Below are positions 1 through 64,000 of a stretch of DNA of 64,000 nt, one piece after another. The stretch comes from Bacteroidota bacterium. Its GTDB lineage: Bacteria; Bacteroidota; Bacteroidia; Chitinophagales; Chitinophagaceae. Every line of letters begins with the position of its first letter. Position 1 is the stretch's first letter. Made by a program: the position numbers and the translations under genes. The notes beneath the pieces were generated by a model, which searched no databases, was not told where the DNA came from, and was given only the letters and a program-made list of their open reading frames with translations. The stretch is taken from NCBI GenBank assembly GCA_016868585.1, contig VGGR01000001.1, forward strand, positions 186,001 through 250,000. Reading direction: 5' to 3'.

Positions 1-1132
1 CTTCAGTGCCGGCAAATACACTTCCCATCATTACACAATTTGCTCCAGCTGCAAGGGCTTTGACCATATCCCCTGTGTATCGAATACCTCCATCTGCAAT
101 AACCGGTATATTTTTTTGTTTCAGGGCCTGAGCAGCTTCCAATATGGCCGTTAATTGTGGTACGCCTGTTCCTGCTACAATACGAGTTGTACAGATTGAA
201 CCAGGCCCAATGCCAACTTTTACAGCGTCCGCCCCGGCCTCTGCCAATGCTCTAGCGCCGGCAGCCGTTCCAACATTTCCGGCTATGACCTGTAAATCTT
301 TGAATTCTTTTTTTATTTTTTTCAACGCCTCTATTACTCCCTTGCTATGTCCGTGTGCGCTATCCATAGCAATCACATCCACACCCACCTGGTAGAGCGC
401 AGCTACTCGATCCAATAAATCCTTAGTGATGCCTATACCCGCTCCCACTAACAGTCGGCCAAAACTGTCTTTAACAGCATTTGGATTACTTTTTAATTTT
501 AAAATGTCGCTGTAGGTAAAGAGCCCAACCAGTTTTCCTTTTTTATCAATGATAGGCAGTTTTTCTACTTTAGTTTTTTTGAAGAGTTGCTCAGCTTTTT
601 TAAGATCAGTTCCTGCAGGAGCAGTATAAAGGTCTTTGGATGTCATGACCTCACTTACTTTTCTTTTAGGGTCTATTTCAAATCGTAAGTCCCGGTTGGT
701 GAGTATGCCAACTAACTTGAAGGCATGATCAACAATGGGGATGCCTCCAATTTTATTTTCCTGCATCATTCGAAGAGCTTGACCTATTGTTGCGTCCGCA
801 GGTAAAGTCAATGGGTCAATGATCATGCCACTTTCACTCCTCTTCACTTTTCTGACTTGCTCTGCTTGCCTTTCAATACTCATATTTTTATGCAGAATAC
901 CTAGGCCGCCCTCTCTGGCAATGGCTATGGCGAGGGAGGCTTCGGTTACGGTATCCATTGCGGCAGATATCAGGGGTACATGTAAGGTAATGGTACGAGT
1001 CAGCTGGCTGCGTATATCTACTTCTTTGGGAAGTACTTTACTGTAGCCGGGCATAAGAAGAACATCGTCGAACGTAAGTCCTTCGCCAAAGAAACGATCA
1101 GTAAATGTGGGGGAAGATTTCTTTGTTGCCAT
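1..1132 (-). CDS. guaB: IMP dehydrogenase, C-terminal end beyond the window
   Basis: Cytosolic enzyme that oxidises IMP to XMP with NAD+, the committed step of GMP synthesis. 377 codons are visible; the 3' end runs off the left edge. The N-terminus reads MATKKSSP and is followed by the family signature [12 protein letters not shown]. Two CBS domains lie in the first half (for example [20 protein letters not shown] and [15 protein letters not shown]). The catalytic loop [15 protein letters not shown] is intact, with the nucleophile at about Cys314. The ATG is 3 nt from a strong promoter box, so this gene has its own promoter and the mRNA is probably leaderless or nearly so. The T9SS-cargo gene lies 48 bp upstream on the same strand. 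Confidence 0.96.
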
Positions 1133-1135
1133 GTG

Positions 1136-1167
1136 CAAAGATAGGCCGCCAAACTATTTGTGCCAAA
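1136..1167 (-). promoter_or_regulatory. guaB promoter, Bacteroidota sigma-A type
   Basis: On the minus strand TTTG (1164-1167) is followed, after exactly 20 nt, by TATCTTTG (1136-1143). This matches the Bacteroidota -33 TTTG / -7 TAnnTTTG consensus almost perfectly. The guaB ATG begins 3 nt downstream, so the transcript would have essentially no 5' UTR. Confidence 0.8.
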
Positions 1168-1180
1168 TCAAAAATTTAGC

Positions 1181-3202
1181 TTATTTGATTAGCGTAACGG
1201 TGCCTTTGCGGAATATTGATTGTCCTGTGTCCCTATGCGTATAGGATAATATCCAGACGTAAACGCCTGTATCCTGTGTTTGCCCGTTGGTTTTGCCATC
1301 CCATTTTTCCATCCAGTTACGACTTTCAAAAACAAGTTGCCCCCATCTGTTAAATACCCGGAAATGATAATTGATGGCCTTTAAGGCGTTATGTGGTCTA
1401 AACAGATCGTTGAGGCCGTCATTGTTTGGAGTAAATGCGGTGGGAACTTCAATCAAACAATGGTTTAACACTTTAATGATACGCTCTGCACTATCGCTGC
1501 ATCTCATCGATTGATTTCGGGCAATCAGTTTTACCCGATAGCTCCTTTCCAGATTCAGGTTTGGAAACTGGTATGGAAGGGGATCTTTTAACGAACTGCT
1601 GCCTAAGATATCATATTGCCATTGCCAACCGTCTACCGCACCCGTGCTGGTGTTACTAATTAGTAATTTGTCCTCAGGGCAAAGAATACTATCCTGTACG
1701 GTAAAGGCGGCTTTAACCTGGTTGTTGATAACCAAGTCTAGTCTTGACGAATCCACGCAAATCCCGTTGCTTACTAAAAGTGAAATAGCATTGGTAGAGC
1801 TGGATGCAAACTCAATGGTATGCGAGGCTGTGGTTACTTGAGTCCCGTTGAATAGCCAATTCCAATTATTGACGCCGTTTCCTCCCGGATGGGTAAACTG
1901 ATATACATTTCGCTGACAACCTAAGGTGGCAGTATAGTTGAATGCTGCATTAACCGTATCGGCAACGGGGAAAGAAATGGTTTGAACCGGAGTGGCTAGC
2001 CCACATTCGTCTATCAATACCGTTGTATCAGTACCGGCTCTAAGCAGCAACTGATATAATCCCCCCCTTTGTATCGGCTGTGTAAACTTAACGGTTACAA
2101 AATCAGTTTTTCCATTTATGCAATTTCCTCCTGCAGATTGAACAGCTACGGCTGCAGGCCCGGTCACCAGAAAATCAGTACCTGCCGGATCGATGCTGGC
2201 ACATAGAATGCGTTTGGGGAAATAAAGTTTGATCGAATCAGGAGCACACCCGGAACGTCCGATGCTGTCAGCAAAAATGGGTATCGGTACAAAATAGGTA
2301 AAACTCAATTTGTCTCCCGGAGGTATGTCTCGTCCACAAATATCTAACAGGCTGTTTGCGTCAGTTCCATTGTTGATCACCAATTCATAGGTGCCATTTG
2401 GCAAGGCAGTAGCTAACTGGATTGCGATTTCATCAAAATCAAAGGAAGTGCTGCATGAGTCGGGTAGCGCACTGACTACTGACGTTACAGCCGGAAGGAT
2501 ACTAAATTCACTGCCTGTTGTGGTTAAACTATTACAGCGAACTTTTTTATTCAGTTTTAATCGCAATACTTTTCCATCACAATCTGCTTTTACAGTATTT
2601 AATTTGGGGAGCAAAGGATCTGTAATAACAGCAGTACCGCCAGTAAAGGATAGGTTGTAGCCACTTTGCGTATTTGTAAAGTGACTCACTAACAAAATAT
2701 ATTCGTGGTCAATTAGGAGATTTGGCATTCTTGCAAAAGTGGGAGCATTAGCGGAGGGGTCAGACGCACATTGAATAAAATTCACTCCGGTAGCGGAGGC
2801 GCCGGTTGGACCATAGGTGCCCGCCCAATTACCGCTCACAATGATATTTCGATTTGTGAATAGTTCATCCGGATTTCTTCCTGTTATATCATAGAGTTGC
2901 CAGTCATAATCCTCATTAGCGGCTAATGGAGTGATCGTAAATCCTAATGTGCCGGATTGGAAACAAGTAAATCGGTAGAAGAATGGATTTTTGTTTTCGT
3001 AATTAGCCCCATCTCCGGTGCATCCGGGCACAAACAGGCTATTGGTTGAGCAAATAGGAACACTTGCCTGTGTAAAAACGGTTGTGCCACAAACAGGAAA
3101 CGCCGTTGAAGGAGTTTGGCCAAGAGTGGTGCAAGGTTGTGCGTAAAGTCTGCACACCATACCGGTAATCAAAAAAACGGTATATAAGGCAGGTTTGTGC
3201 AT
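1181..3202 (-). CDS. secreted T9SS cargo with type B sorting domain (gliding-motility-associated C-terminal)
   Basis: About 673 aa. The N-terminal hydrophobic stretch ending in YAQ is a Sec signal peptide. A Cys-rich adhesin-like region follows, then a PKD-like segment around residues 450-580. The last roughly 90 residues form the type B domain: PTAFTPNNDGLND, FRVFNRWGQLVFES, W.GK.NGQ and a final KGTVTLIK. Proteins with this domain are exported through T9SS and released or attached at the cell surface, with PorP/SprF-type partners (established). I chose the ATG at 3202 because the longer frame opens with TTG at 3208. It lies 12 bp after dprA on the same strand and probably shares its transcript. 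The cargo's own activity cannot be read from the sequence; an adhesive role is a guess. Confidence 0.88.
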   Translation of the reverse strand: MHKPALYTVFLITGMVCRLYAQPCTTLGQTPSTAFPVCGTTVFTQASVPICSTNSLFVPGCTGDGANYENKNPFFYRFTCFQSGTLGFTITPLAANEDYDWQLYDITGRNPDELFTNRNIIVSGNWAGTYGPTGASATGVNFIQCASDPSANAPTFARMPNLLIDHEYILLVSHFTNTQSGYNLSFTGGTAVITDPLLPKLNTVKADCDGKVLRLKLNKKVRCNSLTTTGSEFSILPAVTSVVSALPDSCSTSFDFDEIAIQLATALPNGTYELVINNGTDANSLLDICGRDIPPGDKLSFTYFVPIPIFADSIGRSGCAPDSIKLYFPKRILCASIDPAGTDFLVTGPAAVAVQSAGGNCINGKTDFVTVKFTQPIQRGGLYQLLLRAGTDTTVLIDECGLATPVQTISFPVADTVNAAFNYTATLGCQRNVYQFTHPGGNGVNNWNWLFNGTQVTTASHTIEFASSSTNAISLLVSNGICVDSSRLDLVINNQVKAAFTVQDSILCPEDKLLISNTSTGAVDGWQWQYDILGSSSLKDPLPYQFPNLNLERSYRVKLIARNQSMRCSDSAERIIKVLNHCLIEVPTAFTPNNDGLNDLFRPHNALKAINYHFRVFNRWGQLVFESRNWMEKWDGKTNGQTQDTGVYVWILSYTHRDTGQSIFRKGTVTLIK

Positions 3203-3214
3203 AGGCAAAGCTAT

Positions 3215-4315
3215 TCAGATCAGCTGATACTTGTTGCCCGTCAAAGATACGATCTGGTCAGCTAAAGTGAGATTTAGCAATACCACTGCCAGCCTAGCTG
3301 GGGACCAGCCAGTTGATTGTAATAAAAAGTCAACGTGTTTTTCCTCACCTGTTGAAAGATGCGTTAGAATTGTTTTTTCTTCCTCGGATAAAATTCGCGC
3401 GTTTTTGCATTTTTCAGGCGGCATGAGATAGTCCTTACTCCAGTTTAACCAGTAAAATAAATCATCCGCTGAAGTAATCAATTGCGCTTTTTGAGTTTTT
3501 ATCAACGCTAAACACCCGCTGCTTTTTGAATCATATACGCGCCCGGGCATTGCAAAAACAGAACGTCCGTAACCAAATGCAAGATTGGCGGTAATCAGGC
3601 TTCCCCCTTTCAAATCACTTTCAATTACCAGTGTTGCATCAGTCATACCTGCTACAATACGATTTCTTCTGGGAAACAAAAATCGGTCGGGTTCTTCACC
3701 CTGTTTGCACTCGGACAACAAGCTGCCTCCGCTATGCAATATTTCAGTTGCCAGCCTCCTGTTCACAGAAGGGTAGATTCGGTCTAACCCATGGGCTAAA
3801 ACGGCAAGCGTTGGTAGTCTATTGCGAAGGGCTTCTTCATGGGCAATGGTATCAATGCCCAATGCAAGCCCACTCACTATCACTAGTTCAGGAAAAGCAT
3901 GAATGGCTGATAAAATATTTTCAGTAAATTTTTTCCCCACGGTCGAATTATTTCGTGTTCCTACTATGGCCAGCATTTTTGAGGAATTCAGATTGAGCTT
4001 TCCTTTTGCGAAAAGCAGTAAAGGAGCATCCACACATTCTCTTAACCGAAAAGGGTACTCTTTTTCTGTGAGGAAGTAGGTGTTGATATTGTTAGACTCG
4101 ATGAATCGAATTTCTTGTTCAACTCGATTCCAATCCCTGAAATTGGCAATAGCTTGAATACATAAAGCACCAACAGCATATTTACTTGTAAGCTCGTGTG
4201 GGGAGGTGTTGAAAATTTCTTCGGGGCCAATACATTCAAGAACTGGACGAAGACTTGCCGTGCCTACTCCTTTCAATAGCGTAAGCGCTAGCTGATACTT
4301 TAGTGTAGAACTCAC
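3215..4315 (-). CDS. dprA: DNA-processing protein DprA
   Basis: 366 aa. DprA binds incoming single-stranded DNA during natural transformation and loads RecA. The Rossmann-like core is intact: GTRNNSTVG, VSGLALGIDTIAHEEAL, LAHGLDRIYP, FLFPRRNRIVAGM and KGGSLITANLAFGYGR. A winged-helix-like C-terminal region (about residues 300-360) carries the DprA DML1-type fold. The start is GTG (4313-4315); no ATG lies upstream in frame. It sits between the PorE-like gene (40 bp upstream) and the T9SS cargo (12 bp downstream), a placement that looks operonic but not functionally linked. Confidence 0.95.
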   Translation of the reverse strand: MSSTLKYQLALTLLKGVGTASLRPVLECIGPEEIFNTSPHELTSKYAVGALCIQAIANFRDWNRVEQEIRFIESNNINTYFLTEKEYPFRLRECVDAPLLLFAKGKLNLNSSKMLAIVGTRNNSTVGKKFTENILSAIHAFPELVIVSGLALGIDTIAHEEALRNRLPTLAVLAHGLDRIYPSVNRRLATEILHSGGSLLSECKQGEEPDRFLFPRRNRIVAGMTDATLVIESDLKGGSLITANLAFGYGRSVFAMPGRVYDSKSSGCLALIKTQKAQLITSADDLFYWLNWSKDYLMPPEKCKNARILSEEEKTILTHLSTGEEKHVDFLLQSTGWSPARLAVVLLNLTLADQIVSLTGNKYQLI

Positions 4316-4355
4316 TTTTGTTTCTCACAAGTATACCTGTTCAGCAGGTCAAATG

Positions 4356-6284
4356 CTATAGCCCTACGATTTTCATTTCTGTGCGGCGGTTCATGGCGCG
4401 TCCTGCTTCAGTAGCGTTATCCGCGATGGGTCTGGTTAATCCAAATCCTTTATAAAAAAGACGTCGAGCATCTATTCTTTTCGAGACTAAGTAGTCCACT
4501 ACTGATTTGGCCCTGTTTTCACTAAGCAATAAGTTAGCTTCGGCTTTCCCAATAATATCCGTATGACCACTAATTTCTATTTGGATACTTGGATTCTCAG
4601 CGAGCAAAAGCACTAACTTATCTAACTCAACCATTGAGGTGGCTGTTAATGCATAATGGTTGGTCTCAAAGAAAATATTTTTTAATACTACACTGGCATT
4701 TTTCTCGATGGGCTGCAGCTCAATATTTTTTACGGCGGCAGAATCCGCCATGCCATTTTTTAAAAAGTACTGATCCGAGTTGAAAAGAAATCCTTTTTGA
4801 TTTACGGTAAACGCATAGTCTCGTCCGGTGGGTAAGGTGAGCAAATAGTTCCCCAAGGAATCAGTGGTAACTTTTGATATTACCTGTTGATTTTGTAAAT
4901 CAGTCAGTTCCAGGGTAGCAGCGATGCCAATGCCTGTTTTTTTATTTGTAACCTTTCCTGTAACCCACCTGGTTTCGTAAGGTCTTATCCCTGGATTTAG
5001 CTCAAAACTATATAGGTCCAATCCACCATAACTGTCTTTTCTTTCGCTGGCATAAAAAGCGATTTTCCCATCGGCCGTAATAAAAAGTGTGCCCTCTCGA
5101 TCAATGGTATTGATGGGATATCCCAGATTCTTGGGTGCACTCCACTTATTTGTGGCTGTTTTACGCACCATAAAGAGATCATCATCGCCATAACCTGGCC
5201 AATAAGCGGAAGTAAAGTACAGCGTTTGGTTATCAGCATGAATGAAAGGACTTTGTTCGTCTGCTGGGCTATTTATTCCAACACCCAGATTTTCCGGATC
5301 GCTCCATTGGCCATTATCTTGAAGCCGACTTACGTAAATATCACTTCCTCCAAACCCGCCTGGCCTGCGACTTGCGAAATAAAGTTCTCTTTTGTCCGGA
5401 GACAGACAGGGCTGGGATTCCCATTGATCTGAATTGATCCGGTTGCCAAGATTCTTGGCGGCAGACCAGCCATCATTGGTTTTATAGGAAATATACAAAT
5501 CACATCCTCCATAACTATCAGCTCTGTAACAACCGGTAAATACAAGCCAGGTCCCATCCTGCGAAATCATCATGGCTCCTTCACTTTGGGGGGTATTCAA
5601 AGATCCTTTTAATGGCTGGGCGGTTTCCCAATTATTTGCTTTTTGGCGGTTAGTCACATAGAAATCCTCATTGTAGGAATCCACTCTCCTGGTGAAAAAA
5701 AGTTGAGTGCCATCAACGGTTTGAGATGGCAGATATTCTGACATTTTTGAATTGACACTTGAGCCCAGATTTTTAGGAGCAAAACTCACGGGATTTTTTT
5801 CTGTTTGAAGTTCTTTTTCTAAGTGTACGGCAAACGTATAAGCTCTTTTTCGATTAAGTGCCAATTCAAGCTGCGATCCCATTGGTTTAACCTGGTCAAT
5901 GAATTTTTCTGTTATTTCCAGGGCTTTTAAAAAATCACCTGTACCTGCTAATCCAGATGCATAGGATAGCCAAAAGGGTTTAAAATAAACCAGGTCTATA
6001 TATTGCGCTCTTTTAAAGCAAACCACACTGTATGGGTAATTTTTAAGTTCTAGCTGCAGCCTTCCAAGTGCAATCCATGCATCGGCATAATTTTCGTCGA
6101 CTCCGGTGGCTTCCTGTAAAAGTGCAATGGCTTCCTTGGTCTGGTTTTCATTGGCTTTTTGAAAAGCTTTTTCATATAGCTGCATGGCTTTTCTGCTCAC
6201 TTTGTCCGGGTTGTAAACTTGAGAAGCGCTGATTACGGGTAGTAGAAAACCCACCATGCATGCTATTGCCAATCTCTTATTCAT
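4356..6284 (-). CDS. PorE-like periplasmic/outer-membrane protein: TPR, beta-propeller, carboxypeptidase-regulatory domain, OmpA domain
   Basis: About 642 aa. The signal peptide (MNKRLAIACMVGFL...) precedes TPR-type helices at about 25-150, then six-bladed PD40/TolB-like repeats (motifs such as DIYVSRLQDNGQWSDPENLG) at about 170-430. A CarboxypepD_reg-like beta domain spans about 440-520. A C-terminal OmpA peptidoglycan-binding domain contains ISGHTDIIGKAEANLLLSENRA. This order matches PorE, the T9SS component that links the Por ring to peptidoglycan (established in Porphyromonas). The start at 6284 overlaps the queE stop as ATGA; the longer frame from 6326 has extra residues before the signal peptide. 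Several paralogues of this architecture exist per genome, so assignment to T9SS itself is likely but unproven. Confidence 0.85.
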   Translation of the reverse strand: MNKRLAIACMVGFLLPVISASQVYNPDKVSRKAMQLYEKAFQKANENQTKEAIALLQEATGVDENYADAWIALGRLQLELKNYPYSVVCFKRAQYIDLVYFKPFWLSYASGLAGTGDFLKALEITEKFIDQVKPMGSQLELALNRKRAYTFAVHLEKELQTEKNPVSFAPKNLGSSVNSKMSEYLPSQTVDGTQLFFTRRVDSYNEDFYVTNRQKANNWETAQPLKGSLNTPQSEGAMMISQDGTWLVFTGCYRADSYGGCDLYISYKTNDGWSAAKNLGNRINSDQWESQPCLSPDKRELYFASRRPGGFGGSDIYVSRLQDNGQWSDPENLGVGINSPADEQSPFIHADNQTLYFTSAYWPGYGDDDLFMVRKTATNKWSAPKNLGYPINTIDREGTLFITADGKIAFYASERKDSYGGLDLYSFELNPGIRPYETRWVTGKVTNKKTGIGIAATLELTDLQNQQVISKVTTDSLGNYLLTLPTGRDYAFTVNQKGFLFNSDQYFLKNGMADSAAVKNIELQPIEKNASVVLKNIFFETNHYALTATSMVELDKLVLLLAENPSIQIEISGHTDIIGKAEANLLLSENRAKSVVDYLVSKRIDARRLFYKGFGLTRPIADNATEAGRAMNRRTEMKIVGL

Positions 6285-6898
6285 GGGATGTTTAAAAATT
6301 TGTGCATTTGCAAGCTTAACTCCCATTTTGGATTCTCTTTGATAAAGTCCAGGATCATTGGCGTAATTTTTTCATGTTTACTCCATTCTGGTTGTAGGTA
6401 AAGCTTGCACGCCGGATTTACTTTTTTTGCTTGCTCCGTTGCCCAAACAAGGTCGCTATTGTGGTAAACGACTATTTTTAATTCATGGGCGGCATTTAGG
6501 ACTTCATCAAATGGTGCCTTAAATTTTTTAGGAGACAAACAAATCCAATTCCATTGCCCTGACAATGGCTGAGTTCCTGAAGTTTCAAGGTGTGTGGATA
6601 GTCCTTGCTCTTGCAATAGAGTAGTTAAGGCTCCTAAGTTATGCATCAGTGGTTCGCCTCCGGTTATTACTACTAGCTTTGCCGGCGTTTGCTTTACCGC
6701 TTCCACCAGAGTAGAGGGTAAATACCGAGGGTGTTTAGCAGCATCCCAACTTTCCTTCACATCGCACCAAACACACCCAACATCACAACCTCCAAGTCGT
6801 AGAAAGTATGCCGCTTTTCCCTGATGGTAACCTTCTCCCTGTAAGGTGTAGAAGTGCTCCATAACGGGAAGGGTGTTGTTAAGGGTTGTGCCTTGCAT
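6281..6898 (-). CDS. queE: 7-carboxy-7-deazaguanine synthase (radical SAM)
   Basis: 205 aa, typical of the family. It converts 6-carboxy-tetrahydropterin to 7-carboxy-7-deazaguanine on the way to queuosine. The N-terminal LQGEG motif is followed by the radical-SAM cluster C38-x3-C42-x2-C45 (GCDVGCVWCD), and by VVITGGEPLMH, which binds S-adenosylmethionine. The C-terminal LSLQMHKFLNIP is the usual ending in this phylum. It is 26 bp downstream of folD and overlaps the next gene by four bases, so translation is probably coupled. No other queuosine gene is in the window. Confidence 0.96.
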   Translation of the reverse strand: MQGTTLNNTLPVMEHFYTLQGEGYHQGKAAYFLRLGGCDVGCVWCDVKESWDAAKHPRYLPSTLVEAVKQTPAKLVVITGGEPLMHNLGALTTLLQEQGLSTHLETSGTQPLSGQWNWICLSPKKFKAPFDEVLNAAHELKIVVYHNSDLVWATEQAKKVNPACKLYLQPEWSKHEKITPMILDFIKENPKWELSLQMHKFLNIP

Positions 6899-6924
6899 AT
6901 ATAGAAAACGCGATCAGTAATAAA

Positions 6925-7800
6925 TTAGTGTCTCTGCAGACAGGCTTGAAAAGTGTTTTTAAGCAATGCCGCAATGGTCATTGGGCCCACACCACCGGGC
7001 ACTGGTGTTATCCAACTACAGCGAGGGGCTACTGATTCAAAATGCACATCGCCCGATAAACGAAACCCGGATTTTTTGGTTTGATCAGTTATTCTTGTGA
7101 TGCCCACATCAATTATTATTGCTCCTTCCTTGACCATGGAAGCCTGTAAGAATGCTGGTTTTCCCAATGCAGCCACTATGAGATCCGCTTGCTTGCAATG
7201 TTTTTCCAGGTTCTTGGTTTTAGAGTGACAAAGCGTTACCGTACAATTGCCAGGCTGGCTGTTTCCGCTTAGTAAAATACTCATGGGTCTTCCAACAATA
7301 TTGCTTCGGCCTATGACCACAGCATGTTTGCCTGCTGTGTCTATTTGATAATGCTTTAGCAGTAACATGATCCCATATGGAGTTGCAGGAACAAATCCCG
7401 GTTGGCCTTGCATCATTTTGCCCAAATTCACTGGATGACACCCATCCACATCCTTGGTTGGATCAATGGCCTTGATCACTTCTTCTTCGGCAATATGCGC
7501 CGGGAGTGGCAGCTGTACCAATATTCCGTCTACCGCTGGATCATTATTTAGGTTATCGATCTTTTCCAATAATTGTGTGGCCGTGATGGAAGTATCAAAG
7601 CGTAGCAGGGTTGAAGTAAACCCTGTTTCCTCACAGGCTTTTACTTTGGCGGCAACATAAGCGGCACTGGCTCCATTGTCGCCAATTAAAATGACGGCCA
7701 AATGAGGCAGTTTTTCCCCGGCTGCTTTTTGTTTTTCAACTGCTTGTTTCAGTTCTTCTTTAATAGCCTGTGCTGCCCACTTTCCATCCAAAATTTTCAT
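6925..7800 (-). CDS. folD: bifunctional methylenetetrahydrofolate dehydrogenase / methenyltetrahydrofolate cyclohydrolase
   Basis: 291 aa, close to the family norm. It interconverts 5,10-methylene- and 10-formyl-tetrahydrofolate with NADP+, in the cytosol. Visible motifs are Tyr48-x3-Lys52 (YVAAK, catalytic lysine), ILVQLPLP, DVDGCHPVNLG, the nucleotide-binding loop VIGRSNIVGRP and the C-terminal PVPGGVGPMT. It is the first gene of the minus-strand folD-queE-porE-like run. A TACTTTTG box ends 4 nt before the ATG. It is divergent from the 7.9-kb outer-membrane pair. Confidence 0.97.
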   Translation of the reverse strand: MKILDGKWAAQAIKEELKQAVEKQKAAGEKLPHLAVILIGDNGASAAYVAAKVKACEETGFTSTLLRFDTSITATQLLEKIDNLNNDPAVDGILVQLPLPAHIAEEEVIKAIDPTKDVDGCHPVNLGKMMQGQPGFVPATPYGIMLLLKHYQIDTAGKHAVVIGRSNIVGRPMSILLSGNSQPGNCTVTLCHSKTKNLEKHCKQADLIVAALGKPAFLQASMVKEGAIIIDVGITRITDQTKKSGFRLSGDVHFESVAPRCSWITPVPGGVGPMTIAALLKNTFQACLQRH

Positions 7801-7804
7801 GCAG

Positions 7805-7812
7805 CAAAAGTA
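7805..7812 (-). promoter_or_regulatory. -7 box of the folD promoter
   Basis: TACTTTTG on the minus strand matches TAnnTTTG and ends 4 nt before the folD ATG, implying a very short or absent leader. No TTG is present at the expected -33 distance. Confidence 0.5.
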
Positions 7813-7857
7813 GTATCAATTTGTAGTATTCTTCTCAGCTAATATCGATTCTTTCCC

Positions 7858-7888
7858 TTGTTGCAAAATTCTAGACCAGCTAAACTTG
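7858..7888 (+). promoter_or_regulatory. promoter for the 7.9-10.8 kb exported-protein pair
   Basis: TTG (7858-7860) is followed after 20 nt by TAAACTTG (7881-7888), one base off TAnnTTTG. The spacing equals that of the guaB and radC promoters in this window. The ATG at 7902 is 13 nt downstream. It points away from the folD promoter, about 70 bp apart. Confidence 0.5.
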
Positions 7889-7901
7889 GTCCGTGAATCA
7901 A

Positions 7902-8717
7902 ATGATCATTAGGCTGGGCTGCGTAGTTTTCTGTTTGTTTCCCTCTATTAATGTCAAGGTATCCGCGCAATTTGGAAATTATTCTTCCTTTCAAGGGTTG
8001 CAAACCATAGCATTGGATACTACATTTTCCATTCATCCTGGCGCATTGCTTCGTTTTCCGGGAATTCCCATTCATAAACCATCAATTACCCAACTCTCCT
8101 TTTTTCAATTGATGGGGATCAGGGATTGGAAGCAAGTATCGCTCATTGCAAAAAGACAAATTGAGTCCACGGCTGTGTTGTTAGCATTGTCAATGGAAAA
8201 AATGCCAGCTGTTATTTCTTCACAATACACGGTTCAGGCTTCCCGGTTGTTGGGCAAGAACTACGCTTTGGGTGTGCAGATGGGGGTACTGCGGAAGCAA
8301 TTACGTTCTTATAGACCTGTATTAATTCCAATGGCCCAGGTAGGAGGTTGGACTACTTTTTCTCCTGTAATTAACTATGCCATGTCTATTGGTTTTTCTA
8401 CGCAGGAGGTGGCCGCCGGATGGAACCAGCACCCATTTGTTTTACTGTTGCGTAATGTTATTTCTTGGCAATTGTCACCCACTACTTCTTTGCTTTTGCA
8501 AGTAGAAAAAACAACGGATCGACCGGTTTATTGGCAAGGAGGCATTGTGCTGAAGGCAGGAACTTCAATTGCTATAACATTTGCTTATAGCGCCAACCCG
8601 CAATGGTGGTACCTGCACTTTCAATTCCCGATTAAGCAGGCTGTCATTAAAATCTCCATGGGATTACAGCCTTTGCTAGGCACACAATCAGGACTTACTG
8701 CTTTATTCTACTCATAA
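7902..8717 (+). CDS. uncharacterised exported protein, probable outer-membrane beta-barrel
   Basis: About 271 aa. An N-terminal hydrophobic segment ending in VSAQ is a Sec signal peptide. The remainder alternates hydrophobic and polar residues in short stretches rich in Tyr, Trp and Gly, as in PorV/PorQ-type or other small barrels, and it ends in LTALFYS with an aromatic next to last. I do not recognise a named family. I placed the start at the ATG at 7902, because the frame begins earlier with GTG (7893) and the signal peptide is complete from 7902. Only 7 bp separate it from the HhH-barrel gene, so the two are very likely co-transcribed and probably act together. Function unknown. Confidence 0.7.
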   Translation: MIIRLGCVVFCLFPSINVKVSAQFGNYSSFQGLQTIALDTTFSIHPGALLRFPGIPIHKPSITQLSFFQLMGIRDWKQVSLIAKRQIESTAVLLALSMEKMPAVISSQYTVQASRLLGKNYALGVQMGVLRKQLRSYRPVLIPMAQVGGWTTFSPVINYAMSIGFSTQEVAAGWNQHPFVLLLRNVISWQLSPTTSLLLQVEKTTDRPVYWQGGIVLKAGTSIAITFAYSANPQWWYLHFQFPIKQAVIKISMGLQPLLGTQSGLTALFYS

Positions 8718-8724
8718 ACATGTT

Positions 8725-10782
8725 ATGAACCTTATTCTTTTAATGGGTTGTAGGTTTTTTTTATTTGCCTACACTTTTTGTTTTTTAGCGCGAGCGCAAT
8801 CCCCAGCCGGATCAACAGATCCTTTCATCTTATTGCTTGAAACAAGTGACTATTTAGCGGAGGAGGAAATTGATTCCTCGCTTCAGTTCAACTATCAAAA
8901 CATTAAATATGATCTAAATAAAGCAGAGCCAGATCAGCTCGATTCTTTAGGGTTGCTAACTGCAAAACAGATCGAAAATTTTTTTCGATATCGAAAGAGC
9001 TTTGGTCCATTCCTTGACATTCATGAACTGCAAGCGATACCGTTGTGGGATCTTACAACAATTGCTCGCATAAGAAGCAGGCTAACGCTTTTGCCAATGG
9101 AATGGTATCAGTTACCTCTTTCATTAAATAACCCAACCCAGTCCTTGCTCACTATAAGGTGGCGTCCTCCTGCGCCAAACCAAGCTGAAACAAATTCGTT
9201 GCCTCTCTGGAGGGGAGATGCACATTATTTAAGGCTAACATATCGATACAGTACTTCTTTTTTACACGTTGGCATTACGGCAGAAAAAGATCCTGGGGAA
9301 TTATGGATGAATACGCGCACTAAACTTCCCGCAGATTTTTTGAGCACGTACATTATGATTGTTGGCAAGGGTAAAATAAAGCAGTTAATCCTGGGCGATT
9401 ATACAGTCAATCTTGCGCAGGGTTTGATTCATTGGCAAGCGATGAGCTTTAGAAAAACACCTCAGCTGACCTTGCTAAAAAAAAGCACAGCTGTTTTTCA
9501 ACCCCATCGAAGTAATCATGAATTCAACTTTCACCGTGGGGTGGCCTCGCAATTTCAATGGAAGCATCATGCAATTTCACTATTCATGGCATCCAAGCGC
9601 TTATCAGGAAATATTGGCTATTTGGCAGCTGAAAATCAATTTGGAATTACTTCCTTTAATACGTCTGGTTATCATCGTACCGCTTCGGAAATAAAAAGTC
9701 AGGGAAATCTTTCTCAAGTTGTGGTGGGTGGACGTTATGGTTTTAAAAAGGGGATGTTTTCCAGCGGAGTTAATGTTATTTTTTACCAGTTTAGTTTGCC
9801 GCTCATACCCACGTCAAGGCCCTATGACCTTTTTGCCATAAAGGGGAGGAACTGGAACAACTTAAGTGTTGATATAGGGTATACCTACAACAACTTTCAT
9901 CTTTTTATGGAACAAGCATTGGATAAAAATGGTTCTTTAGCAGGTTTGGTCAGTGTATTAACCAGTCTAACAAAAGCTATCGACTTTGGTTTATTGGCCA
10001 GGTACTATACAAGATCATTTCAAAGTTTGTATTCCAATGCTGTTGCGGAGGGAACATGGCCAACTAATGAACAAGGAATTTTTTTTAGCATGAATGCCCG
10101 TATAAGCAACACAGTAAGCGTTCAACTTTTTGCTGATCATTTTTATTTTCCCTGGCTTCGTTACTTAATTGATCAACCCTCAAGAGGGCATGAGCATTTT
10201 ATACAGTTAAATTACCAGCCGGATAAAGAATCAACGATTTACCTGCGATTCAAACAGGAGCAAAAAATGCAAACTGTCTCAGATGCAGTGGCTACCTCTC
10301 CATTAGAAGCCGCCTATCATTTTAATCGATCTCATTTTAGATTACAGGTGGAACGGGTTACTTCAAAAAAATTTAAATGGGCTGTACGCATGGAAACCTC
10401 CAAAATCAAACGATTATTCGATGAAAGTGCTGTTGCGGAATCAGGATTTCTGGGCTATGTTCAGTTTGGTTTTAAGCTTTTTACTAAAAATGGCGCAAAG
10501 GGGGTATTTCGGTTTTTGATTTTTGACACAGATAGTTATCAATCAAGAATTTATGCTTTTACCCCTCAAGCGGGGGGAGGTTTTCAGTTAGGGCAGTATG
10601 GATTTTCAGGGAAGGAACTGTTGTTAAGTATTGAAAATGAACTGCTTAGGATGTTTTCTTTTCAAAGTTCAATAATTTGCACCCAAAAGGGAAATTCCGG
10701 TAATATTCTTTGGCGCTATTCCATTCAATTTGCCCTGAAACTCCATGAATTAGCTACTCCAAAAATTTATAGCACATTTTAA
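8725..10782 (+). CDS. exported protein with ComEA-like helix-hairpin-helix and C-terminal barrel-like region
   Basis: 685 aa. The signal peptide ends at FLARAQ. At residues 62-122 there is a helix-hairpin-helix pair: DLNKAEPDQLDSLG, then FFRYRKSFGPFLDIHELQ and IARIRSRLTL. It aligns by eye with the ComEA/PulK-type HhH module, except that the usual GIG hairpin is replaced by LLTAK. About 550 residues of alternating amphipathic, aromatic-rich sequence follow and end in Phe, as expected for an outer-membrane barrel. It sits 7 bp after an exported barrel-like gene. Proteins with this architecture are common but uncharacterised in Bacteroidota. DNA binding at the surface is possible but only inferred from the HhH. 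Confidence 0.72.
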   Translation: MNLILLMGCRFFLFAYTFCFLARAQSPAGSTDPFILLLETSDYLAEEEIDSSLQFNYQNIKYDLNKAEPDQLDSLGLLTAKQIENFFRYRKSFGPFLDIHELQAIPLWDLTTIARIRSRLTLLPMEWYQLPLSLNNPTQSLLTIRWRPPAPNQAETNSLPLWRGDAHYLRLTYRYSTSFLHVGITAEKDPGELWMNTRTKLPADFLSTYIMIVGKGKIKQLILGDYTVNLAQGLIHWQAMSFRKTPQLTLLKKSTAVFQPHRSNHEFNFHRGVASQFQWKHHAISLFMASKRLSGNIGYLAAENQFGITSFNTSGYHRTASEIKSQGNLSQVVVGGRYGFKKGMFSSGVNVIFYQFSLPLIPTSRPYDLFAIKGRNWNNLSVDIGYTYNNFHLFMEQALDKNGSLAGLVSVLTSLTKAIDFGLLARYYTRSFQSLYSNAVAEGTWPTNEQGIFFSMNARISNTVSVQLFADHFYFPWLRYLIDQPSRGHEHFIQLNYQPDKESTIYLRFKQEQKMQTVSDAVATSPLEAAYHFNRSHFRLQVERVTSKKFKWAVRMETSKIKRLFDESAVAESGFLGYVQFGFKLFTKNGAKGVFRFLIFDTDSYQSRIYAFTPQAGGGFQLGQYGFSGKELLLSIENELLRMFSFQSSIICTQKGNSGNILWRYSIQFALKLHELATPKIYSTF

Positions 10783-10785
10783 CTC

Positions 10786-10917
10786 TTTGTTAAAAAAAGG
10801 GCTATCTTGCCGCAGCAATCGTATACACTAAGGTGTCTTCGTTGTTATTGATTTGAACCAAAAAAGTCAGTATTAACTGATTTTCTGCGTAGTTAAAAAT
10901 TAAAAATTAACGTCAAC
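10786..10917 (+). promoter_or_regulatory. leader region of SusC/SusD module 1
   Basis: Contains TTTG at 10786-10789 and TATCTTGC at 10803-10810, a possible -7 box with too short a spacing (13 nt) for a classical promoter. It also holds an inverted repeat TCAGT-ATTA-ACTGA at 10867-10880 and an A/T-rich stretch just before the ATG. If the box is used, the leader is about 100 nt. No terminator-like attenuator is evident. Confidence 0.3.
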
Positions 10918-13900
10918 ATGAGAAAATTCGCATCACTGTTCACCATGTTAATGCTAACTGCAGCATTGGCATTTGGTCAGGCTCGTACGATCACAGGTAC
11001 AGTAGTGGATGAAAATGGGGTTGCCATACCAGGTGCCTCAGTCCAATTGAAAGGGGCCCGTACTGGGGTTGCTGCTGACAACACAGGCACATTTCGGTTG
11101 CAGGCTAATACCGGAAATGTTTTGGTAGTGTCAGGAGCTGGTTTAGAGACTACTGAATTTACAGTTGGATCTGACAATTCCGTTCGTATTCAAGCAAAAC
11201 GCATTGTAGCTGCTGGAACCGAGGTTGTAGTATCAAGCGGTTATGGAATCCGCAAGTCTCTTCGTACCCTATCCAACAACGCTCAGGTTGTTACTTCAGA
11301 GCAGCTGAACACCATCCGCCAAACAAACCTGAATAATGCACTGGCCGGTAAGGTTTCAGGTATCCAGGTTAGAAGCCAGTCCTCTGCAAAATTGGGTAGC
11401 AACGGTAGTGTTCGTCTACGTGGTGAGTCTGGTTTCGGTGGTGGACAGGGTATCTTATACGTTGTTGACGGAACAATTCTTCCAAACCCCAATGACATCA
11501 ACTTAGATGATATTGAAGACGTAACCATCCTCCAAGGCCCTGCTGCTGCAGCCATTTTCGGTCCTCAGGGGGCAGGCGGCGCCATCGTAATGACTCTAAA
11601 AAGAGCTAAAAAAGGTCAAAAAGGAATTGGCGTTGATGTAAACCTTGGCGTTCAAAATGATAAAGTTTACATTCTTCCAAACTACCAAAACTCTTATGCA
11701 GGTGGTGCAGTTGGGGATTTGATGAAATACACCTGGCAGCCCGGCCAACCAGAATCCTGGAAGCTACTTAACAATAAATATTTTCATGACTATGCTGATG
11801 ATGCCAGCTGGGGTCCCCGCATGGTAGGGCAGGAATACATTCCTTGGTACTCTTGGTATGATGGTCACCGTTATTCTGGCACTACCGCTAAGCTATTACC
11901 TCAGCCAAATAATGCACGTGATTATTACAATACAGGTGTTATGCTGAACAACTCGGTTAGCATTTCAAAAGCTACTGAAAACACCAATATCCGTATGTCT
12001 TTTGGTAACATCGATCAAAAGGGTTTGATTCCGCTATCTTCCCTGAAAAAAAATACATTTACCACTATTGCTACGGTTGAAGTTACCGATCGCCTGACTG
12101 CTTCATTGAATTTCAACTATGTCACGCAGATCGTTCGTGGGGAGTTTGATGATGGCTATGCCAATCAAACAACGGGATCATTCAACCAATGGTTCCATCG
12201 TAATTTGGATATGGGTATCATGAAAGAGTTGAAGGATGTTCGTACGCCAAGTGGACTAATGGCTAGTTGGAATCACTTGAATCCGGCCGCCTATAATCCC
12301 TCTAATACGCGTCCTTTTTATGCTGGTAACTACTGGTATAACTTCTATACCTACTTTGATCACATGAAGCCAGTTACGCAGACTGATCGCTACTATGGTG
12401 ATATCTCACTCTCTTATAAAATAAGTGAGAGCCTAAGAATAAAAGGTACTTATCGCAAGCAAAACAACAATATATGGAGTGAGGAAAGAGTCACATCTGA
12501 TTTGCAACAAAGTGCCACGCAGTCTGGTTACATTGCCTCTTACTCTACCTCCACTTCTAACTCCAACAGGACTAATATGGAGTTGTTGATCTCCTACAAT
12601 AAAAAAATAGGTGAGTTTAATATTGGGGCGACTGGAGGTACCGATATCCTTCGCCAGCTTATCAAGGGTAACTCAGCCAACACAGTGAATGGACTGAACG
12701 TACCTAATCTTTTTACAATTGGTAACTCCAAAGACCAGCCCAGTGTTGGCAACTCCCGCAGTGACTATCGTTACAGCGCTGTTTATGCCACAGGTAATGT
12801 TACCTGGAGAAACTACTTAACTGCAGACTTCACCCTTCGTCAAGACTGGATGTCTGATTTGCCTCCTGCAAAGTCCTACATCGTATCTAAGTCTGCCGGT
12901 ATGTCCTTCATCTTTAGTGAACTCCTCAAATGGCAGCCACTAAGCTTCGGTAAATTCCGTGCCACAATTGGTGAAATCCCAACAGGTATCGGAACCTACT
13001 CATATCCTGGTTTTGCCTATGGAGTCGGTTCTGTGCAATGGAATGGCAACTTTTTGATGTCTACACCTGACCAGTTAGTAGATCCCAATATCCGTGGATC
13101 TGTCACACGTCAGCGTGAGGTTGGGATCGATTTACGATTCTTGAAGAACCGTGTTGGTGCCTCGGTCACTTATTGGACTGGAGATGACAAGGATTTCCCA
13201 ACCTCCATTCCCATTAATGGCACAAGCGGTTACACAAGTCTACGCACTAATGCTGGTTTGATTACCAAACGCGGATACAACATCCAAGCTATGGGGCGTC
13301 CTGTTTATGGAAAAAATCTAAAATGGGAGATAAACGCCACATGGGGTATCCTTGCTGAAAATAAAGTTGTCACCATATCTGATGATGGTAAGGATGATAC
13401 TCGTATCGCAATTGAGGGCCTATGGGGAAGCACTGGTCCTCGCATAGTGCACCAAGAAGGGCGTCAGTGGGGCCAGATTTATGGTAATGGCATCAAGCGC
13501 ATAAACGGTCAGCCGGTGCTCGACGCTAATGGCGCTTACGTAAACGATCCTGACGTGTTCTACGGAAGTGCTCTTCCAAAACATACTGGTGGATTCCAAA
13601 CACAAATTGAATACAAGGGCTTCATTTTAAATGCAAACGCTGACTGGGGAATTGGTGGTAAATTCTTTTCACTTTCCAATATGTGGGGTTCATTCTCTGG
13701 TTTGACTGCGCGCACAGCAGTATTGAACGACAAGGGTAACCCAATACGTGATTTAGTAGCCAACGGTGGTGGTGTTCACGTATTTGGAGTTGATGCCAAC
13801 GGAAACAAAGTTGATAAATATGTTGAGGCGCAGGATCATTTCCACGGGTTTTATTACAGCAAAACTTTTGATCCGTATGTCTATGATTTAACTTTTGTGA

Positions 13901-14118
13901 AACTTCGTGAGGTTTCCCTTGGTTACACGCTACCCATCAAAAAGTGGGGTGTTGGTTGGGCACAACGCGCTGTGCTATCTGTAGTTGCTCGTAATCCCCT
14001 CCTGATCTATGCGAAGACAAATGATTTTGATCCTTCTGAGATCTCCAACATAAGCGGTGAGGCTGGAAACATGCCCGGCACGCGAGGTCTTGGAGCCAAT
14101 CTTAAAATTAGCTTCTAA
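10918..14118 (+). CDS. SusC/RagA-family TonB-dependent outer-membrane transporter (module 1)
   Basis: 1066 aa. The signal peptide ends at ALAFGQ. A CarboxypepD_reg-like domain (ITGTVVDENGVAIPGASVQL) occupies about residues 23-95. The TonB plug follows, with LNNALAGKVSGIQVRS and the phylum-typical GILYVVDGTILPN. The rest is a 22-strand barrel ending in KISF. These proteins import oligosaccharides or peptides across the outer membrane using TonB energy, capped by a SusD lipoprotein. The partner begins 30 bp downstream. No STN/FecR sensing domain is present, so no anti-sigma coupling is expected. The substrate cannot be inferred. Confidence 0.95.
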   Translation: MRKFASLFTMLMLTAALAFGQARTITGTVVDENGVAIPGASVQLKGARTGVAADNTGTFRLQANTGNVLVVSGAGLETTEFTVGSDNSVRIQAKRIVAAGTEVVVSSGYGIRKSLRTLSNNAQVVTSEQLNTIRQTNLNNALAGKVSGIQVRSQSSAKLGSNGSVRLRGESGFGGGQGILYVVDGTILPNPNDINLDDIEDVTILQGPAAAAIFGPQGAGGAIVMTLKRAKKGQKGIGVDVNLGVQNDKVYILPNYQNSYAGGAVGDLMKYTWQPGQPESWKLLNNKYFHDYADDASWGPRMVGQEYIPWYSWYDGHRYSGTTAKLLPQPNNARDYYNTGVMLNNSVSISKATENTNIRMSFGNIDQKGLIPLSSLKKNTFTTIATVEVTDRLTASLNFNYVTQIVRGEFDDGYANQTTGSFNQWFHRNLDMGIMKELKDVRTPSGLMASWNHLNPAAYNPSNTRPFYAGNYWYNFYTYFDHMKPVTQTDRYYGDISLSYKISESLRIKGTYRKQNNNIWSEERVTSDLQQSATQSGYIASYSTSTSNSNRTNMELLISYNKKIGEFNIGATGGTDILRQLIKGNSANTVNGLNVPNLFTIGNSKDQPSVGNSRSDYRYSAVYATGNVTWRNYLTADFTLRQDWMSDLPPAKSYIVSKSAGMSFIFSELLKWQPLSFGKFRATIGEIPTGIGTYSYPGFAYGVGSVQWNGNFLMSTPDQLVDPNIRGSVTRQREVGIDLRFLKNRVGASVTYWTGDDKDFPTSIPINGTSGYTSLRTNAGLITKRGYNIQAMGRPVYGKNLKWEINATWGILAENKVVTISDDGKDDTRIAIEGLWGSTGPRIVHQEGRQWGQIYGNGIKRINGQPVLDANGAYVNDPDVFYGSALPKHTGGFQTQIEYKGFILNANADWGIGGKFFSLSNMWGSFSGLTARTAVLNDKGNPIRDLVANGGGVHVFGVDANGNKVDKYVEAQDHFHGFYYSKTFDPYVYDLTFVKLREVSLGYTLPIKKWGVGWAQRAVLSVVARNPLLIYAKTNDFDPSEISNISGEAGNMPGTRGLGANLKISF

Positions 14119-14148
14119 TAAATCCTGTTAAGCTTAAAAATAAAAGAT

Positions 14149-15567
14149 ATGATTACGAGAAACTTTCACATACAAAAAGTACTGGGTTTTACCCTTGCAT
14201 TAGTAATGTTGTTTACCAGTTGTAAAAGGTACTCCTCTGATTTTGGAGACACTAACCTTAACCCTGCTGCTACTACCACACCTATACTCTCAGCTTTGTT
14301 GACAAACGTAGAAGCTGGATTAGGCGGATATGGCACACAGATACGTGGCGGTTTGTATTGCCAGTATTTTTCTGAAACTCAGTATACCGACGTATCCCTT
14401 TACTCTATTCCCCAGCTTAGCTTCGAGGGGGAGTATTCTGGTTCATTGAATGATCTTCAGAACATCATCAACACCAATACCAGCAACAATATGACTCAGG
14501 TTGCTCGCATCCTAAAGGCGTACATCTTCAGCACCATTGCTGATCGTTGGGGCGATGTTCCTTACTCACAATCTTTGAAAGGGGATAAAACTCCTGCCTT
14601 TGATAAGCAAGAGAATATCTATCGTGGTTGCATGCTTGAGTTGACTCAGGCAGTTGCCGCTTTCAATTCTACTTCTGCTATCACGGGAGATATCATGTAT
14701 GGTGGTGATGTAGCTAAATGGAAAAAAATGGCTAACACGCTGCGCATGCGCTTAGCTATTCAGGTAAGCAAGCGTTTCCCGACAACAAGTGGCTGGGCTG
14801 CCGGTGCATTCCGCAGCGCCCTGGCTGATGCTGGTGGAAGCATCGCTGCAAATGCTGATAATTTTGAAGTAAAATATCCAGGGGGAAACTTCCAGTCTCC
14901 TTGGTATGCTCTTTATTTCACGCGTAGTGACTACGGTGAAAGCGCTCCAATGGTTGCTTTGATGGGCTCACTTGGCGATGGTCGTCAAGTTGCATTTGGA
15001 TCTTCAAACCTTGGCGTTCCTTATGGACGTGTACGTGGTTTTGTTGATCCCTGGTGTCAGGCTAATCCTACCTGGGCTCGCATCCTCTCTGCTTCTTATC
15101 GTCAACAAAACAGCTCTGTAGTGCTTGTTTCTGCTGCTGAAACACATCTTCTTCGTGCAGAAGCTGCTGATCGTGGCTGGACAACTGAAAATATGAATGC
15201 CCTATATCAGGCGGGTATTGGCGTTTCTTTTTCTCAATGGGGGTTGCCTGCGCCGGGTGCTGCTTACTATACGCAAAGTGGTGTTGCCTTGGCTAATGCT
15301 GCAGGTACTGCTGCTAATATCCGCAATATAGCGGTGCAGCAATACATTGCTTTTTACCCAAATGGGCTGCTTGGTTGGAGCGTTTGGAGAAGAACTGGTT
15401 TCCCTGTTTTGACGCCTGCCCCTGATGCCGTGAATACCTCACGTCAAATTCCCAGACGTTACACGTATGGCACATCTTCGTATGCAACAAATACAGCTGC
15501 TGTAACCGCTGCTGCCGCTGCTATCGGAGGTGATAACCAGGATACAAAAGTTTGGTGGGATCAGTAA
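14149..15567 (+). CDS. SusD/RagB-family nutrient-binding outer-membrane lipoprotein (module 1)
   Basis: 472 aa. The lipobox LFTSC places the acylated Cys at about residue 26. The helical SusD-like_2 type fold is suggested by the early NLNPAATTTPILSALL, by ILKAYIFSTIADRWGDVPYS (the TPR-like core common to the family) and by a C-terminal region with WSVWRRTGFP. It forms the lid of the SusC transporter and binds substrate at the cell surface. It lies 30 bp after SusC and 37 bp before a third module member. Substrate unknown. Confidence 0.92.
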   Translation: MITRNFHIQKVLGFTLALVMLFTSCKRYSSDFGDTNLNPAATTTPILSALLTNVEAGLGGYGTQIRGGLYCQYFSETQYTDVSLYSIPQLSFEGEYSGSLNDLQNIINTNTSNNMTQVARILKAYIFSTIADRWGDVPYSQSLKGDKTPAFDKQENIYRGCMLELTQAVAAFNSTSAITGDIMYGGDVAKWKKMANTLRMRLAIQVSKRFPTTSGWAAGAFRSALADAGGSIAANADNFEVKYPGGNFQSPWYALYFTRSDYGESAPMVALMGSLGDGRQVAFGSSNLGVPYGRVRGFVDPWCQANPTWARILSASYRQQNSSVVLVSAAETHLLRAEAADRGWTTENMNALYQAGIGVSFSQWGLPAPGAAYYTQSGVALANAAGTAANIRNIAVQQYIAFYPNGLLGWSVWRRTGFPVLTPAPDAVNTSRQIPRRYTYGTSSYATNTAAVTAAAAAIGGDNQDTKVWWDQ

Positions 15568-15604
15568 TCTAAACCACTAAAAGAAACTATTAAAAGAAAC
15601 AACT

Positions 15605-16636
15605 ATGAATATGAAATCATCAATACTCGTTTTCCTCTCCCTGGCTTTGGGATTCACTGCTTGTATCAAAAAGGAAGTGACTCCCTTGAAGGATGAAGGT
15701 TCAACCTTTGTTAAAGTAATGGGAGGAAGCAGCCCTGCTACGGTTCAAAGCAATGCTATTGATTTTGTGCCTACCCCACAAACCTTCACCGTCTGTGATG
15801 TTCGTAAGGATGCTGCAAATGCTGCCTCTTTGAACAGAGCCACCACTGTCACCATAAAAGACGATACCGCTGCCGTACGTGCTGCAAATCCTAACTACTT
15901 ACAGCTCCCAACCAATTTTTATACTTTGGTTGGCAGTGGAGTGACTAAGTCTGGTGGAATGGGTGGCAATTATACCGTTACATTTAGTCCCGGTGATTTT
16001 GTTAAGGAAATTCAGATTACTGTTCCAAACGCACAGTTGTTGAACCCAAGCAGACTCTACGGTTTAGGCTTTACCATCACCGAGGTATCAGCCGATAGTA
16101 AAATTTCATTTGAAAAATCAATAGTTGTTGAGATAGGAGCAAAAAATTCTTGGGATGGCGTTTATGAAATGTCGGGTACTTTCACTGATGTGGTATTCCC
16201 CGCGTTTGTCTACCTGGGAGCACAGCAATATTCCTTGATTACAATCAGTGCTACTCGCTGCATAGTTCGTAATGATGACCTTAACGGAGGTATCCCTGGG
16301 TATATTTTTAGTAATGCTGGTGCCGGAACATATTACGGTTCTTACGGGCTAGTAATTAGTTTTGATCCTGCTACAAACAAAATATCTGATCTCCATAATT
16401 ACTACGGTGATCCCAGCTTGCCTGCTACTCTCGGAGGAAATCCTGCCGCAGGAACAGGACCTCCACTTTATGCATCTGCTAACGGGCGTCGCGCAGTATT
16501 GGATCCCTCTGGGGTAAATGCTGTACAAAGCAATAAAGACATTGTAATCAAGCATTGGTTGGTACAGCCCAGTGTGGTGCCTAATGGTCCAAGAAGTTTT
16601 TTCAACGAAAGATGGAAATATTTGGGTCCTCGCTAA
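15605..16636 (+). CDS. SusCD-associated surface lipoprotein with DUF1735-like N-terminus
   Basis: 343 aa. The lipobox is GFTAC, with Cys at about residue 20. The first part resembles DUF1735 (BT_3987-like) domains that follow SusD in many loci: TVCDVRKDAANAASLNRATT, an NPNYLQLPTNFYTL segment, and a beta strand pattern that ends in a KSIVVEIG strand. The C-terminal half, rich in Gly, Tyr and Asp, is not recognised. A role as an accessory glycan- or ligand-binding lipoprotein is inferred from position. A strong terminator follows at 16660, ending the module. Confidence 0.75.
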   Translation: MNMKSSILVFLSLALGFTACIKKEVTPLKDEGSTFVKVMGGSSPATVQSNAIDFVPTPQTFTVCDVRKDAANAASLNRATTVTIKDDTAAVRAANPNYLQLPTNFYTLVGSGVTKSGGMGGNYTVTFSPGDFVKEIQITVPNAQLLNPSRLYGLGFTITEVSADSKISFEKSIVVEIGAKNSWDGVYEMSGTFTDVVFPAFVYLGAQQYSLITISATRCIVRNDDLNGGIPGYIFSNAGAGTYYGSYGLVISFDPATNKISDLHNYYGDPSLPATLGGNPAAGTGPPLYASANGRRAVLDPSGVNAVQSNKDIVIKHWLVQPSVVPNGPRSFFNERWKYLGPR

Positions 16637-16659
16637 CCTGTATATAACTTATTTTGAAA

Positions 16660-16687
16660 GAGGGTCCTGTTTGGGCCCTCTTTTTTT
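16660..16687 (+). terminator. rho-independent terminator of SusCD module 1
   Basis: GAGGGTCC (16660-16667) pairs with GGGCCCTC (16673-16680), with one G-U pair and a 5-nt loop, and is followed by seven T. The T tract runs directly into the next gene's -7 box. Confidence 0.9.
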
Positions 16688-16694
16688 ATCTTTG
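16687..16694 (+). promoter_or_regulatory. -7 box of the DUF3467 gene
   Basis: TATCTTTG matches TAnnTTTG exactly and shares its first T with the preceding terminator tract. The ATG is 13 nt downstream. No TTG is found about 20 nt upstream; that position is in the terminator stem. Confidence 0.6.
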
Positions 16695-16707
16695 AAAAAA
16701 TAACAAC

Positions 16708-17022
16708 ATGAGCAATCCTGAGTCTGTGCCCAACCAATTGAATATTGAAATTTCTGAGGAAATTTCGGAAGGGCAATACGCTAACCTGGCCATCATAACA
16801 CATTCTCACGCAGAGTTTGTAGTTGACTTTGTAAACGTGATGCCGGGTACTCCCAAAAGCCGCGTTAAATCAAGAATTATTCTCACTCCTCAACATGCAA
16901 AGCGCTTGATGCATGCTATCACCGAGAATATTCAGAAATATGAGTCGATTAATGGTCCCATTAAAGATTTAGAGGAAGTACAATTGCCATTGAATTTTGG
17001 GGGTCCTACCGCACAGGCCTAG
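16708..17022 (+). CDS. DUF3467 family protein
   Basis: 104 aa, full length for this small family. The central ISEEISEGQYANLAIITHS and the segment FVVDFVNVMPG are characteristic, and RIILTPQHAKRLMHAITENI forms the C-terminal helix. No biochemical role is established for the family. It forms a monocistronic unit between a terminator and the convergent radC, 6 bp away. Confidence 0.88.
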   Translation: MSNPESVPNQLNIEISEEISEGQYANLAIITHSHAEFVVDFVNVMPGTPKSRVKSRIILTPQHAKRLMHAITENIQKYESINGPIKDLEEVQLPLNFGGPTAQA

Positions 17023-17028
17023 TTGTAT

Positions 17029-17718
17029 TCACATGTACCCTTCATCTGCGAAGCTGTAATAACCCTGGTCACTTACAATGATATGGTCTAACATTGTGAT
17101 GTCCAGTAAAAGTGCGGCTTCCTTTAATTTTTGAGTGAGTAGTTCGTCAGCCCGACTTGGCCTTAGATTTCCTGAAGGATGGTTGTGGCAAACTATGATG
17201 CTTACCGCATTTTGCTGAAGCGCCTTTTTTAGAATAATTCTTGGATCAGCTACCGTTCCGGTGATGCCTCCCTCGCTAACGATTTCAAAATGATTGATAC
17301 GGTTTGCTCTATTGAGAAATAGCACCGCAAAAACTTCGTGTCTCAGGTCTTGTAGCCGAACTTGTAAATAGCGAGCAATATCAGCGCTACTGGTAACCAA
17401 TTTTTTGTCAAGTGGAAGGGAAGCATGTCTTCTTCTTCCCAGTTCCAGTGCAGCGCTGATTAAAGCAGCTTTTGCCTTACCGATCCCTTTTAATCCAGCG
17501 ATTTCCTGTGGGGTTAGTCGGCCTAGTTCATGTAAATTTTGTTTGGCCAGTTCCAATAGTTCCATGCCCAGGGCTACGGCACTTTTTTCTCGGATTCCCG
17601 ACTGCAATAAAATTCCAATCAGCTCTGAGGTGCTGAGTTGTTCTACACCCAGTCTGAGTAATTTTTCTCGGGGTCGATCCTCGGTTGACCAATTCCTGAT
17701 TGCTTTTTTATGGGACAT
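17029..17718 (-). CDS. radC: RadC family protein (JAB/MPN+ domain)
   Basis: 229 aa. An N-terminal UPF0758 helical domain (LSTSELIGILLQSGIREKSA, then the HhH LKGIGKAKAALISAALELG) precedes an MPN+/JAMM-like domain. The metal motif is intact: Glu in FEIVSEGGITGT, then HNHPSGNLRPSRAD (H-x-H...S-x2-D). The old name implies DNA repair, but that assignment rests on a misidentified E. coli mutation; a true function is not established. It has its own promoter and is convergent with the DUF3467 gene. Confidence 0.95.
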   Translation of the reverse strand: MSHKKAIRNWSTEDRPREKLLRLGVEQLSTSELIGILLQSGIREKSAVALGMELLELAKQNLHELGRLTPQEIAGLKGIGKAKAALISAALELGRRRHASLPLDKKLVTSSADIARYLQVRLQDLRHEVFAVLFLNRANRINHFEIVSEGGITGTVADPRIILKKALQQNAVSIIVCHNHPSGNLRPSRADELLTQKLKEAALLLDITMLDHIIVSDQGYYSFADEGYM

Positions 17719-17722
17719 TGCT

Positions 17723-17753
17723 CAAGTATAACGGGTAAGAGTAAGAGTGACAA
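17723..17753 (-). promoter_or_regulatory. radC promoter
   Basis: On the minus strand TTG (17751-17753), 20 nt, then TATACTTG (17723-17730), ending 4 nt before the radC ATG. Same spacing as the guaB promoter; one mismatch in the -7 box. Predicts a leaderless or near-leaderless mRNA. Confidence 0.6.
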
Positions 17754-17804
17754 GACTGTGAAAAGGTTTTTTTGATTAGCAGAAAATATATCTTACCTGA
17801 TTGA

Positions 17805-17812
17805 TATCTTCG
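17805..17812 (+). promoter_or_regulatory. -7 box of the prs promoter
   Basis: TATCTTCG, one base off consensus. It overlaps the GTG at 17812 that would otherwise extend prs, which argues for the ATG at 17839 as the true start (26-nt leader). Confidence 0.45.
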
Positions 17813-17838
17813 TGCCACATCCACTCGATATCTCTGCT

Positions 17839-18786
17839 ATGCAACACGCCAAAATATTTTCCGGAACCAGCTCTCAGCAGCTGGCGGAACAGATCTGTAA
17901 GCAATTTGGAGCTCAGATGGGGAAGGTCAACATCCAACGGTTCAGTGATGGGGAAATTTGCCCGATATACCTCGAAAGTGTCAGAGGTGATTATGTTTTT
18001 ATCGTGCAAAGCACCAGCGCTCCTACTGATAATATCATGGAGCTGTTACTTATGATAGATGCGGCTAAAAGAGCTTCTGCTTACAAGGTTATTGCGGTAT
18101 TGCCTTATTATGGGTATGCCCGCCAGGACCGTAAGGATAAACCCCGCGTAGCCATCGGGAGTAAGTTGATCGCCAATATGTTAGTTGCTGCAGGAGCTGA
18201 TCGTGTAATAACCATGGATTTGCATGCTCCACAGATTCAGGGCTATTTTGACATTCCGGTGGATCACTTGGACAGTCATGCAGTTTTCATCCCATATATC
18301 GAAAAACTGAAGCTGGAAAACCTTACCTTTGCGGCCCCTGATGTGGGATCAGCCAACCGAATCAGGCAGATTGCCAGTTATTTCAATGCCGAAATGGTTA
18401 TTTGTGACAAGCATCGCAAAAGAGCCAACGAAGTAGCCAGCATGGTGGTAATCGGAGATGTGGTTGGTAAAGATGTAATTATCATTGATGACATCTGTGA
18501 CACCGGCGGAACTCTCACAAAAAGTGCGGGGTTGTTGAAAGAAAATGGAGCTCGTTCAGTTCGTGCGTTGATCACACATCCGGTGCTTAGCGGCAAGGCT
18601 TACGAGAATATTGAAAACAGTGTGCTGGAAGAACTGGTAGTGTGTGACACCATACCGGTCAATCAGCAGGGGAGTAAGATCAAAGTGTTAAGTGTGGCTG
18701 ATTTATTTGCCGTAGCTATACGCAACGCCTTTGAAAATAAGAGCATAACCAGTCTCTTTGTCTATTCCCAACTGAAAGGAAATTGA
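17839..18786 (+). CDS. prs: ribose-phosphate pyrophosphokinase (PRPP synthetase)
   Basis: 315 aa, the standard class I length. It makes PRPP from ribose 5-phosphate and ATP for purine, pyrimidine, His and Trp synthesis. Visible motifs: KIFSGTSS near the start, the ATP loop YYGYARQDRKDKPR, MDLHAPQIQGYF, the catalytic flexible loop DKHRKRANEV and the PRPP-binding DVIIIDDICDTGGTL. The start MQHAKIFSG matches the family; the GTG 27 nt upstream adds nine residues absent from homologues and lies in the promoter box. rplY follows after 20 bp, an arrangement common in bacteria. Confidence 0.96.
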   Translation: MQHAKIFSGTSSQQLAEQICKQFGAQMGKVNIQRFSDGEICPIYLESVRGDYVFIVQSTSAPTDNIMELLLMIDAAKRASAYKVIAVLPYYGYARQDRKDKPRVAIGSKLIANMLVAAGADRVITMDLHAPQIQGYFDIPVDHLDSHAVFIPYIEKLKLENLTFAAPDVGSANRIRQIASYFNAEMVICDKHRKRANEVASMVVIGDVVGKDVIIIDDICDTGGTLTKSAGLLKENGARSVRALITHPVLSGKAYENIENSVLEELVVCDTIPVNQQGSKIKVLSVADLFAVAIRNAFENKSITSLFVYSQLKGN

Positions 18787-18806
18787 ACCAATAAAACAAA
18801 ATAGAC

Positions 18807-19439
18807 ATGAACACGATTACAATCGAAGGACAACTGAGGACCGCATTTGGCAAAGGAGCCACCCGCCAACTACGCTCTCAGGAAATGGTGCCCGGTGTAA
18901 TTTATGGGGGTGCGCAGGAGATCAATTTTGCAGCTCCTGCCGCGGCTTTCAAAAAACTGGTGTACACGCCAAGTTTTCAAATTTGTGAAGTGAAGCTGGA
19001 CGATAAAACGTATCGTACCATCCTTAAGGATCTACAATTTGATAAGGTAAATGACGAACTGATCCATGTAGACCTGCTGGAGTTAGTAGAAGACAAAAAG
19101 GTAATTGCCGACATCCCACTTAAATTCGTGGGCGCTTCTAAGGGGGTTAAGGATGGTGGTAAGCTGATCACCAAAATGAAGTCTTTAAAAATTAAAACAT
19201 ACCCTAAGCATCTACGTGAACAAATTGAAGTGAGTATTGATGATCTGGATTTAAATGGAAATATTCGGGTTGAGGACGTTAGCATTCCGGAGTTTGAGAT
19301 TCTGAACTCTCCTCGAATTCCCATTGCCTCTGTAGTGCTTACTCGCCAGCTGAAACAAGAGGAGACGGCTACACCAGCTGCTGCTGCTCCCGCTGCTGCT
19401 GCTCCTGCTACACCCGCTGCTCCCGCTACAAAAAAATAA
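18807..19439 (+). CDS. rplY: 50S ribosomal protein L25 / general stress protein Ctc
   Basis: 210 aa, the long TL5/CTC form. The N-terminal L25 domain (about 1-90) binds 5S rRNA: an RTAFGKGATRQLR start and VPGVIYGG. The C-terminal TL5 beta domain (about 95-180) follows. A low-complexity Ala/Pro tail ends in ATKK, usual for this phylum. It lies 20 bp after prs and is followed by a terminator, closing a two-gene operon. Confidence 0.95.
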   Translation: MNTITIEGQLRTAFGKGATRQLRSQEMVPGVIYGGAQEINFAAPAAAFKKLVYTPSFQICEVKLDDKTYRTILKDLQFDKVNDELIHVDLLELVEDKKVIADIPLKFVGASKGVKDGGKLITKMKSLKIKTYPKHLREQIEVSIDDLDLNGNIRVEDVSIPEFEILNSPRIPIASVVLTRQLKQEETATPAAAAPAAAAPATPAAPATKK

Positions 19440-19461
19440 TTACCTCTACCAATTTAATTGT

Positions 19462-19491
19462 AAAACCCGCATCTTCCGATCTGGGTTTTTT
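19462..19491 (+). terminator. terminator after prs-rplY
   Basis: AAAACCC (19462-19468) pairs with GGGTTTT (19483-19489). An inner ATC/GAT pairing is separated from the outer stem by a 2x2 mismatch. A run of T follows. Confidence 0.75.
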
Positions 19492-19525
19492 GTTTGGGAA
19501 GGCCGATCTTTGGCCCTAACTGACT

Positions 19526-20098
19526 ATGAAATATCTTATTGTTGGTTTAGGCAATGTTGGAGACCAATATGCACATACCCGTCATAATATTGGGTTTGAT
19601 GTGGTGGCCGCTTTTTTGCAAAAACACAAAGGTCAACTTGCTGTGGGCCGATTAGCCTATCATGCGGAAATCAAGTGGAAAGGGAATGTATTTGTCTGTA
19701 TTTGTCCAACTACCTATATGAATTTGAGTGGGAAGGCGGTAAAATACTGGATGGAGAAAGAAAATATTGAACGCTCCAATTTGTTGGTAATAGTAGATGA
19801 CCTGGCTACTCCGTGGGATAAAATCCGGATCAAACCAGGAGGCAGTGATGCCGGACACAATGGCCTCAAGAGTATACAGGACTATATTGGCAGTACGGAT
19901 TATCCCAAATTACGCTTTGGTATTGGAAATGATTTTGCCAAAGAAAAACAAGCTGACTTTGTCTTAAGTAAATGGAGAAAGGAAGAGGAACCGATGGTAG
20001 AAAAAAAGATTGCTGCAGCTGCAACGGCTATTGAGGTTTTTGCCAGTCAGGGAATTGCCATAGTCATGAACCAATACAATAACCTCAGTTTTGCATAA
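19526..20098 (+). CDS. pth: peptidyl-tRNA hydrolase
   Basis: 190 aa. It releases tRNA from prematurely dropped peptidyl-tRNA. The N-terminal VGLGNVG motif includes Asn10, catalytic His20 lies in TRHNIGFDVV, TYMNLSGKAV supplies the second substrate Asn, and IKPGGSDAGHNGLKSI forms the conserved gate region. It directly follows rplY, a frequent bacterial order, but a terminator separates them. A GATCTTTG box 14 nt before the ATG may serve as its promoter. Confidence 0.97.
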   Translation: MKYLIVGLGNVGDQYAHTRHNIGFDVVAAFLQKHKGQLAVGRLAYHAEIKWKGNVFVCICPTTYMNLSGKAVKYWMEKENIERSNLLVIVDDLATPWDKIRIKPGGSDAGHNGLKSIQDYIGSTDYPKLRFGIGNDFAKEKQADFVLSKWRKEEEPMVEKKIAAAATAIEVFASQGIAIVMNQYNNLSFA

Positions 20099-20116
20099 TC
20101 AACAGCAACAGTTAGT

Positions 20117-20728
20117 ATGAAAATAATCTGTATAGGTAGAAATTACGTGGCCCATGTAAAAGAGCTGGGAAATGAAGTGCCTACGGAACCAGTTATTTTT
20201 TTAAAACCATCTACAGCATTACTTCCGCTCCCCGGACCATTTGTGATCCCTTTTTTTTCCAGCGATCTGCATTATGAGTGTGAAATTGTTTTACGTATTG
20301 CTAAAAAAGTTTGCTGTATTGACCAGGAAGCAGCAACTACTGCCTACGATGCCATGACCGTGGGCATAGATTTTACCGCAAGGGATATCCAGCAACAACT
20401 AAAAGACAAGGGGCTTCCATGGGAGAAGGCAAAGGCATTCGATGGATCTGCAGTTGTAGGGGAATGGCGTCCGGCAGATCAATACAAGAACAAAAGAGAC
20501 ATTCACTTTTGTTTGTATAAAAATAAGGAGTTGGTGCAGCAAGGACATACTGCCGCCATGATCAATTCCTTTGAAGTAATAATTGCTCATGTATCACATT
20601 ACTTTACGTTGGAACCAGAAGATCTGATTTTTACAGGCACTCCGGCCGATGTTGGACCAGTAGAGCCCGGGGATCAATTAGAAGGATTTTTAGAGAATGA
20701 TTCTTTATTTGACATTCTAATCAATTAG
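20117..20728 (+). CDS. fumarylacetoacetate hydrolase (FAH) family protein
   Basis: 203 aa, a single FAH domain. Metal ligands are visible in HYECEIVLRI (Glu-x-Glu) and GIDFTARD (Asp). The substrate-loop region LPWEKAKAFDGSAVVG and the closing FTGTPADVGPVEPGD are family-typical. Small FAH proteins act as acylpyruvases, oxaloacetate decarboxylases or tautomerases; the substrate cannot be decided here. It lies 18 bp after pth and 13 bp before the E1 gene, so the three are probably one transcript. Confidence 0.9.
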   Translation: MKIICIGRNYVAHVKELGNEVPTEPVIFLKPSTALLPLPGPFVIPFFSSDLHYECEIVLRIAKKVCCIDQEAATTAYDAMTVGIDFTARDIQQQLKDKGLPWEKAKAFDGSAVVGEWRPADQYKNKRDIHFCLYKNKELVQQGHTAAMINSFEVIIAHVSHYFTLEPEDLIFTGTPADVGPVEPGDQLEGFLENDSLFDILIN

Positions 20729-20741
20729 TCTAACCAAGAAG

Positions 20742-22841
20742 ATGCAAGACCTCTCCTTACTTCGCCGTGCATTTACGTTGATGTGTCAGGTACGTGCCAT
20801 GGCATCTACTTACGAGGCCAACCGATCAATTTGCACCTATGTTCATTCTACCTCCCGTGGACATGAGGCGATTCAATTAGCAGCAGCCTTTCAGTTGCAA
20901 GCACAAGATTTTGTCAGTCCGTACTATCGGGATGAGAGCATGTTGCTAGGCCTTGGTTTTTCGCCCTATGAATTAATGCTTCAACTACTTGCCAAAGCGG
21001 AGGATCCTTTTTCCGGAGGACGAGAGTATTATAGTCATCCCAGCTATTATGGGAAAGGAAAGCCGGTAATTATTCATCAGTCTAGCGCAACAGGCATGCA
21101 AGCTATCCCCACAACGGGAATTGCCCATGGAATTCATTATTGGGAAAAATGGAAACGCATTCAAATAGAGAGAGGCATAGATACTAATAAAACCCTTCCT
21201 CCATTTATGCAAGCAAACCCTGCACCTATAGTGATTTGTTCATTAGGTGATGCCAGTGTCACAGAGGGTGAGGTGAGCGAGGCCATGCAAGTGGCGGTGT
21301 TAAATAAACTGCCAATTATCTTTTTGGTGCAGGACAATAACTGGGGTATTAGTGTAACAGCAAGTGAGGCCAGAGCTATGAATGCATTTGAATTTGCCGC
21401 TGGCTTTAAAGGATTGAATCGAATTCAGGTAGATGGGAGTGATTTTGAAGCTTCTTATTCTGTTTTGGAAGAGGTGGTAGGGCAAGTAAGAAAAAACAGG
21501 CAGCCTTATTTGATCCACGCACAAGTTCCCTTGTTAGGACACCATACCAGTGGCGTGCGTAAAGAGTTTTATCGATCTGATGAAGACTGGCAGAAGCATC
21601 TGGCACATGATCCCTTCTTAAAGCTTAGAAAAAAATTAGCAGCCTTGTCGGGTTCCGAACAAGAATTACAGGCCATGGAACAAGAGGCAATTGCTTTTAT
21701 TGAAAAAGAGTTTGAGCGCGCTAAAGCCGCACCAGAACCAGATCCTGCCACCGTCTCAGATCATGTGTATGCGCCCACTCCAGTGGTAGAGGAGAGAGGA
21801 AAGCGTGAAGTTGGAAAGGGACAAAAAATACCAATGGTGGATGCGGCATTATTCGCCATTAGAGAAATCATGGAAGAGCATCCTGAAGCCATATTGTACG
21901 GGCAGGATGTTGGAAATCGCTTGGGAGGAGTCTTTAGAGAAACGGCTACATTGGCCGAGCAATTTGGGGATCATCGGGTTTTTAATACGGCTATACAAGA
22001 AGCCTACATTGTGGGTTCAACCGCAGGGATGGCGGCTGCAGGATTACGCCCCATAGTGGAAGTGCAATTTGGCGATTACCTATACCCCGGGTTCAATCAA
22101 CTGGTAATGGAACTTTCTAAGAGTTGCTATTTGACCATGGGTAAATTTCCCATTCCCATGATCTTACGTGTTCCAACCGGGGCCTATGGAGGAGGAGGGC
22201 CTTATCATAGCAGCTCCGTTGAATCCACCCTACTTACTGTGAAAGGAATTAAAATTGTTTATCCGTCTAATGCGGCTGACATGAAGGGGTTAATGAAAGC
22301 AGCATTTCTTGATCCCAATCCGGTGGTCATGCTTGAACATAAAGGGCTTTATTGGAGTAAGGTTCCAGATACTGAATTTGCAAAAACAACAGAGCCCGAT
22401 GCAGACTACTGCATCCCTCTTGGAAAAGCTTTGGTTGTTTTGGAGTCGGGTATGGTGCAACAGAAACTAGGATCTACATTGGTCATTATTACCTATGGCA
22501 TGGGTGTGCATTGGGCTTTGGCAGCAGCCAAGCAATTTCCCGGGCAGATCGAAATCGTTGACCTGCGCACCTTGTTTCCATTAGATGAAGAATTGATCTA
22601 TACTCGCGTAAAGCAACATGGAAAAGCGTTAGTATTGACGGAAGAGCAGCAACTTAATTCCTTTGCGGAGGCATTAGCCGGAAGAATTGCCACACATTGT
22701 TTTCAATCTCTGGACGCTCCGGTGCAAGTAATGGGGGCATTGGATTTGCCTGCAATACCCATGAATAGTAAGCTGGAACAAGCAATGTTGCCTAATCCAA
22801 AAAAAGTAGCAGAAAGACTCAATCAAATGCTGAACAGTTAA
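20742..22841 (+). CDS. fused alpha/beta 2-oxoacid dehydrogenase E1
   Basis: 699 aa. The N-terminal half (about 1-340) is an E1-alpha domain with the thiamine-diphosphate motif GDASVTEGEV...DNN and the active-site loop YYRDESMLLGLG. The C-terminal half (about 360-699) is an E1-beta transketolase-like domain: AILYGQDVG, FNTAIQEAYIVG, PIVEVQFGDY and GAYGGGGPYHS. The beta half also carries the C-terminal transketolase fold. It catalyses thiamine-dependent decarboxylation and reductive acylation of E2 lipoyl groups. Similarity is closest to branched-chain/2-oxoisovalerate E1, by recollection of the family. E2 and E3 are not in the window. It ends exactly next to the aspS stop (convergent, 0 bp). 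Confidence 0.92.
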   Translation: MQDLSLLRRAFTLMCQVRAMASTYEANRSICTYVHSTSRGHEAIQLAAAFQLQAQDFVSPYYRDESMLLGLGFSPYELMLQLLAKAEDPFSGGREYYSHPSYYGKGKPVIIHQSSATGMQAIPTTGIAHGIHYWEKWKRIQIERGIDTNKTLPPFMQANPAPIVICSLGDASVTEGEVSEAMQVAVLNKLPIIFLVQDNNWGISVTASEARAMNAFEFAAGFKGLNRIQVDGSDFEASYSVLEEVVGQVRKNRQPYLIHAQVPLLGHHTSGVRKEFYRSDEDWQKHLAHDPFLKLRKKLAALSGSEQELQAMEQEAIAFIEKEFERAKAAPEPDPATVSDHVYAPTPVVEERGKREVGKGQKIPMVDAALFAIREIMEEHPEAILYGQDVGNRLGGVFRETATLAEQFGDHRVFNTAIQEAYIVGSTAGMAAAGLRPIVEVQFGDYLYPGFNQLVMELSKSCYLTMGKFPIPMILRVPTGAYGGGGPYHSSSVESTLLTVKGIKIVYPSNAADMKGLMKAAFLDPNPVVMLEHKGLYWSKVPDTEFAKTTEPDADYCIPLGKALVVLESGMVQQKLGSTLVIITYGMGVHWALAAAKQFPGQIEIVDLRTLFPLDEELIYTRVKQHGKALVLTEEQQLNSFAEALAGRIATHCFQSLDAPVQVMGALDLPAIPMNSKLEQAMLPNPKKVAERLNQMLNS

Positions 22842-24674
22842 TCAACTATTCTTTACAGCTGTTTGGATCTGTAATTCCTTTAACTGAATTTCATCTATAG
22901 TGGCCGGTGCATCCAGCATCACATCTCTGCCTGCATTGTTCTTTGGGAAAGCAATAAAATCGCGTATACTTTCGCTACCGCCTAATAATGCGCATAACCG
23001 GTCAAAGCCAAATGCAATTCCCCCATGGGGGGGAGCTCCATACTCAAAAGCGCCTAATAAAAATCCAAACTTGTGCTGTTGTTCTTCCCGGCTCAATCCC
23101 AGTGCTTCAAACATTTTTTCCTGTAGCTCTCTTTGGAAAATGCGGATAGATCCGCCGCCAATCTCATTTCCATTCAGGACCATATCGTAGGCATTTGCCT
23201 TAATAGAAGCATAAGGATGTTGCAGGTAGTTGGCCGCATCTTCAATTGTTGGGTTGTTCTCGATCATCGTCTGGATCTGAGCTGGCTTGGGTGCAGTGAA
23301 AGGATGGTGGCGGGCAACCCAACGATTTCCTTCCTCATCATATACAAAAAGCGGGAAGTCCAGCACCCAGAGTAATTTATATTCATTAGGCTTGCGCAAT
23401 CCCAACCGTTGGCCCATTTCCAAACGAAGTTCGCTGATTGCTTTTCGGGTTCTTTCTTCTGCCCCTGCTACAATCAATATCAGATCGCCGGGATTTGCAC
23501 CTGCTGCCAGCGCAATGGCTTTTCTTTTTTCTTCGCTATAAAACTTATCGATACTGCTTTTGCAAGTGCCATCTGCATTGTACCGGATGGTAGCTAACCC
23601 TTTCATCCCAATTTGGGGGCGCTTTATCCACTCTGTAAGCTCATCAGTTTGTTTACGGGTGAACTTCGCAGCGCCGGGAATGGAAATGGCTAGTACCGCT
23701 TCAGCTTCATCAAATACACCAAAGGAAGCGCCTTCAATTAAACTTCGTTGATCGGTGCAATCAGGAAATACAGAAGCTGGTTTTTTTAAATTCAGGATGG
23801 GGATGTCAAAGCGGATATCGGGTTTATCATTGCCAAATTTCCACATGGCTTCTTCCCAGGTCATTCGTTCAACGGGTGCTGTGTATGCAATCCCTTTTAC
23901 TTCCTGGAAAATGTGCTTGATCAAACCCTCAAACATATTCAGTATGTCCTCTTGTTCCACAAAGGACATTTCACAATCTATTTGTGTGAACTCCGGTTGC
24001 CTGTCCGCGCGAAGGGCCTCGTCTCTAAAGCATTTTACTATTTGATAATAGCGGTCATATCCACTAACCATCAATAATTGTTTGAAAGTTTGTGGAGATT
24101 GAGGGAGTGCATAGAATTGTCCTGGATTCATGCGGGAGGGTACCACGAAATCACGCGCACCTTCCGGAGTAGATTTAATCAGGAATGGCGTTTCAATATC
24201 CAGAAAGTTCTGCTGATGTAAATAATTGCGGGCGGCCCTGTTCACCGCATAGCGAAGCTCCAAGTTCTGCCTGGCTGAATTTCTTCTAAGATCCAAAAAG
24301 CGATACTTCATTCGCAGATCATCTCCGCCATCTGTATCATCTTGAATAGTGAAAGGAGGCACAGCAGCGCGATTTAAAATAGAGTATTGATGAACATCAA
24401 TTTCAATGTCTCCTGTGGAGAGTTGTGCATTTTTATTGCTGCGTTCAATTACCGTTCCAGTTATCTGCAATACAAACTCGCGTCCAACGGGTGTACGGTC
24501 TAGTTGCGCATTAATCGACTCTCCAAAAAGAAGCTGTGTAACTCCATAGCGATCTCGCAAGTCAACAAATGTAATGGCGCCATATTTTCTGATGGTTTGA
24601 ACCCAGCCAGCCAGCTGCACTTGTTTTCCTTTGTCTTGCAAACGTAATTCTCCGCAGGTATGAGATCTATACAT
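22842..24674 (-). CDS. aspS: aspartyl-tRNA synthetase
   Basis: 610 aa, the bacterial type with a GAD insertion. An N-terminal OB-fold anticodon domain includes [26 protein letters not shown]. Class II motif 2 is [18 protein letters not shown] and motif 3 is [15 protein letters not shown]. The ATP site and the [14 protein letters not shown] segment are intact. Standard start ATG at 24674. A short membrane-protein gene ends 21 bp upstream on the same strand. Confidence 0.97.
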
Positions 24675-24695
24675 ATTCTTTCTTCAGTTAGGGGT

Positions 24696-25106
24696 TCAAA
24701 ATGTAGTGATTTGTTTTAGCTTAACTTCTTTAGGATATTGAAAAAAATAGTAACGGAGTAAAATCACAGACCCAATTGCAAAAGGGATCATGGCGAGCTG
24801 TTTACCGGTTAGCCATCCAAAAAAAATTGTTTTGTCTTGATTGATAAACTCCATGATCATCCAGGTGGAGTTAGCGCAGATCCAAAAAGCTATGGCCAGG
24901 TTATGAGCCAACTCGGAGTGGATTTCACGCTTACGCCAAGAAATAAACAAGGCTACCAGGAGGGTGGGTGCTATCATGACCACTCCCATAACTTCCCATC
25001 CCATACACCAGCTCATGTCTTTAATGATCCAAAATACAATATGGAGGTTTTCCACACGTCTGTAACGCGCTGGAATAGAGTAGTTGAATTCTTGTGGGTT
25101 TTGCAT
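24696..25106 (-). CDS. small integral membrane protein, unknown family
   Basis: 136 aa with about three to four predicted membrane helices, at roughly residues 35-57, 66-88 and 100-121, by hydropathy read by eye. A charged SWRKREIH loop follows the first helix. No motif is recognised. It precedes aspS by 21 bp and is preceded by a TACCTTTC stretch that could be a -7 box. Function unknown. Confidence 0.7.
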   Translation of the reverse strand: MQNPQEFNYSIPARYRRVENLHIVFWIIKDMSWCMGWEVMGVVMIAPTLLVALFISWRKREIHSELAHNLAIAFWICANSTWMIMEFINQDKTIFFGWLTGKQLAMIPFAIGSVILLRYYFFQYPKEVKLKQITTF

Positions 25107-25147
25107 AGGTGATTTTGGTGCGGAAAGGTAAGAAAAACAACCCTTTT

Positions 25148-26191
25148 TTATTGAAAACGGGTCCAGTTAGCTTCCGGATCAATAACACTCCCCCGGATCA
25201 TATTTTCAACTAACTGAAAAGCAAAGTAGGGAGCCAGCGAACAGCCTTTGGTGCCCATTCCGTTAAGCAGGCCCCATTTTTTTTCTGGAGAGTCAAATCC
25301 CACCAATGGCCTTCTCTCCATAGTGCCCATCCGAATGGCAGCGCGTTGCTCTATTACTTCAAAGGGGATGGCCAACCATTTTTTCAAAGCCTTTACTGTA
25401 TGCTCCCTATACAAGGGGGTGGGGCCTGCGTGTTCAAAAGCCCATTCGTAGCTGGATCCAACCCACCAGTAATCAGTTTCGGCAAGTGGCAGTAAAGTCA
25501 ATTTATTCTTATAAATAAAAGAGGAGGGAAGCCCTTCTATTTTTAAGACTAAGGCCTCTCCCTTTGTAGGGGCTAGGGGAATTTTGGCCCAGGTATTACG
25601 TTCTTGAATACTTGCTCCGTCGCAAAATATGATCCGTTTGCAAGTAATGTGTTGGTAGTTGAATCCCTTGTCTGTTTCAATTAATTGGTTGAGATCAAAA
25701 TTGTATTCGCCAATTTTTCCAAATCTACGCAGTCGAGCTCTCCAATTGGATAAGAGCAGTGGCAGATTAACTACATAGGCAGGTCTGATCAATCCCAGTT
25801 TTTTGCAATTATGAAACAAGTCAAGTTGAATGGGATAATCATCGGGAATTTCCAAGTAGTGTGGATTTTCATTCACTCTTCTGGAAAACAAGGCTGCCGC
25901 CTCGGGGTTGGTAAAACATTCTATTATGGTTTTTGTATCCATTACAGAGGTGCCCAGGCAGGTGCCCATTTGCTGATAGGCGGTCAAACAAAAAGGGAGT
26001 AATTGATCCGCCATCCAGGTTTTAACTTTATTTCTTCCAGTAACCGGATTGATCAATCCTCCAGCTTGTCGAGATGCAGATTGCGGGTTCTCCTGATCAA
26101 TTACAAAATGATCAATCTCATTTTTTTCCAGATAGTAACTAAGCCAGGTGCCGCTTATTCCCTGCCCGATGACCAATACATCTGTATTCAT
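25148..26191 (-). CDS. FAD-dependent oxidoreductase, DAO superfamily
   Basis: 347 aa. The N-terminal dinucleotide fold reads VLVIGQGISGTWLSYYLEK, then an acidic strand end (FVIDQENP). A C-terminal RAAIRMGTMERRPLVGFD and NGMGTKGCSLAPYFA match the FAD pyrophosphate-binding end of D-amino-acid-oxidase-like enzymes. No membrane segment or signal peptide. Substrate unknown. Its start overlaps the upstream gene's stop by ATGA (26188-26191), indicating translational coupling. Confidence 0.85.
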   Translation of the reverse strand: MNTDVLVIGQGISGTWLSYYLEKNEIDHFVIDQENPQSASRQAGGLINPVTGRNKVKTWMADQLLPFCLTAYQQMGTCLGTSVMDTKTIIECFTNPEAAALFSRRVNENPHYLEIPDDYPIQLDLFHNCKKLGLIRPAYVVNLPLLLSNWRARLRRFGKIGEYNFDLNQLIETDKGFNYQHITCKRIIFCDGASIQERNTWAKIPLAPTKGEALVLKIEGLPSSFIYKNKLTLLPLAETDYWWVGSSYEWAFEHAGPTPLYREHTVKALKKWLAIPFEVIEQRAAIRMGTMERRPLVGFDSPEKKWGLLNGMGTKGCSLAPYFAFQLVENMIRGSVIDPEANWTRFQ

Positions 26192-27051
26192 GGGAGCTTA
26201 AGCTGTTCAATAAGTAGAGAGGAATAGGACGAACGAATGAACGGCGCTGGAAGATCGGCGCCGCTGACTACTACAGGAGGGATCTGAAACCGACCGGTGT
26301 ACCTTGCAATAAGTTGGTAAGATACTTTCAGCGTCGAGCCACTTGTATTCATCCATTCCATACGCAATTCCTGCCGGTTTAATTGAAGCACTTTCCCAAC
26401 TCCTGCATGCGTACGCAATGTTCTGACCATATTGGGTTGAGTTCCTGCAGGCCATTGTTCAACCAAAACGACTTTATTGCTTTTGCTTTTTGTCATTTCA
26501 ATTTCAACCAAAAGTGTATCGCCTGTTATTACTATGGCATTTTCTGTAAGTAATTCCTTTCGGGTGCGGCCGTTTTTGGTAGTTAGCCTTGAGGTTTTTT
26601 TTACTAATAGCGGCCACCGGGGATCACTCGCTGGTGTAGCCGTTTCCTCGGCATATCCCCATGGCTCAATCTGCAAATAATCTGTTGTTAGGGTAGTGGA
26701 TGTATCCGTTTTTATGCGTAGCTCCCAAGCCGTGGGTTTGCTAAATTCAAATGGGATATGAATGGGAAATTCAATCCATTCTTTTTTGCTTGGCTCTACC
26801 AAGAAGTACTGATTTCCCTGTTGGTTATAGAACCAGCCGTCAACGGGTTGCTGTTGAAGAGTATCGAGCAACTGAAAATGAACCGTGCCCGTCCAGTCTT
26901 TTTTGGAATTGTTGAAAAGTTGAAATCCAAACAAAGGCTGATCCCCTTGTCTTACAAAGGGTGGAATATTGAGCTGGTTGATTCCGGTAAACTTTTGTTG
27001 AGCCATCACAACCCAGGGCAATGACAGAAGAAAACTGAACAATAGTTTCAT
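26188..27051 (-). CDS. secreted protein of unknown function
   Basis: 287 aa. The signal peptide ends at WVVMAQ. The remainder reads as beta-sandwich sequence. The C-terminal segment around VVLVEQWPAGTQPNM and the closing RYTGRFQIPPVVVSGAD resemble the terminal MG10-like domain of bacterial alpha-2-macroglobulins, but no thioester motif or bait-region is present. That resemblance is by eye only. It is coupled by ATGA overlap to a FAD oxidoreductase. Function unknown. Confidence 0.7.
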   Translation of the reverse strand: MKLLFSFLLSLPWVVMAQQKFTGINQLNIPPFVRQGDQPLFGFQLFNNSKKDWTGTVHFQLLDTLQQQPVDGWFYNQQGNQYFLVEPSKKEWIEFPIHIPFEFSKPTAWELRIKTDTSTTLTTDYLQIEPWGYAEETATPASDPRWPLLVKKTSRLTTKNGRTRKELLTENAIVITGDTLLVEIEMTKSKSNKVVLVEQWPAGTQPNMVRTLRTHAGVGKVLQLNRQELRMEWMNTSGSTLKVSYQLIARYTGRFQIPPVVVSGADLPAPFIRSSYSSLLIEQLKLP

Positions 27052-27066
27052 AAGCTTCCCATCGCT

Positions 27067-27088
27067 AAAAAAAACCCGCGAAGGGTTT
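27067..27088 (-). terminator. terminator of the maeB-mlaE-mlaF-sucD run
   Basis: On the minus strand AAACCC (27083-27088) pairs with GGGTTT (27072-27077) around a TTCGC loop, followed by a T tract (27067-27071). It lies 3 bp after the sucD stop. Confidence 0.75.
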
Positions 27089-27091
27089 GAT

Positions 27092-27967
27092 TTATTTTTC
27101 TAAGATACTAGCCATTTTAATTCCAATATCTGCCGGGCTGCTTACCACATGTATGCCACATTCGCTCATGATTTGCATTTTTGCAGCAGCGGTATCCTCT
27201 GCTCCTCCCACAATGGCACCGGCATGCCCCATTCTTCTGCCGGAAGGTGCTGTTTGTCCAGCTATGAATCCCACCACTGGTTTAGTGTTTCCGTTTGCTT
27301 TGATCCAGCGAGCAGCTTCTGCCTCCATACCCCCGCCAATCTCCCCGATCATTATAATTGCGTCAGTTTCCGGGTCCTTCATAAAGAGCTCAACGGCTTC
27401 TTTAATAGTGGTACCAATGATTGGATCTCCTCCAATTCCCATAGCAGTGGAAATACCCAATCCCGCTTTTGCAACCTGATCTGCAGCCTCGTAAGTTAGC
27501 GTTCCTGATTTGGAAACTATTCCTACGCGACCCTTCACAAAAACAAAACCAGGCATAATACCCACTTTACATCCTTCGGCAGTTATCACACCAGGACAGT
27601 TGGGCCCTATTAATCTTGTATTTTTCCCTTGTAAATAGTTTTTTACCTTAACCATATCTTGTACAGGGATGCCTTCCGTAATACAAACAACTAATTCAAT
27701 ACCTGCTTCAGCGGCCTCCATAATTGCATCGGCTGCAAAGACTGGAGGAACAAATATGATACTGACATTGGCTCCCGTTTGTTTGACTCCATCCGCCACT
27801 GAATTGAATACCGGACGATCCAAGTGCTGTGATCCTCCTTTTCCCGGAGTTACGCCACCCACAACCTGGCTTCCGTACTCGATCATTTGCGAGGCATGAA
27901 AAGTGCCTTCTGTGCCTGTAAAACCTTGTACCAGGATTTTGGAATTATTATTAATCAGGATGCTCAT
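27092..27967 (-). CDS. sucD: succinyl-CoA ligase alpha subunit
   Basis: 291 aa. It contains the CoA-binding [18 protein letters not shown] and the phosphorylated active-site His248 in GHAGAIVGG. It forms a heterodimer with SucC in the TCA cycle. sucC is not in the window, so the two subunits are unlinked, as happens in this phylum. A perfect TACCTTTG box 22 nt before the ATG suggests its own promoter downstream of mlaF. A terminator follows. Confidence 0.97.
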
Positions 27968-27989
27968 AATAGTGGGCTAAAAGTTGCCG

Positions 27990-27997
27990 CAAAGGTA
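27990..27997 (-). promoter_or_regulatory. -7 box of the sucD promoter
   Basis: TACCTTTG on the minus strand, a full match to TAnnTTTG, 22 nt before the sucD ATG and just after the mlaF stop. No TTG lies about 20 nt upstream. Confidence 0.5.
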
Positions 27998-28008
27998 GGG
28001 AAATGCGC

Positions 28009-28821
28009 TCAGGGCCGGATCATTTGGTCGAGGTCTCTGTCATTGGGCATTTTGCCTGTTTCTCCCAGCATACGCATGTCTTTGGCGTCTTTCAAAAAAT
28101 CGGATGCAAAAATAAAATCGTTCAATCGTTGGTTTTTGCTGAATATGATTTCTTTTCGAGTGCCTTCCCATTCTTTTTTACCCTGATACATGAATAAAAT
28201 ATAGTCCCCAATTTCCATCACACTATTCATGTCATGCGTATTGATCACTGTAGTGATTTGATGTTCCAGCGTCAGATCACGGATGAGCTTATCAATCACC
28301 AAAGAAGTTTGCGGATCCAGTCCAGAGTTGGGTTCGTCACAAAAAAGATACTTAGGATGCAGTACAACGGCCCGGGCAAGTGCAACTCTCTTTTTCATAC
28401 CCCCGCTGAGTTCGGCAGGAAATTTTTTATTGATGCCAGATAAATTAACCCGATCTAACACCGTATTTACCCTTTTTAATTTTTCTCCCCTACTGTCTTT
28501 GGTAAACATATTCAGGGGGAACATGATATTTTCTTCTACAGTCAGTGAATCAAACAAAGCAGATCCCTGAAACAACATCCCTATTTCCTTACGGATCAAT
28601 GTTTTTGATGCAGGGTTCATAGTGGTGAAGCTATTGCCATTGTAATAAATTGATCCCTGGTCCGGAGTCAATAACCCAACCATGCATTTCATCAACACCG
28701 TTTTACCACTGCCACTAGCGCCAATAATCAGGTTACACTGTCCGACTCCCATCTGAGCGCTTATGCCTGCGATAACTACTTTATCGCCAAACTTTTTTTG
28801 TATGTTCTCTACGTTGATCAT
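28009..28821 (-). CDS. mlaF: ABC transporter ATPase, MlaF-type
   Basis: 270 aa. Walker A is GASGSGKT at residues 34-41, the signature is LSGGMKKRVALARA and Walker B is YLFCDEPNSGLDP. The MlaF/Mkl subfamily powers phospholipid transport across the envelope with MlaE and a periplasmic MCE protein. It starts 5 bp after mlaE. No MCE-domain gene (mlaD) follows; sucD does instead. Confidence 0.92.
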   Translation of the reverse strand: MINVENIQKKFGDKVVIAGISAQMGVGQCNLIIGASGSGKTVLMKCMVGLLTPDQGSIYYNGNSFTTMNPASKTLIRKEIGMLFQGSALFDSLTVEENIMFPLNMFTKDSRGEKLKRVNTVLDRVNLSGINKKFPAELSGGMKKRVALARAVVLHPKYLFCDEPNSGLDPQTSLVIDKLIRDLTLEHQITTVINTHDMNSVMEIGDYILFMYQGKKEWEGTRKEIIFSKNQRLNDFIFASDFLKDAKDMRMLGETGKMPNDRDLDQMIRP

Positions 28822-28826
28822 ATTGG

Positions 28827-29576
28827 TTAGAGTAGAAGGGCCGAAAGTACATAGTCAGCAAACAGAATTAATACGCAGCTAATTACTACGGCTTTGGTAC
28901 TGGCTTTTCCAATTTCTAAAGCACCTCCACGCACATGATAGCCAAAGAATGCCGGGATGCTCGACAGGATAAATGCATAAACATAAGATTTGATCAGCGC
29001 AAAAAACACATTGTAAGGGATAAAGTTTGACATCAGTCCCTTGTCGAATAAATTTGGTGGGATAGTTCCTGAAGCAGCCCCTGCTAAACGTCCACCCCAG
29101 ATGCCTAATGCCATGGCAATGATAACCAGTAACGGAATCATCAACATGGCTGCAATGATCTTAGGTAGAATTAAATACGTTTTGGTATTAATTCCCATTA
29201 TTTCCAAGGCATCTATCTGTTCACTTACCCGCATATTGCCTAGTTCGCTGGCAATTCTGCTTCCGATCACTCCTGCCAGCACTACACAAACCAGTGTGGG
29301 GGCAAACTCAAGAATTACGGTATCTCTAACAATTTCTGCAACAGTTGAAATGGGTACAAGCGGACTTACCAGTTGATAGGTTGTTTGAATGGTGGATACT
29401 GCTCCAATAAAAACAGAAATGATAGATACAATACCCAGGGAGCCAAACCCAATTTCTGTGCACTGTCGTATAAGTTCTTTCCCATACATCTGCCGGTTCT
29501 CTAACTTTTTAAACATGCCTTTCAGCGTGAGTAAAAAACGGCCGATGTCTGAAAAAAAAGTCATACTGCTGTTCAT
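28827..29576 (-). CDS. mlaE: ABC transporter permease, MlaE-type
   Basis: 249 aa with about five to six hydrophobic segments. The MlaE/DUF140 family pattern is visible: MYGKELIRQCTEIGFGSLG, GVIGSRIASELGNMRVSEQI and ALEIMGINTKTYLILPKIIA. It is the membrane component of the lipid transporter encoded with mlaF. The ATG directly abuts the maeB stop (TAA-ATG), which implies coupling. Confidence 0.92.
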   Translation of the reverse strand: MNSSMTFFSDIGRFLLTLKGMFKKLENRQMYGKELIRQCTEIGFGSLGIVSIISVFIGAVSTIQTTYQLVSPLVPISTVAEIVRDTVILEFAPTLVCVVLAGVIGSRIASELGNMRVSEQIDALEIMGINTKTYLILPKIIAAMLMIPLLVIIAMALGIWGGRLAGAASGTIPPNLFDKGLMSNFIPYNVFFALIKSYVYAFILSSIPAFFGYHVRGGALEIGKASTKAVVISCVLILFADYVLSALLL

Positions 29577-31907
29577 TTATTTTTTAAAACGTTTCCACCA
29601 GCGAGATTTCTTGACAATTTCCTCGGAGTCGTCGGACTGGCATTTCAACTGTGCATCTACAATAGCTATAGCGGCCATATTCACAATACTCCGAATAGGG
29701 CTTCCCAGTTGTAAAATATGTACGGGTTTCTTTAATCCCAGCAAAATCGGGCCCACAGCATCGGCAGTTCCCAGTTCTTTCATAAGATTATAGGCAATAT
29801 TACCTGCGGAAAGATTTGGGAATATTAAGGTGTTTACATCTTGTTCGGCTAATTCACTAAACGGATAATTTTCCTGCATTAATTCCTTATTGAACGCCAA
29901 GCTGGCTTGCATTTCTCCATCCACTATCAACGAAGGCGCCTTTTCTTTAATAATTTTTCTGGCTTTGGCTACCAACTTTGCCTCTGGGGAATTGCTGCTT
30001 CCAAAATTGGAGTAACTCAATAGGGCAATACGAGGAGTAATATTGAATTGACGAATTTCCTTGGCGGCCAGTAAAGTTATTTCTGCTAACTCTTCCGCTG
30101 TTGGATGAAAGTTTACGGTGGTGTCGGCTAAAAAGATAGGACCTAATTTAGTCAGCATCATGTACATGCCTGCAATTTTACCAACACCATCCTCCATTCC
30201 AATGGTTTGAATAGCGGGGCGAATGGTGTCCGGATAATTTTTAGTTAATCCGGAAATCATTGCATCTGCATCTCCACATTCGACCATCATACAACCGTAA
30301 TGGTTGCGATCCTTCATGATTTTTTTTGCTTCATAGGCATTAAAACCCTTGCGACCCATCCTTCCCAGGAAAAGTTCGCCGTACTGGTTTCGCTTTTCTT
30401 CTGTGGCGTCGCTGCGGGGATCAAAAATGGGCAGACTCTCCAGATCCACTGCATTGTCTTTTGCGATCTTTTTGATTTTCTCCTCATTTCCCAAAAGAAT
30501 AGGGAAACCAATACCCTCGTCAAATACTATTTGCGCGGCTTTTAAAACTTTAGGATTGTCCGCTTCGGCAAATACAATTCGTTTTGGATTTTTTCTAGCC
30601 TTACTGCCAATAGCGCGCATGACCTGGTTGTCAAGCCCCAGTCGCTTATTTAATTCTTGTCTATAACGGTCCCAATCTTGAATCGGGGCTTTAGCCACTC
30701 CGCTTTCCATAGCTGCTTTAGCTACAGCGGGTGCAACACTGACAAGTAATCGAGGGTCCAGCGGTTTAGGAATGATATAATTGGGCCCGATACGTATGTT
30801 GGATTCGTTATATGCCATGTTTACAATATCGGGTACCGAAGATTTGGTAAGCTCAGCCAGTGCTTTAACAGCAGCTAATTTCATGGCTTCATTGATGGTA
30901 CTGGCTCTTACATCCAAAGCACCTCGGAATATGTAGGGGAATCCCAATACATTATTTACCTGATTTGGATAATCACTTCTTCCAGTGGCCATGATAATAT
31001 CCTTCCGAGTTTCTGTGGCCTCTTCCCAGCTGATTTCTGGTTCCGGATTGGCCATAGCAAACACAATAGGGTTTTTAGCCATGCTTTTGATCATCTCTTT
31101 GTTGAGCAGGCCTCCTTTGCTAAGACCAATAAATACATCTGCACCTTTCAATGCTTCTGTTAAGGACAGGTTTTTCCCTTTAACCAGAAATTCTTTTTTA
31201 AGTTCATCCAGGTCATTTCGACTTTCATGCACAAGTCCTTTTGAATCATATACCAAAAAATTTTCATGCTTCGCCCCCAATGATATATAAAGTTTCATAC
31301 AGGCCACAGCCGCTGCACCGGCACCACTCACCACAAATTTTAATTTGTCCATTCGCTTTTTCTGCAACTCACACGCATTGAGTAATGCAGCGGCACTAAT
31401 AATGGCTGTACCATGCTGGTCATCGTGCATTATAGGAATACGCATTTCCTCCTTTAAGCGTTTTTCGATGTAGAAACACTCTGGTGCTTTGATATCTTCA
31501 AGGTTAATACCGCCAAAAGTAGGTTCCAGCGCTTTTACAATCTCTACAAACTTTGCAGGGTCTTTTTCATTGATTTCAATATCAAACACATCGATATCGG
31601 CAAATATTTTAAACAATACTCCCTTTCCTTCCATGACGGGTTTGCCTGCTTCAGGTCCGATATCGCCAAGTCCAAGCACGGCAGTACCATTACTGATCAC
31701 TGCCACCAAATTTCCTTTGGCAGTGTATTTATAAACCTCATCAGGATTTGCTGCAATTTCCAAGCAGGGAGAGGCCACACCGGGTGAATAGGCCAGGGAG
31801 AGGTCTCGCTGAGTTTTTGCTTCTTTGGTGGGGACTACTTCAATTTTTCCGGGCCTTCCTTTTGCATGATACTCCAAGGCCTGTTGCTTACGTAGATCAC
31901 TAGCCAT
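29577..31907 (-). CDS. maeB: NADP-dependent malic enzyme with C-terminal phosphotransacetylase-like domain
   Basis: 776 aa, the usual two-part MaeB. The malic enzyme part (about 1-430) decarboxylates malate to pyruvate; visible are [36 protein letters not shown] and the NAD(P) loop [11 protein letters not shown]. The PTA-like part (about 440-760) includes [15 protein letters not shown] and EMQASLAFN. In E. coli MaeB this part is regulatory, binding acetyl-CoA (established there). It leads the maeB-mlaE-mlaF run. An inverted repeat sits in its leader. Confidence 0.95.
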
Positions 31908-31926
31908 TTTTAGTATTGGTTTATGA

Positions 31927-31943
31927 ATTCAGCATAGCTGAAT
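31927..31943 (-). promoter_or_regulatory. inverted repeat in the maeB leader
   Basis: ATTCAGC-ATA-GCTGAAT, 7-bp perfect arms and a 3-bp centre. It lies between the predicted -7 box and the maeB ATG, close to the expected transcription start. It could be an operator or a 5' hairpin. Confidence 0.4.
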
Positions 31944-31950
31944 CGATTTG

Positions 31951-31983
31951 TAAAGGTAGGGCAAAATAACAGCCCATGTTCAA
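31951..31983 (-). promoter_or_regulatory. maeB promoter
   Basis: On the minus strand TTG (31981-31983), 22 nt, then TACCTTTA (31951-31958), one base off TAnnTTTG. The leader would be about 40 nt and include the inverted repeat. Confidence 0.45.
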
Positions 31984-31998
31984 GGAGGTAGAGTCAAA

Positions 31999-33183
31999 TC
32001 AGGATGATGGATGCGCAGCTACGGCAAGCCAGGCTAGGAGCCCTGCTCCATATTCAAGTGCAGATTCGTCCACATCAAATGTAGAAGTGTGCACGCCGGA
32101 TATAATTCCCTTTTCCGTGTTGCGCGTTCCCAGCCTAAAAAAACAAGCAGGAATTTTCTGCCCGTAGAATCCAAAATCCTCAGCACCCATTCTGATTTCT
32201 GTTTCAGACACATTCGACGCACCTATAAATGTAGCGGCTAGTTGCCGTGCCTGTGAGGTTAAGTTTATTTCATTGACCACAGAAGGATATCCGATATCAA
32301 TGTGCAGATCTGTCTTACCTCCCATTGATTCCACCAATTGTGCTGTTGTCTCTCTGATCAATTGATGTGCTTCAAAGCGCCATTTTTCATTTAGTGCCCT
32401 GAATGTTCCCATCAGTTTAACTTGGTCTGGAATTACATTAGTTGTAGTTCCTCCTTGTATAGATGTAATGGACAACACGCAGGGGTTAAACGGATCGTTT
32501 CGTCGGCTGACCACCTGTTGTAATGTTGTGATTAAATGGGCGCTGATCAGAATCGGATCTATAGCCGCCTGTGGGGAAGCCGCATGTCCGCCTTTACCAT
32601 GAATGGTTATGTAAATCTCATCTGCACTTGCCATGACTTTTCCCGAACGAAAACTTACTTTTCCTGCCTCAAGGGTAGTATGCACGTGTAAGGCAAAAAT
32701 GGCATCGGGTCGGGGGTTCTCCAATACACCTTCCTTAATGAGGAGCGAGGCTCCCCCTGGATTTTTTTCCTCACCCGGTTGAAAGATCAATTTGACGGTA
32801 CCCTCCCATTGCTTTTTTGTCTCTTGTAAAATTTTTGCTGCCCCCAATAAACAAGCAGTATGTACATCATGTCCACATGCGTGCATGATTCCGGGTTTAC
32901 AAGATCGGTATGGAGTATTGTTTGCTTCCTGAATAGGCAGTGCATCCAGATCTGCACGAAGTGCAATGATTTTCTTTCGGGGGTTGTTGCCCTTTATTAA
33001 TCCTATTACACCCGTGCCTGCCATTACTTGATACGGGATGTCCCATGCCCTTAATTTATCCTGAACAAACGCAGCTGTTTCAAATTCCTGATAACTAAGC
33101 TCAGGATATTGATGCAGGTGGCGTCGCCAGTTGATCAATTCTGGTAAATAGGCATTGGCTAATTGCTGGATTCTTGCTTGCAT
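31999..33183 (-). CDS. M20 family amidohydrolase/carboxypeptidase
   Basis: 394 aa. The catalytic domain includes RADLDALPIQE, GIMHACGHDVHTA (Cys and His metal ligands) and GEEKNPGGASLL (catalytic Glu and ligand). The dimerisation lid falls between about 190 and 300. MGAEDFGFY near the C-terminus supplies the last ligand region. Homologues hydrolyse N-acyl amino acids, indole-3-acetyl amino acids or hippurate; no signal peptide, so cytosolic. The precise substrate cannot be read. It follows the SPOR gene by 39 bp. Confidence 0.92.
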   Translation of the reverse strand: MQARIQQLANAYLPELINWRRHLHQYPELSYQEFETAAFVQDKLRAWDIPYQVMAGTGVIGLIKGNNPRKKIIALRADLDALPIQEANNTPYRSCKPGIMHACGHDVHTACLLGAAKILQETKKQWEGTVKLIFQPGEEKNPGGASLLIKEGVLENPRPDAIFALHVHTTLEAGKVSFRSGKVMASADEIYITIHGKGGHAASPQAAIDPILISAHLITTLQQVVSRRNDPFNPCVLSITSIQGGTTTNVIPDQVKLMGTFRALNEKWRFEAHQLIRETTAQLVESMGGKTDLHIDIGYPSVVNEINLTSQARQLAATFIGASNVSETEIRMGAEDFGFYGQKIPACFFRLGTRNTEKGIISGVHTSTFDVDESALEYGAGLLAWLAVAAHPSS

Positions 33184-33222
33184 AGCGTAAAAATAAGTTC
33201 TTCCTTGCTAGGGTGCTTGGTC

Positions 33223-33693
33223 TTATTCTATAAGTTCCTCTTCTCCAGGTATTTTGAGTTTAACCTCAATGATATCGTTGATGATAAATACCCCTTTTGG
33301 GAATAGTAATGCTAATCTTCGTTGATAAAGCTCGGCTTCTTTTCGATCTTTGAAGTTTCCGGCTTTTACTTTGTAGTAAGGGGATTGATGAAAAAGATAA
33401 GCTTTGAGTTCCGGGAAATAGGAATATACCTTTGTTTTTGCGGCTAGTGCTTCTTCTCGGAGTGTAGTGCTAATAATCAAGAGCCGAAAACCTTTATCTT
33501 GTCTTCTTGCATTACGACTTGTTTCTAAGTTGATCTGGATTTGTTTTTGAATCAGTTCGTCAATGCGACTGTCTTTGATCACGGATACGGTAGCGGTATC
33601 TTTAGTGGTAATGAACAGGCTATCCTGCGCTGTTGCACTTGAAAATAGGGCTAACAGCAACCATCCTCCAATAGAAAGAAAGAAACGAAACAT
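33223..33693 (-). CDS. exported SPOR-domain protein
   Basis: 156 aa. The signal peptide ends near SSATAQ. The C-terminal SPOR domain spans about residues 65-145 (YYKVKAGNFKDRKEAELYQRRL). SPOR domains bind denuded glycan strands in septal peptidoglycan. A TATCTTTG box lies 4 nt before the ATG, so it has its own promoter although the pseudo-ALDH gene ends only 18 bp upstream. Confidence 0.88.
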   Translation of the reverse strand: MFRFFLSIGGWLLLALFSSATAQDSLFITTKDTATVSVIKDSRIDELIQKQIQINLETSRNARRQDKGFRLLIISTTLREEALAAKTKVYSYFPELKAYLFHQSPYYKVKAGNFKDRKEAELYQRRLALLFPKGVFIINDIIEVKLKIPGEEELIE

Positions 33694-33697
33694 ATCA

Positions 33698-33705
33698 CAA
33701 AGATA
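33698..33705 (-). promoter_or_regulatory. -7 box of the SPOR gene
   Basis: TATCTTTG on the minus strand, full consensus, ending 4 nt before the ATG. It lies almost entirely between the preceding stop and the start, so the gene can be expressed independently and without a leader. Confidence 0.5.
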
Positions 33706-33711
33706 GCCGCT

Positions 33712-34605
33712 TTAATAGGCGCCCCCTTTTCCGCCAATTGTTTGAATGGGATGCCAGGTGGTTTTAATTTCTTGTAAATCCATGATAAAGTAAGGGGATT
33801 GTCCAGCAGCGGTGGCCAATTGTTTGGCATTCCATTGGAACGTACGTTTTATATGTCCTGCACCAATTTCTTGAATTTTTTGCCAATCAGCTTTTTCCTG
33901 ATCAAAACAAACCATTGCATTTACATCCACATGCGAGCTGATCCAATCGATCAATTCCTGTTGATAGCCCGTTAATATATTGACCACACCACCCGGTACA
34001 TCAGCACTGTGAAGCACTTCGGCAAAGCTAACTGCGGCAAGAGGTTTTTCTTGGTCGGCAAGTATCAAACAGGTATTTCCTCCGGCAATACATGGGGCCA
34101 TCAAGGATACTACTCCCAATAAAGAAGCATTTGCGGGAGCCAGCATTCCCACTACGCCCATTGACTCCGGGACGGAAAAGTTATAATGTGCCGAAGCTAC
34201 CGGATTCACAGCACTGAAAAGAGATTGATATTTATCGCACCAACCAGCATAATAGATCAGCCGATCAGTAGACCTGTTGATTTCTTGAGTTGCAGCTGCA
34301 GCAGTATAACCTTGAGTGACCAGCAGATCTGACAATTGTTTTTTTCTTCCCTCCAGCATTTCTGCAATTCTGTATAAAATTTGTCCACGGTTAAAGCCAC
34401 TACGATTATTCCACGCACTCCAGGCAGATCGGGCGGCACTTACTCCATCTCTTACATCTTTTCGTGAAGACTGGCAAACATTGGCAATGGTTTTTCCCAT
34501 TGCGTTTTTAACGGCGTAACTCCGTCCGGATTCGGTGCGGGGAAACTGACCTCCAACATAATTCTTGTAGGTCTTCCAAACTTCTAGTCTTGATTGCTTT
34601 GCCAT
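33712..34605 (-). CDS. truncated aldehyde-dehydrogenase-like protein lacking catalytic residues
   Basis: 297 aa against about 480 for a full ALDH. It covers the N-terminal and NAD-binding regions (ALDH signatures KNYVGGQFPRTESG, LIYYAGWCDKY, VPGGVVNILTG) but stops before the catalytic Cys domain. The region equivalent to the active-site Glu motif (ELGGK in the neighbour) reads QWNAKQLATAAG, so the Glu is gone too. ALDH16 proteins carry a second, non-catalytic ALDH domain fused behind the active one; this looks like the separate-gene counterpart. It begins 3 bp after the active ALDH. A structural or regulatory partner role is inferred. Confidence 0.85.
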   Translation of the reverse strand: MAKQSRLEVWKTYKNYVGGQFPRTESGRSYAVKNAMGKTIANVCQSSRKDVRDGVSAARSAWSAWNNRSGFNRGQILYRIAEMLEGRKKQLSDLLVTQGYTAAAATQEINRSTDRLIYYAGWCDKYQSLFSAVNPVASAHYNFSVPESMGVVGMLAPANASLLGVVSLMAPCIAGGNTCLILADQEKPLAAVSFAEVLHSADVPGGVVNILTGYQQELIDWISSHVDVNAMVCFDQEKADWQKIQEIGAGHIKRTFQWNAKQLATAAGQSPYFIMDLQEIKTTWHPIQTIGGKGGAY

Positions 34606-34608
34606 TGT

Positions 34609-36063
34609 TTAGGGTTTAACAAATTGAACATAAGGTTGCAGTCCCTGTAATCCCCCTTCTCTGCCAAAGCCACTTTCTTTATAACCTCCAAACGGCGAGG
34701 TGGGGTCAAATAAATTATAGGTATTGGCCCAAATGACGCCTGCTCGAATTTGTTTGGAAATATTAAAAATTCGGGACCCTTTATCTGTCCATATTCCGGC
34801 GCTTAAGCCATAGGGAGAGTTATTTGCTTTCTCGATTACTTCGTCGTCGGTCCGAAAAGTCAATATGCAAAGAACGGGTCCAAAGATTTCTTCTTGGGCA
34901 ATGCGGTTGCTCTGGGCTACGTTGGTAAACAGACTGGGTCTGCAGAAAAACCCTTTTTGGGGAAGCGTACAATCACTTTCAAAAAAATCAGCACCCTCCG
35001 CTTTTCCAATTTTAATATAGGCTTGTATGGTTTTTAATTGTTGTGCAGAGTTGATGGCTCCTACGTCCGTATTCTTGTCCATGGGATCTCCCACCAATAA
35101 GGTACTGATGCGATCTTTTAATTTTTGAACAAATTTCTTGGCAATGGATTCTTGCACATACAAACGAGAACCTGCGCAACAAACATGTCCCTGATTGAAA
35201 AATATTCCATTAATCACCCCTTCCACAGCCTGGTCAATAGGGGCATCTTCAAAAATGATATTGGCGCCCTTTCCTCCTAACTCCAAGGTTAATTTTTTAT
35301 GACTTCCAGCCAGGGTGCGTTGAATTATTCTTCCTACTTCAGTAGAACCCGTAAAAGCAATTTTGTCAATGTCCTTGTGTTGGGTTAACCAAGCGCCCGT
35401 TTGGCCGGCTCCTGTAATCACATTAACAACTCCGGGGGGCAGATCCGCCTCCTGAATGATCGCTGCCAATTTTAACGTGGTCAGTGATGTGGTTTCTGCA
35501 GGTTTTAGCACAACGGTGTTGCCGGTGGCTAATGCAGGGGCAATTTTCCAGGCTGCCAGCAATAAAGGGAAATTCCAGGGAGTAATTTGTCCGGCTACAC
35601 CCAAGGAGTTGGCTTTTTTATTGGGGAAAGCAAAATCTAATTTGTCGGCCCAACCGGCATAATAAAAAAAGTGATTGGCGGCAGTGGGAATATCAAAGTC
35701 CCGGCTTTCACGAATAGGCTTGCCTCCGTCCAGGGTTTCAGTGACCGCCAGTTCACGTGCTCTTTCTTGCATGATACGCGCAATCCGAAAAATATATTTG
35801 GCCCTCTCAGCAGGTGCCATTTTCTTCCAGTATTTTTCATAAGCCTGTCGAGAGGCCTGTACGGCTTTGTTTACATCAGCTTCACTTGCTGTGGCAATCT
35901 CACTTAATTTTTCCTCTGTGGCGGGATTGATGCTGCTGAAATAATTACTGCTTGTTGGCTTTACCCATTTTCCATTGATAAAAAGTTCGTAACGGCTGGC
36001 AATGGCAGCAGGTTGTTTGCTTTCAGGTGCAGGGGAGTATTCCCATTTTTTTTTTGTGGCCAT
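34609..36063 (-). CDS. aldehyde dehydrogenase, catalytically complete
   Basis: 484 aa. Oxidises an aldehyde to the acid with NAD(P)+. Active-site residues are present: Asn164 (TPWNFP), Glu261 (LELGGKGAN) and Cys295 (QGHVCCAGSR). The cofactor loop FTGSTEVG and the C-terminal FGGYKESGFGREGG are typical. It lies between deoC (10 bp upstream) and the pseudo-ALDH (3 bp downstream). Because DeoC releases acetaldehyde, that is the likely substrate; this is inference from context. Confidence 0.93.
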   Translation of the reverse strand: MATKKKWEYSPAPESKQPAAIASRYELFINGKWVKPTSSNYFSSINPATEEKLSEIATASEADVNKAVQASRQAYEKYWKKMAPAERAKYIFRIARIMQERARELAVTETLDGGKPIRESRDFDIPTAANHFFYYAGWADKLDFAFPNKKANSLGVAGQITPWNFPLLLAAWKIAPALATGNTVVLKPAETTSLTTLKLAAIIQEADLPPGVVNVITGAGQTGAWLTQHKDIDKIAFTGSTEVGRIIQRTLAGSHKKLTLELGGKGANIIFEDAPIDQAVEGVINGIFFNQGHVCCAGSRLYVQESIAKKFVQKLKDRISTLLVGDPMDKNTDVGAINSAQQLKTIQAYIKIGKAEGADFFESDCTLPQKGFFCRPSLFTNVAQSNRIAQEEIFGPVLCILTFRTDDEVIEKANNSPYGLSAGIWTDKGSRIFNISKQIRAGVIWANTYNLFDPTSPFGGYKESGFGREGGLQGLQPYVQFVKP

Positions 36064-36073
36064 CCTTTTTCGT

Positions 36074-36994
36074 TTAGTCTATTGAAAAATAAGCGGGTGA
36101 TTGGTAATTGCCCATTGTTTCTTTTGCTACTTGCATTAAAACGTCATTGGCCAAGCTGCTGGCTCCAAATCTGAACCAATGTTTATCAAGCCAAACATCT
36201 CCTAAGGTTTCTTTGACCATCACTAAATAGTGAAGGGCAAGTTTTGATTTTGAAATCCCGCCTGCAGGTTTCATGCCTACTTTTTTACCTGTTTTATGGT
36301 AATGATCTCGAATGGTTTCCAACATCACCAAGGTTACAGGAAGCGTTGCAGCTGGTTGAATTTTTCCCGTTGATGTTTTAATAAAATCAGCGCCGGCAGC
36401 TATTGCAATGGAGCTTGCTTTTCTAACCTGATCCAAGGTGCCCAGTTCGCCTGTTTCAAGAATTACCTTTAGTCTTGCAGTTCCGCAGACCTCTTTTACC
36501 GAAGCGATTTCATCAAAGACATAAGCGTATTCTCCGGCAAGAAATTTTCCTCTGCTAATAACCATGTCTACTTCATCTGCGCCATCCTCCACTGCCAGTC
36601 GGGTATCGGCCAGCTTGATCCGCAATGAGGTTTGACCACTTGGAAACGCGGTAGCTACTGATGCTACTTTAATGCTGCTGCCTTTCAATGCTTTTTTTGC
36701 AATACTAACCATGGAAGGATAAACGCATATAGCAGCAACCGTAGGGAGGCCGGGGACCTGGTCGTGAAGATGTACGGCTTTGGTACATAATTGATTAACT
36801 TTTCCAGGGGTATCTTTTCCCTCCAACGTTGTAAGATCAATCATGCTGAGCACCATAAGTAGCCCCTGCATTTTACTGGGCCCTTTAATACTTCTTTTTG
36901 TAAAACGAACCGTTCTTTCCTCTACTCCGGTTTGTTCTACGGGGGGATGATTGAGAATCTGAGCGTTAAATACAGGTTTTTTAAAAGTCATCAA
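36074..36994 (-). CDS. deoC: deoxyribose-phosphate aldolase
   Basis: 306 aa, longer than the about 250-aa E. coli enzyme, with an N-terminal extension. It cleaves 2-deoxyribose 5-phosphate to glyceraldehyde 3-phosphate and acetaldehyde. The Schiff-base lysine lies in DFIKTSTGK and the second lysine in GMKPAGGI. DEVDMVISRG and KVILETGEL complete the barrel signatures. It heads the deoC-ALDH-pseudoALDH run, which could form a route from deoxynucleosides to acetate. A TACTTTTA stretch 19 nt before the ATG (37014-37021, minus) is a possible -7 box. Confidence 0.95.
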   Translation of the reverse strand: MMTFKKPVFNAQILNHPPVEQTGVEERTVRFTKRSIKGPSKMQGLLMVLSMIDLTTLEGKDTPGKVNQLCTKAVHLHDQVPGLPTVAAICVYPSMVSIAKKALKGSSIKVASVATAFPSGQTSLRIKLADTRLAVEDGADEVDMVISRGKFLAGEYAYVFDEIASVKEVCGTARLKVILETGELGTLDQVRKASSIAIAAGADFIKTSTGKIQPAATLPVTLVMLETIRDHYHKTGKKVGMKPAGGISKSKLALHYLVMVKETLGDVWLDKHWFRFGASSLANDVLMQVAKETMGNYQSPAYFSID

Positions 36995-37077
36995 TTTAAA
37001 GCCTTTAATAGGTTAAAAGTATAACTAATTACCTATCATTGCTGTCTGTAATCTTTATTTCAATTAAAACTCTGGCT

Positions 37078-40000
37078 ATGCGATTATACAAACTATTCAC
37101 CTGGATGTTGCTGCTGTCTATCACCTGCGCCGTTCAGGCGCAAACCACTTTCCCAGAAAATGGAGTGGCTGATCTCCGCGCTGGTTATTTTGCTTTCACC
37201 CATGCAACTATTGTAAGGGATGCAAATAATACATTGCAAGATGCTACACTTGTAATTCGCGATGGACGCATTTTGGCTATTGGTGTTGGGTTATCTGTGC
37301 CAGCCGGAGCAGTAGAGGTGGATTGTAAAGGAAAATTTATTTACCCTTCCTTTATTGATTTGTATGCGGATTATGGTATTCCTTCTGTACAACAGCGCCC
37401 TGCCAGTCAGCCCTTTGATTTTTTTCGCACGGTGCAGCTTGAAACAAATCTAAAAGGTCCGTATGGCTGGAATCAAGCCATTCGCAGCGAGCAACAGGCG
37501 CATATGATTTTTACTTCAGACGAGAGCAAGGCCAAATCCCTGCGTGAATTAGGTTTTGGTACGGTCCTTAGTCATATTCGTGATGGCATAGCACGAGGCA
37601 CAGGAACACTGGTAACCTTAGCCAATGAAAAAGAAAATCTGATAATCCTTAAAGACAGGGCCACGGCACATTATTCATTTAACAAAGGAAGCTCCACGCA
37701 GAGCTATCCCAGTTCCATGATGGGTAATATTTCGCTGCTTCGTCAAACCTACCTTGATGCACAATGGTACAAATCTCAGCCACAGGAGGAAGGGTATAAT
37801 CTTACCTTAAAGACTTGGAACGAAAATCAATCCCTGCCTCAGATTTTTGAGGCTAATGATAAATGGAATGATTTACGAGCCTTTCGAATAGGAAAAGAAT
37901 TTGGTGTTCAGTATATATTGAAAGCAGGGCAAAATGAATACCAGCGAATCAGTGAGCTGAAAGGGCTGGGTACTTTTTTTATTCTTCCCTTAAATTTTCC
38001 TGCTGCACAGGATGTTGAAGATCCATCCGATGCTCGATTTGTGGCACTCAATGACATGAAGCATTGGGAACTGGCTCCTTCTCAACCTGCTGCTTTTGAA
38101 AAAGCAGGGATCCCATTTGCTTTAACAACTTCGGATTTGTCCAATGTAAGCCAGTTTGCTCTTCAACTACAAAAGGCCAGAGAATACGGGCTCTCTGATA
38201 ATAAAATCATTGATGCGCTCACAAAAACTCCTGCAGAAATGCTAGGTGTTTTTGATAAGGTGGGTAGTTTGGAAAAGGGTAAGCTGGCTAATTTTTTAAT
38301 TACAACCGGTCCATTATTTCGTGATAAAACCGTCTTATTGCAGAACTGGATTCAGGGCAACAAATATGTTATCAAAGAAGATGCAGGAAATATAGCAGGA
38401 ACTTATCAGTTAGTGGTCTCTACACAAGCGGGTAAAGAAAATTATACGGTGGAAGTTAAATCTGCCGGTGCGGCTACAGTGTATGCAAAGGATACATTAC
38501 TTTCTCGCTTTGACTTTGACGGCAAACAATTGAAATTATCGTATGCCCCTGCTCCGGTCAAACAACGCCCTGCATTTGACAGCACACGTACACGTGGCGG
38601 GGCCGGTGGTATTGGCCCAGGTTTTTCAGGAAAGGCGGAGCAGCCTTTACCACCAACGGCCACCAGGTTGAGTGGTGTTGCCAATGGTAGCGAATGGAAT
38701 GGGGTGGGATCGGACTCATTAGGGAATCCACTGACCTGGACAGCCACATTGGTTAAGCAGGGCATAGTAACCATGGATAGTGCCCATAAAAAAGACTTGC
38801 CTGTTGTAGGAAAAGTAGTTTATCCTTTTTTACCATTTGGTTGGGAAGAAGGACAGCAACCAAAATCAGCGACGATCTTGATTAGTAATGCAACCGTTTG
38901 GACAAATGAGGCGCAGGGGGTAATCCAGCATGCTGATGTATTAATAAAAGACGGGAAAATCGCAGCCGTTGGTCATGGACTTACAGCGCCCACAGAGGCC
39001 ATGGTTATTGATGGAACAGGCAAGCATGTTACTGCAGGAATTATTGACGAACATTCTCATATTGCTGCTGCTTCAATAAATGAAGGCGGCCAATCGGTAA
39101 CCGCTGAAGTGCGCATCAGCGATAATTTAAACCCGGACGATATCAATATTTATCGTCAGCTCAGTGGAGGGGTTACTACTTCACATATCCTACATGGTTC
39201 TGCCAACGTAATTGGCGGGCAGACCCAATTGATCAAATTGCGTTGGGGGGCTAATGACGAAGGGTTGAAGTTTAGGAGCTGGCCCGGTCAAATCAAATTT
39301 GCCCTTGGAGAAAATGTTAAACGGTCGGCTTCTCTCACTGGAAATAGTAGATATCCCGATACGCGTATGGGGGTAGAACAGGTATTGATAGACGCTTTTA
39401 CAAGAGCAAAGGATTATCAAAAACAATGGCAGGATTATGAAGCTGCACGCAAAACATATGAAGCTGGTAAAAACAAAAAATTAGTAGAGGCACCCATCCC
39501 CCCCCGACAGGATTTGGAGTTAGATGCACTGGTGGAAATATTAGAAAAACGTCGATTTATTACTTGCCACTCTTATGTTCAAAGTGAAATTAACGGGGCC
39601 ATGGAAGTAGCTAATAGAATGGGTTACACGGTCAACACATTTACGCACATTCTTGAAGGGTATAAAGTGGCTGATAAAATGAAAGAGCATGGTTCATTTG
39701 CCTCTACCTTTTCCGATTGGTGGGCATATAAAATGGAGGTTGAAGATGCAACACCTTACAACGCTGCTATCATGCATAAGGTTGGATTGACCGTTGCGAT
39801 CAACTCTGATGATGCGGAGATGGCGCGTCGCTTAAACCAGGAAGCTGCTAAAGTGGTGAAGTATGGAGGCGTAACCGAGGAAGAAGCGCTTAAAATGGTT
39901 ACACTAAACCCGGCAAAAATGTTACATGTAGCAGACCGTGTTGGTAGTTTGTTGCCCGGAAAGGATGCCGATGTGGTGGTCTGGAGCGATCATCCCTTAA

Positions 40001-40236
40001 GTATCTATGCAAAATCGTTGTACACCATAGTGGATGGCGCCATTTATTTTGATAGAAAGAAAGATGAGGAGATGCAGCAAAAAGTTGATCAGGAAAGAAC
40101 ACGTCTGGTGCGCAAAATGAATGGTGAAAAAAGAAAGGGTGCCCCGGTTATCCCTGCACAACCAAGCTATCAGGTGATGCACAGTTGTCATGATCACGGG
40201 CACAACCATGGTTTACTGGTAATTGATATTGAATAA
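37078..40236 (+). CDS. exported tandem amidohydrolase, only C-terminal half with intact metal site
   Basis: About 1052 aa. The signal peptide ends at AVQAQ. Two amidohydrolase-like modules follow. The first (about 30-440) has the beta-strand frame but its metal motif reads PSFIDLYADYG, with no His-x-His. The second (about 590-1000) has TAGIIDEHSHI (His659 and His661), then FITCHS, FTHILEGYK and the Asp of INSDDAEM, a complete binuclear site. The two are joined by a Gly/Pro-rich linker. The extreme C-terminus is His-rich (HSCHDHGHNHG). Probable periplasmic hydrolase of unknown substrate. I chose ATG 37078, as the frame otherwise opens with TTG at 37039. Confidence 0.85.
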   Translation: MRLYKLFTWMLLLSITCAVQAQTTFPENGVADLRAGYFAFTHATIVRDANNTLQDATLVIRDGRILAIGVGLSVPAGAVEVDCKGKFIYPSFIDLYADYGIPSVQQRPASQPFDFFRTVQLETNLKGPYGWNQAIRSEQQAHMIFTSDESKAKSLRELGFGTVLSHIRDGIARGTGTLVTLANEKENLIILKDRATAHYSFNKGSSTQSYPSSMMGNISLLRQTYLDAQWYKSQPQEEGYNLTLKTWNENQSLPQIFEANDKWNDLRAFRIGKEFGVQYILKAGQNEYQRISELKGLGTFFILPLNFPAAQDVEDPSDARFVALNDMKHWELAPSQPAAFEKAGIPFALTTSDLSNVSQFALQLQKAREYGLSDNKIIDALTKTPAEMLGVFDKVGSLEKGKLANFLITTGPLFRDKTVLLQNWIQGNKYVIKEDAGNIAGTYQLVVSTQAGKENYTVEVKSAGAATVYAKDTLLSRFDFDGKQLKLSYAPAPVKQRPAFDSTRTRGGAGGIGPGFSGKAEQPLPPTATRLSGVANGSEWNGVGSDSLGNPLTWTATLVKQGIVTMDSAHKKDLPVVGKVVYPFLPFGWEEGQQPKSATILISNATVWTNEAQGVIQHADVLIKDGKIAAVGHGLTAPTEAMVIDGTGKHVTAGIIDEHSHIAAASINEGGQSVTAEVRISDNLNPDDINIYRQLSGGVTTSHILHGSANVIGGQTQLIKLRWGANDEGLKFRSWPGQIKFALGENVKRSASLTGNSRYPDTRMGVEQVLIDAFTRAKDYQKQWQDYEAARKTYEAGKNKKLVEAPIPPRQDLELDALVEILEKRRFITCHSYVQSEINGAMEVANRMGYTVNTFTHILEGYKVADKMKEHGSFASTFSDWWAYKMEVEDATPYNAAIMHKVGLTVAINSDDAEMARRLNQEAAKVVKYGGVTEEEALKMVTLNPAKMLHVADRVGSLLPGKDADVVVWSDHPLSIYAKSLYTIVDGAIYFDRKKDEEMQQKVDQERTRLVRKMNGEKRKGAPVIPAQPSYQVMHSCHDHGHNHGLLVIDIE

Positions 40237-40259
40237 TTGAACTCGATAAAAGCAGTTTT

Positions 40260-41600
40260 ATGCAAAAGATAATTTTAAGTGCGCTTTTAGCAGCTTCCTT
40301 GCCCTATTTACAAGCACAAGAAACCGTATTGCCTGCTAAAGAACAGCAGGGTAGCTTTTACTTAATTAATGCAACCATACATATTGGTAATGGCAAGGTG
40401 GTACAAAAAGGCGCCATCAAAGTAACCAATGGCAAGATCGAGGCAGTGGGGGATAATGTAGCAGTTCCTGCCGGAGCGGACAACGTAACTGATTTGAAAG
40501 GACAGGATATATATCCAGGGTTGATACTACCCACCAGCACTTTGGGACTAATTGAGATCAGCGCTGTACGTGCCACGCAAGATGCGCGTGAAATTGGCGA
40601 ATTGAATCCCAACGTTCGTGCTATTGTGGCTTATAATACTGATTCTAAAGTAATCAACACCCTGCGTTCAAATGGGATCTTATTAGCCAATGTAGTGCCT
40701 CAGGGGAATTTTGTAGCCGGAACCTCCTCTGTAGTCCAATTGGATGCATGGAATTGGGAAGATGCTGCCTACAAGACCGACGCAGGTTTACATGTGTACA
40801 TGCCTTCACTACTACCACGTCCGAATTTTGGAGGTCGTGGGGGTGGATTTGGAATGGGAAATTTTGGTGGACAAGGTAATGACCCGGTGAAGGAAGGTTT
40901 AGAAAAAATGGAGGGATTAAAAACTTTTTTCCGCGAGGCTAAGGCTTACCAACAATTAGCCGACCGAAAAGCTACCAACCTGAAGTTTGAAGCTGTCAAA
41001 GGTTTGTTTGAGAAGAAGCAGAAATTGTACATGCATGCCACCACGGCTAAACAAATTTTAGTGGCGCTTGATTTTGTGAACGAATTTGGGTTTGAAATGG
41101 TAATCGTGGGAGGAAGCGAAAGCTATCAGGTTGCCGATTTGCTAAGACAGCACAACGTTTCTGTGATTTTACAACAGCCACACAGTTTGCCCACTGCTGG
41201 TGATGACGATGTGGACCAGCCTTATAAAACTGCCGCACAATTAAAAAAAGCGGGTGTATTATTTTCCCTCTCTGATGATGATAGTCAAACACGTGGAAGA
41301 AACCTGGCTTTTAATGCAGGTACGGCCGCCGCCTATGGTCTAGACAAAGAAGACGCATTGGCAGCTATCACCCTTAATGCAGCGCGTATCATGGGTGTAG
41401 CTGATAAAACAGGTAGTATTGAAGTGGGGAAAGATGCAAACATTGTAGTGAGCAGTGGTGATCTTTTAGATATGCGTAACAGTAATGTGACAGCTGCTTA
41501 TATTCAGGGACGAAAAATAGATCTGACCGATAAGCATAAATTACTCAGTGATCGATTTGAGCAGAAATACGAATTGAAATCGACTCGGAAAGGGTTTTGA
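40260..41600 (+). CDS. exported amidohydrolase-like protein with no metal-binding motif
   Basis: 446 aa. The signal peptide ends at YLQAQ. The amidohydrolase composite-domain frame is clear (FYLINATIHIGNGKVVQKGA and, at the end, GSIEVGKDANIVV), but the strand-1 motif reads PGLILPTSTLG instead of PGLID-x-H-x-H. The second His motif is also altered (KLYMHATTAKQI). A Gly-rich insertion (GGRGGGFGMGNFGGQGND) sits at about 185-205. It lies 23 bp after the tandem protein, and strongly resembles that protein's inactive N-terminal module by layout. A non-catalytic subunit of the same complex is inferred. Confidence 0.8.
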   Translation: MQKIILSALLAASLPYLQAQETVLPAKEQQGSFYLINATIHIGNGKVVQKGAIKVTNGKIEAVGDNVAVPAGADNVTDLKGQDIYPGLILPTSTLGLIEISAVRATQDAREIGELNPNVRAIVAYNTDSKVINTLRSNGILLANVVPQGNFVAGTSSVVQLDAWNWEDAAYKTDAGLHVYMPSLLPRPNFGGRGGGFGMGNFGGQGNDPVKEGLEKMEGLKTFFREAKAYQQLADRKATNLKFEAVKGLFEKKQKLYMHATTAKQILVALDFVNEFGFEMVIVGGSESYQVADLLRQHNVSVILQQPHSLPTAGDDDVDQPYKTAAQLKKAGVLFSLSDDDSQTRGRNLAFNAGTAAAYGLDKEDALAAITLNAARIMGVADKTGSIEVGKDANIVVSSGDLLDMRNSNVTAAYIQGRKIDLTDKHKLLSDRFEQKYELKSTRKGF

Positions 41601-44600
41601 TTACAGATCCCTACCGTGACATTGCTTGAACTTCTTGCCACTTCCACAGGGGCAGGGGTCATTTCTCCCAATCTTTGGTCCAGTTGTAACAGGAGCCGGC
41701 TTGTCTTGTTCACTGGCAGCATGATCCTGTCCGGCATTCTTAACTTCCTCTTTGTTGGCACGCAAACTACTCATATCCGTGCGTTGCTGACGGCCTGCCT
41801 TTAATCCTGCTTCTTGCTGTTGTGCAGGCAGGGTGGCATGGCAAAGGAAGTTGACTATATTACGATTGAAGTCTGCATTCATATTGCGGAACAGCTGATA
41901 GGCTTCCATTTTATAAATCACCAATGGATCTTTCTGCTCGAGGTAAGCGGTTTGAACACTTTGCTTCAGGTCGTCCATAGATCGCAGATGCTCTTTCCAA
42001 TTTTCATCTATGACCGCAAGTGTTACCGAACGCTCTAATGCTTGCGTAAGTTCAAGGCCGTTTGAACTCAGTGTTTTAGTAAGATTGGCTAACACGTTGT
42101 ATCCTTTACGACCATCGGTGAAAGGAACGATTACATTTTCAATATTGGCGCCCTGTGTCAATCGGATATTTTTAAAAACAGGGATCGCTTGTCTCTCCAA
42201 TTCTTCTTTGTGTTGGTTGTAGCTGGTAATGGCTTCCTGATACAGTCGGTCAATAAGCTTTGTTTCCTCTGCTTTTAGCAACTCCTCTCTTGTAATGGAA
42301 CTGTCCAGTCCAAAATTTAAAATGCAGGCCATTTTAAATCCATCATGATCCTCCTGTTCCCGGAATGAAGTGACCAATCCTTCTGCCTGAGCCGCAAAAG
42401 CACTATCGATATCCAAAGCAAGGCGCTCTCCAAACAGTGCATGATTACGACGCTTATAAACAGCATTACGTTGCATGTTCATCACATCGTCATATTCAAG
42501 AAGTCTTTTGCGGATCCCAAAATTATTTTCTTCTACTTTTTTCTGTGCCCGTTGGATACTGTTGCTGATCATGCTGTGTTGTATCACATCGCCTTCTTTA
42601 TATCCCAGCTTGTCCATGAGACCGGCAATTCTATCGCTTCCAAACATTCGCATAAGATCATCTTCCAGTGAAACATAAAACTGGCTGGATCCCGGGTCTC
42701 CTTGCCTGCCAGACCGTCCACGTAATTGCCTGTCTACACGACGGCTCTCATGTCGTTCCGTTCCTATGATGGCCAGTCCGCCTGCTTCTTTCACGCCGGG
42801 GCCTAATTTTATATCAGTACCCCGACCAGCCATATTGGTGGCTATGGTTACCGCTCCAGCCAAACCGGCCTCTGCTACCACCTGGGCCTCACGGGCATGT
42901 TGCTTGGCATTTAAAACGTTGTGTGGAATTTTCTTTTGTTGGAGCAGACGGCCCAGCAATTCACTGACCTCTACAGAAGTGGTACCTACCAGACAAGGGC
43001 GGCCTGCGTTTCTTAGTGTTTCTATTTCGTCAATAACCGCCTTAAATTTTTCACGTTTGGTTTTGTATACCAGATCATCGCGATCATCACGAACCATATT
43101 CAAATTTGTTGGAATACTAACCACATCCAACTTATAGATACTCCATAGCTCTGCCGCTTCTGTCTCGGCTGTTCCAGTCATCCCCGCCAGCTTGTGATAC
43201 ATTCTGAAATAGTTCTGCAGGGTAATCGTTGCATAGGTTTGTGTAGCTGCCTCAATCTTTACGTTTTCCTTTGCTTCCAGCGCCTGATGAAGTCCGTCGC
43301 TATAACGTCGGCCCTCCATGATACGACCTGTCTGTTCGTCCACAATTTTAATAGCTCCTTCAATGATCACATACTCCACATCTTTTGCAAAAAGCGTGTA
43401 GGCTTTTAACAATTGTTGAACGGTGTGGATTCGATCGGCTTTTTGCGCATACTCATTCAGCGTAGCTTCCTTAAGTTGCATTTTTTCTTCGGCAGATCGT
43501 TCGCTTTTTTCAACCTCAGACAAGCGAACTCCAATATCAGGTAATACAAAAAATTCAGGATCCTCGCCGCTCTTGGTGATGACAGACAAGCCTTTGTCCG
43601 TCAGGTCAACTGATTTATTTTTTTCGTCGATATGAAACAACAATTCCTCGTCCACTTGTGGCATGTATCGTTGCTGGTCCTGCAAATAATAATTCTCTGC
43701 CTTTTGAAGTAGTACTCTTATCCCGGGCTCACTGAGGTACTTAATTACGGGACCATACTTGGGTAATCCACGATGCGCACGGAACAGGTACAAACCTCCG
43801 GTCTTGGGATCTTCTTGTCCTGCTGAAATTAGCCGTTTGGATTCATTAAGGCAATTACGAACAATTTTTTCCTGCTCTACTACCAATTGCTGTATACGCG
43901 GTTTGTGAATATGATATTGCTGGTCGTCGCCTTTGGCTACAGGGCCCGATATGATTAGGGGAGTTCTTGCATCATCAATTAATACAGAATCAACTTCATC
44001 TACCATGGCAAAATGGTGCTTGCGTTGAACCATTTCTTCAGGGTTATGCACCATATTATCCCGTAAGTAATCAAACCCAAACTCATTATTGGTGCCATAG
44101 GTTATATCAGCTCCGTAGGCTTTTCTTCTCTCCTCTGAGTTGGGTTGATGTTTGTCTATGCAATCAACGGTAATACCCAACCATTCAAATAGGGGGCCAT
44201 TCCATTCCTGGTCTCGTTTTGCCAGATAATCATTTACAGTAACCAGGTGAACGCCTTCCCCAGGTAATGCATTCAAGTAGGCCGGAAGGGTTGACACCAG
44301 TGTTTTTCCTTCGCCAGTTGCCATCTCTGCAATTTTACCCTGGTGCAGCACAATACCTCCTATTAACTGCACATCGTAATGCACCATATTCCAAGTAATG
44401 GTGGCACCTGCTGCAGTCCAGCTGTTTGAAAAGATGGATTGATCGCCCTCTATTCTAACGTAGTTATGTTTAACACTAAGGTCCTTGTCCAGCTGGGTAG
44501 CCGTAGCTACTATCTCTTTGTTTTCTTTGAATCGACGTGCTGTTTCTTTGATAACTGCAAAAGTCTCGGGCAACAATTGCTCCAAGATCACCTCAATTTC

Positions 44601-44897
44601 TTTGTTCCGTTGTTTACGCAGGCGGTCAACCTCCTGGTAGATAGCATCCTTTCCACTTAGGTCTGCGGGGGGAAGATTTTCCGCGGCCAGGTTTTGTGCA
44701 GCAATTTGTTGGTCAATGGGTAACAAATGCAATTTAACACGGGTCCTGAACTCTGCGGTTTTAGCACGCAACTGGTCATTATCAAGCTGCCGGTATTGTG
44801 CAAAGAATTCATTGACAGCAACAACCTGTGGTTGAACTTTTTTAACATCTTTCTCTGACTTGCTGCCGCCAAATATTTTGGAGATATATCCAAGCAT
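41601..44897 (-). CDS. secA: preprotein translocase ATPase SecA
   Basis: 1098 aa, longer than E. coli SecA (901) as is normal in this phylum. Nucleotide site [12 protein letters not shown] box [23 protein letters not shown] and the helicase motif [16 protein letters not shown] are intact. The C-terminus carries a zinc SEC-C motif ([14 protein letters not shown]), which contacts SecB or ribosomes. It drives Sec export through SecYEG. The ATG at 44897 gives the usual [11 protein letters not shown] start; the longer frame to 44951 crosses the promoter region. Stop abuts the end of the convergent amidohydrolase gene. Confidence 0.97.
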
Positions 44898-44904
44898 AGG
44901 GCGG

Positions 44905-44912
44905 CAAATATA
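44905..44912 (-). promoter_or_regulatory. -7 box of the secA promoter
   Basis: TATATTTG on the minus strand, full consensus, 7 nt before the secA ATG. It is 15 bp from the atpG box in the opposite orientation. Confidence 0.55.
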
Positions 44913-44927
44913 AGCCAAAAAAAACCC

Positions 44928-44935
44928 TAAATTTG
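44928..44935 (+). promoter_or_regulatory. -7 box of the atpG promoter
   Basis: TAAATTTG, full consensus, 18 nt before the atpG ATG. It and the secA box form an imperfect inverted repeat around a 15-bp A-rich centre, so the two promoters probably compete. Confidence 0.6.
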
Positions 44936-44953
44936 CATCCCAAACAAGCATAC

Positions 44954-45835
44954 ATGGCAGGCCAACTCAAAGAAGTCAGAAACCGAATAAAATCAGTACA
45001 AAGTACTCAGCAAATAACGAGGGCTATGAAAATGGTAAGCGCAGCTAAACTTCGCCGCGCCCAGGATGCAATTATTCAAATGCGTCCCTATGCCCATAAG
45101 CTGCAGAAGATGCTGTCCAATATTGTAAGCGCCGGTGAGGCAGGTACAGAAATGGCATTGGCGGCCGAACGTCCTGTAGAAAAAGTAATGCTGATTGTAA
45201 TTAGTAGCGACCGTGGGTTGGCCGGAGCTTTTAATGCCAACGTGGTAAAATTGACCAAGAGCATCATTGCTGAAAAGTATGCTGATCAGGCCAAAAAAGG
45301 AAATGTTACTATTTGGAATGTTGGTAAAAAAGCTTACGATAATCTAACCAAGCTAAATTTTAAAACAGACGCCACTTTCAAGGATATTTTTCTACAGTTG
45401 AGCTTTGAAAAGGTGCAAGAAGCAGCTGCCGCCGCTCGTCTGGCATTTTTAAACAAGGAATTTGATGTGGTTGAGATCATCTATAGCCAATTCAAGAACG
45501 TTGTTTCACAACACTTTGTAGCAGAGCGGTATCTGCCAATTCCGCGGACTGATAAAAAGAAAGGAGTAGCCCAAGCAGATTTTATTTTTGATCCAGAGAA
45601 AAATACGCTGGTTGCCGAGCTGATGCCCCGCATTTTGAACACCCAGCTCTATAAGGCTGTGCTGGACTCTAATGCCTCTGAACATGGGGCCAGGATGACG
45701 GCAATGGATAAGGCCAGTGAAAACGCAAATGAAATGTTGCGATCACTGAAAATTTCTTACAACCGTGCACGGCAGGCTGCGATCACTACCGAATTAACTG
45801 AAATCGTTAGTGGAGCCGCTGCATTGCGTGGGTAG
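44954..45835 (+). CDS. atpG: ATP synthase F1 gamma subunit
   Basis: About 293 aa. The N-terminal coiled coil [28 protein letters not shown] is conserved in the first 28 residues (positions 1-28), with the usual AAKLRRAQ continuation. The C-terminal coiled-coil [14 protein letters not shown] and [20 protein letters not shown] is also complete. It forms the central rotor shaft of F1. I placed the start at ATG 44954; an upstream TTG in frame lies inside the promoter box. The neighbours are secA and scpB, so atpG is detached from the rest of the atp cluster. Confidence 0.96.
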
Positions 45836-45898
45836 TTTAACTGTATACAATATTCTGATAGCGCTAACCCGCTTCTTTGTATTTTCAAGTTTCCAAAC

Positions 45899-46525
45899 AT
45901 GCCAGAAATTTCAACTTTATTGCCTCATATCGAGGCCTTGATATTTGCGAGTGATCGTCCATTGACCACACTTGAGTTAGCAGACTATGTAAATAATGCA
46001 TTTGGGTTTTTAGAAGACCGAGCTACTTCGGATCAGGTAGAAGCAGCGTTGAATGGGATCTCCGAAAAGTATGCCTCAGCATTTTATCCATTTGAGGTAG
46101 TACAGAGTGGGGGAGGATGGCAGTTCCTGACCAAGAAAGACTATCATCGCACTATTGCTCAAGTTAACGGTGATAAGTTTTTAAAAAGACTAACTGCGGC
46201 CTCTTTGGAAACCTTAGCAATCATTGCTTACAAGCAACCTGTCACCAAAGGAGAGATCGAAGCTATTCGTGGAGTGAGTTCAGATTATGCGGTACAAAAG
46301 TTATTGGAGAAGGAACTGATTGTAATCGCAGGACGTAACGAAAAATTGCCTGGTCATCCTTTAGTTTACGCCACATCCCGAATTTTTATGGATTATTTTG
46401 GCATCAATTCATCCGATGATCTTCCAAAAATCCAAGAAGTGCTGGCTGAGCAATTGATTTCACCAACTATTGTGCACACGAAAGCAATTACTGAATCGCT
46501 TCCTGCTGAAAGTCAAGAAGACTGA
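45899..46525 (+). CDS. scpB: segregation and condensation protein B
   Basis: 208 aa. Two winged-helix domains make a kleisin-associated protein of the SMC-ScpAB condensin. Visible are LLPHIEALIFASDRPLT at the start, GGGWQFLTKKDY, LSLETLAIIAYKQPVTKGEI-like sequence (ASLETLAIIAYKQPVTKGEI) and IRGVSSDYAVQKLLEKELI. No promoter is obvious in the 63 bp after atpG. scpA and smc are not in the window. Confidence 0.95.
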   Translation: MPEISTLLPHIEALIFASDRPLTTLELADYVNNAFGFLEDRATSDQVEAALNGISEKYASAFYPFEVVQSGGGWQFLTKKDYHRTIAQVNGDKFLKRLTAASLETLAIIAYKQPVTKGEIEAIRGVSSDYAVQKLLEKELIVIAGRNEKLPGHPLVYATSRIFMDYFGINSSDDLPKIQEVLAEQLISPTIVHTKAITESLPAESQED

Positions 46526-46531
46526 TCTTAT

Positions 46532-46539
46532 TATCTTCG
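46532..46539 (+). promoter_or_regulatory. -7 box of lysA
   Basis: TATCTTCG, one base off consensus, 4 nt before the lysA ATG and just after the scpB stop. The same variant precedes prs. Confidence 0.4.
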
Positions 46540-46543
46540 TTTC

Positions 46544-47755
46544 ATGTTTCCTCACCTGGCTCCACCAATACTAATTGAAGCGGCCCATCAATTTGGCACA
46601 CCACTTTATGTATATCATGCGGACCGCATTCGTTTTCAATACCAAAGCCTAAAGCAGGCCTTTTCGAATTGGGATGTTCGGTTTTTTTATGCCGTCAAAG
46701 CGCTTACCAATCTGCAAATTCTACGCTATGTTGATTCTTTAGGTTGTGCTGTGGATTGTAGCTCTATTAATGAGATCAAATTAGCCCTCAAGGCCAAAAT
46801 AGCCTGTGAAAAAATATTGTACACCTCCAACGGCATCAATTTTACAGAGATAGAAGAAGCGGTTACGCTGGGGGTGTATGTCAATGTAGATAGTTTGTCT
46901 GCACTTGAAAAATTTGGAAAGCGATTTGGCGATTCATACCCGGTGGGCATTCGACTTCGCCCCAATATAATGGCCGGGGGTAACCTTAAAATTTCAACAG
47001 GTCATGCGGCAAGCAAATTTGGTATCCCTGTTGAACAATTAGACCAAGTACTTGCGCTAATTTCTTCCTATAAGATCAACGTTCAAACATTGCATATTCA
47101 CACGGGAAGTGAAATAAAGGATGCTGAGGTCTTTGTACAAGGTATTCACCTTTTATTGGGCATCGTGGCTAACTTTCCTGACGTATGTGTGATTAACCTG
47201 GGAGGCGGGTTTAAAGTTCCCTATTACCCGAATGAAAAAGGAACTGATATACATGAGCTTGGCCATGCGTTGGCCACTCTTTTTACGGATTATCAGCAAA
47301 AAACAGGACGCCAACTGCAGGTGTGGTTTGAGCCTGGAAAATATTTGGTTTGCGAGGCTGGTTACCTTCTCACCACCGTAAATGTGTTAAAGGAAAATGA
47401 AATGCTGACTTTTGCAGGTGTAGATACCGGGTTGAATCAATTGATTCGCCCTATGTTCTATGATGCTTATCATCATATAGAAAACCTGACCAATCCTTTG
47501 GCACCAGTACACACCTATACTATTGTTGGAAACATTTGCGAGACGGACACATTAGGAGCAAATCGGAGTATGCCTACTATCCGGGAAGGTGATTTATTAT
47601 CCATCCAAAATGCAGGAGCTTATGGGTTTGAGATGGCTTCTTCATACAATGCAAGGCTTCGGCCAGCCGAAGTTCTTTACAAAGACGGAACTTTACAATT
47701 AATTCGCCGGAGGGAGACCCTTGAAGATCTAGTACAAACACAGGAAAGTTTATAA
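46544..47755 (+). CDS. lysA: diaminopimelate decarboxylase
   Basis: 403 aa. Last step of lysine synthesis, decarboxylating meso-diaminopimelate. The PLP-binding Lys lies in FFYAVKALTN, the His-rich HIHTGSEI follows, the glycine loop is NLGGGFKVPY, and FEPGKYLV plus GNICETDTLG supply active-site residues. Full length. It is followed with a 1-bp gap by a DUF4442 gene, so the pair is probably co-translated. Confidence 0.95.
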   Translation: MFPHLAPPILIEAAHQFGTPLYVYHADRIRFQYQSLKQAFSNWDVRFFYAVKALTNLQILRYVDSLGCAVDCSSINEIKLALKAKIACEKILYTSNGINFTEIEEAVTLGVYVNVDSLSALEKFGKRFGDSYPVGIRLRPNIMAGGNLKISTGHAASKFGIPVEQLDQVLALISSYKINVQTLHIHTGSEIKDAEVFVQGIHLLLGIVANFPDVCVINLGGGFKVPYYPNEKGTDIHELGHALATLFTDYQQKTGRQLQVWFEPGKYLVCEAGYLLTTVNVLKENEMLTFAGVDTGLNQLIRPMFYDAYHHIENLTNPLAPVHTYTIVGNICETDTLGANRSMPTIREGDLLSIQNAGAYGFEMASSYNARLRPAEVLYKDGTLQLIRRRETLEDLVQTQESL

Positions 47756-47756
47756 G

Positions 47757-48236
47757 ATGAGTAGGGAAGCTTTTTTCAAATTTATCCGCAATCCTTTTTT
47801 ATTTCGCTTCTTCTTACTAACCCGATTGCCCGCTGCATTTTTAGCAGGCATTCGATTGGAAACTGCTTCACCGGAATCTGCTGTGGTAAAATTGCGCTAT
47901 CAGTTTCTAACTAAAAATCCTTTTGGTTCAATTTATTTTGCATGCATAGCAATGGCTGCAGAAATGAGCACAGGCCTTTTGGCTATGGCTCATTTATATC
48001 AACGCAAACCTGCAATTTCCATGTTGGTTATTCGAGTGGAGAGTCAGTTCTTTAAAAAAGCAACGGGTGTTATTCGGTTTACTTGCGAGCAAGGGAAAGC
48101 ACTGCAGGTTGCAATACAAAAAGCCTATGACACAGGCGAGTCCGTTGAGCTTGCGGTGGTTTCATCGGGGTATGATCAACAAGATGCTGAGGTAGCTCGT
48201 TTTTTGATCACCTGGTCCTTCAAGAGAAAAGGTTAA
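47757..48236 (+). CDS. DUF4442 hotdog-fold protein, thioesterase-like
   Basis: 159 aa. It has the DUF4442 pattern, with a hotdog helix around YFACIAMAAEMSTGLLAM and the strand FFKKATGVIRFTCE. Related PaaI/YiiD-like proteins hydrolyse acyl-CoA thioesters; no activity is established for this one. It begins 2 bases after the lysA stop, suggesting coupling, although a functional link to lysine synthesis is not obvious. Confidence 0.82.
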   Translation: MSREAFFKFIRNPFLFRFFLLTRLPAAFLAGIRLETASPESAVVKLRYQFLTKNPFGSIYFACIAMAAEMSTGLLAMAHLYQRKPAISMLVIRVESQFFKKATGVIRFTCEQGKALQVAIQKAYDTGESVELAVVSSGYDQQDAEVARFLITWSFKRKG

Positions 48237-48258
48237 ATTACGTTCATATTATTTTAGT

Positions 48259-49665
48259 ATGAAGATCTCCTTTCATGGTGCGGCAAGGACCGTAACAGGA
48301 TCAAAACACTTGTTAGAACTTTCATCTGGAAAAAAAATTTTATTAGACTGTGGTCTATTTCAGGGGAAGGGCAAGGAAACCAATTCCCTTAATCGTGATT
48401 TTGGTTTTGATCCTGCCTCCGTAGATGTTTTGGTTCTCAGCCATGCCCACATTGATCATTCAGGCTTGATTCCAAAGTTGGTGGAGGGAGGTTTCCGGGG
48501 TAAAATTTGGTGCACCCCTGCTACCAGGGAGTTGACGATATTGCTTCTTGAAGATTCTGCTCAAATTCAGGAGGATGAAACTAGATATATAAACAAAAGA
48601 AGAAAGCAACTCAATCAGCCCCAGTTAACACCACTTTACACTAAGGAGCAAGCACAAGCCTCTTTTAATTGTTTTGAAACTACCGAATACGGATATTGGA
48701 CCTCAATAATGGAGGGTGTAGAGCTCCAGTTTACTGATGCAGGGCATATCATAGGCAGCGCAGCTGTTCATTTACGAATCAACGAGAAGGGGAGTACTCG
48801 ACAACTCTCATTTAGTGGAGATATTGGTCGATATCAAGATGCAATCTTAGGTTCGCCTTCCCCATTTTCACAGGCAGATATCATTTTGTTGGAATCTACC
48901 TATGGGAATAAGCTACATCCACTTCACCAATCTACTCCTGATCTGTTATTGGAGTGGATTGATAGAATTTGTATCCGCAAAAAAGGAAAACTCATTCTTG
49001 CCGCGTTTAGTGTAGGTCGAACACAGGAATTGCTTTTTCAGTTAAATCAATTAGATCTTGAGAATAGGCTTCCCGCTGTGCCCATTTATCTAGACAGTCC
49101 ATTAAGTTTGGAGGCTACTGAAGTAGTTAAAAAGTATCCAAGCTATTTCAATCAAAGCATTCAACAGGTAATGAAGAGTGATGTAGATCCTTTCAATTTT
49201 TCATCCTTGCGGTACATCAGGGCCGTAGAAGAATCCAAGCAGTTGAATTATATAGAAGGTCCGATGGTGATCATTTCCGCAAGTGGTATGGCCGATGCCG
49301 GAAGGGTAAAACATCACATCAGCAACAATATCGAGAATTCTCGTAATGGGGTTTTATTTACTGGCTATTGTGAGCCTCACTCGCTGGGTGGCAGGTTGTT
49401 GTCGGGAAAATCCGAAGTTAGCATCCACGGAGTGGCACACGAAGTAAATGCCACAGTAGGTCTTATCCCTAGCATGAGCGCCCATGGAGACTACGAAGAT
49501 CTTTGCCAGTGGTTATCGAGTCAAGACCCCAAAAGGGTAACGCATTTGTTTTTAATTCACGGGGAGTACCAGGTTCAAGTTGATCTTAAAGAACGGCTGA
49601 TAAAAAAAGGATTTTCCTTTGTTGAAATACCTGATATGCATTCCAGTTATTACTTGCTACAGTAG
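48259..49665 (+). CDS. metallo-beta-lactamase / beta-CASP RNA-processing hydrolase
   Basis: 468 aa. The MBL domain carries SHAHIDHSG (His62, His64, Asp66, His67), TDAGHIIGSAAV and FSGDIG. A beta-CASP insertion (about 200-320) has GRTQELLFQLNQL. The RNA-metabolising C-terminal part contains ISASGMADAGRVKHHI and MSAHGDYEDL. The family resembles archaeal/eukaryotic CPSF73-type nucleases and is common in bacteria; a nuclease role is probable but not proven. It is the last gene before tRNA-Met. Confidence 0.9.
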   Translation: MKISFHGAARTVTGSKHLLELSSGKKILLDCGLFQGKGKETNSLNRDFGFDPASVDVLVLSHAHIDHSGLIPKLVEGGFRGKIWCTPATRELTILLLEDSAQIQEDETRYINKRRKQLNQPQLTPLYTKEQAQASFNCFETTEYGYWTSIMEGVELQFTDAGHIIGSAAVHLRINEKGSTRQLSFSGDIGRYQDAILGSPSPFSQADIILLESTYGNKLHPLHQSTPDLLLEWIDRICIRKKGKLILAAFSVGRTQELLFQLNQLDLENRLPAVPIYLDSPLSLEATEVVKKYPSYFNQSIQQVMKSDVDPFNFSSLRYIRAVEESKQLNYIEGPMVIISASGMADAGRVKHHISNNIENSRNGVLFTGYCEPHSLGGRLLSGKSEVSIHGVAHEVNATVGLIPSMSAHGDYEDLCQWLSSQDPKRVTHLFLIHGEYQVQVDLKERLIKKGFSFVEIPDMHSSYYLLQ

Positions 49666-49765
49666 CTAAATAAAGATACAGCTGAACTATTCAGCGGGAT
49701 GAGTGATTAATATCCAATACCGCCGAAAGGGCATTGTGGTTTTCTTTTCTGAGTGTAAAATTTCT

Positions 49766-49773
49766 TACCTTTA
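49766..49773 (+). promoter_or_regulatory. -7 box of the tRNA-Met gene
   Basis: TACCTTTA, one base off TAnnTTTG and identical to the maeB box. The predicted start lies about 5-7 nt downstream, inside a C7A8G4 run before the mature tRNA at 49796. Confidence 0.4.
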
Positions 49774-49795
49774 CCCCCCCAAAAAAAAGGGGAAT

Positions 49796-49869
49796 GCCGG
49801 GGTAGCTCAGCTGGTTAGAGCATCGGATTCATAACCCGAAGGTCGGCAGTTCAAGTCTGCTCTCCGGTA
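49796..49869 (+). tRNA. tRNA-Met (CAT), elongator type
   Basis: 74 nt without an encoded CCA. The acceptor GCCGGGG pairs with CTCCGGT (with G1-U72 and G6-U67 wobbles), discriminator A. The D arm is GCTC...GAGC. The anticodon loop TTCATAA has CAT, in a stem TCGGA/CCCGA with an A31-C39 mismatch. The T arm is GGCAG-TTCAAGT-CTGCT. It lacks the C1-A72 mismatch and the three G-C pairs of initiator tRNA, so it is elongator Met; an Ile2 tRNA (lysidine) is less likely. Its 3' end is duplicated 3.4 kb downstream. Confidence 0.93.
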
Positions 49870-49962
49870 CTAAACAGGACTCTTCGGGATCTTCTTGAAG
49901 AGTCCTTCTTTTTTTATCTCCACAAGTATTTAATATTGTTGAAACTAACTCCACGTAACTAT
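49861..49962 (+). repeat. 102-bp direct repeat, proximal copy (tRNA-Met tail plus terminator)
   Basis: Pairs with 53264-53365 over 102 bp with no gap; 9 mismatches by eye. It starts at the last base of the T stem and covers the whole 3' acceptor strand, the discriminator base, the terminator and 47 bp beyond. Similarity ends abruptly on both sides. Confidence 0.9.
49877..49915 (+). terminator. terminator of tRNA-Met
   Basis: GGACTCTTC (49877-49885) pairs perfectly with GAAGAGTCC (49897-49905), with an 11-nt loop, followed by TTCTTTTTTT. The repeated copy at 53280 has lost one pair and has one G-U. Confidence 0.9.
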
Positions 49963-50161
49963 TCATTTTGGTGGATATTGGCAAATCAAGTGATGCCATA
50001 AAGCTCTCAAGCTCAATACTCCTCTCTATTACAACATGGGCATTGTATTATTTTAGTTGATGATTACCCGCGCATATTTATTCATCAGCAGGCAAATGCA
50101 AGATGTCCTTGTTCATTGCTGTTCCGTTGTAAATGAGAGAATTTAAATCCGGCAGTTGGAT

Positions 50162-51616
50162 TTATTTGTATACAATCGTTGCTGCAGTCCTAACTTCTGA
50201 TCCAATTCTTTTTTGAAGATCGTCGCCCAATTCATTTCTTGCTTTTTCGGCAATCAATTCAAGTATTTTTACAATTTCCGGAAATTCGTTTTGTACATCA
50301 TGGCGTTCCCCTGGATCTCTTCTCAAGTCATACAGGGCCCTTGGCATCATGATATTTTCTGGTGCTTGTCCAGGGAAACCGTCTTTTCCCGGAGATTGAT
50401 TCAAGTAAGATCTTGAAGGATGTTCAAAAACCAATTTCCAGTTATCTTTTCTCACTGCTTCCAATGCATTTTTTCTGTAATAATAATAGAATTCAGAGCG
50501 TGGTGACCTGGTCAGATCTCCTTGTAGCAATGGCCATAAACTGACTCCATCAATTTTTTTCTCCGGTAGTTTTAGATGGGTCAGTGCAGCAATGGTTGGC
50601 AATACATCAATGGTTGATGTAAGCTGGTTGACGACTTTTCCACCGGGTATCACTCCTTTCCACCACATGATGCAGGGCACACGGTGTCCACCCTCAAAGG
50701 AAGTGCCTTTGCCCTCTCGCAAACCACCTGTATTGCCTGCATGGTTTCCAAAATTGAACCAGGGACCATTATCGCTTGTGAAAATGATTAGCGTATTTTT
50801 TGTGAGTCCAAGTTGCTCAATTTTTCGGATGATTCTTCCCACATTGGCGTCTATCTCTTGAATAACATCACCATAGAGTCCCTGTTTGCTTTTGCCTTTG
50901 AAAGCTGCACTTGCATTGATGGGTACGTGTGGCATGGGGTGGGCGAGATAGACGAAGAAAGGATGTTGCTTGTTTTTTTCAATGAATGAAATTGTTTTAT
51001 CGGTCAGCGTTGAAGTGAGTTGCGCCTGTTGGTCCAATGTTGTGATGGTTGAAATCTTTTCATCTCCTTCGATCAATGGAAGGGGTGGATAGCCAGCCTT
51101 GTTTGTTCCCTGCTTGGCAGGTGTTCCATCGTACCAAACCGGCCACATATCATTGGAATAAGGAATGCCATAATATTCATCAAAGCCATGACTCTTGGGC
51201 AGGAATCCTTTCACATCACCCAAGTGCCATTTGCCAAATGCAGCTGTGGCATAATTTTTTTGTTTCAGCAATTCTGCAATGGTGGTTTCGTCCAGTGAGA
51301 GCCCCACGCCAGATTTCGGCCACAATGCTCCCGATATACCGATTCGATTGGCATAGCAGCCTGTCAGCAGAGATGCGCGGGATGCACTGCATACTGCTTG
51401 TGAAGTCAGGAAGTTGGTGAACCGCATGCCTTCTGCCGCCATTTTATCCAATACAGGGGTGTGTATATCTACAGCTCCATAGCAGGATAAATCACCGTAT
51501 CCCATATCGTCCATGTAAATGAGTATGATATTGGGACTCGCATTGTTTTGTGCTTTGATATTGGCAGTGTTTAAAAGAATCAAGCCTATCAGCAGAGAAA
51601 AAAAATTCTTCATCAT
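50162..51616 (-). CDS. exported sulfatase (arylsulfatase family)
   Basis: About 484 aa. The signal peptide ends near ANIKAQ. Metal ligands Asp36 and Asp37 lie in IYMDDMGYGD. The formylglycine site is Cys76 in CSASRASLLTG, a C-x-A-x-R variant of the type I sulfatase motif. GKWHLGDVKG and FTSDNGPW complete the active site. It needs a formylglycine-generating enzyme, not in the window. Secreted sulfatases of this type act on sulfated polysaccharides. Start at ATG 51616 (or 51613, one codon later); the longer frame to 51658 adds a non-signal stretch. It lies in the tRNA-flanked region. Confidence 0.9.
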   Translation of the reverse strand: MMKNFFSLLIGLILLNTANIKAQNNASPNIILIYMDDMGYGDLSCYGAVDIHTPVLDKMAAEGMRFTNFLTSQAVCSASRASLLTGCYANRIGISGALWPKSGVGLSLDETTIAELLKQKNYATAAFGKWHLGDVKGFLPKSHGFDEYYGIPYSNDMWPVWYDGTPAKQGTNKAGYPPLPLIEGDEKISTITTLDQQAQLTSTLTDKTISFIEKNKQHPFFVYLAHPMPHVPINASAAFKGKSKQGLYGDVIQEIDANVGRIIRKIEQLGLTKNTLIIFTSDNGPWFNFGNHAGNTGGLREGKGTSFEGGHRVPCIMWWKGVIPGGKVVNQLTSTIDVLPTIAALTHLKLPEKKIDGVSLWPLLQGDLTRSPRSEFYYYYRKNALEAVRKDNWKLVFEHPSRSYLNQSPGKDGFPGQAPENIMMPRALYDLRRDPGERHDVQNEFPEIVKILELIAEKARNELGDDLQKRIGSEVRTAATIVYK

Positions 51617-51639
51617 GAATAGTTCAAATTTTATTTGTT

Positions 51640-51798
51640 TTATTCGATCAGATCCCACAGGTTTCCATAAAAATCTTTGAAAACGGTCACCTTTCCATAT
51701 GATTCCTGTTGAACCGGACGCATGAATTCAACTCCTTTGCTTCTGTAAGCATCATAATCTCTCATGATATCATCTGAATAGATGTCCTTTTTGTGAAT
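51640..51798 (-). pseudogene. C-terminal remnant of a VOC (glyoxalase-like) family gene
   Basis: A 52-codon open stretch without a proper start, directly upstream of the sulfatase on the same strand. Its translation carries the C-terminal half of a VOC repeat: YSDDIMRDYDAYRSKGVEFM, then SYGKVTVFKDFYGNLWDLIE and stop. Full VOC proteins have about 120-150 residues; the N-terminal two thirds are missing. An internal ATG would give only 41 aa. The best reading is a gene broken by insertion or deletion in this accessory region. Confidence 0.75.
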
Positions 51799-51883
51799 TT
51801 ACGTAAAATACTTTTTGGCTTATCAGTCACATACATTGAACAATACTTTGAAAAGGTTGTTTAAATTTATAAAAATTTATCCC

Positions 51884-52150
51884 ATGGAAGAAATGATCCC
51901 CAATGAAGACTTTCCAAAAGCTGCTGCCAGCCAACCCTGTTGTGTAAACGTCGAAGCTGGAAAGGCGTATGCATGGTGTACATGTGGACTCAGTGAGAAG
52001 CAACCTTTTTGTGATGGGGGGCATAAAAAAATTGAGGGCATGCCTTATAAGAGTTTAAGATTTGAAGCAAGCGAGGACAAAGAAGTCTGGTTGTGTCAGT
52101 GCAAGAAGACCAAGAATCCTCCTTATTGCGACGGCAGTCACAATCATTGA
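51884..52150 (+). CDS. CDGSH iron-sulfur protein, two motifs
   Basis: About 88 aa. Two CDGSH-type [2Fe-2S] motifs: CTCGLSEKQPFCDGGH at about residues 32-47 and CQCKKTKNPPYCDGSH at about 71-86 (C-x-C-x9-C-x3-H). Such small two-motif proteins occur in many bacteria; they are redox or iron-sulfur transfer proteins of unclear role. The start at ATG 51884 is preferred over a TTG at 51815 in the same frame, which would add 23 residues absent from the family. It lies in the tRNA-flanked region. Confidence 0.85.
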   Translation: MEEMIPNEDFPKAAASQPCCVNVEAGKAYAWCTCGLSEKQPFCDGGHKKIEGMPYKSLRFEASEDKEVWLCQCKKTKNPPYCDGSHNH

Positions 52151-52332
52151 TCTTCAAAGACGATTCCCCATTTCGTGATCCAGGCCTTGGTGGTTCCAAC
52201 AAAGCGATCGATGTTGGTAGCCAAAGCTAACCAAAGATTTGAAAGCAAATCACAACGATCGCACTTACCCACAGCAAAAAGGATAGGGTGTCTGAAATAT
52301 GGGACAGGGTCACTCTCATTGTAGGTAGTTTT
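52144..52332 (-). other. possible gene remnant, 62-codon open stretch without a start codon
   Basis: Reads through 62 codons between two stops with natural-looking composition (for example LSNLWLALATNIDRFVGTTK). No ATG in frame, and its end overlaps the convergent CDGSH gene by 7 bp. I recognise no family. It could be the tail of a broken gene or chance. Confidence 0.25.
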
Positions 52333-52383
52333 TTATTAGTTGGTTATTATGCGTTAAAAGGTGAGGCGATCAACCTGAATGAG

Positions 52384-52391
52384 TAATTTTG
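52384..52391 (+). promoter_or_regulatory. -7 box of the sterol-desaturase-type gene
   Basis: TAATTTTG, full match to TAnnTTTG, 4 nt before the ATG at 52396. Predicts a leaderless transcript. Upstream, at 52361-52363, GTG stands where TTG is expected (20 nt). Confidence 0.5.
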
Positions 52392-52395
52392 TACT

Positions 52396-53154
52396 ATGTC
52401 AGCACAGTTGGAACGTTATTTGTATTTAATTCTACAAGTAGGGAGCCGGTATTATGTAGTAGCAGGTATTGCCTTTTTATTTTTTTATATTCTTTTTCGC
52501 TCTCGAATTAAACATCGTAAAATTCAAGTCAAGTTTCCTTCGCATCGTGATTATTGGCGGGAGATCTTTTACTCGTCTTTTACAATTTTGTTATTTGCAC
52601 TGATTCCCTGTTTTTTAGTATTTAATCCTGCCGTTAGACCTTATACGCAGCTTTACACACAAATAGCTGAGCGGGGGTGGGGTTACTATTTTGCATTATT
52701 CCTCGTATTGTTTTTGATACATGATACTTATTTTTATTGGATGCACCGGCTGATGCATCATCCGGTTTTATTTCGTTGGTTTCATTTAGTACATCATCGC
52801 TCTACCAATCCTTCACCGTGGGCTGCCTATGCTTTTCATCCAGTAGAAGCATTCTTGGAGGTTGGCATATTTGCATTATTTCTTTTTTTATTTCCCATTC
52901 ATCGAACGCACCTGCTCCTGTTTTTTCTACTATCTATCCTCTATAATGTATACGGGCATTTAGGATGGGAGCTTTATCCAAAAGGCTTCAACCGGACTTG
53001 GGTTGGCCGTTGGGTAAACACCTCTGTGGCGCATAATCACCACCATAAATATTTTACGGGCAACTACGGGTTATATTTTCTTTTTTGGGATCGCTTGATG
53101 GGGACCCTTCGAACGGAGTACGATTCCTCTTTTGATGAGGTTACCAATCGGTAA
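52396..53154 (+). CDS. fatty acid hydroxylase / sterol desaturase family membrane protein
   Basis: 252 aa with about four membrane segments in the first 190 residues. The di-iron histidine clusters are all present: H109...H117-x3-H121-H122 (IHDTYFYWMHRLMHH), H130-x2-H133-H134 (FHLVHHRS) and a C-terminal HNHHHKYF. Family members hydroxylate or desaturate sterols, carotenoids or fatty acids; the substrate is unknown here. It has its own promoter box. It is the last intact gene of the tRNA-flanked region. Confidence 0.9.
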   Translation: MSAQLERYLYLILQVGSRYYVVAGIAFLFFYILFRSRIKHRKIQVKFPSHRDYWREIFYSSFTILLFALIPCFLVFNPAVRPYTQLYTQIAERGWGYYFALFLVLFLIHDTYFYWMHRLMHHPVLFRWFHLVHHRSTNPSPWAAYAFHPVEAFLEVGIFALFLFLFPIHRTHLLLFFLLSILYNVYGHLGWELYPKGFNRTWVGRWVNTSVAHNHHHKYFTGNYGLYFLFWDRLMGTLRTEYDSSFDEVTNR

Positions 53155-53184
53155 ATACCTTCCAATTATGTAATCTTGCAGTCT

Positions 53185-53301
53185 ATGAAGACTGCCACAC
53201 CGCTAACACCTGCACTGCGTCAACAGTATTTTGCTATTATCATTGGGTTAGCTATTCGTCCCATCCCCGGTACTAAACAGGACTTTTCGGGATTTTCTTG
53301 A
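53185..53301 (+). pseudogene. truncated gene start running into the distal tRNA-tail repeat
   Basis: ATG at 53185, 6 nt after a TAATCTTG box (53171-53178) typical of this genome's promoters. It codes 38 aa starting MKTATPLTPALRQQYF. From about codon 27 (53264) the frame is the repeat copy, not native coding sequence. The first residues vaguely recall MutS N-termini, but not convincingly. It looks like the first 26 codons of a gene cut off at the repeat boundary. Confidence 0.45.
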
Positions 53302-53365
53302 AGAGTACTTCTTTTTTTAGCTCCACAAGTATTTGATATTGTCAAAACTAACTCCAGGTAACTAT
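53264..53365 (+). repeat. 102-bp direct repeat, distal copy (displaced tRNA-Met tail)
   Basis: 93 of 102 positions match 49861-49962. It keeps the acceptor 3' strand (CCCCGGT plus A) and a decayed version of the terminator, but has no tRNA body before it. Confidence 0.9.
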
Positions 53366-53387
53366 CAAAAATATATAGTTATTGCGG

Positions 53388-53424
53388 TAGTGTTAATAGT
53401 GTGTGGAAAGATATCACTAGTGTT
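53388..53424 (+). promoter_or_regulatory. direct repeats upstream of SusC module 2
   Basis: TAGTGTT occurs at 53388-53394 and 53418-53424 (30 bp apart), with TAGTGTG at 53397-53403. The palindrome CACTAGTG (53415-53422) overlaps the last. The position, 50-85 bp before the SusC ATG, fits a regulator site; the regulator is unknown. Confidence 0.3.
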
Positions 53425-53472
53425 TATATTAATATCCCATTTTTTTCACTAAATTGAAAAAAACTAATCTGC

Positions 53473-56400
53473 ATGAGAAACAAAATTCTCCTAATTTTCT
53501 TTACGCTAGTTTCATCCATAGCCTATTCCCAAACAACTGTAAAAGGAAAAGTATCTGGAAAGGATGGTGTTCCTATCTCGGGTGCATCCATCAAGGTTGT
53601 AGGAAGCGCTGTTGGAGTTGCTACAGCCCCTGATGGCACATTTTCTTTGACTGTACAATCCCAAGACCAATCTTTGGAAATTTCTGCAGTTGGTTTTGCA
53701 AACCTAATTGTCAGAGCCGGGTCCAGTTTAGTTGACTTACGTCTTGACGCAGTTGTATCCGCTCTGCAAGAAGTTGTAGTCACCGCCCAAGGTATCACCC
53801 GTGAAAAGAAAGCTTTGGGTTACGCAGTTTCCACGTTAGCTGCAAGAGAGCTTCAGGATAGACCAATAGCTGATGTTGGTCGCTTGATACAAGGCAAAAT
53901 TCCTGGAGTGGCTGTAACCTCCACCTCGGGAGTTTCGGGTACAGGTACTAATATCATCATTCGTGGTTACTCCTCCCTTACCGGCTCAAACCAACCTCTG
54001 TTTGTTGTAGATGGCGTTCCCTATAATTCTAATACCAACCAACGCGGAGGTTTTACACAAGGAGGTCAGTCTGCCTCAAGCCGTTTTTTGGATCTTGATC
54101 CCAATGCAATTGAGAATGTAACGGTTTTGAAGGGGTTGGCAGCCACCGTTACTTATGGTGATCAAGGTCGAAATGGGGTGATTTTAGTCACTACCAAAAG
54201 CGGCTCAAAAAAATCAAAAAAAGCTGAGTTTCAAATAACGCAGTCTTATTTCACCAACACAGCGAATTTGCCAGAATATCAAAATGACTACGTTGGTGGT
54301 TTTCAACAAAATATTGGCTACTTTTTTAGCAATTGGGGACCCACCATCCAAGAGGCCCTTATATACCCTTCACAGAACACTAATGCCGCATTGACCAACC
54401 ACCCTTACGCATTTTTGAGCAATGCTGCCCTGCGCGCTGGTCAGGCCCCATATGTAGCATCACTTGGTCCATACAAAATGCAGGTTTTTCCCAACAACGT
54501 GAAAGACTTCTTCAGACAAGGCAACATTGTAAACACAAGTTTGAATATCTCTGGCGGTGGTGAAAACGCCAGCTACAACCTATCTGCTGGATATCTTGAT
54601 GAGCAGGGATATATACCTGAAAATGGTTTGAAAAAATTAAATCTAAGTCTTGGTCTAAATGCAAAGTTGAGTAACAAACTTTCTGTACAAAATTCATTCA
54701 ACTACTCCAACACAGATCAGTATTCTCCCCCTTTAAGTGGTGGGGGTGGTAATAACGCTTACGACTTTCCATCTGTGCTTGCTAATGTCATGTACACTCC
54801 CAGACAAGTGGATCTAATGGGATGGCCCTTCGCAGATCCCGCCTCAGGCGCCTCAGTGTATTTCCGTAGCGGTAATGATATACCCAACCCTCGGTGGGTG
54901 TTGCAAAATCTAAAGACAACTGGAGTTGTAAATCGCATCTTCTCTGCCACCAACTTCAATTACCAAGTTTCAAAGGATTTCTCTATTGCTTACAAGTTTG
55001 GGTTAGACACATATAGCGAATCTCAAGAGTATAAATTCAATCAAGGAGGTGTTCAATCTCCAACTGGATATTACAACACGTGGGAAATCACGAACACAAT
55101 TTTAGATAATTCTTTAATTTTTACTTACAACAAGTCAATTGGTAAAAAAATAAGGTTGAACGCCCAGTTAGGCGGAAACATGAGAAATGATAATTACAGA
55201 AACGTATTTAATACCAGCCTCAACCAATTGGCAAGGGATTTATTCCGGCATTCCAACTTTATTGACAACGTTTCATCAAACGCTACCCAGGAAGAAACCA
55301 GGATGGGGATTTTTGGTTCTGCCACTGTTGATTACGATAATTATGCTTTTATTACAGTTTCAGGAAGAAACGATTGGACCTCCACAGTGGAAAAAGAAAA
55401 CCGAAGGATTGTATATCCCTCCGCAAGCTTTTCATTTATCCCCACCTCTGCTTTTTCTGGCTTATCTAGTGATTTTCTCAACTATTTAAAGTTGAGAGCT
55501 GGCGTTGGTACATCTGCAGGTTTTCCCAGACCTTACCAAACCAGAAATGTGCTTGATCAAAGCGCTCGTGCCTGGTTGTTAGCTTCTGGGGCAGCTGTGC
55601 AAAGCCACGCTGTCAATAACACACTTGGTAATCCCAATCTTCGCCCTGAGCTGCACACTGAATATGAAATGGGTATCGAGGCAAGATTGTTCAATGGACT
55701 TTTTGACATAGACCTCTCTCTTTACCGCAGGGATACAAGAGACTTAATAACAAGTGCACCTCTCGATAATGCCACAGGCTATTCATCCACTACCATTAAC
55801 ATTGGTAAAATCAGAAATAGCGGTGTTGAATTTGCCCTAACCGGAAACATCATAAATAACAAAGATTTCCAGTGGTCAACTACCTTAAACTATAACCGAA
55901 ATGTTCCTCTTGTTGTTGACCTGGGTGGTACATTAAAAGAGGTTCAAATCACAGGATTTGGTGGAGCACTTGGCAATTACGCCATAGTAGGCAAGCCTTT
56001 CAATATGATAAAGGGTTCAGGATACAGAAGGGATGAGAAAACTGGCCAACATTTAATTGACGGTCTTGGGAACTTGCTATCCACTGCCACTGCTATAGAG
56101 CTGGGAGATCCCAACCCCGCTTTTCAAACTAACTTGACTAACAGAATAGGATATAAAGATTTTACTTTCGAGTTTATGCTTGCTTATCGTCATGGTGGGG
56201 CTCTTTACAGCAGTACCATCGGGGCTCTCATGGGAAGAGGTTTAACTACAGATACTCGTAAAGATGTTTATGACCGTGCTCAGACTTGGATTTTCTCTGG
56301 AATATACGCATCAAATGGCCAGACCAATACCACACAGATGACTGCTGCTGACGTTGGCTTTAACAACCTCTACTTCTTCGGGGATGAGGGCCGTATGTTC

Positions 56401-56658
56401 GATGGAACCACCATAAGATTACAAGAAGCCTCTATTTCTTATAATTTGCCTCAAAAAGCTATCTCAAAGCTTCCTTTCAAAGCATTATCGGTTGCAATCA
56501 CTGGCAACAATCTCTGGTACCGAGCCCCCAATACACCCAAGGGAGTAAATTTGGATACCGATAATTTGGGTCTTGGTGTAGGTAATGGCCTTGGCCTTGA
56601 GTTGTTGACAGGCCCTAGTGCCCGCAGAGTTGGTGGTACCCTTAAGATAACACTCTAA
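53473..56658 (+). CDS. SusC/RagA-family TonB-dependent outer-membrane transporter (module 2)
   Basis: 1061 aa. The signal peptide ends at IAYSQ. CarboxypepD_reg-like domain about residues 20-95 (VKGKVSGKDGVPISGASI), then plug motifs LIQGKIPGVAVTS and QPLFVVDGVPYNS. A 22-strand barrel ends in GTLKITL. No STN domain. Its SusD partner starts 44 bp downstream. The TonB-dependent import substrate is unknown; no carbohydrate-active enzyme is adjacent, although the sulfatase in the tRNA-flanked region lies 2 kb upstream on the opposite strand. Confidence 0.95.
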   Translation: MRNKILLIFFTLVSSIAYSQTTVKGKVSGKDGVPISGASIKVVGSAVGVATAPDGTFSLTVQSQDQSLEISAVGFANLIVRAGSSLVDLRLDAVVSALQEVVVTAQGITREKKALGYAVSTLAARELQDRPIADVGRLIQGKIPGVAVTSTSGVSGTGTNIIIRGYSSLTGSNQPLFVVDGVPYNSNTNQRGGFTQGGQSASSRFLDLDPNAIENVTVLKGLAATVTYGDQGRNGVILVTTKSGSKKSKKAEFQITQSYFTNTANLPEYQNDYVGGFQQNIGYFFSNWGPTIQEALIYPSQNTNAALTNHPYAFLSNAALRAGQAPYVASLGPYKMQVFPNNVKDFFRQGNIVNTSLNISGGGENASYNLSAGYLDEQGYIPENGLKKLNLSLGLNAKLSNKLSVQNSFNYSNTDQYSPPLSGGGGNNAYDFPSVLANVMYTPRQVDLMGWPFADPASGASVYFRSGNDIPNPRWVLQNLKTTGVVNRIFSATNFNYQVSKDFSIAYKFGLDTYSESQEYKFNQGGVQSPTGYYNTWEITNTILDNSLIFTYNKSIGKKIRLNAQLGGNMRNDNYRNVFNTSLNQLARDLFRHSNFIDNVSSNATQEETRMGIFGSATVDYDNYAFITVSGRNDWTSTVEKENRRIVYPSASFSFIPTSAFSGLSSDFLNYLKLRAGVGTSAGFPRPYQTRNVLDQSARAWLLASGAAVQSHAVNNTLGNPNLRPELHTEYEMGIEARLFNGLFDIDLSLYRRDTRDLITSAPLDNATGYSSTTINIGKIRNSGVEFALTGNIINNKDFQWSTTLNYNRNVPLVVDLGGTLKEVQITGFGGALGNYAIVGKPFNMIKGSGYRRDEKTGQHLIDGLGNLLSTATAIELGDPNPAFQTNLTNRIGYKDFTFEFMLAYRHGGALYSSTIGALMGRGLTTDTRKDVYDRAQTWIFSGIYASNGQTNTTQMTAADVGFNNLYFFGDEGRMFDGTTIRLQEASISYNLPQKAISKLPFKALSVAITGNNLWYRAPNTPKGVNLDTDNLGLGVGNGLGLELLTGPSARRVGGTLKITL

Positions 56659-56702
56659 ACTTAGTAGAATAAAATATTTAACACTAATTCAAATTTACCA
56701 AT

Positions 56703-58346
56703 ATGATAAGAAAGTTTAAAGGATTTGCTTTAGTTGTCTTGTTAAGTTTTTTTGGCTCATGTGAGCTAGACCTACTTGACAACCCCAACGCAGTAACAAC
56801 TAATAATGCCAATGTAAATTTTCTCCTCAACGCAATCACTACGGGATATGCAGGCAATTTCAATTCTTTCAGTGATCCAGGCATGCGTCTCACTAGAATG
56901 CTAAATCAGTTTGCCGCTATTTATGACAATGCAAATTCACCAAGCTCATCAGATGGGAGGTGGAGTAGCTCTTACTCTGGCCTGCTGGCTGATATTTCTG
57001 TAACCATACCAATTGCAGAAAAAAGTAGGCTTTTTGTGCATGCAGGAATTGCAAGAGTAATTCGCGCTCAGGTGTTGCTTAATTTGGTTGATTATTTTGG
57101 AGATGTTCCTCTTAAGGAGGCGCTCGACCCCTCTAACTTTAATCCAAAAGTTGATAAAGGAGTCGATGTATACTTTGCGGCGTTAGCTGACCTCAACACG
57201 GCTATTGCAAATTTTAGCACTACCTCTCTTGCTGCCGCCTCTTCCGATCTTTACTTTGCCGGTAATGCTGAAAGCTGGATTCGTACTGCCAACTCTTTAA
57301 AGCTTAAATATTTTCTCAACAGAAGATTAATAGATGCCGCCGGCTCAAGGGATTCCATTAATGCATTAATCACACAAAACAGAATGATTTCCTCCTCTGC
57401 TCAAAATTTTGTTTTTCGTTTTGGATCAAACTTATCAAACCCTGATACCCGACATCCTAGATACGGTGGCCAGTATGGTCCAACTGGAGGGGGAGATTAT
57501 CAGTCCAATTCTTATATGGCTCACCTTTTTGATGGAGGGCGAGGTTTTCAAGACCCCCGAATTCGCTATTACTTCTACAGACAAACTACCAGAAATACCA
57601 CTGATGTAAATGAGTTGAGGTGCATCACTAATCCTAAGCCAGCTCATTACGGCCCTGATGATGTTTATTGTGTCCCAACTACCGCCGGGTATTGGGGTCG
57701 TGATCACCTGAGCAATGAGGGTATACCGCCGGACGGCTTGAAGAGAACTGCTTGGGGTTTGTACCCTGCGGGCGGTAGTTATGACAACAACGCTGGTGTG
57801 GGAGTTTCTTTGGGGGCTGGTGCCGGTGGTGCAGGTATTCATCCAATCATGATGCGCTCATTTATTAATTTCATGTTAGCTGAAAGCTCCCTTACCTTGG
57901 GTACTACAGGCAATCCAAGAGTCTTGCTGCAGACGGCCATGCAAAATTCATTTGATGATGTACGTGCCTATGCCCTCTCGACACCTGAAGCTTCAAAGAT
58001 TACCGCCTTTGAAACAGCAAATAACTATAACTGGTCCTCTGAGGTTACCGCCTACATTAATTACATATTAGGTCAGTTTGATGCCGCCTCCAACACAGGA
58101 AAGCTGGCAATACTTGCTCGTGAATACTGGGTTGCTCTTCGTGGAAACGGTATAGAGTCATACAATTTGTACCGTCGCACTGGACAACCTGCTCAACAGC
58201 CCGCTCTTGAGCCTGCTCCCGGACCTTTTATTAGGTCACTTTATTATCCTTTGTCCTACATTAATCGTAATAGTAATGCCAAGCAAAAAGCAAATGTAGA
58301 AGTACAGGTCTTTTGGGATAATAATCCCCCGGGATACATTAAGTAA
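56703..58346 (+). CDS. SusD/RagB-family outer-membrane lipoprotein (module 2)
   Basis: 547 aa, longer than the module 1 SusD (472). The lipobox SFFGSC puts the acylated Cys at about residue 20. NPNAVTTNNANVNFLLNAI and LLNLVDYFGDVPLKEAL are the SusD-like_2 core; the C-terminal AREYWVALRGNGIESYNLYR matches the family's last helix region. It caps the SusC barrel and binds substrate. It is 24 bp before the last gene of the module. Confidence 0.92.
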   Translation: MIRKFKGFALVVLLSFFGSCELDLLDNPNAVTTNNANVNFLLNAITTGYAGNFNSFSDPGMRLTRMLNQFAAIYDNANSPSSSDGRWSSSYSGLLADISVTIPIAEKSRLFVHAGIARVIRAQVLLNLVDYFGDVPLKEALDPSNFNPKVDKGVDVYFAALADLNTAIANFSTTSLAAASSDLYFAGNAESWIRTANSLKLKYFLNRRLIDAAGSRDSINALITQNRMISSSAQNFVFRFGSNLSNPDTRHPRYGGQYGPTGGGDYQSNSYMAHLFDGGRGFQDPRIRYYFYRQTTRNTTDVNELRCITNPKPAHYGPDDVYCVPTTAGYWGRDHLSNEGIPPDGLKRTAWGLYPAGGSYDNNAGVGVSLGAGAGGAGIHPIMMRSFINFMLAESSLTLGTTGNPRVLLQTAMQNSFDDVRAYALSTPEASKITAFETANNYNWSSEVTAYINYILGQFDAASNTGKLAILAREYWVALRGNGIESYNLYRRTGQPAQQPALEPAPGPFIRSLYYPLSYINRNSNAKQKANVEVQVFWDNNPPGYIK

Positions 58347-58370
58347 ATTTAAAATCGAAAAAATACTAAT

Positions 58371-58937
58371 ATGAAAAAAATAGTTAATGGTGCCCTTTTT
58401 TTATTGGTTCTACTCTTCAGTTCTTGCGAAACTGAAATGATTGAACCAATCGACCAATTTAATCTTCAGCAGGGAGGATACATGAGAACTGTAACCCCGT
58501 TCCCCATCCCCATCTTCACTGTTAGCAAGGCAAGTATGGGTACCACCCAAATGGAACAAGTTTTAGAGGCCGTAACACCAAATAGCGGAGCAAATTTTGA
58601 TAGCTACGAAATGGTTATTCGATTTCTTGATAACACTCCCGCCAATGGCAATAACTCAAAGCCAGATGCACCACTCAGAACACTTAGGTCTACTGATTTT
58701 ACCAAGGATGCAGTTACCGGATATCCGCGCTTCCGGTTAATAGTTACTGGTAGCGAGATGTTAGCTGCCTCAGGTCTTACCTTAACCCAAACTAGTTCTG
58801 GAGATCGATTTGAAGTACGTGCCAAAATGAAGCTAAAGGACGGGTCTGTTTTTGATGCAAATAACACGAGTGTCAATATTACTGGGGGTGCTTTCTATTC
58901 CTCACCGTTCTTTTACAGAGTCAATGTTGCTAATTAA
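58371..58937 (+). CDS. small surface lipoprotein of module 2, unknown family
   Basis: 188 aa. The lipobox LFSSC places Cys at about residue 20. The rest is predicted beta-rich and reads like a single Ig-like or DUF-type domain (VLEAVTPNSGANFDSYEMVI, then RLIVTGSEML). No recognised motif. By position it is the counterpart of the module 1 DUF1735 lipoprotein but shorter and not obviously homologous. A clear terminator follows. Confidence 0.75.
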   Translation: MKKIVNGALFLLVLLFSSCETEMIEPIDQFNLQQGGYMRTVTPFPIPIFTVSKASMGTTQMEQVLEAVTPNSGANFDSYEMVIRFLDNTPANGNNSKPDAPLRTLRSTDFTKDAVTGYPRFRLIVTGSEMLAASGLTLTQTSSGDRFEVRAKMKLKDGSVFDANNTSVNITGGAFYSSPFFYRVNVAN

Positions 58938-58979
58938 ATTCGCTTTTTTCGAGCTTTGCTATTTATCTAATTAAATCAT

Positions 58980-59004
58980 AGCCCCAAATTTTTTGGGGCT
59001 TTTT
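58980..59004 (+). terminator. terminator of SusCD module 2
   Basis: AGCCCCAAA (58980-58988) and TTTGGGGCT (58992-59000) form a perfect 9-bp stem with a 3-nt loop, followed by T4. Confidence 0.92.
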
Positions 59005-59349
59005 AAATGCCTATTTTTAAAAAATATGATAAAATTTTTAGATGCCATTGATTGTATTTTTTCATCATGCTGAGGGGTACAAATCTCTACAATCTGTATT
59101 TTTGACACTATCAATAGCAATCAGCAGGTTTACCTTTTTTAGTTTTTTGGTTTGGTTCCCCCTGTTTACATTACTAATTTAAAATCAAATACCTAGATAA
59201 AGAATTATCAAAACCTTGATTTTTTGAATGGCCGTAGGAGGGGCTTATTTCTTTCAGCTAAAAAAATTGTCTTGAGCTATGAAAATTGTAACTTTCTGAT
59301 AACTTAATTCAAATATGTCTCAAAGTCAATCAAAATGTAACCTCTCCGT
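59005..59349 (+). other. A/T-rich intergenic region with a possible promoter
   Basis: 345 bp with no recognisable gene. The only signal is TTG (59268-59270), 18 nt, TAACTTTC (59289-59296), a possible promoter for the membrane protein at 59350. An ATG at 59315 lies 19 nt after it but in another frame from that protein. Confidence 0.4.
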
Positions 59350-60237
59350 TTGGGTCCACAAGGGACATCAATTTTTACTCTCTGGCCAAATCAAAAGCAG
59401 AATGAGCGTTTGGTACTTTCTCTTGCCATTCTTAGTTACATAATTCATTTGCTCATAATTGCCTTTGTTAAAGCTGGAGTTATTCAAACCAATTTAGGAC
59501 TCTTCAATAGCCCCATATCCGCTATTTACACACCCTTTTCCTTTATACTTGTTTATGAGGTCTACCTATTACTCTTTTATTTGCCAAAATCTACTACTTT
59601 TTACATAGGAAAGCAATATGAAATTATCACATTGATTGTAATTAGGAGAATCTTTAAAGATTTGGGAGACTTGCAATTGGTTCCTGACTGGTTTCAAAAT
59701 AAGAAAGATCTCCAATTTACTTTCGATGTGGTATCTGCTTTAATCTTATTTTATTTAATCTATGTGTTTTATCATAGAATTATCAAGCGGCAAGTTGCTG
59801 CCATCGTTGATGTAAGCCCTGTTTCAGAGGCAGCCGGCCGATTTATTTTCCTTAAAAAAGCAATTTCCCTTTTTTTATTACCTGTACTGCTTGGCTTGGC
59901 TTGTTATTCTTTAGGTAATTGGATAAATCTACTTTTTGCTAATCAATTTTCCGCTTTTGCTGCTCTTGCAAATGTAAATACAGTATTCTTCGATGATTTT
60001 TTTACTATACTTATTATTGTGGATGTGCTACTTTTACTTGCCTCTTTTTATTACTCTGATCAATTTCACATCATAATACGAAATTCTGGGTTTGTATTAT
60101 CCACTATTTTAATAAAACTATCATTTTCTGTTATTGGACCCGTAAACAATATTCTAGTGGTGAGCTCTGTTTTATTTGGGCTTCTCATTTTATATATAAC
60201 GCAACTTTACGAGAAATCGCTTGGCACTGTACGCTAG
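59350..60237 (+). CDS. polytopic membrane protein, unknown family, non-ATG start
   Basis: 295 aa with about eight predicted membrane segments, first at about residues 22-42 and last at about 267-285. No ATG occurs in frame at the beginning or anywhere later in the protein: it has no methionine codon after the start. TTG at 59350 is the most plausible start. An ATG at 59315 is in another frame and would need one extra base to join, so a frameshift near the N-terminus is possible. Family unknown. Its stop directly abuts the convergent ggt. Confidence 0.6.
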   Translation: MGPQGTSIFTLWPNQKQNERLVLSLAILSYIIHLLIIAFVKAGVIQTNLGLFNSPISAIYTPFSFILVYEVYLLLFYLPKSTTFYIGKQYEIITLIVIRRIFKDLGDLQLVPDWFQNKKDLQFTFDVVSALILFYLIYVFYHRIIKRQVAAIVDVSPVSEAAGRFIFLKKAISLFLLPVLLGLACYSLGNWINLLFANQFSAFAALANVNTVFFDDFFTILIIVDVLLLLASFYYSDQFHIIIRNSGFVLSTILIKLSFSVIGPVNNILVVSSVLFGLLILYITQLYEKSLGTVR

Positions 60238-61818
60238 CTAGTTGTGATTTTTTTTTCCGTTCACAGTACCAGACCAGTCAGGATCTGCAGCTCCAACCCA
60301 TAACCCAGATTTGCTTGCTATGGTTGCATGAACACGTCCAAACTGTGCTGGCTTCAAGACATTCTCTTTTTTGCTTGTAGTTATTTGTAGTGCTTCATAT
60401 GTATTTTTATTTTCCCAAAAAACCGCAGGGTGATTTTCAATGAGTAATTTTTCGGGAAGTTGAAATACACGTGCAGCTGCTAATGCTTTTTCAAGGGCTA
60501 ACCCTCTGTCTACAACACGACTAATCGTTTGAACAATCGCTGGCACTATTCTGGCACCACCTGCGGCACCTATACTCATGAAGGGTATACCATCTTTCAA
60601 AATAAGTACCGGCGAGATGTGTGAGGAAGCCCTCTCGCCAGCAACCATTTTGCCAAGATAGGGCCCCATGGTAGTTGCAAGCATAAACCCGCCATCAATA
60701 GAAGCAACTTTGGATCCCATAGTGGGACCTAAAGATTGCGTTAAGCTAACCATATTGCCATCCTGGTCGGCAGCTACTAAGTGGGTTGTGTGTCCATTTT
60801 GAAAAGCTGCACTATCTTGCATCAACATATTATTTTTTTTATTTTTTGAATCTTGCCAACGCTTCTTTGCGTAATCTATTTTTATAATTTTTTCTTCTTC
60901 CGTTTTCAATAATTTTCTGTCTTCATACGCCAGCTCATGTGCTTTGGCATGCGTGAGTAAAAATTCCGCCTCTGAGCAACTTGTTAGATCTGATAATGAC
61001 AGGAGGTGAAGCATTTCCAGGACTATGGCACCATAGGAGGGTAAACCCATTGTCACAATCTCATAGCCTCGGTAATTGCCTCTTAGTAGTGTTGCATTTA
61101 CAGCTCTGTAGTTGAGCATATCTTGCCAGCTAAGGTAGCCTCCTCCTGTTTTAACTTGTTTTATTAATGATGCGGCTAATGCGCCTTTATAAAAAGATTC
61201 GCCCTTATCATTTGCAATACTCTCTAATGTGGTGGCTAGTTTTTCCTGTGTAAACCAGTCTCCATCTTTTGGGAGGCTATCGCCTTTTAAAAAGTATGAC
61301 TTTGTGGAGGGGTACTGGAGTAGATCTTTCTTTACTGATTTTAAGCGGTCAACTTCATCAGGTAAAATTTGAAAGCCATTCTTGGCAATAGCTATTGCGG
61401 GGGCCATTACGTCTTTCAGCAATAATTTTCCATTTGTTTGGTGAAGCTCAATAAGTCCCTTGACCATACCGGGCACACCTATTGTGGTGTAGCCATCTTC
61501 CTGATTATCGGGATCTGTCACATAGGCTAATGGAACTTGCGTAGTGGCATCAATTCCTTTTATTTTCCCTTTACTATTTCTGTGTATTACTTGAAGCCTT
61601 CCTCCCAAACCACTCATCGTCGGTTCAACAACACTTAGAGCAAAAGCTGCAGCCGTGATAGCATCGTAGGCATTTCCCCCTTGTTTAAATATTGCCGCCC
61701 CTGCTTCTGATGCCAAGGGATGAGCGCTTGCTATAATTGAATTGGCACTATCGATTTTGATCTGTGCGGTTGCTGTAAAGGCCAATAACAAAGCAACCAG
61801 CGTAAGTTTATTTTTCAC
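60238..61818 (-). CDS. ggt: gamma-glutamyltransferase (gamma-glutamyltranspeptidase)
   Basis: 526 aa, exported; the signal peptide ends at TATAQ. The enzyme cleaves itself at a Thr that becomes the nucleophile; here it lies in GHTTHLVAADQDGN. Substrate residues are visible in GLGGRLQVIHR (arginine motif), SLGPTMGSKV and SIGAAGGARIVP. It transfers or hydrolyses gamma-glutamyl groups such as that of glutathione, in the periplasm. The start is GTG (61816-61818), overlapping the stop of the preceding short reading frame as GTGA, so the two may be coupled. Confidence 0.93.
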   Translation of the reverse strand: MKNKLTLVALLLAFTATAQIKIDSANSIIASAHPLASEAGAAIFKQGGNAYDAITAAAFALSVVEPTMSGLGGRLQVIHRNSKGKIKGIDATTQVPLAYVTDPDNQEDGYTTIGVPGMVKGLIELHQTNGKLLLKDVMAPAIAIAKNGFQILPDEVDRLKSVKKDLLQYPSTKSYFLKGDSLPKDGDWFTQEKLATTLESIANDKGESFYKGALAASLIKQVKTGGGYLSWQDMLNYRAVNATLLRGNYRGYEIVTMGLPSYGAIVLEMLHLLSLSDLTSCSEAEFLLTHAKAHELAYEDRKLLKTEEEKIIKIDYAKKRWQDSKNKKNNMLMQDSAAFQNGHTTHLVAADQDGNMVSLTQSLGPTMGSKVASIDGGFMLATTMGPYLGKMVAGERASSHISPVLILKDGIPFMSIGAAGGARIVPAIVQTISRVVDRGLALEKALAAARVFQLPEKLLIENHPAVFWENKNTYEALQITTSKKENVLKPAQFGRVHATIASKSGLWVGAADPDWSGTVNGKKNHN

Positions 61819-62212
61819 GATTTGCGTTTTATCAAAGAGGTGTCTTCTAAATCTTTTACTAAAATACTTTGTGCATCAAGCAAAGGTTGTAGAAGCACGG
61901 GTTTTATGCTATCCAGCAGACTATTTTTTAGTCGATATTCCTCTATTTGTCCGTTAGGTTTTTTCCATCGAATGATTTTGCATTTACATTCCGCATTTTC
62001 CACAGAATTTAAAATCTCTTCCAGTTCGCCCTCGGCCCCAATTTTTCTGCAGACAGGGGTAGATTATTGCTGATTTCGCTTAATGCAATAGCAAGGGGTT
62101 TGTAATTTTTTCTGTTTGTATTCTTGGTTAATATAGTGCTGTTTTCTGATTCAAATTTTTCAATGCACTTATTAAGCAGGTAGATTATTTCCTCTTTCCC
62201 TTTTTTGAGCAT
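61815..62212 (-). pseudogene. small gene of unknown function interrupted by a frameshift
   Basis: Two frames that would make one protein of about 132 aa. The first (ATG 62212) codes 67 aa and ends soon after ...SAEKLG. The second continues to 61815 but has no ATG, only GTG at 62003. One extra A in the A5 run at 62042-62046 (minus strand) joins them, giving SAEKIGAEGELEEILNS across the junction, with a natural-looking continuation. It may be a real inactivating mutation or an assembly error at a homopolymer. No family recognised. It overlaps the ggt start by 4 bases. Confidence 0.55.
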
Positions 62213-62351
62213 TTCTTAGAGTGTTGAAAATGAATTATTAAGGCGTTTCCGAAAATCCATTTTTTAAACAGGAATCCCGTAAAATTGACGATAGTTAATC
62301 AATTCTCCTAATTATTCGTAAGTTGAGTCTAAACTAACGAAATACTTGCTT

Positions 62352-64000
62352 ATGAAAAAAATCACAACCCGATTTCTTGCAGCATTTTTGGTAGCCCTCG
62401 GAATCTTTTTCTCACAAGTTGCTGAAGCGCAAACCATCCAGATTGCTGGTAAAGTCCTTTCAGCGAAAGACAACACACCTCTTGAAAATATAACTGTACG
62501 CCCGATTGGTTCCAAACAGGGTACAGCCACTAGCCAGGATGGTAGTTTTAAAATTGACATTAAAAAGGGACAATCGCTTGAGTTTTCAAGCGTAAACATG
62601 CTCAGCAAAACTGTGAAGAACATTGAAAGTACAACCACTTCCTTAGTGGTTGTACTAGAAGAATCCGATAATAATCTTTCAGAGGTGATGGTAGTTGCAT
62701 ATGGTACACAGAAGAGAAGCTCAATTACTGGTTCCGCCTCAAGTGTTAAAGCGGCAGTTTTGGAGAATGCGCCCAGTACATCAATTCAGGAAAGTTTACA
62801 AGGGAATGTAGCCGGACTTCAATCTCAAAACGGAAGCGGTCAACCTGGTTCCGTACCAAACGTACGAATTCGTGGTATTGGATCAATCAGCGCCGGAGCT
62901 GCACCTCTCTATGTTATTGATGGAATTCCAGTGGTGAGTGGCGATATCTCAGGGGGTAATTCAAATACTATAGCTGGATTAAATCCTAATGATATCCAGA
63001 GTTTGACGGTGTTAAAAGATGCCTCTGCCACCTCTCTTTACGGTTCTCGTGCTGCAAACGGGGTAGTATTAATTACAACTAAGAATGGCAAGCCTGGAAA
63101 GGCAAAAATCAATATAACGGTGCAGCAGGGGATGATTAATAATACACTTCGTGACGAACAAAAAACATTGAACACAGAGGAATATATTCAGTATTACAAA
63201 GAAGGTTGGATAAATGCTGGTCGTAACCCTGCTTCTTATGACTCCGCATTGGTTGCTAACGGGATAAGCAGAAATGTTGATACGGATTGGTTTGACGTAG
63301 TAATGAGACAAGGAAAATTCAGCCAATACAGTTTAAATGCAAGTGGCGGGAATGATAAATCAACTTTTTTCATGTCAGGTAGCTATTATAAAGCGGAGGC
63401 CCCAATTAAAGGGGTGGAGTATGACAGGGCTACTTACCGTGTTAATGCAAGTGCTGAACTTTCTAACAGGTGGTCAATTAAGGGAGGATTTAGTGGTAAT
63501 TTTCAGCGAAATACTGATTTTCCAGGCGGCTCCTTTTTTGCTAACCCAACACGCGCTATGTATCGTTTAGCTCCATGGTTACCCGTGTTCAAAAGTGATG
63601 GGGTTTCATGGGAACTTGGTTACAACAGCGGTTATAATCCGGCAGCAGTAATTGCCACTACAAAGCGTGTAGCTAAAACATACAACATAGGTGCTAATGC
63701 CTCTACTAAATACAAAATAGCTAAGGGACTTACATACGAGGGAAGTTTTGCGCTTGATTTTAACCATGCTTATCGGACCGTTTTCAATGATCCTCGTGTT
63801 GGTAATGCTATCGTTGCAGTCGGTGGAAGTATTCAAAATTTTTCTCAAGACATTGTCAATTGGATTGGTACAAATATCCTTCGGTTTAAAACAAAGTTTG
63901 GTCGCGGTCATGAGATTGAAGCCTTTGCTGGTTATGAGGCCCAAAGCCGCTCCGATGTTGATATGACTGTTTTGGTCAATGGCATTGCTCCTGGAACTAG
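62352..64000 (+). CDS. SusC/RagA-family TonB-dependent transporter, C-terminus beyond the window
   Basis: 549 complete codons are visible. The signal peptide ends at AEAQ. A CarboxypepD_reg-like domain follows (IAGKVLSAKDNTPLENITV), then MVVAYGTQKRSSITGS, the plug motifs SIQESLQGNVAGLQSQ and APLYVIDGIPVVSG, and ATSLYGSRAANGVVLITT. The start is ATG 62352. About 300-500 residues of barrel are beyond the right edge. No SusD partner is visible. It is the third SusC of the window and is separated from module 2 by ggt. Confidence 0.93.
   Translation, partial: MKKITTRFLAAFLVALGIFFSQVAEAQTIQIAGKVLSAKDNTPLENITVRPIGSKQGTATSQDGSFKIDIKKGQSLEFSSVNMLSKTVKNIESTTTSLVVVLEESDNNLSEVMVVAYGTQKRSSITGSASSVKAAVLENAPSTSIQESLQGNVAGLQSQNGSGQPGSVPNVRIRGIGSISAGAAPLYVIDGIPVVSGDISGGNSNTIAGLNPNDIQSLTVLKDASATSLYGSRAANGVVLITTKNGKPGKAKINITVQQGMINNTLRDEQKTLNTEEYIQYYKEGWINAGRNPASYDSALVANGISRNVDTDWFDVVMRQGKFSQYSLNASGGNDKSTFFMSGSYYKAEAPIKGVEYDRATYRVNASAELSNRWSIKGGFSGNFQRNTDFPGGSFFANPTRAMYRLAPWLPVFKSDGVSWELGYNSGYNPAAVIATTKRVAKTYNIGANASTKYKIAKGLTYEGSFALDFNHAYRTVFNDPRVGNAIVAVGGSIQNFSQDIVNWIGTNILRFKTKFGRGHEIEAFAGYEAQSRSDVDMTVLVNGIAPGT

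Follow-up and report, generated by a model that had tools for sequence, protein, structure and literature searches.

Islands at tRNA genes are credited by default to tyrosine integrases. In the window analysed here, a 64-kb stretch of DNA whose host is a freshwater bacterium, a 102-bp sequence at the 3' end of tRNA-Met(CAT) recurs downstream, and the question is how the 3.4 kb between the two copies arrived and by which enzyme. No second tRNA gene was found in the window with ARAGORN. The two repeat copies are identical at 93 of 102 positions (91%), with 9 mismatches, no gap and a spacing of 3403 bp. The flanks outside the copies differ from each other, in agreement with the sharp edges originally described. 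The overlap with the tRNA end called by ARAGORN is 10 bases instead of the nine first reported. The features of the locus are listed in Table 1.

Table 1. Features of the tRNA-Met locus (positions within the window)
Feature	Position	Strand	Basis
tRNA-Met(CAT), insertion target	49796..49870	+	ARAGORN
Serine recombinase C-terminus relic, runs into tRNA antisense	49832..49978	-	84% identity to residues 103-151 of the G029 fragment
Repeat copy 1, cassette left end	49861..49962	+	Repeat alignment
Terminator-like hairpin in copy 1	stem 49877-49885 / 49897-49905, then T run		Read from sequence
Inserted cassette, 3403 bp	49871..53273	.	Absent in G025, colinear from copy 2 onward
Sulfatase (GTG-started ORF; true start perhaps further in)	50162..51658	-	Pfam Sulfatase 8e-60
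CDGSH iron-sulfur protein (ORF as called; start probably downstream)	51815..52150	+	Pfam zf-CDGSH 4e-19
Chromosomal fragment, 922 bp	52315..53236	+	88% to G025:C9, different locus
End of transporter-like gene	start of 52315..53236	+	Named by eye from translation
Fatty-acid hydroxylase, whole gene	52396-53154	+	Pfam FA_hydroxylase 2e-29
Start of aminotransferase-like gene	ATG 53185	+	Named by eye from translation
Right-end half-site TTAGCTATTCGTCCCATCCCCGGTAC	53248..53273	+	0 mismatches to TTAGMTAWTYGTCCYATCCCCGGTAC
Second recombinase C-terminus relic	53262..53369	-	75% identity to residues 107-142 of the G029 fragment
Repeat copy 2, left end of older insert	53264..53365	+	Repeat alignment
Older insert	53274..58937	+	ORFs, Pfam for SusC/SusD
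SusC	53473-56658	+	Pfam
SusD	56703-58346	+	Pfam
Lipoprotein-like ORF, 188 aa	58371-58937	+	ORF call
Backbone resumes	59313..60222	+	blastn, 71% over 915 aligned columns to L051 788-1698

A relative lacking the segment, proposed as a test in the original prediction, was found in G025. At this locus, which was put together from two contigs via a 127-base overlap, the tRNA is followed by a single tail and then by the same module-2 SusC, without the 3.4 kb. The arrangement upholds the predicted event: by sequence comparison, the 3' end of tRNA-Met received the 3.4-kb segment by site-specific insertion. A core of 7 bases, CCGGTAC, is common to the tRNA end (49864-49870) and the right end of the cassette; the crossover could be at any point within it, and the limits in Table 1 are to be read accordingly. 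The hairpin inside the repeat would also fit a dispersed terminator repeat that lies beside the tRNA without any insertion. A search of the own genome (G000) with the repeat returned copy 2 at E = 1.5e-35 and five remaining matches, all to tRNA bodies. A third copy is absent from this genome, and a search over 101.8 kb of chromosome gave no extra copy. Copy 2 is flanked by the motif that marks joints elsewhere. A dispersed terminator is accordingly a most improbable explanation, ruled out by the G025 arrangement together with the mere two copies in the genome.

Other relatives carry quite different sequence behind the same tRNA. The 102 bp is the left end of an element and not, as had been proposed, the tail of the tRNA itself. 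The single tail thought to be duplicated is read instead as two stacked left ends, and 53264-53273 holds 10 bases of tRNA-Met with one mismatch, a displaced tRNA fragment. Copy 1 is 95-97% identical to the tails of G029 and G022, the tRNA included, versus 91% to copy 2, and a simple local duplication is less likely for that reason. Stacking is also visible among the relatives, although these are mostly draft MAGs whose assembly often breaks at tRNA-Met. The sequence directly behind the G029 tRNA is that found behind the 3.4-kb block and second tail in G013 (83% over 407). A distal block is common to G005 and G022 (93%), whose tRNA-proximal parts differ, and in G033 this block follows the tRNA directly (72% over 558, starting at offset 66). 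The insert joints lie at identical tRNA bases in several genomes. The 3.4-kb block is one of a series that relatives stack at the same tRNA, apparently via a tRNA-targeting, serine-type recombinase family.

Read antisense, the 102-bp repeat is the 3' end of a gene for a large serine recombinase and encodes the C-terminus of that enzyme. The frame of the first relic has no internal stop and is supported by the alignment of the tails. The G029 fragment has no Pfam family match; Resolvase and Recombinase domains are present in its relatives (3 full-length proteins scanned), and full-length relatives with both domains lie at tRNA-Met in G253. A search of 42 genus genomes for close relatives of the tRNA-Met recombinase found fragments but none intact; the closest intact relatives come from another genus (56-60% identity). 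Comparison establishes the linkage of the family to tRNA genes: related recombinase genes adjoin tRNA 3' ends on the opposite strand at 18 of 25 loci and, in a second set, at 23 of 24. The tRNA genes concerned are Met, Leu, Arg, Pro, Ser, Phe, Glu and Gln. No family members were detected in viral contigs or plasmids. The recombinase family indicated by the locus is of the serine type, whereas tRNA genes are usually served by tyrosine enzymes. No description of serine recombinases at tRNA genes was found in the literature, in which subscription journals were covered incompletely and reports may exist.

The cassette closes with a conserved right end. The motif TTAGMTAWTYGTCCYATCCCCGGTAC has 12 sites in 8 of the 42 genus genomes and none in the reversed control. 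Three right-end motifs stand in tandem on the 5.3-kb contig G016:C91 and two on G005:C35, with no recombinase ORF among the listed ORFs of these blocks. From the three on one contig it follows that relatives carry cassette arrays at the tRNA-Met locus. Of the predicted island at a tRNA, the insertion is retained; the single duplicated tail gives way to a cassette array with a conserved right end. Other Chitinophagaceae have cassette arrays at several tRNAs. A wider pattern yielded 21 sites versus 11 matches in the reversed control, and 8 of 14 family loci could not be linked to a tRNA. The exact pattern occurs in seven stretches of the genome_contigs collection (by their labels, 3 Chitinophagaceae, 3 Bacteroidota/Bacteroidetes and 1 Sphingomonadales), from which records close to the window's own genome were possibly excluded, and has no matches in viral contigs. 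A terminator-like hairpin lies within 75 nt past the right end at 21 of 30 sites, compared with 89 of 2000 random positions.

The right ends also have the features of coding sequence. Read antisense as a C-terminus, 10 of 13 reach a stop after 20-21 residues, and conservation is lowest at third codon positions. At 19 of 30 right-end sites the sequence D[LF]xxF appears at a fixed position that is not part of the motif, versus 8 of 20000 shuffles. Joining the right end to the left end in G253 gives a single open frame of 578 aa. The window right end reads VPGMGRIANPMIIAKYC-stop and resembles other right ends only partly, its DNA motif being without mismatch.

The cargo of the cassette is accessory in nature and includes broken genes, as was first noted. 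The 922-bp fragment starts with the last part of one gene and closes with only about the first 17 codons of a different one. Copies of the CDGSH gene in relatives sit at other loci (73-76%). By comparison, part of the cargo comes from the chromosome, one gene with truncated neighbours; the names GNAT, transporter and aminotransferase were assigned by eye without a family search. An intact recombinase ORF is absent between the two repeat copies, both in the ORF list and by Pfam. The earlier alternatives of a decayed element or one mobilised in trans are upheld: with a recombinase relic as its left end and none on board, the enzyme was either lost from the cassette or acted on it in trans. The genes cut at random places by the cargo edges, the 9 differences between the repeat copies and the presence in the genus of recombinase relics only would agree with another origin, in which homologous or illegitimate recombination (tRNA-tail duplication or array exchange between strains included) produced both the cassette and the older insert with no present site-specific enzyme, the array being a fossil. 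This origin is unlikely given one conserved right end, joints at the same tRNA bases across several genomes and the closer match of copy 1 to the tails of G029 and G022 than to copy 2.

The absence of an integrase noted at first was borne out, since the three Phage_integrase matches in G000 (C1:375392, C14:8139 and C14:29613) are not near the tRNA, the nearest being 139 kb away. A classical tRNA island whose tyrosine integrase has since been lost, with the serine relics left by other elements at a hot spot, was also considered. Tyrosine integrases are the usual enzymes at tRNAs according to passages of PMC4383910, the recombinase tail is absent from most cassette left ends, and the tRNA-Leu(CAA) locus of G027 has a classic copy of about 30 nt of the tRNA 11.5 kb downstream. 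However, the core shared at the joints is 4-8 bases, and recombinase C-terminus codons are present in the right ends. Phage_integrase matches occur in 17 genomes; tRNA-Met was located in 14 (unlocated in G006, G023 and G064), and in 0 of these 14 does a match lie within 130 kb of it on the same contig, the contigs being short. A lost tyrosine integrase is therefore improbable, slightly more so than the fossil array. Repeats of the tRNA end were found at 2 of 12 other recombinase-family loci (3 of the 12 without a tRNA), so right ends at other tRNAs are mostly not located in that way.

Very probably, 49871-53273 is a recombinase-less cassette that entered by site-specific insertion where tRNA-Met has its 3' end, before an older insert. 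The enzyme that moves such cassettes would most likely be a large serine recombinase of the family found at tRNA 3' ends. The left end of a cassette follows the last tRNA bases and usually brings a terminator hairpin, and the right end is the conserved half-site, finishing in a copy of the last tRNA bases. A circular form, with right end joined to left end, would recombine with the tRNA end, and every new arrival would displace older inserts outward from the tRNA. The integrated recombinase gene ends at the tRNA, whereas in a circle the right-end half-site would supply its last ~20 codons. A serine integrase is expected to need both half-sites. The recombinase tail forms the left end in only 2 of 9 delimited blocks (G000, G005, G013, G016 and G022; one block common to G005 and G022 was entered twice), which was counted against the serine-recombinase cassette. 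The short core of only GTAC at tRNA-Glu of G253 and in G386 was counted the same way.

A more tentative reading, for which the odds are judged rather low, is that a gene-capture system run by serine recombinases uses the tRNA genes of Chitinophagaceae as its entry point. The half-site, doubling as the last ~20 recombinase codons, would suffice, and any DNA acquiring it could become a cassette. Left ends would be free and would mostly supply a terminator for the tRNA. Integration would swap the recombinase C-terminus for codons read from the tRNA antisense strand. Such an inbuilt switch could keep the element integrated with no need for a directionality factor of its own.

Several known systems resemble the serine-recombinase cassettes, among them the staphylococcal and enterococcal cassette chromosomes (SCC and ECC). 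Some SCC members lack a recombinase. A serine recombinase at the site, tandem members and members without recombinase are SCC-like traits found here. Passages of PMC6222049 on ECC describe large serine recombinases, insertion into the 3' region of a conserved gene that stays intact, att sites in the form of direct repeats, more than one attR in a locus and highly variable cargo. The cassettes would thus work like SCC elements but at tRNA genes. They differ in one recombinase gene, as far as the loci show, instead of a ccrA/ccrB pair, in an attachment site inside the recombinase gene, in blocks from ~1 kb upward and in phylum. The locus was not classed as SCC because its target is tRNA-Met and not the rlmH 3' end.

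The additive flexible genomic islands at tRNA-Lys of freshwater Candidatus Methylopumilus, as given in passages of PMC10872708, likewise grow by insertion after insertion at one tRNA, with variable small blocks separated by copies of the tRNA end. Their repeats consist of the last 20 bp of the tRNA, whereas here 4-8 bases and a separate, conserved half-site recur, and those passages link no serine recombinase to the islands. The same source presents Tycheposons as tRNA-anchored cargo of streamlined aquatic bacteria with tRNA-Met among the targets; those described carry a tyrosine recombinase, and none was found near the window tRNA-Met. Islander-type islands also regenerate the tRNA and leave a tRNA-end fragment at the far joint, but are defined by tyrosine integrases. 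Integrons share growth from a fixed entry point, a recombination site at the cassette end and toxin-antitoxin and defence-like cargo; here the entry point is a tRNA, with no tyrosine integrase (IntI) near the array.

Because they bear a recognisable right end, small recombinase-less blocks offer a handle for delimiting gene blocks, and those delimitable carry sulfatase, transport, toxin-antitoxin and candidate defence genes. Island finders that need an on-board integrase would miss them. The right ends form a set of attachment sites open to direct test. For the older insert no right end was recognised, with no motif scoring at least 19 of 27 downstream. The backbone from 59313 is common to G033 and partly to G005 and G022.

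The original prediction of a duplicated tRNA-Met tail was borne out by a 102-nt, ungapped pair with 91% identity (9 differences) and 3403 bp spacing, of which only these two copies occur in the window's own genome, G000 (1.77 Mb, 20 contigs). Insertion was to be demonstrated by a relative lacking the segment, with one tail followed by the module 2 SusC, and the genus relative G025 has this layout: tRNA, single tail, and then SusC and SusD as in the window, with the 3.4 kb absent. The sequence of G025 from tRNA offset 66 onward aligns to the window from copy 2 onward (8.8 kb, 92.5%). The upstream contig of G025 and its tRNA-locus contig share exactly 127 identical bases overlapping at the tRNA, which fits two contigs of one locus, as in short-read assemblies. 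In G013, the tRNA and a tail copy are separated by an unrelated 3.4-kb block that consists mainly of a 1000-aa PKD-domain gene, and the DNA after this second tail directly adjoins the tRNA in G029 (83% over 407). The second tail of G013 appears at tRNA offset 3469, and its 3403 bp spacing, identical to that in the window, is probably a coincidence. Partial, degenerate second tRNA-Met copies are present shortly after the tRNA in three larger-genome relatives (G027, L045; G008, L053; G021, L056). The features are collected in the table.

Coordinates of features in the window and in loci of relatives
Feature	Sequence or locus	Position	Remark
tRNA-Met(CAT)	window	49796-49870	sole tRNA of window; ARAGORN
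Repeat copy 1	window	49861-49962	
Cassette	window	49871-53273	
Truncated gene end, glyoxalase/VOC-like	window	51640-51815	minus strand; named by eye
Right end TTAGCTATTCGTCCCATCCCCGGTAC	window	53248-53273	immediately 5' of copy 2
Repeat copy 2	window	53264-53365	
Older insert	window	53274-58937	SusC, SusD
Backbone ORF after island	window	59315-59410	
Block with second tail	G013, L046	9988-13560	cargo unrelated to window
Interval between two right ends	G217, L235	12221-15675	
Recombinase relative at tRNA-Leu(CAG)	G000:C4, L171	19439 to end	

The 102-bp tail in antisense encodes the C-terminus of a protein of which G029 has a 151-aa fragment and G013 a 131-aa ORF, as seen in their alignment. The G029 fragment alone matched no Pfam family. 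Resolvase and Recombinase domains were found in 3/3 scanned full-length relatives of this fragment (G062, G253, G386), which are large serine recombinases. Recombinase matches were obtained in 21/42 genomes of the genus, and at 18 of 25 loci ARAGORN located an opposite-strand tRNA at the 3' end of the gene (17 within ~35 bp, one 193 bp apart); the 25 are those left from 30 returned loci once five tail copies at tRNA-Met were omitted. Order-wide, matches were detected in 48/396 genomes, and in 23/24 scanned loci (30 returned) such a tRNA lies no more than ~65 bp away. Eight of these tRNAs are Met, and the rest are Leu, Arg, Pro, Ser, Glu, and Phe. The frame of an integrated recombinase continues into the tRNA antisense, for example VPESRLELPTFGL. 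The recombinase relative on G000:C4 has 173 open codons and is cut by the contig end. In G027 (L166), a recombinase of the family lies at tRNA-Leu(CAA), and ~30 nt of the tRNA end recur 11.5 kb downstream, which is closer to the classical layout of an island.

The right end was searched in the 42 genus genomes using a degenerate pattern with ≤3 mismatches and the pattern read backwards as control. Twelve sites were identified in 8/42 genomes (control, 0/42). A lower threshold gives the 13 sites used for the peptide and codon analyses; the 12 used for the hairpin and D[LF]xxF tests exclude the degenerate site of G029. G016:C91 (5338 bp) carries three right ends in tandem and G005:C35 carries two, and the sequences downstream vary by site, in recurring classes. 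Relatives therefore carry arrays, in the order tRNA, repeated units of left end, cargo, and right end, and then backbone. A distal block is common to G005 and G022 (93%) and is terminated in each by the same degenerate right end, with differing tRNA-proximal DNA; in G033 this block starts at the tRNA itself (72% over 558, from offset 66). This is as predicted if each new block were to insert beside the tRNA, with older blocks displaced outward. In G034, the first 121 bases downstream of the tRNA (L049) agree at 120/121 positions with the sequence that follows a right end on a different contig (L152); this reflects either a direct repeat like that of the window or a population mix of occupied and empty sites.

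The right ends in antisense encode VPGIGRLSNFLIDDLLDFTD-stop and variants, with the stop after 20 or 21 residues in 10/13 sites; that of the window encodes a divergent peptide with an earlier stop. Conservation across right ends is lowest at third codon positions (mean 8.2 of 13 vs 9.3 and 9.6). Since GQLSN is imposed by the searched motif itself, the peptide test was placed outside the motif, where D[LF]xxF appears at a fixed place in 6/12 genus and 13/18 family sites (8/20000 shuffles of the same bases). The family genome G253 has an intact tRNA-Met recombinase with a right end ~19.9 kb away, and joining the two in silico gave a single 578-aa open frame with the ending GQLSNRVIIDLLKFLHFKNNLI, as expected of an attachment site located within the recombinase gene. 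In this ~20-kb element (L206), a MerR-type regulator lies beside the recombinase, together with a run of metabolic ORFs (roles by eye).

In the family, the pattern TTAGATAAYYGTCC(N8)GTAC with one mismatch provided 21 sites in 13/394 genomes; the reversed control gave 11 matches in 11 genomes, so single sites are to be read with caution. Judged by their peptides, the G229 and G208 sites look like chance. The clearer cases are in four genomes. G253 has seven sites, three of them tandem on C17; G217 has two sites 4.66 kb apart at tRNA-Met, and the tRNA-adjoining sequence recurs past the second of them; the case in G597 is at tRNA-Arg (5.2 kb). In G386, where a tRNA-Leu is accompanied by an intact recombinase, two sites separated by 920 bp lie ~15 kb behind that tRNA. 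Within the DNA covered, 6/14 family loci are tied to a same-strand upstream tRNA (L208, L234, L235, and L238 directly, L230 via L206, and L233 via L264) and 8/14 are not. The bases common to the tRNA end and the right end vary with the local tRNA. At tRNA-Met they are CCGGTAC or TCCGGTAC, except in G217, which has TCGCTAC or CGCTAC there; tRNA-Arg has GACTAC and tRNA-Leu of G253 has GAGTAC, and no more than GTAC is common at tRNA-Glu of G253 and tRNA-Leu of G386.

Several results stand against site-specific insertion by such a recombinase. Neither a circle nor excision was seen, and close relatives of the tRNA-Met recombinase are present in the 42 genus genomes as fragments only. A serine integrase would be expected to require both half-sites. 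The recombinase tail is the left end in 2/9 delimited blocks (G000, G005, G013, G016, G022; one shared block counted twice), and the remaining left ends are often a palindrome like TGTTATTTT..AAAATAACA. Either the left ends are therefore read loosely, or those blocks are of other origin. Phage_integrase was detected within 130 kb of tRNA-Met on its contig in 0/14 genomes (17 had hits; the tRNA was located in 14), but in many cases the contig breaks off at the tRNA or close to it. No right end was recognized for the older insert of the window.

The closest system in mode of working is the SCC/ECC elements (PMC6222049) and in layout the additive islands with recurring tRNA ends (PMC10872708). 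The former target rlmH, unlike the window locus, and the tRNA-island families use a tyrosine integrase, none of which was found for this locus; it is thus classed with neither. The literature search returned no description of such a tRNA-abutting serine recombinase family, which is not proof of none in print.

A terminator-like hairpin follows within 75 nt of 21/30 right ends (89/2000 random positions of the same loci). Such a hairpin could plausibly serve a tRNA that the insert would otherwise separate from its terminator.

The window cassette encodes a sulfatase, a CDGSH protein, and a fatty-acid hydroxylase; the truncated glyoxalase/VOC-like end lies between the first two. The hydroxylase belongs to a 922-bp segment with 88% identity to G025:C9; this segment begins within the terminal part of a transporter-like gene and ends ~17 codons into an aminotransferase-like gene (names by eye). 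These cut ends account for two of the broken genes originally reported in the cargo. At the matching place on G000:C16, a peptidase-like gene is directly followed by the aminotransferase-like gene, the two intervening genes being absent, and searching G000 at the DNA level revealed no further hydroxylase (7/22 candidates scored). The hydroxylase gene was so captured from a chromosome of its own genus, perhaps that of G000 itself.

Other cassettes encode HepT-like, nucleotidyltransferase, Fic, AAA_14/DUF4143 ATPase, and DUF6973 proteins. Of ten cargo proteins compared with PADLOC models, six match (PifA/QatA-like, PDC-M21A and B, PDC-S01, PDC-S09, and SoFic); these are family names, and the functions are putative. 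The candidate defence genes between the two right ends of G217 are those for a KAP NTPase and a PDC-M21A/B pair. G025 has an intact version (307 aa) of the backbone ORF that follows the island; in the window, an A run is one base shorter and the frame is shifted, through either mutation or assembly error.
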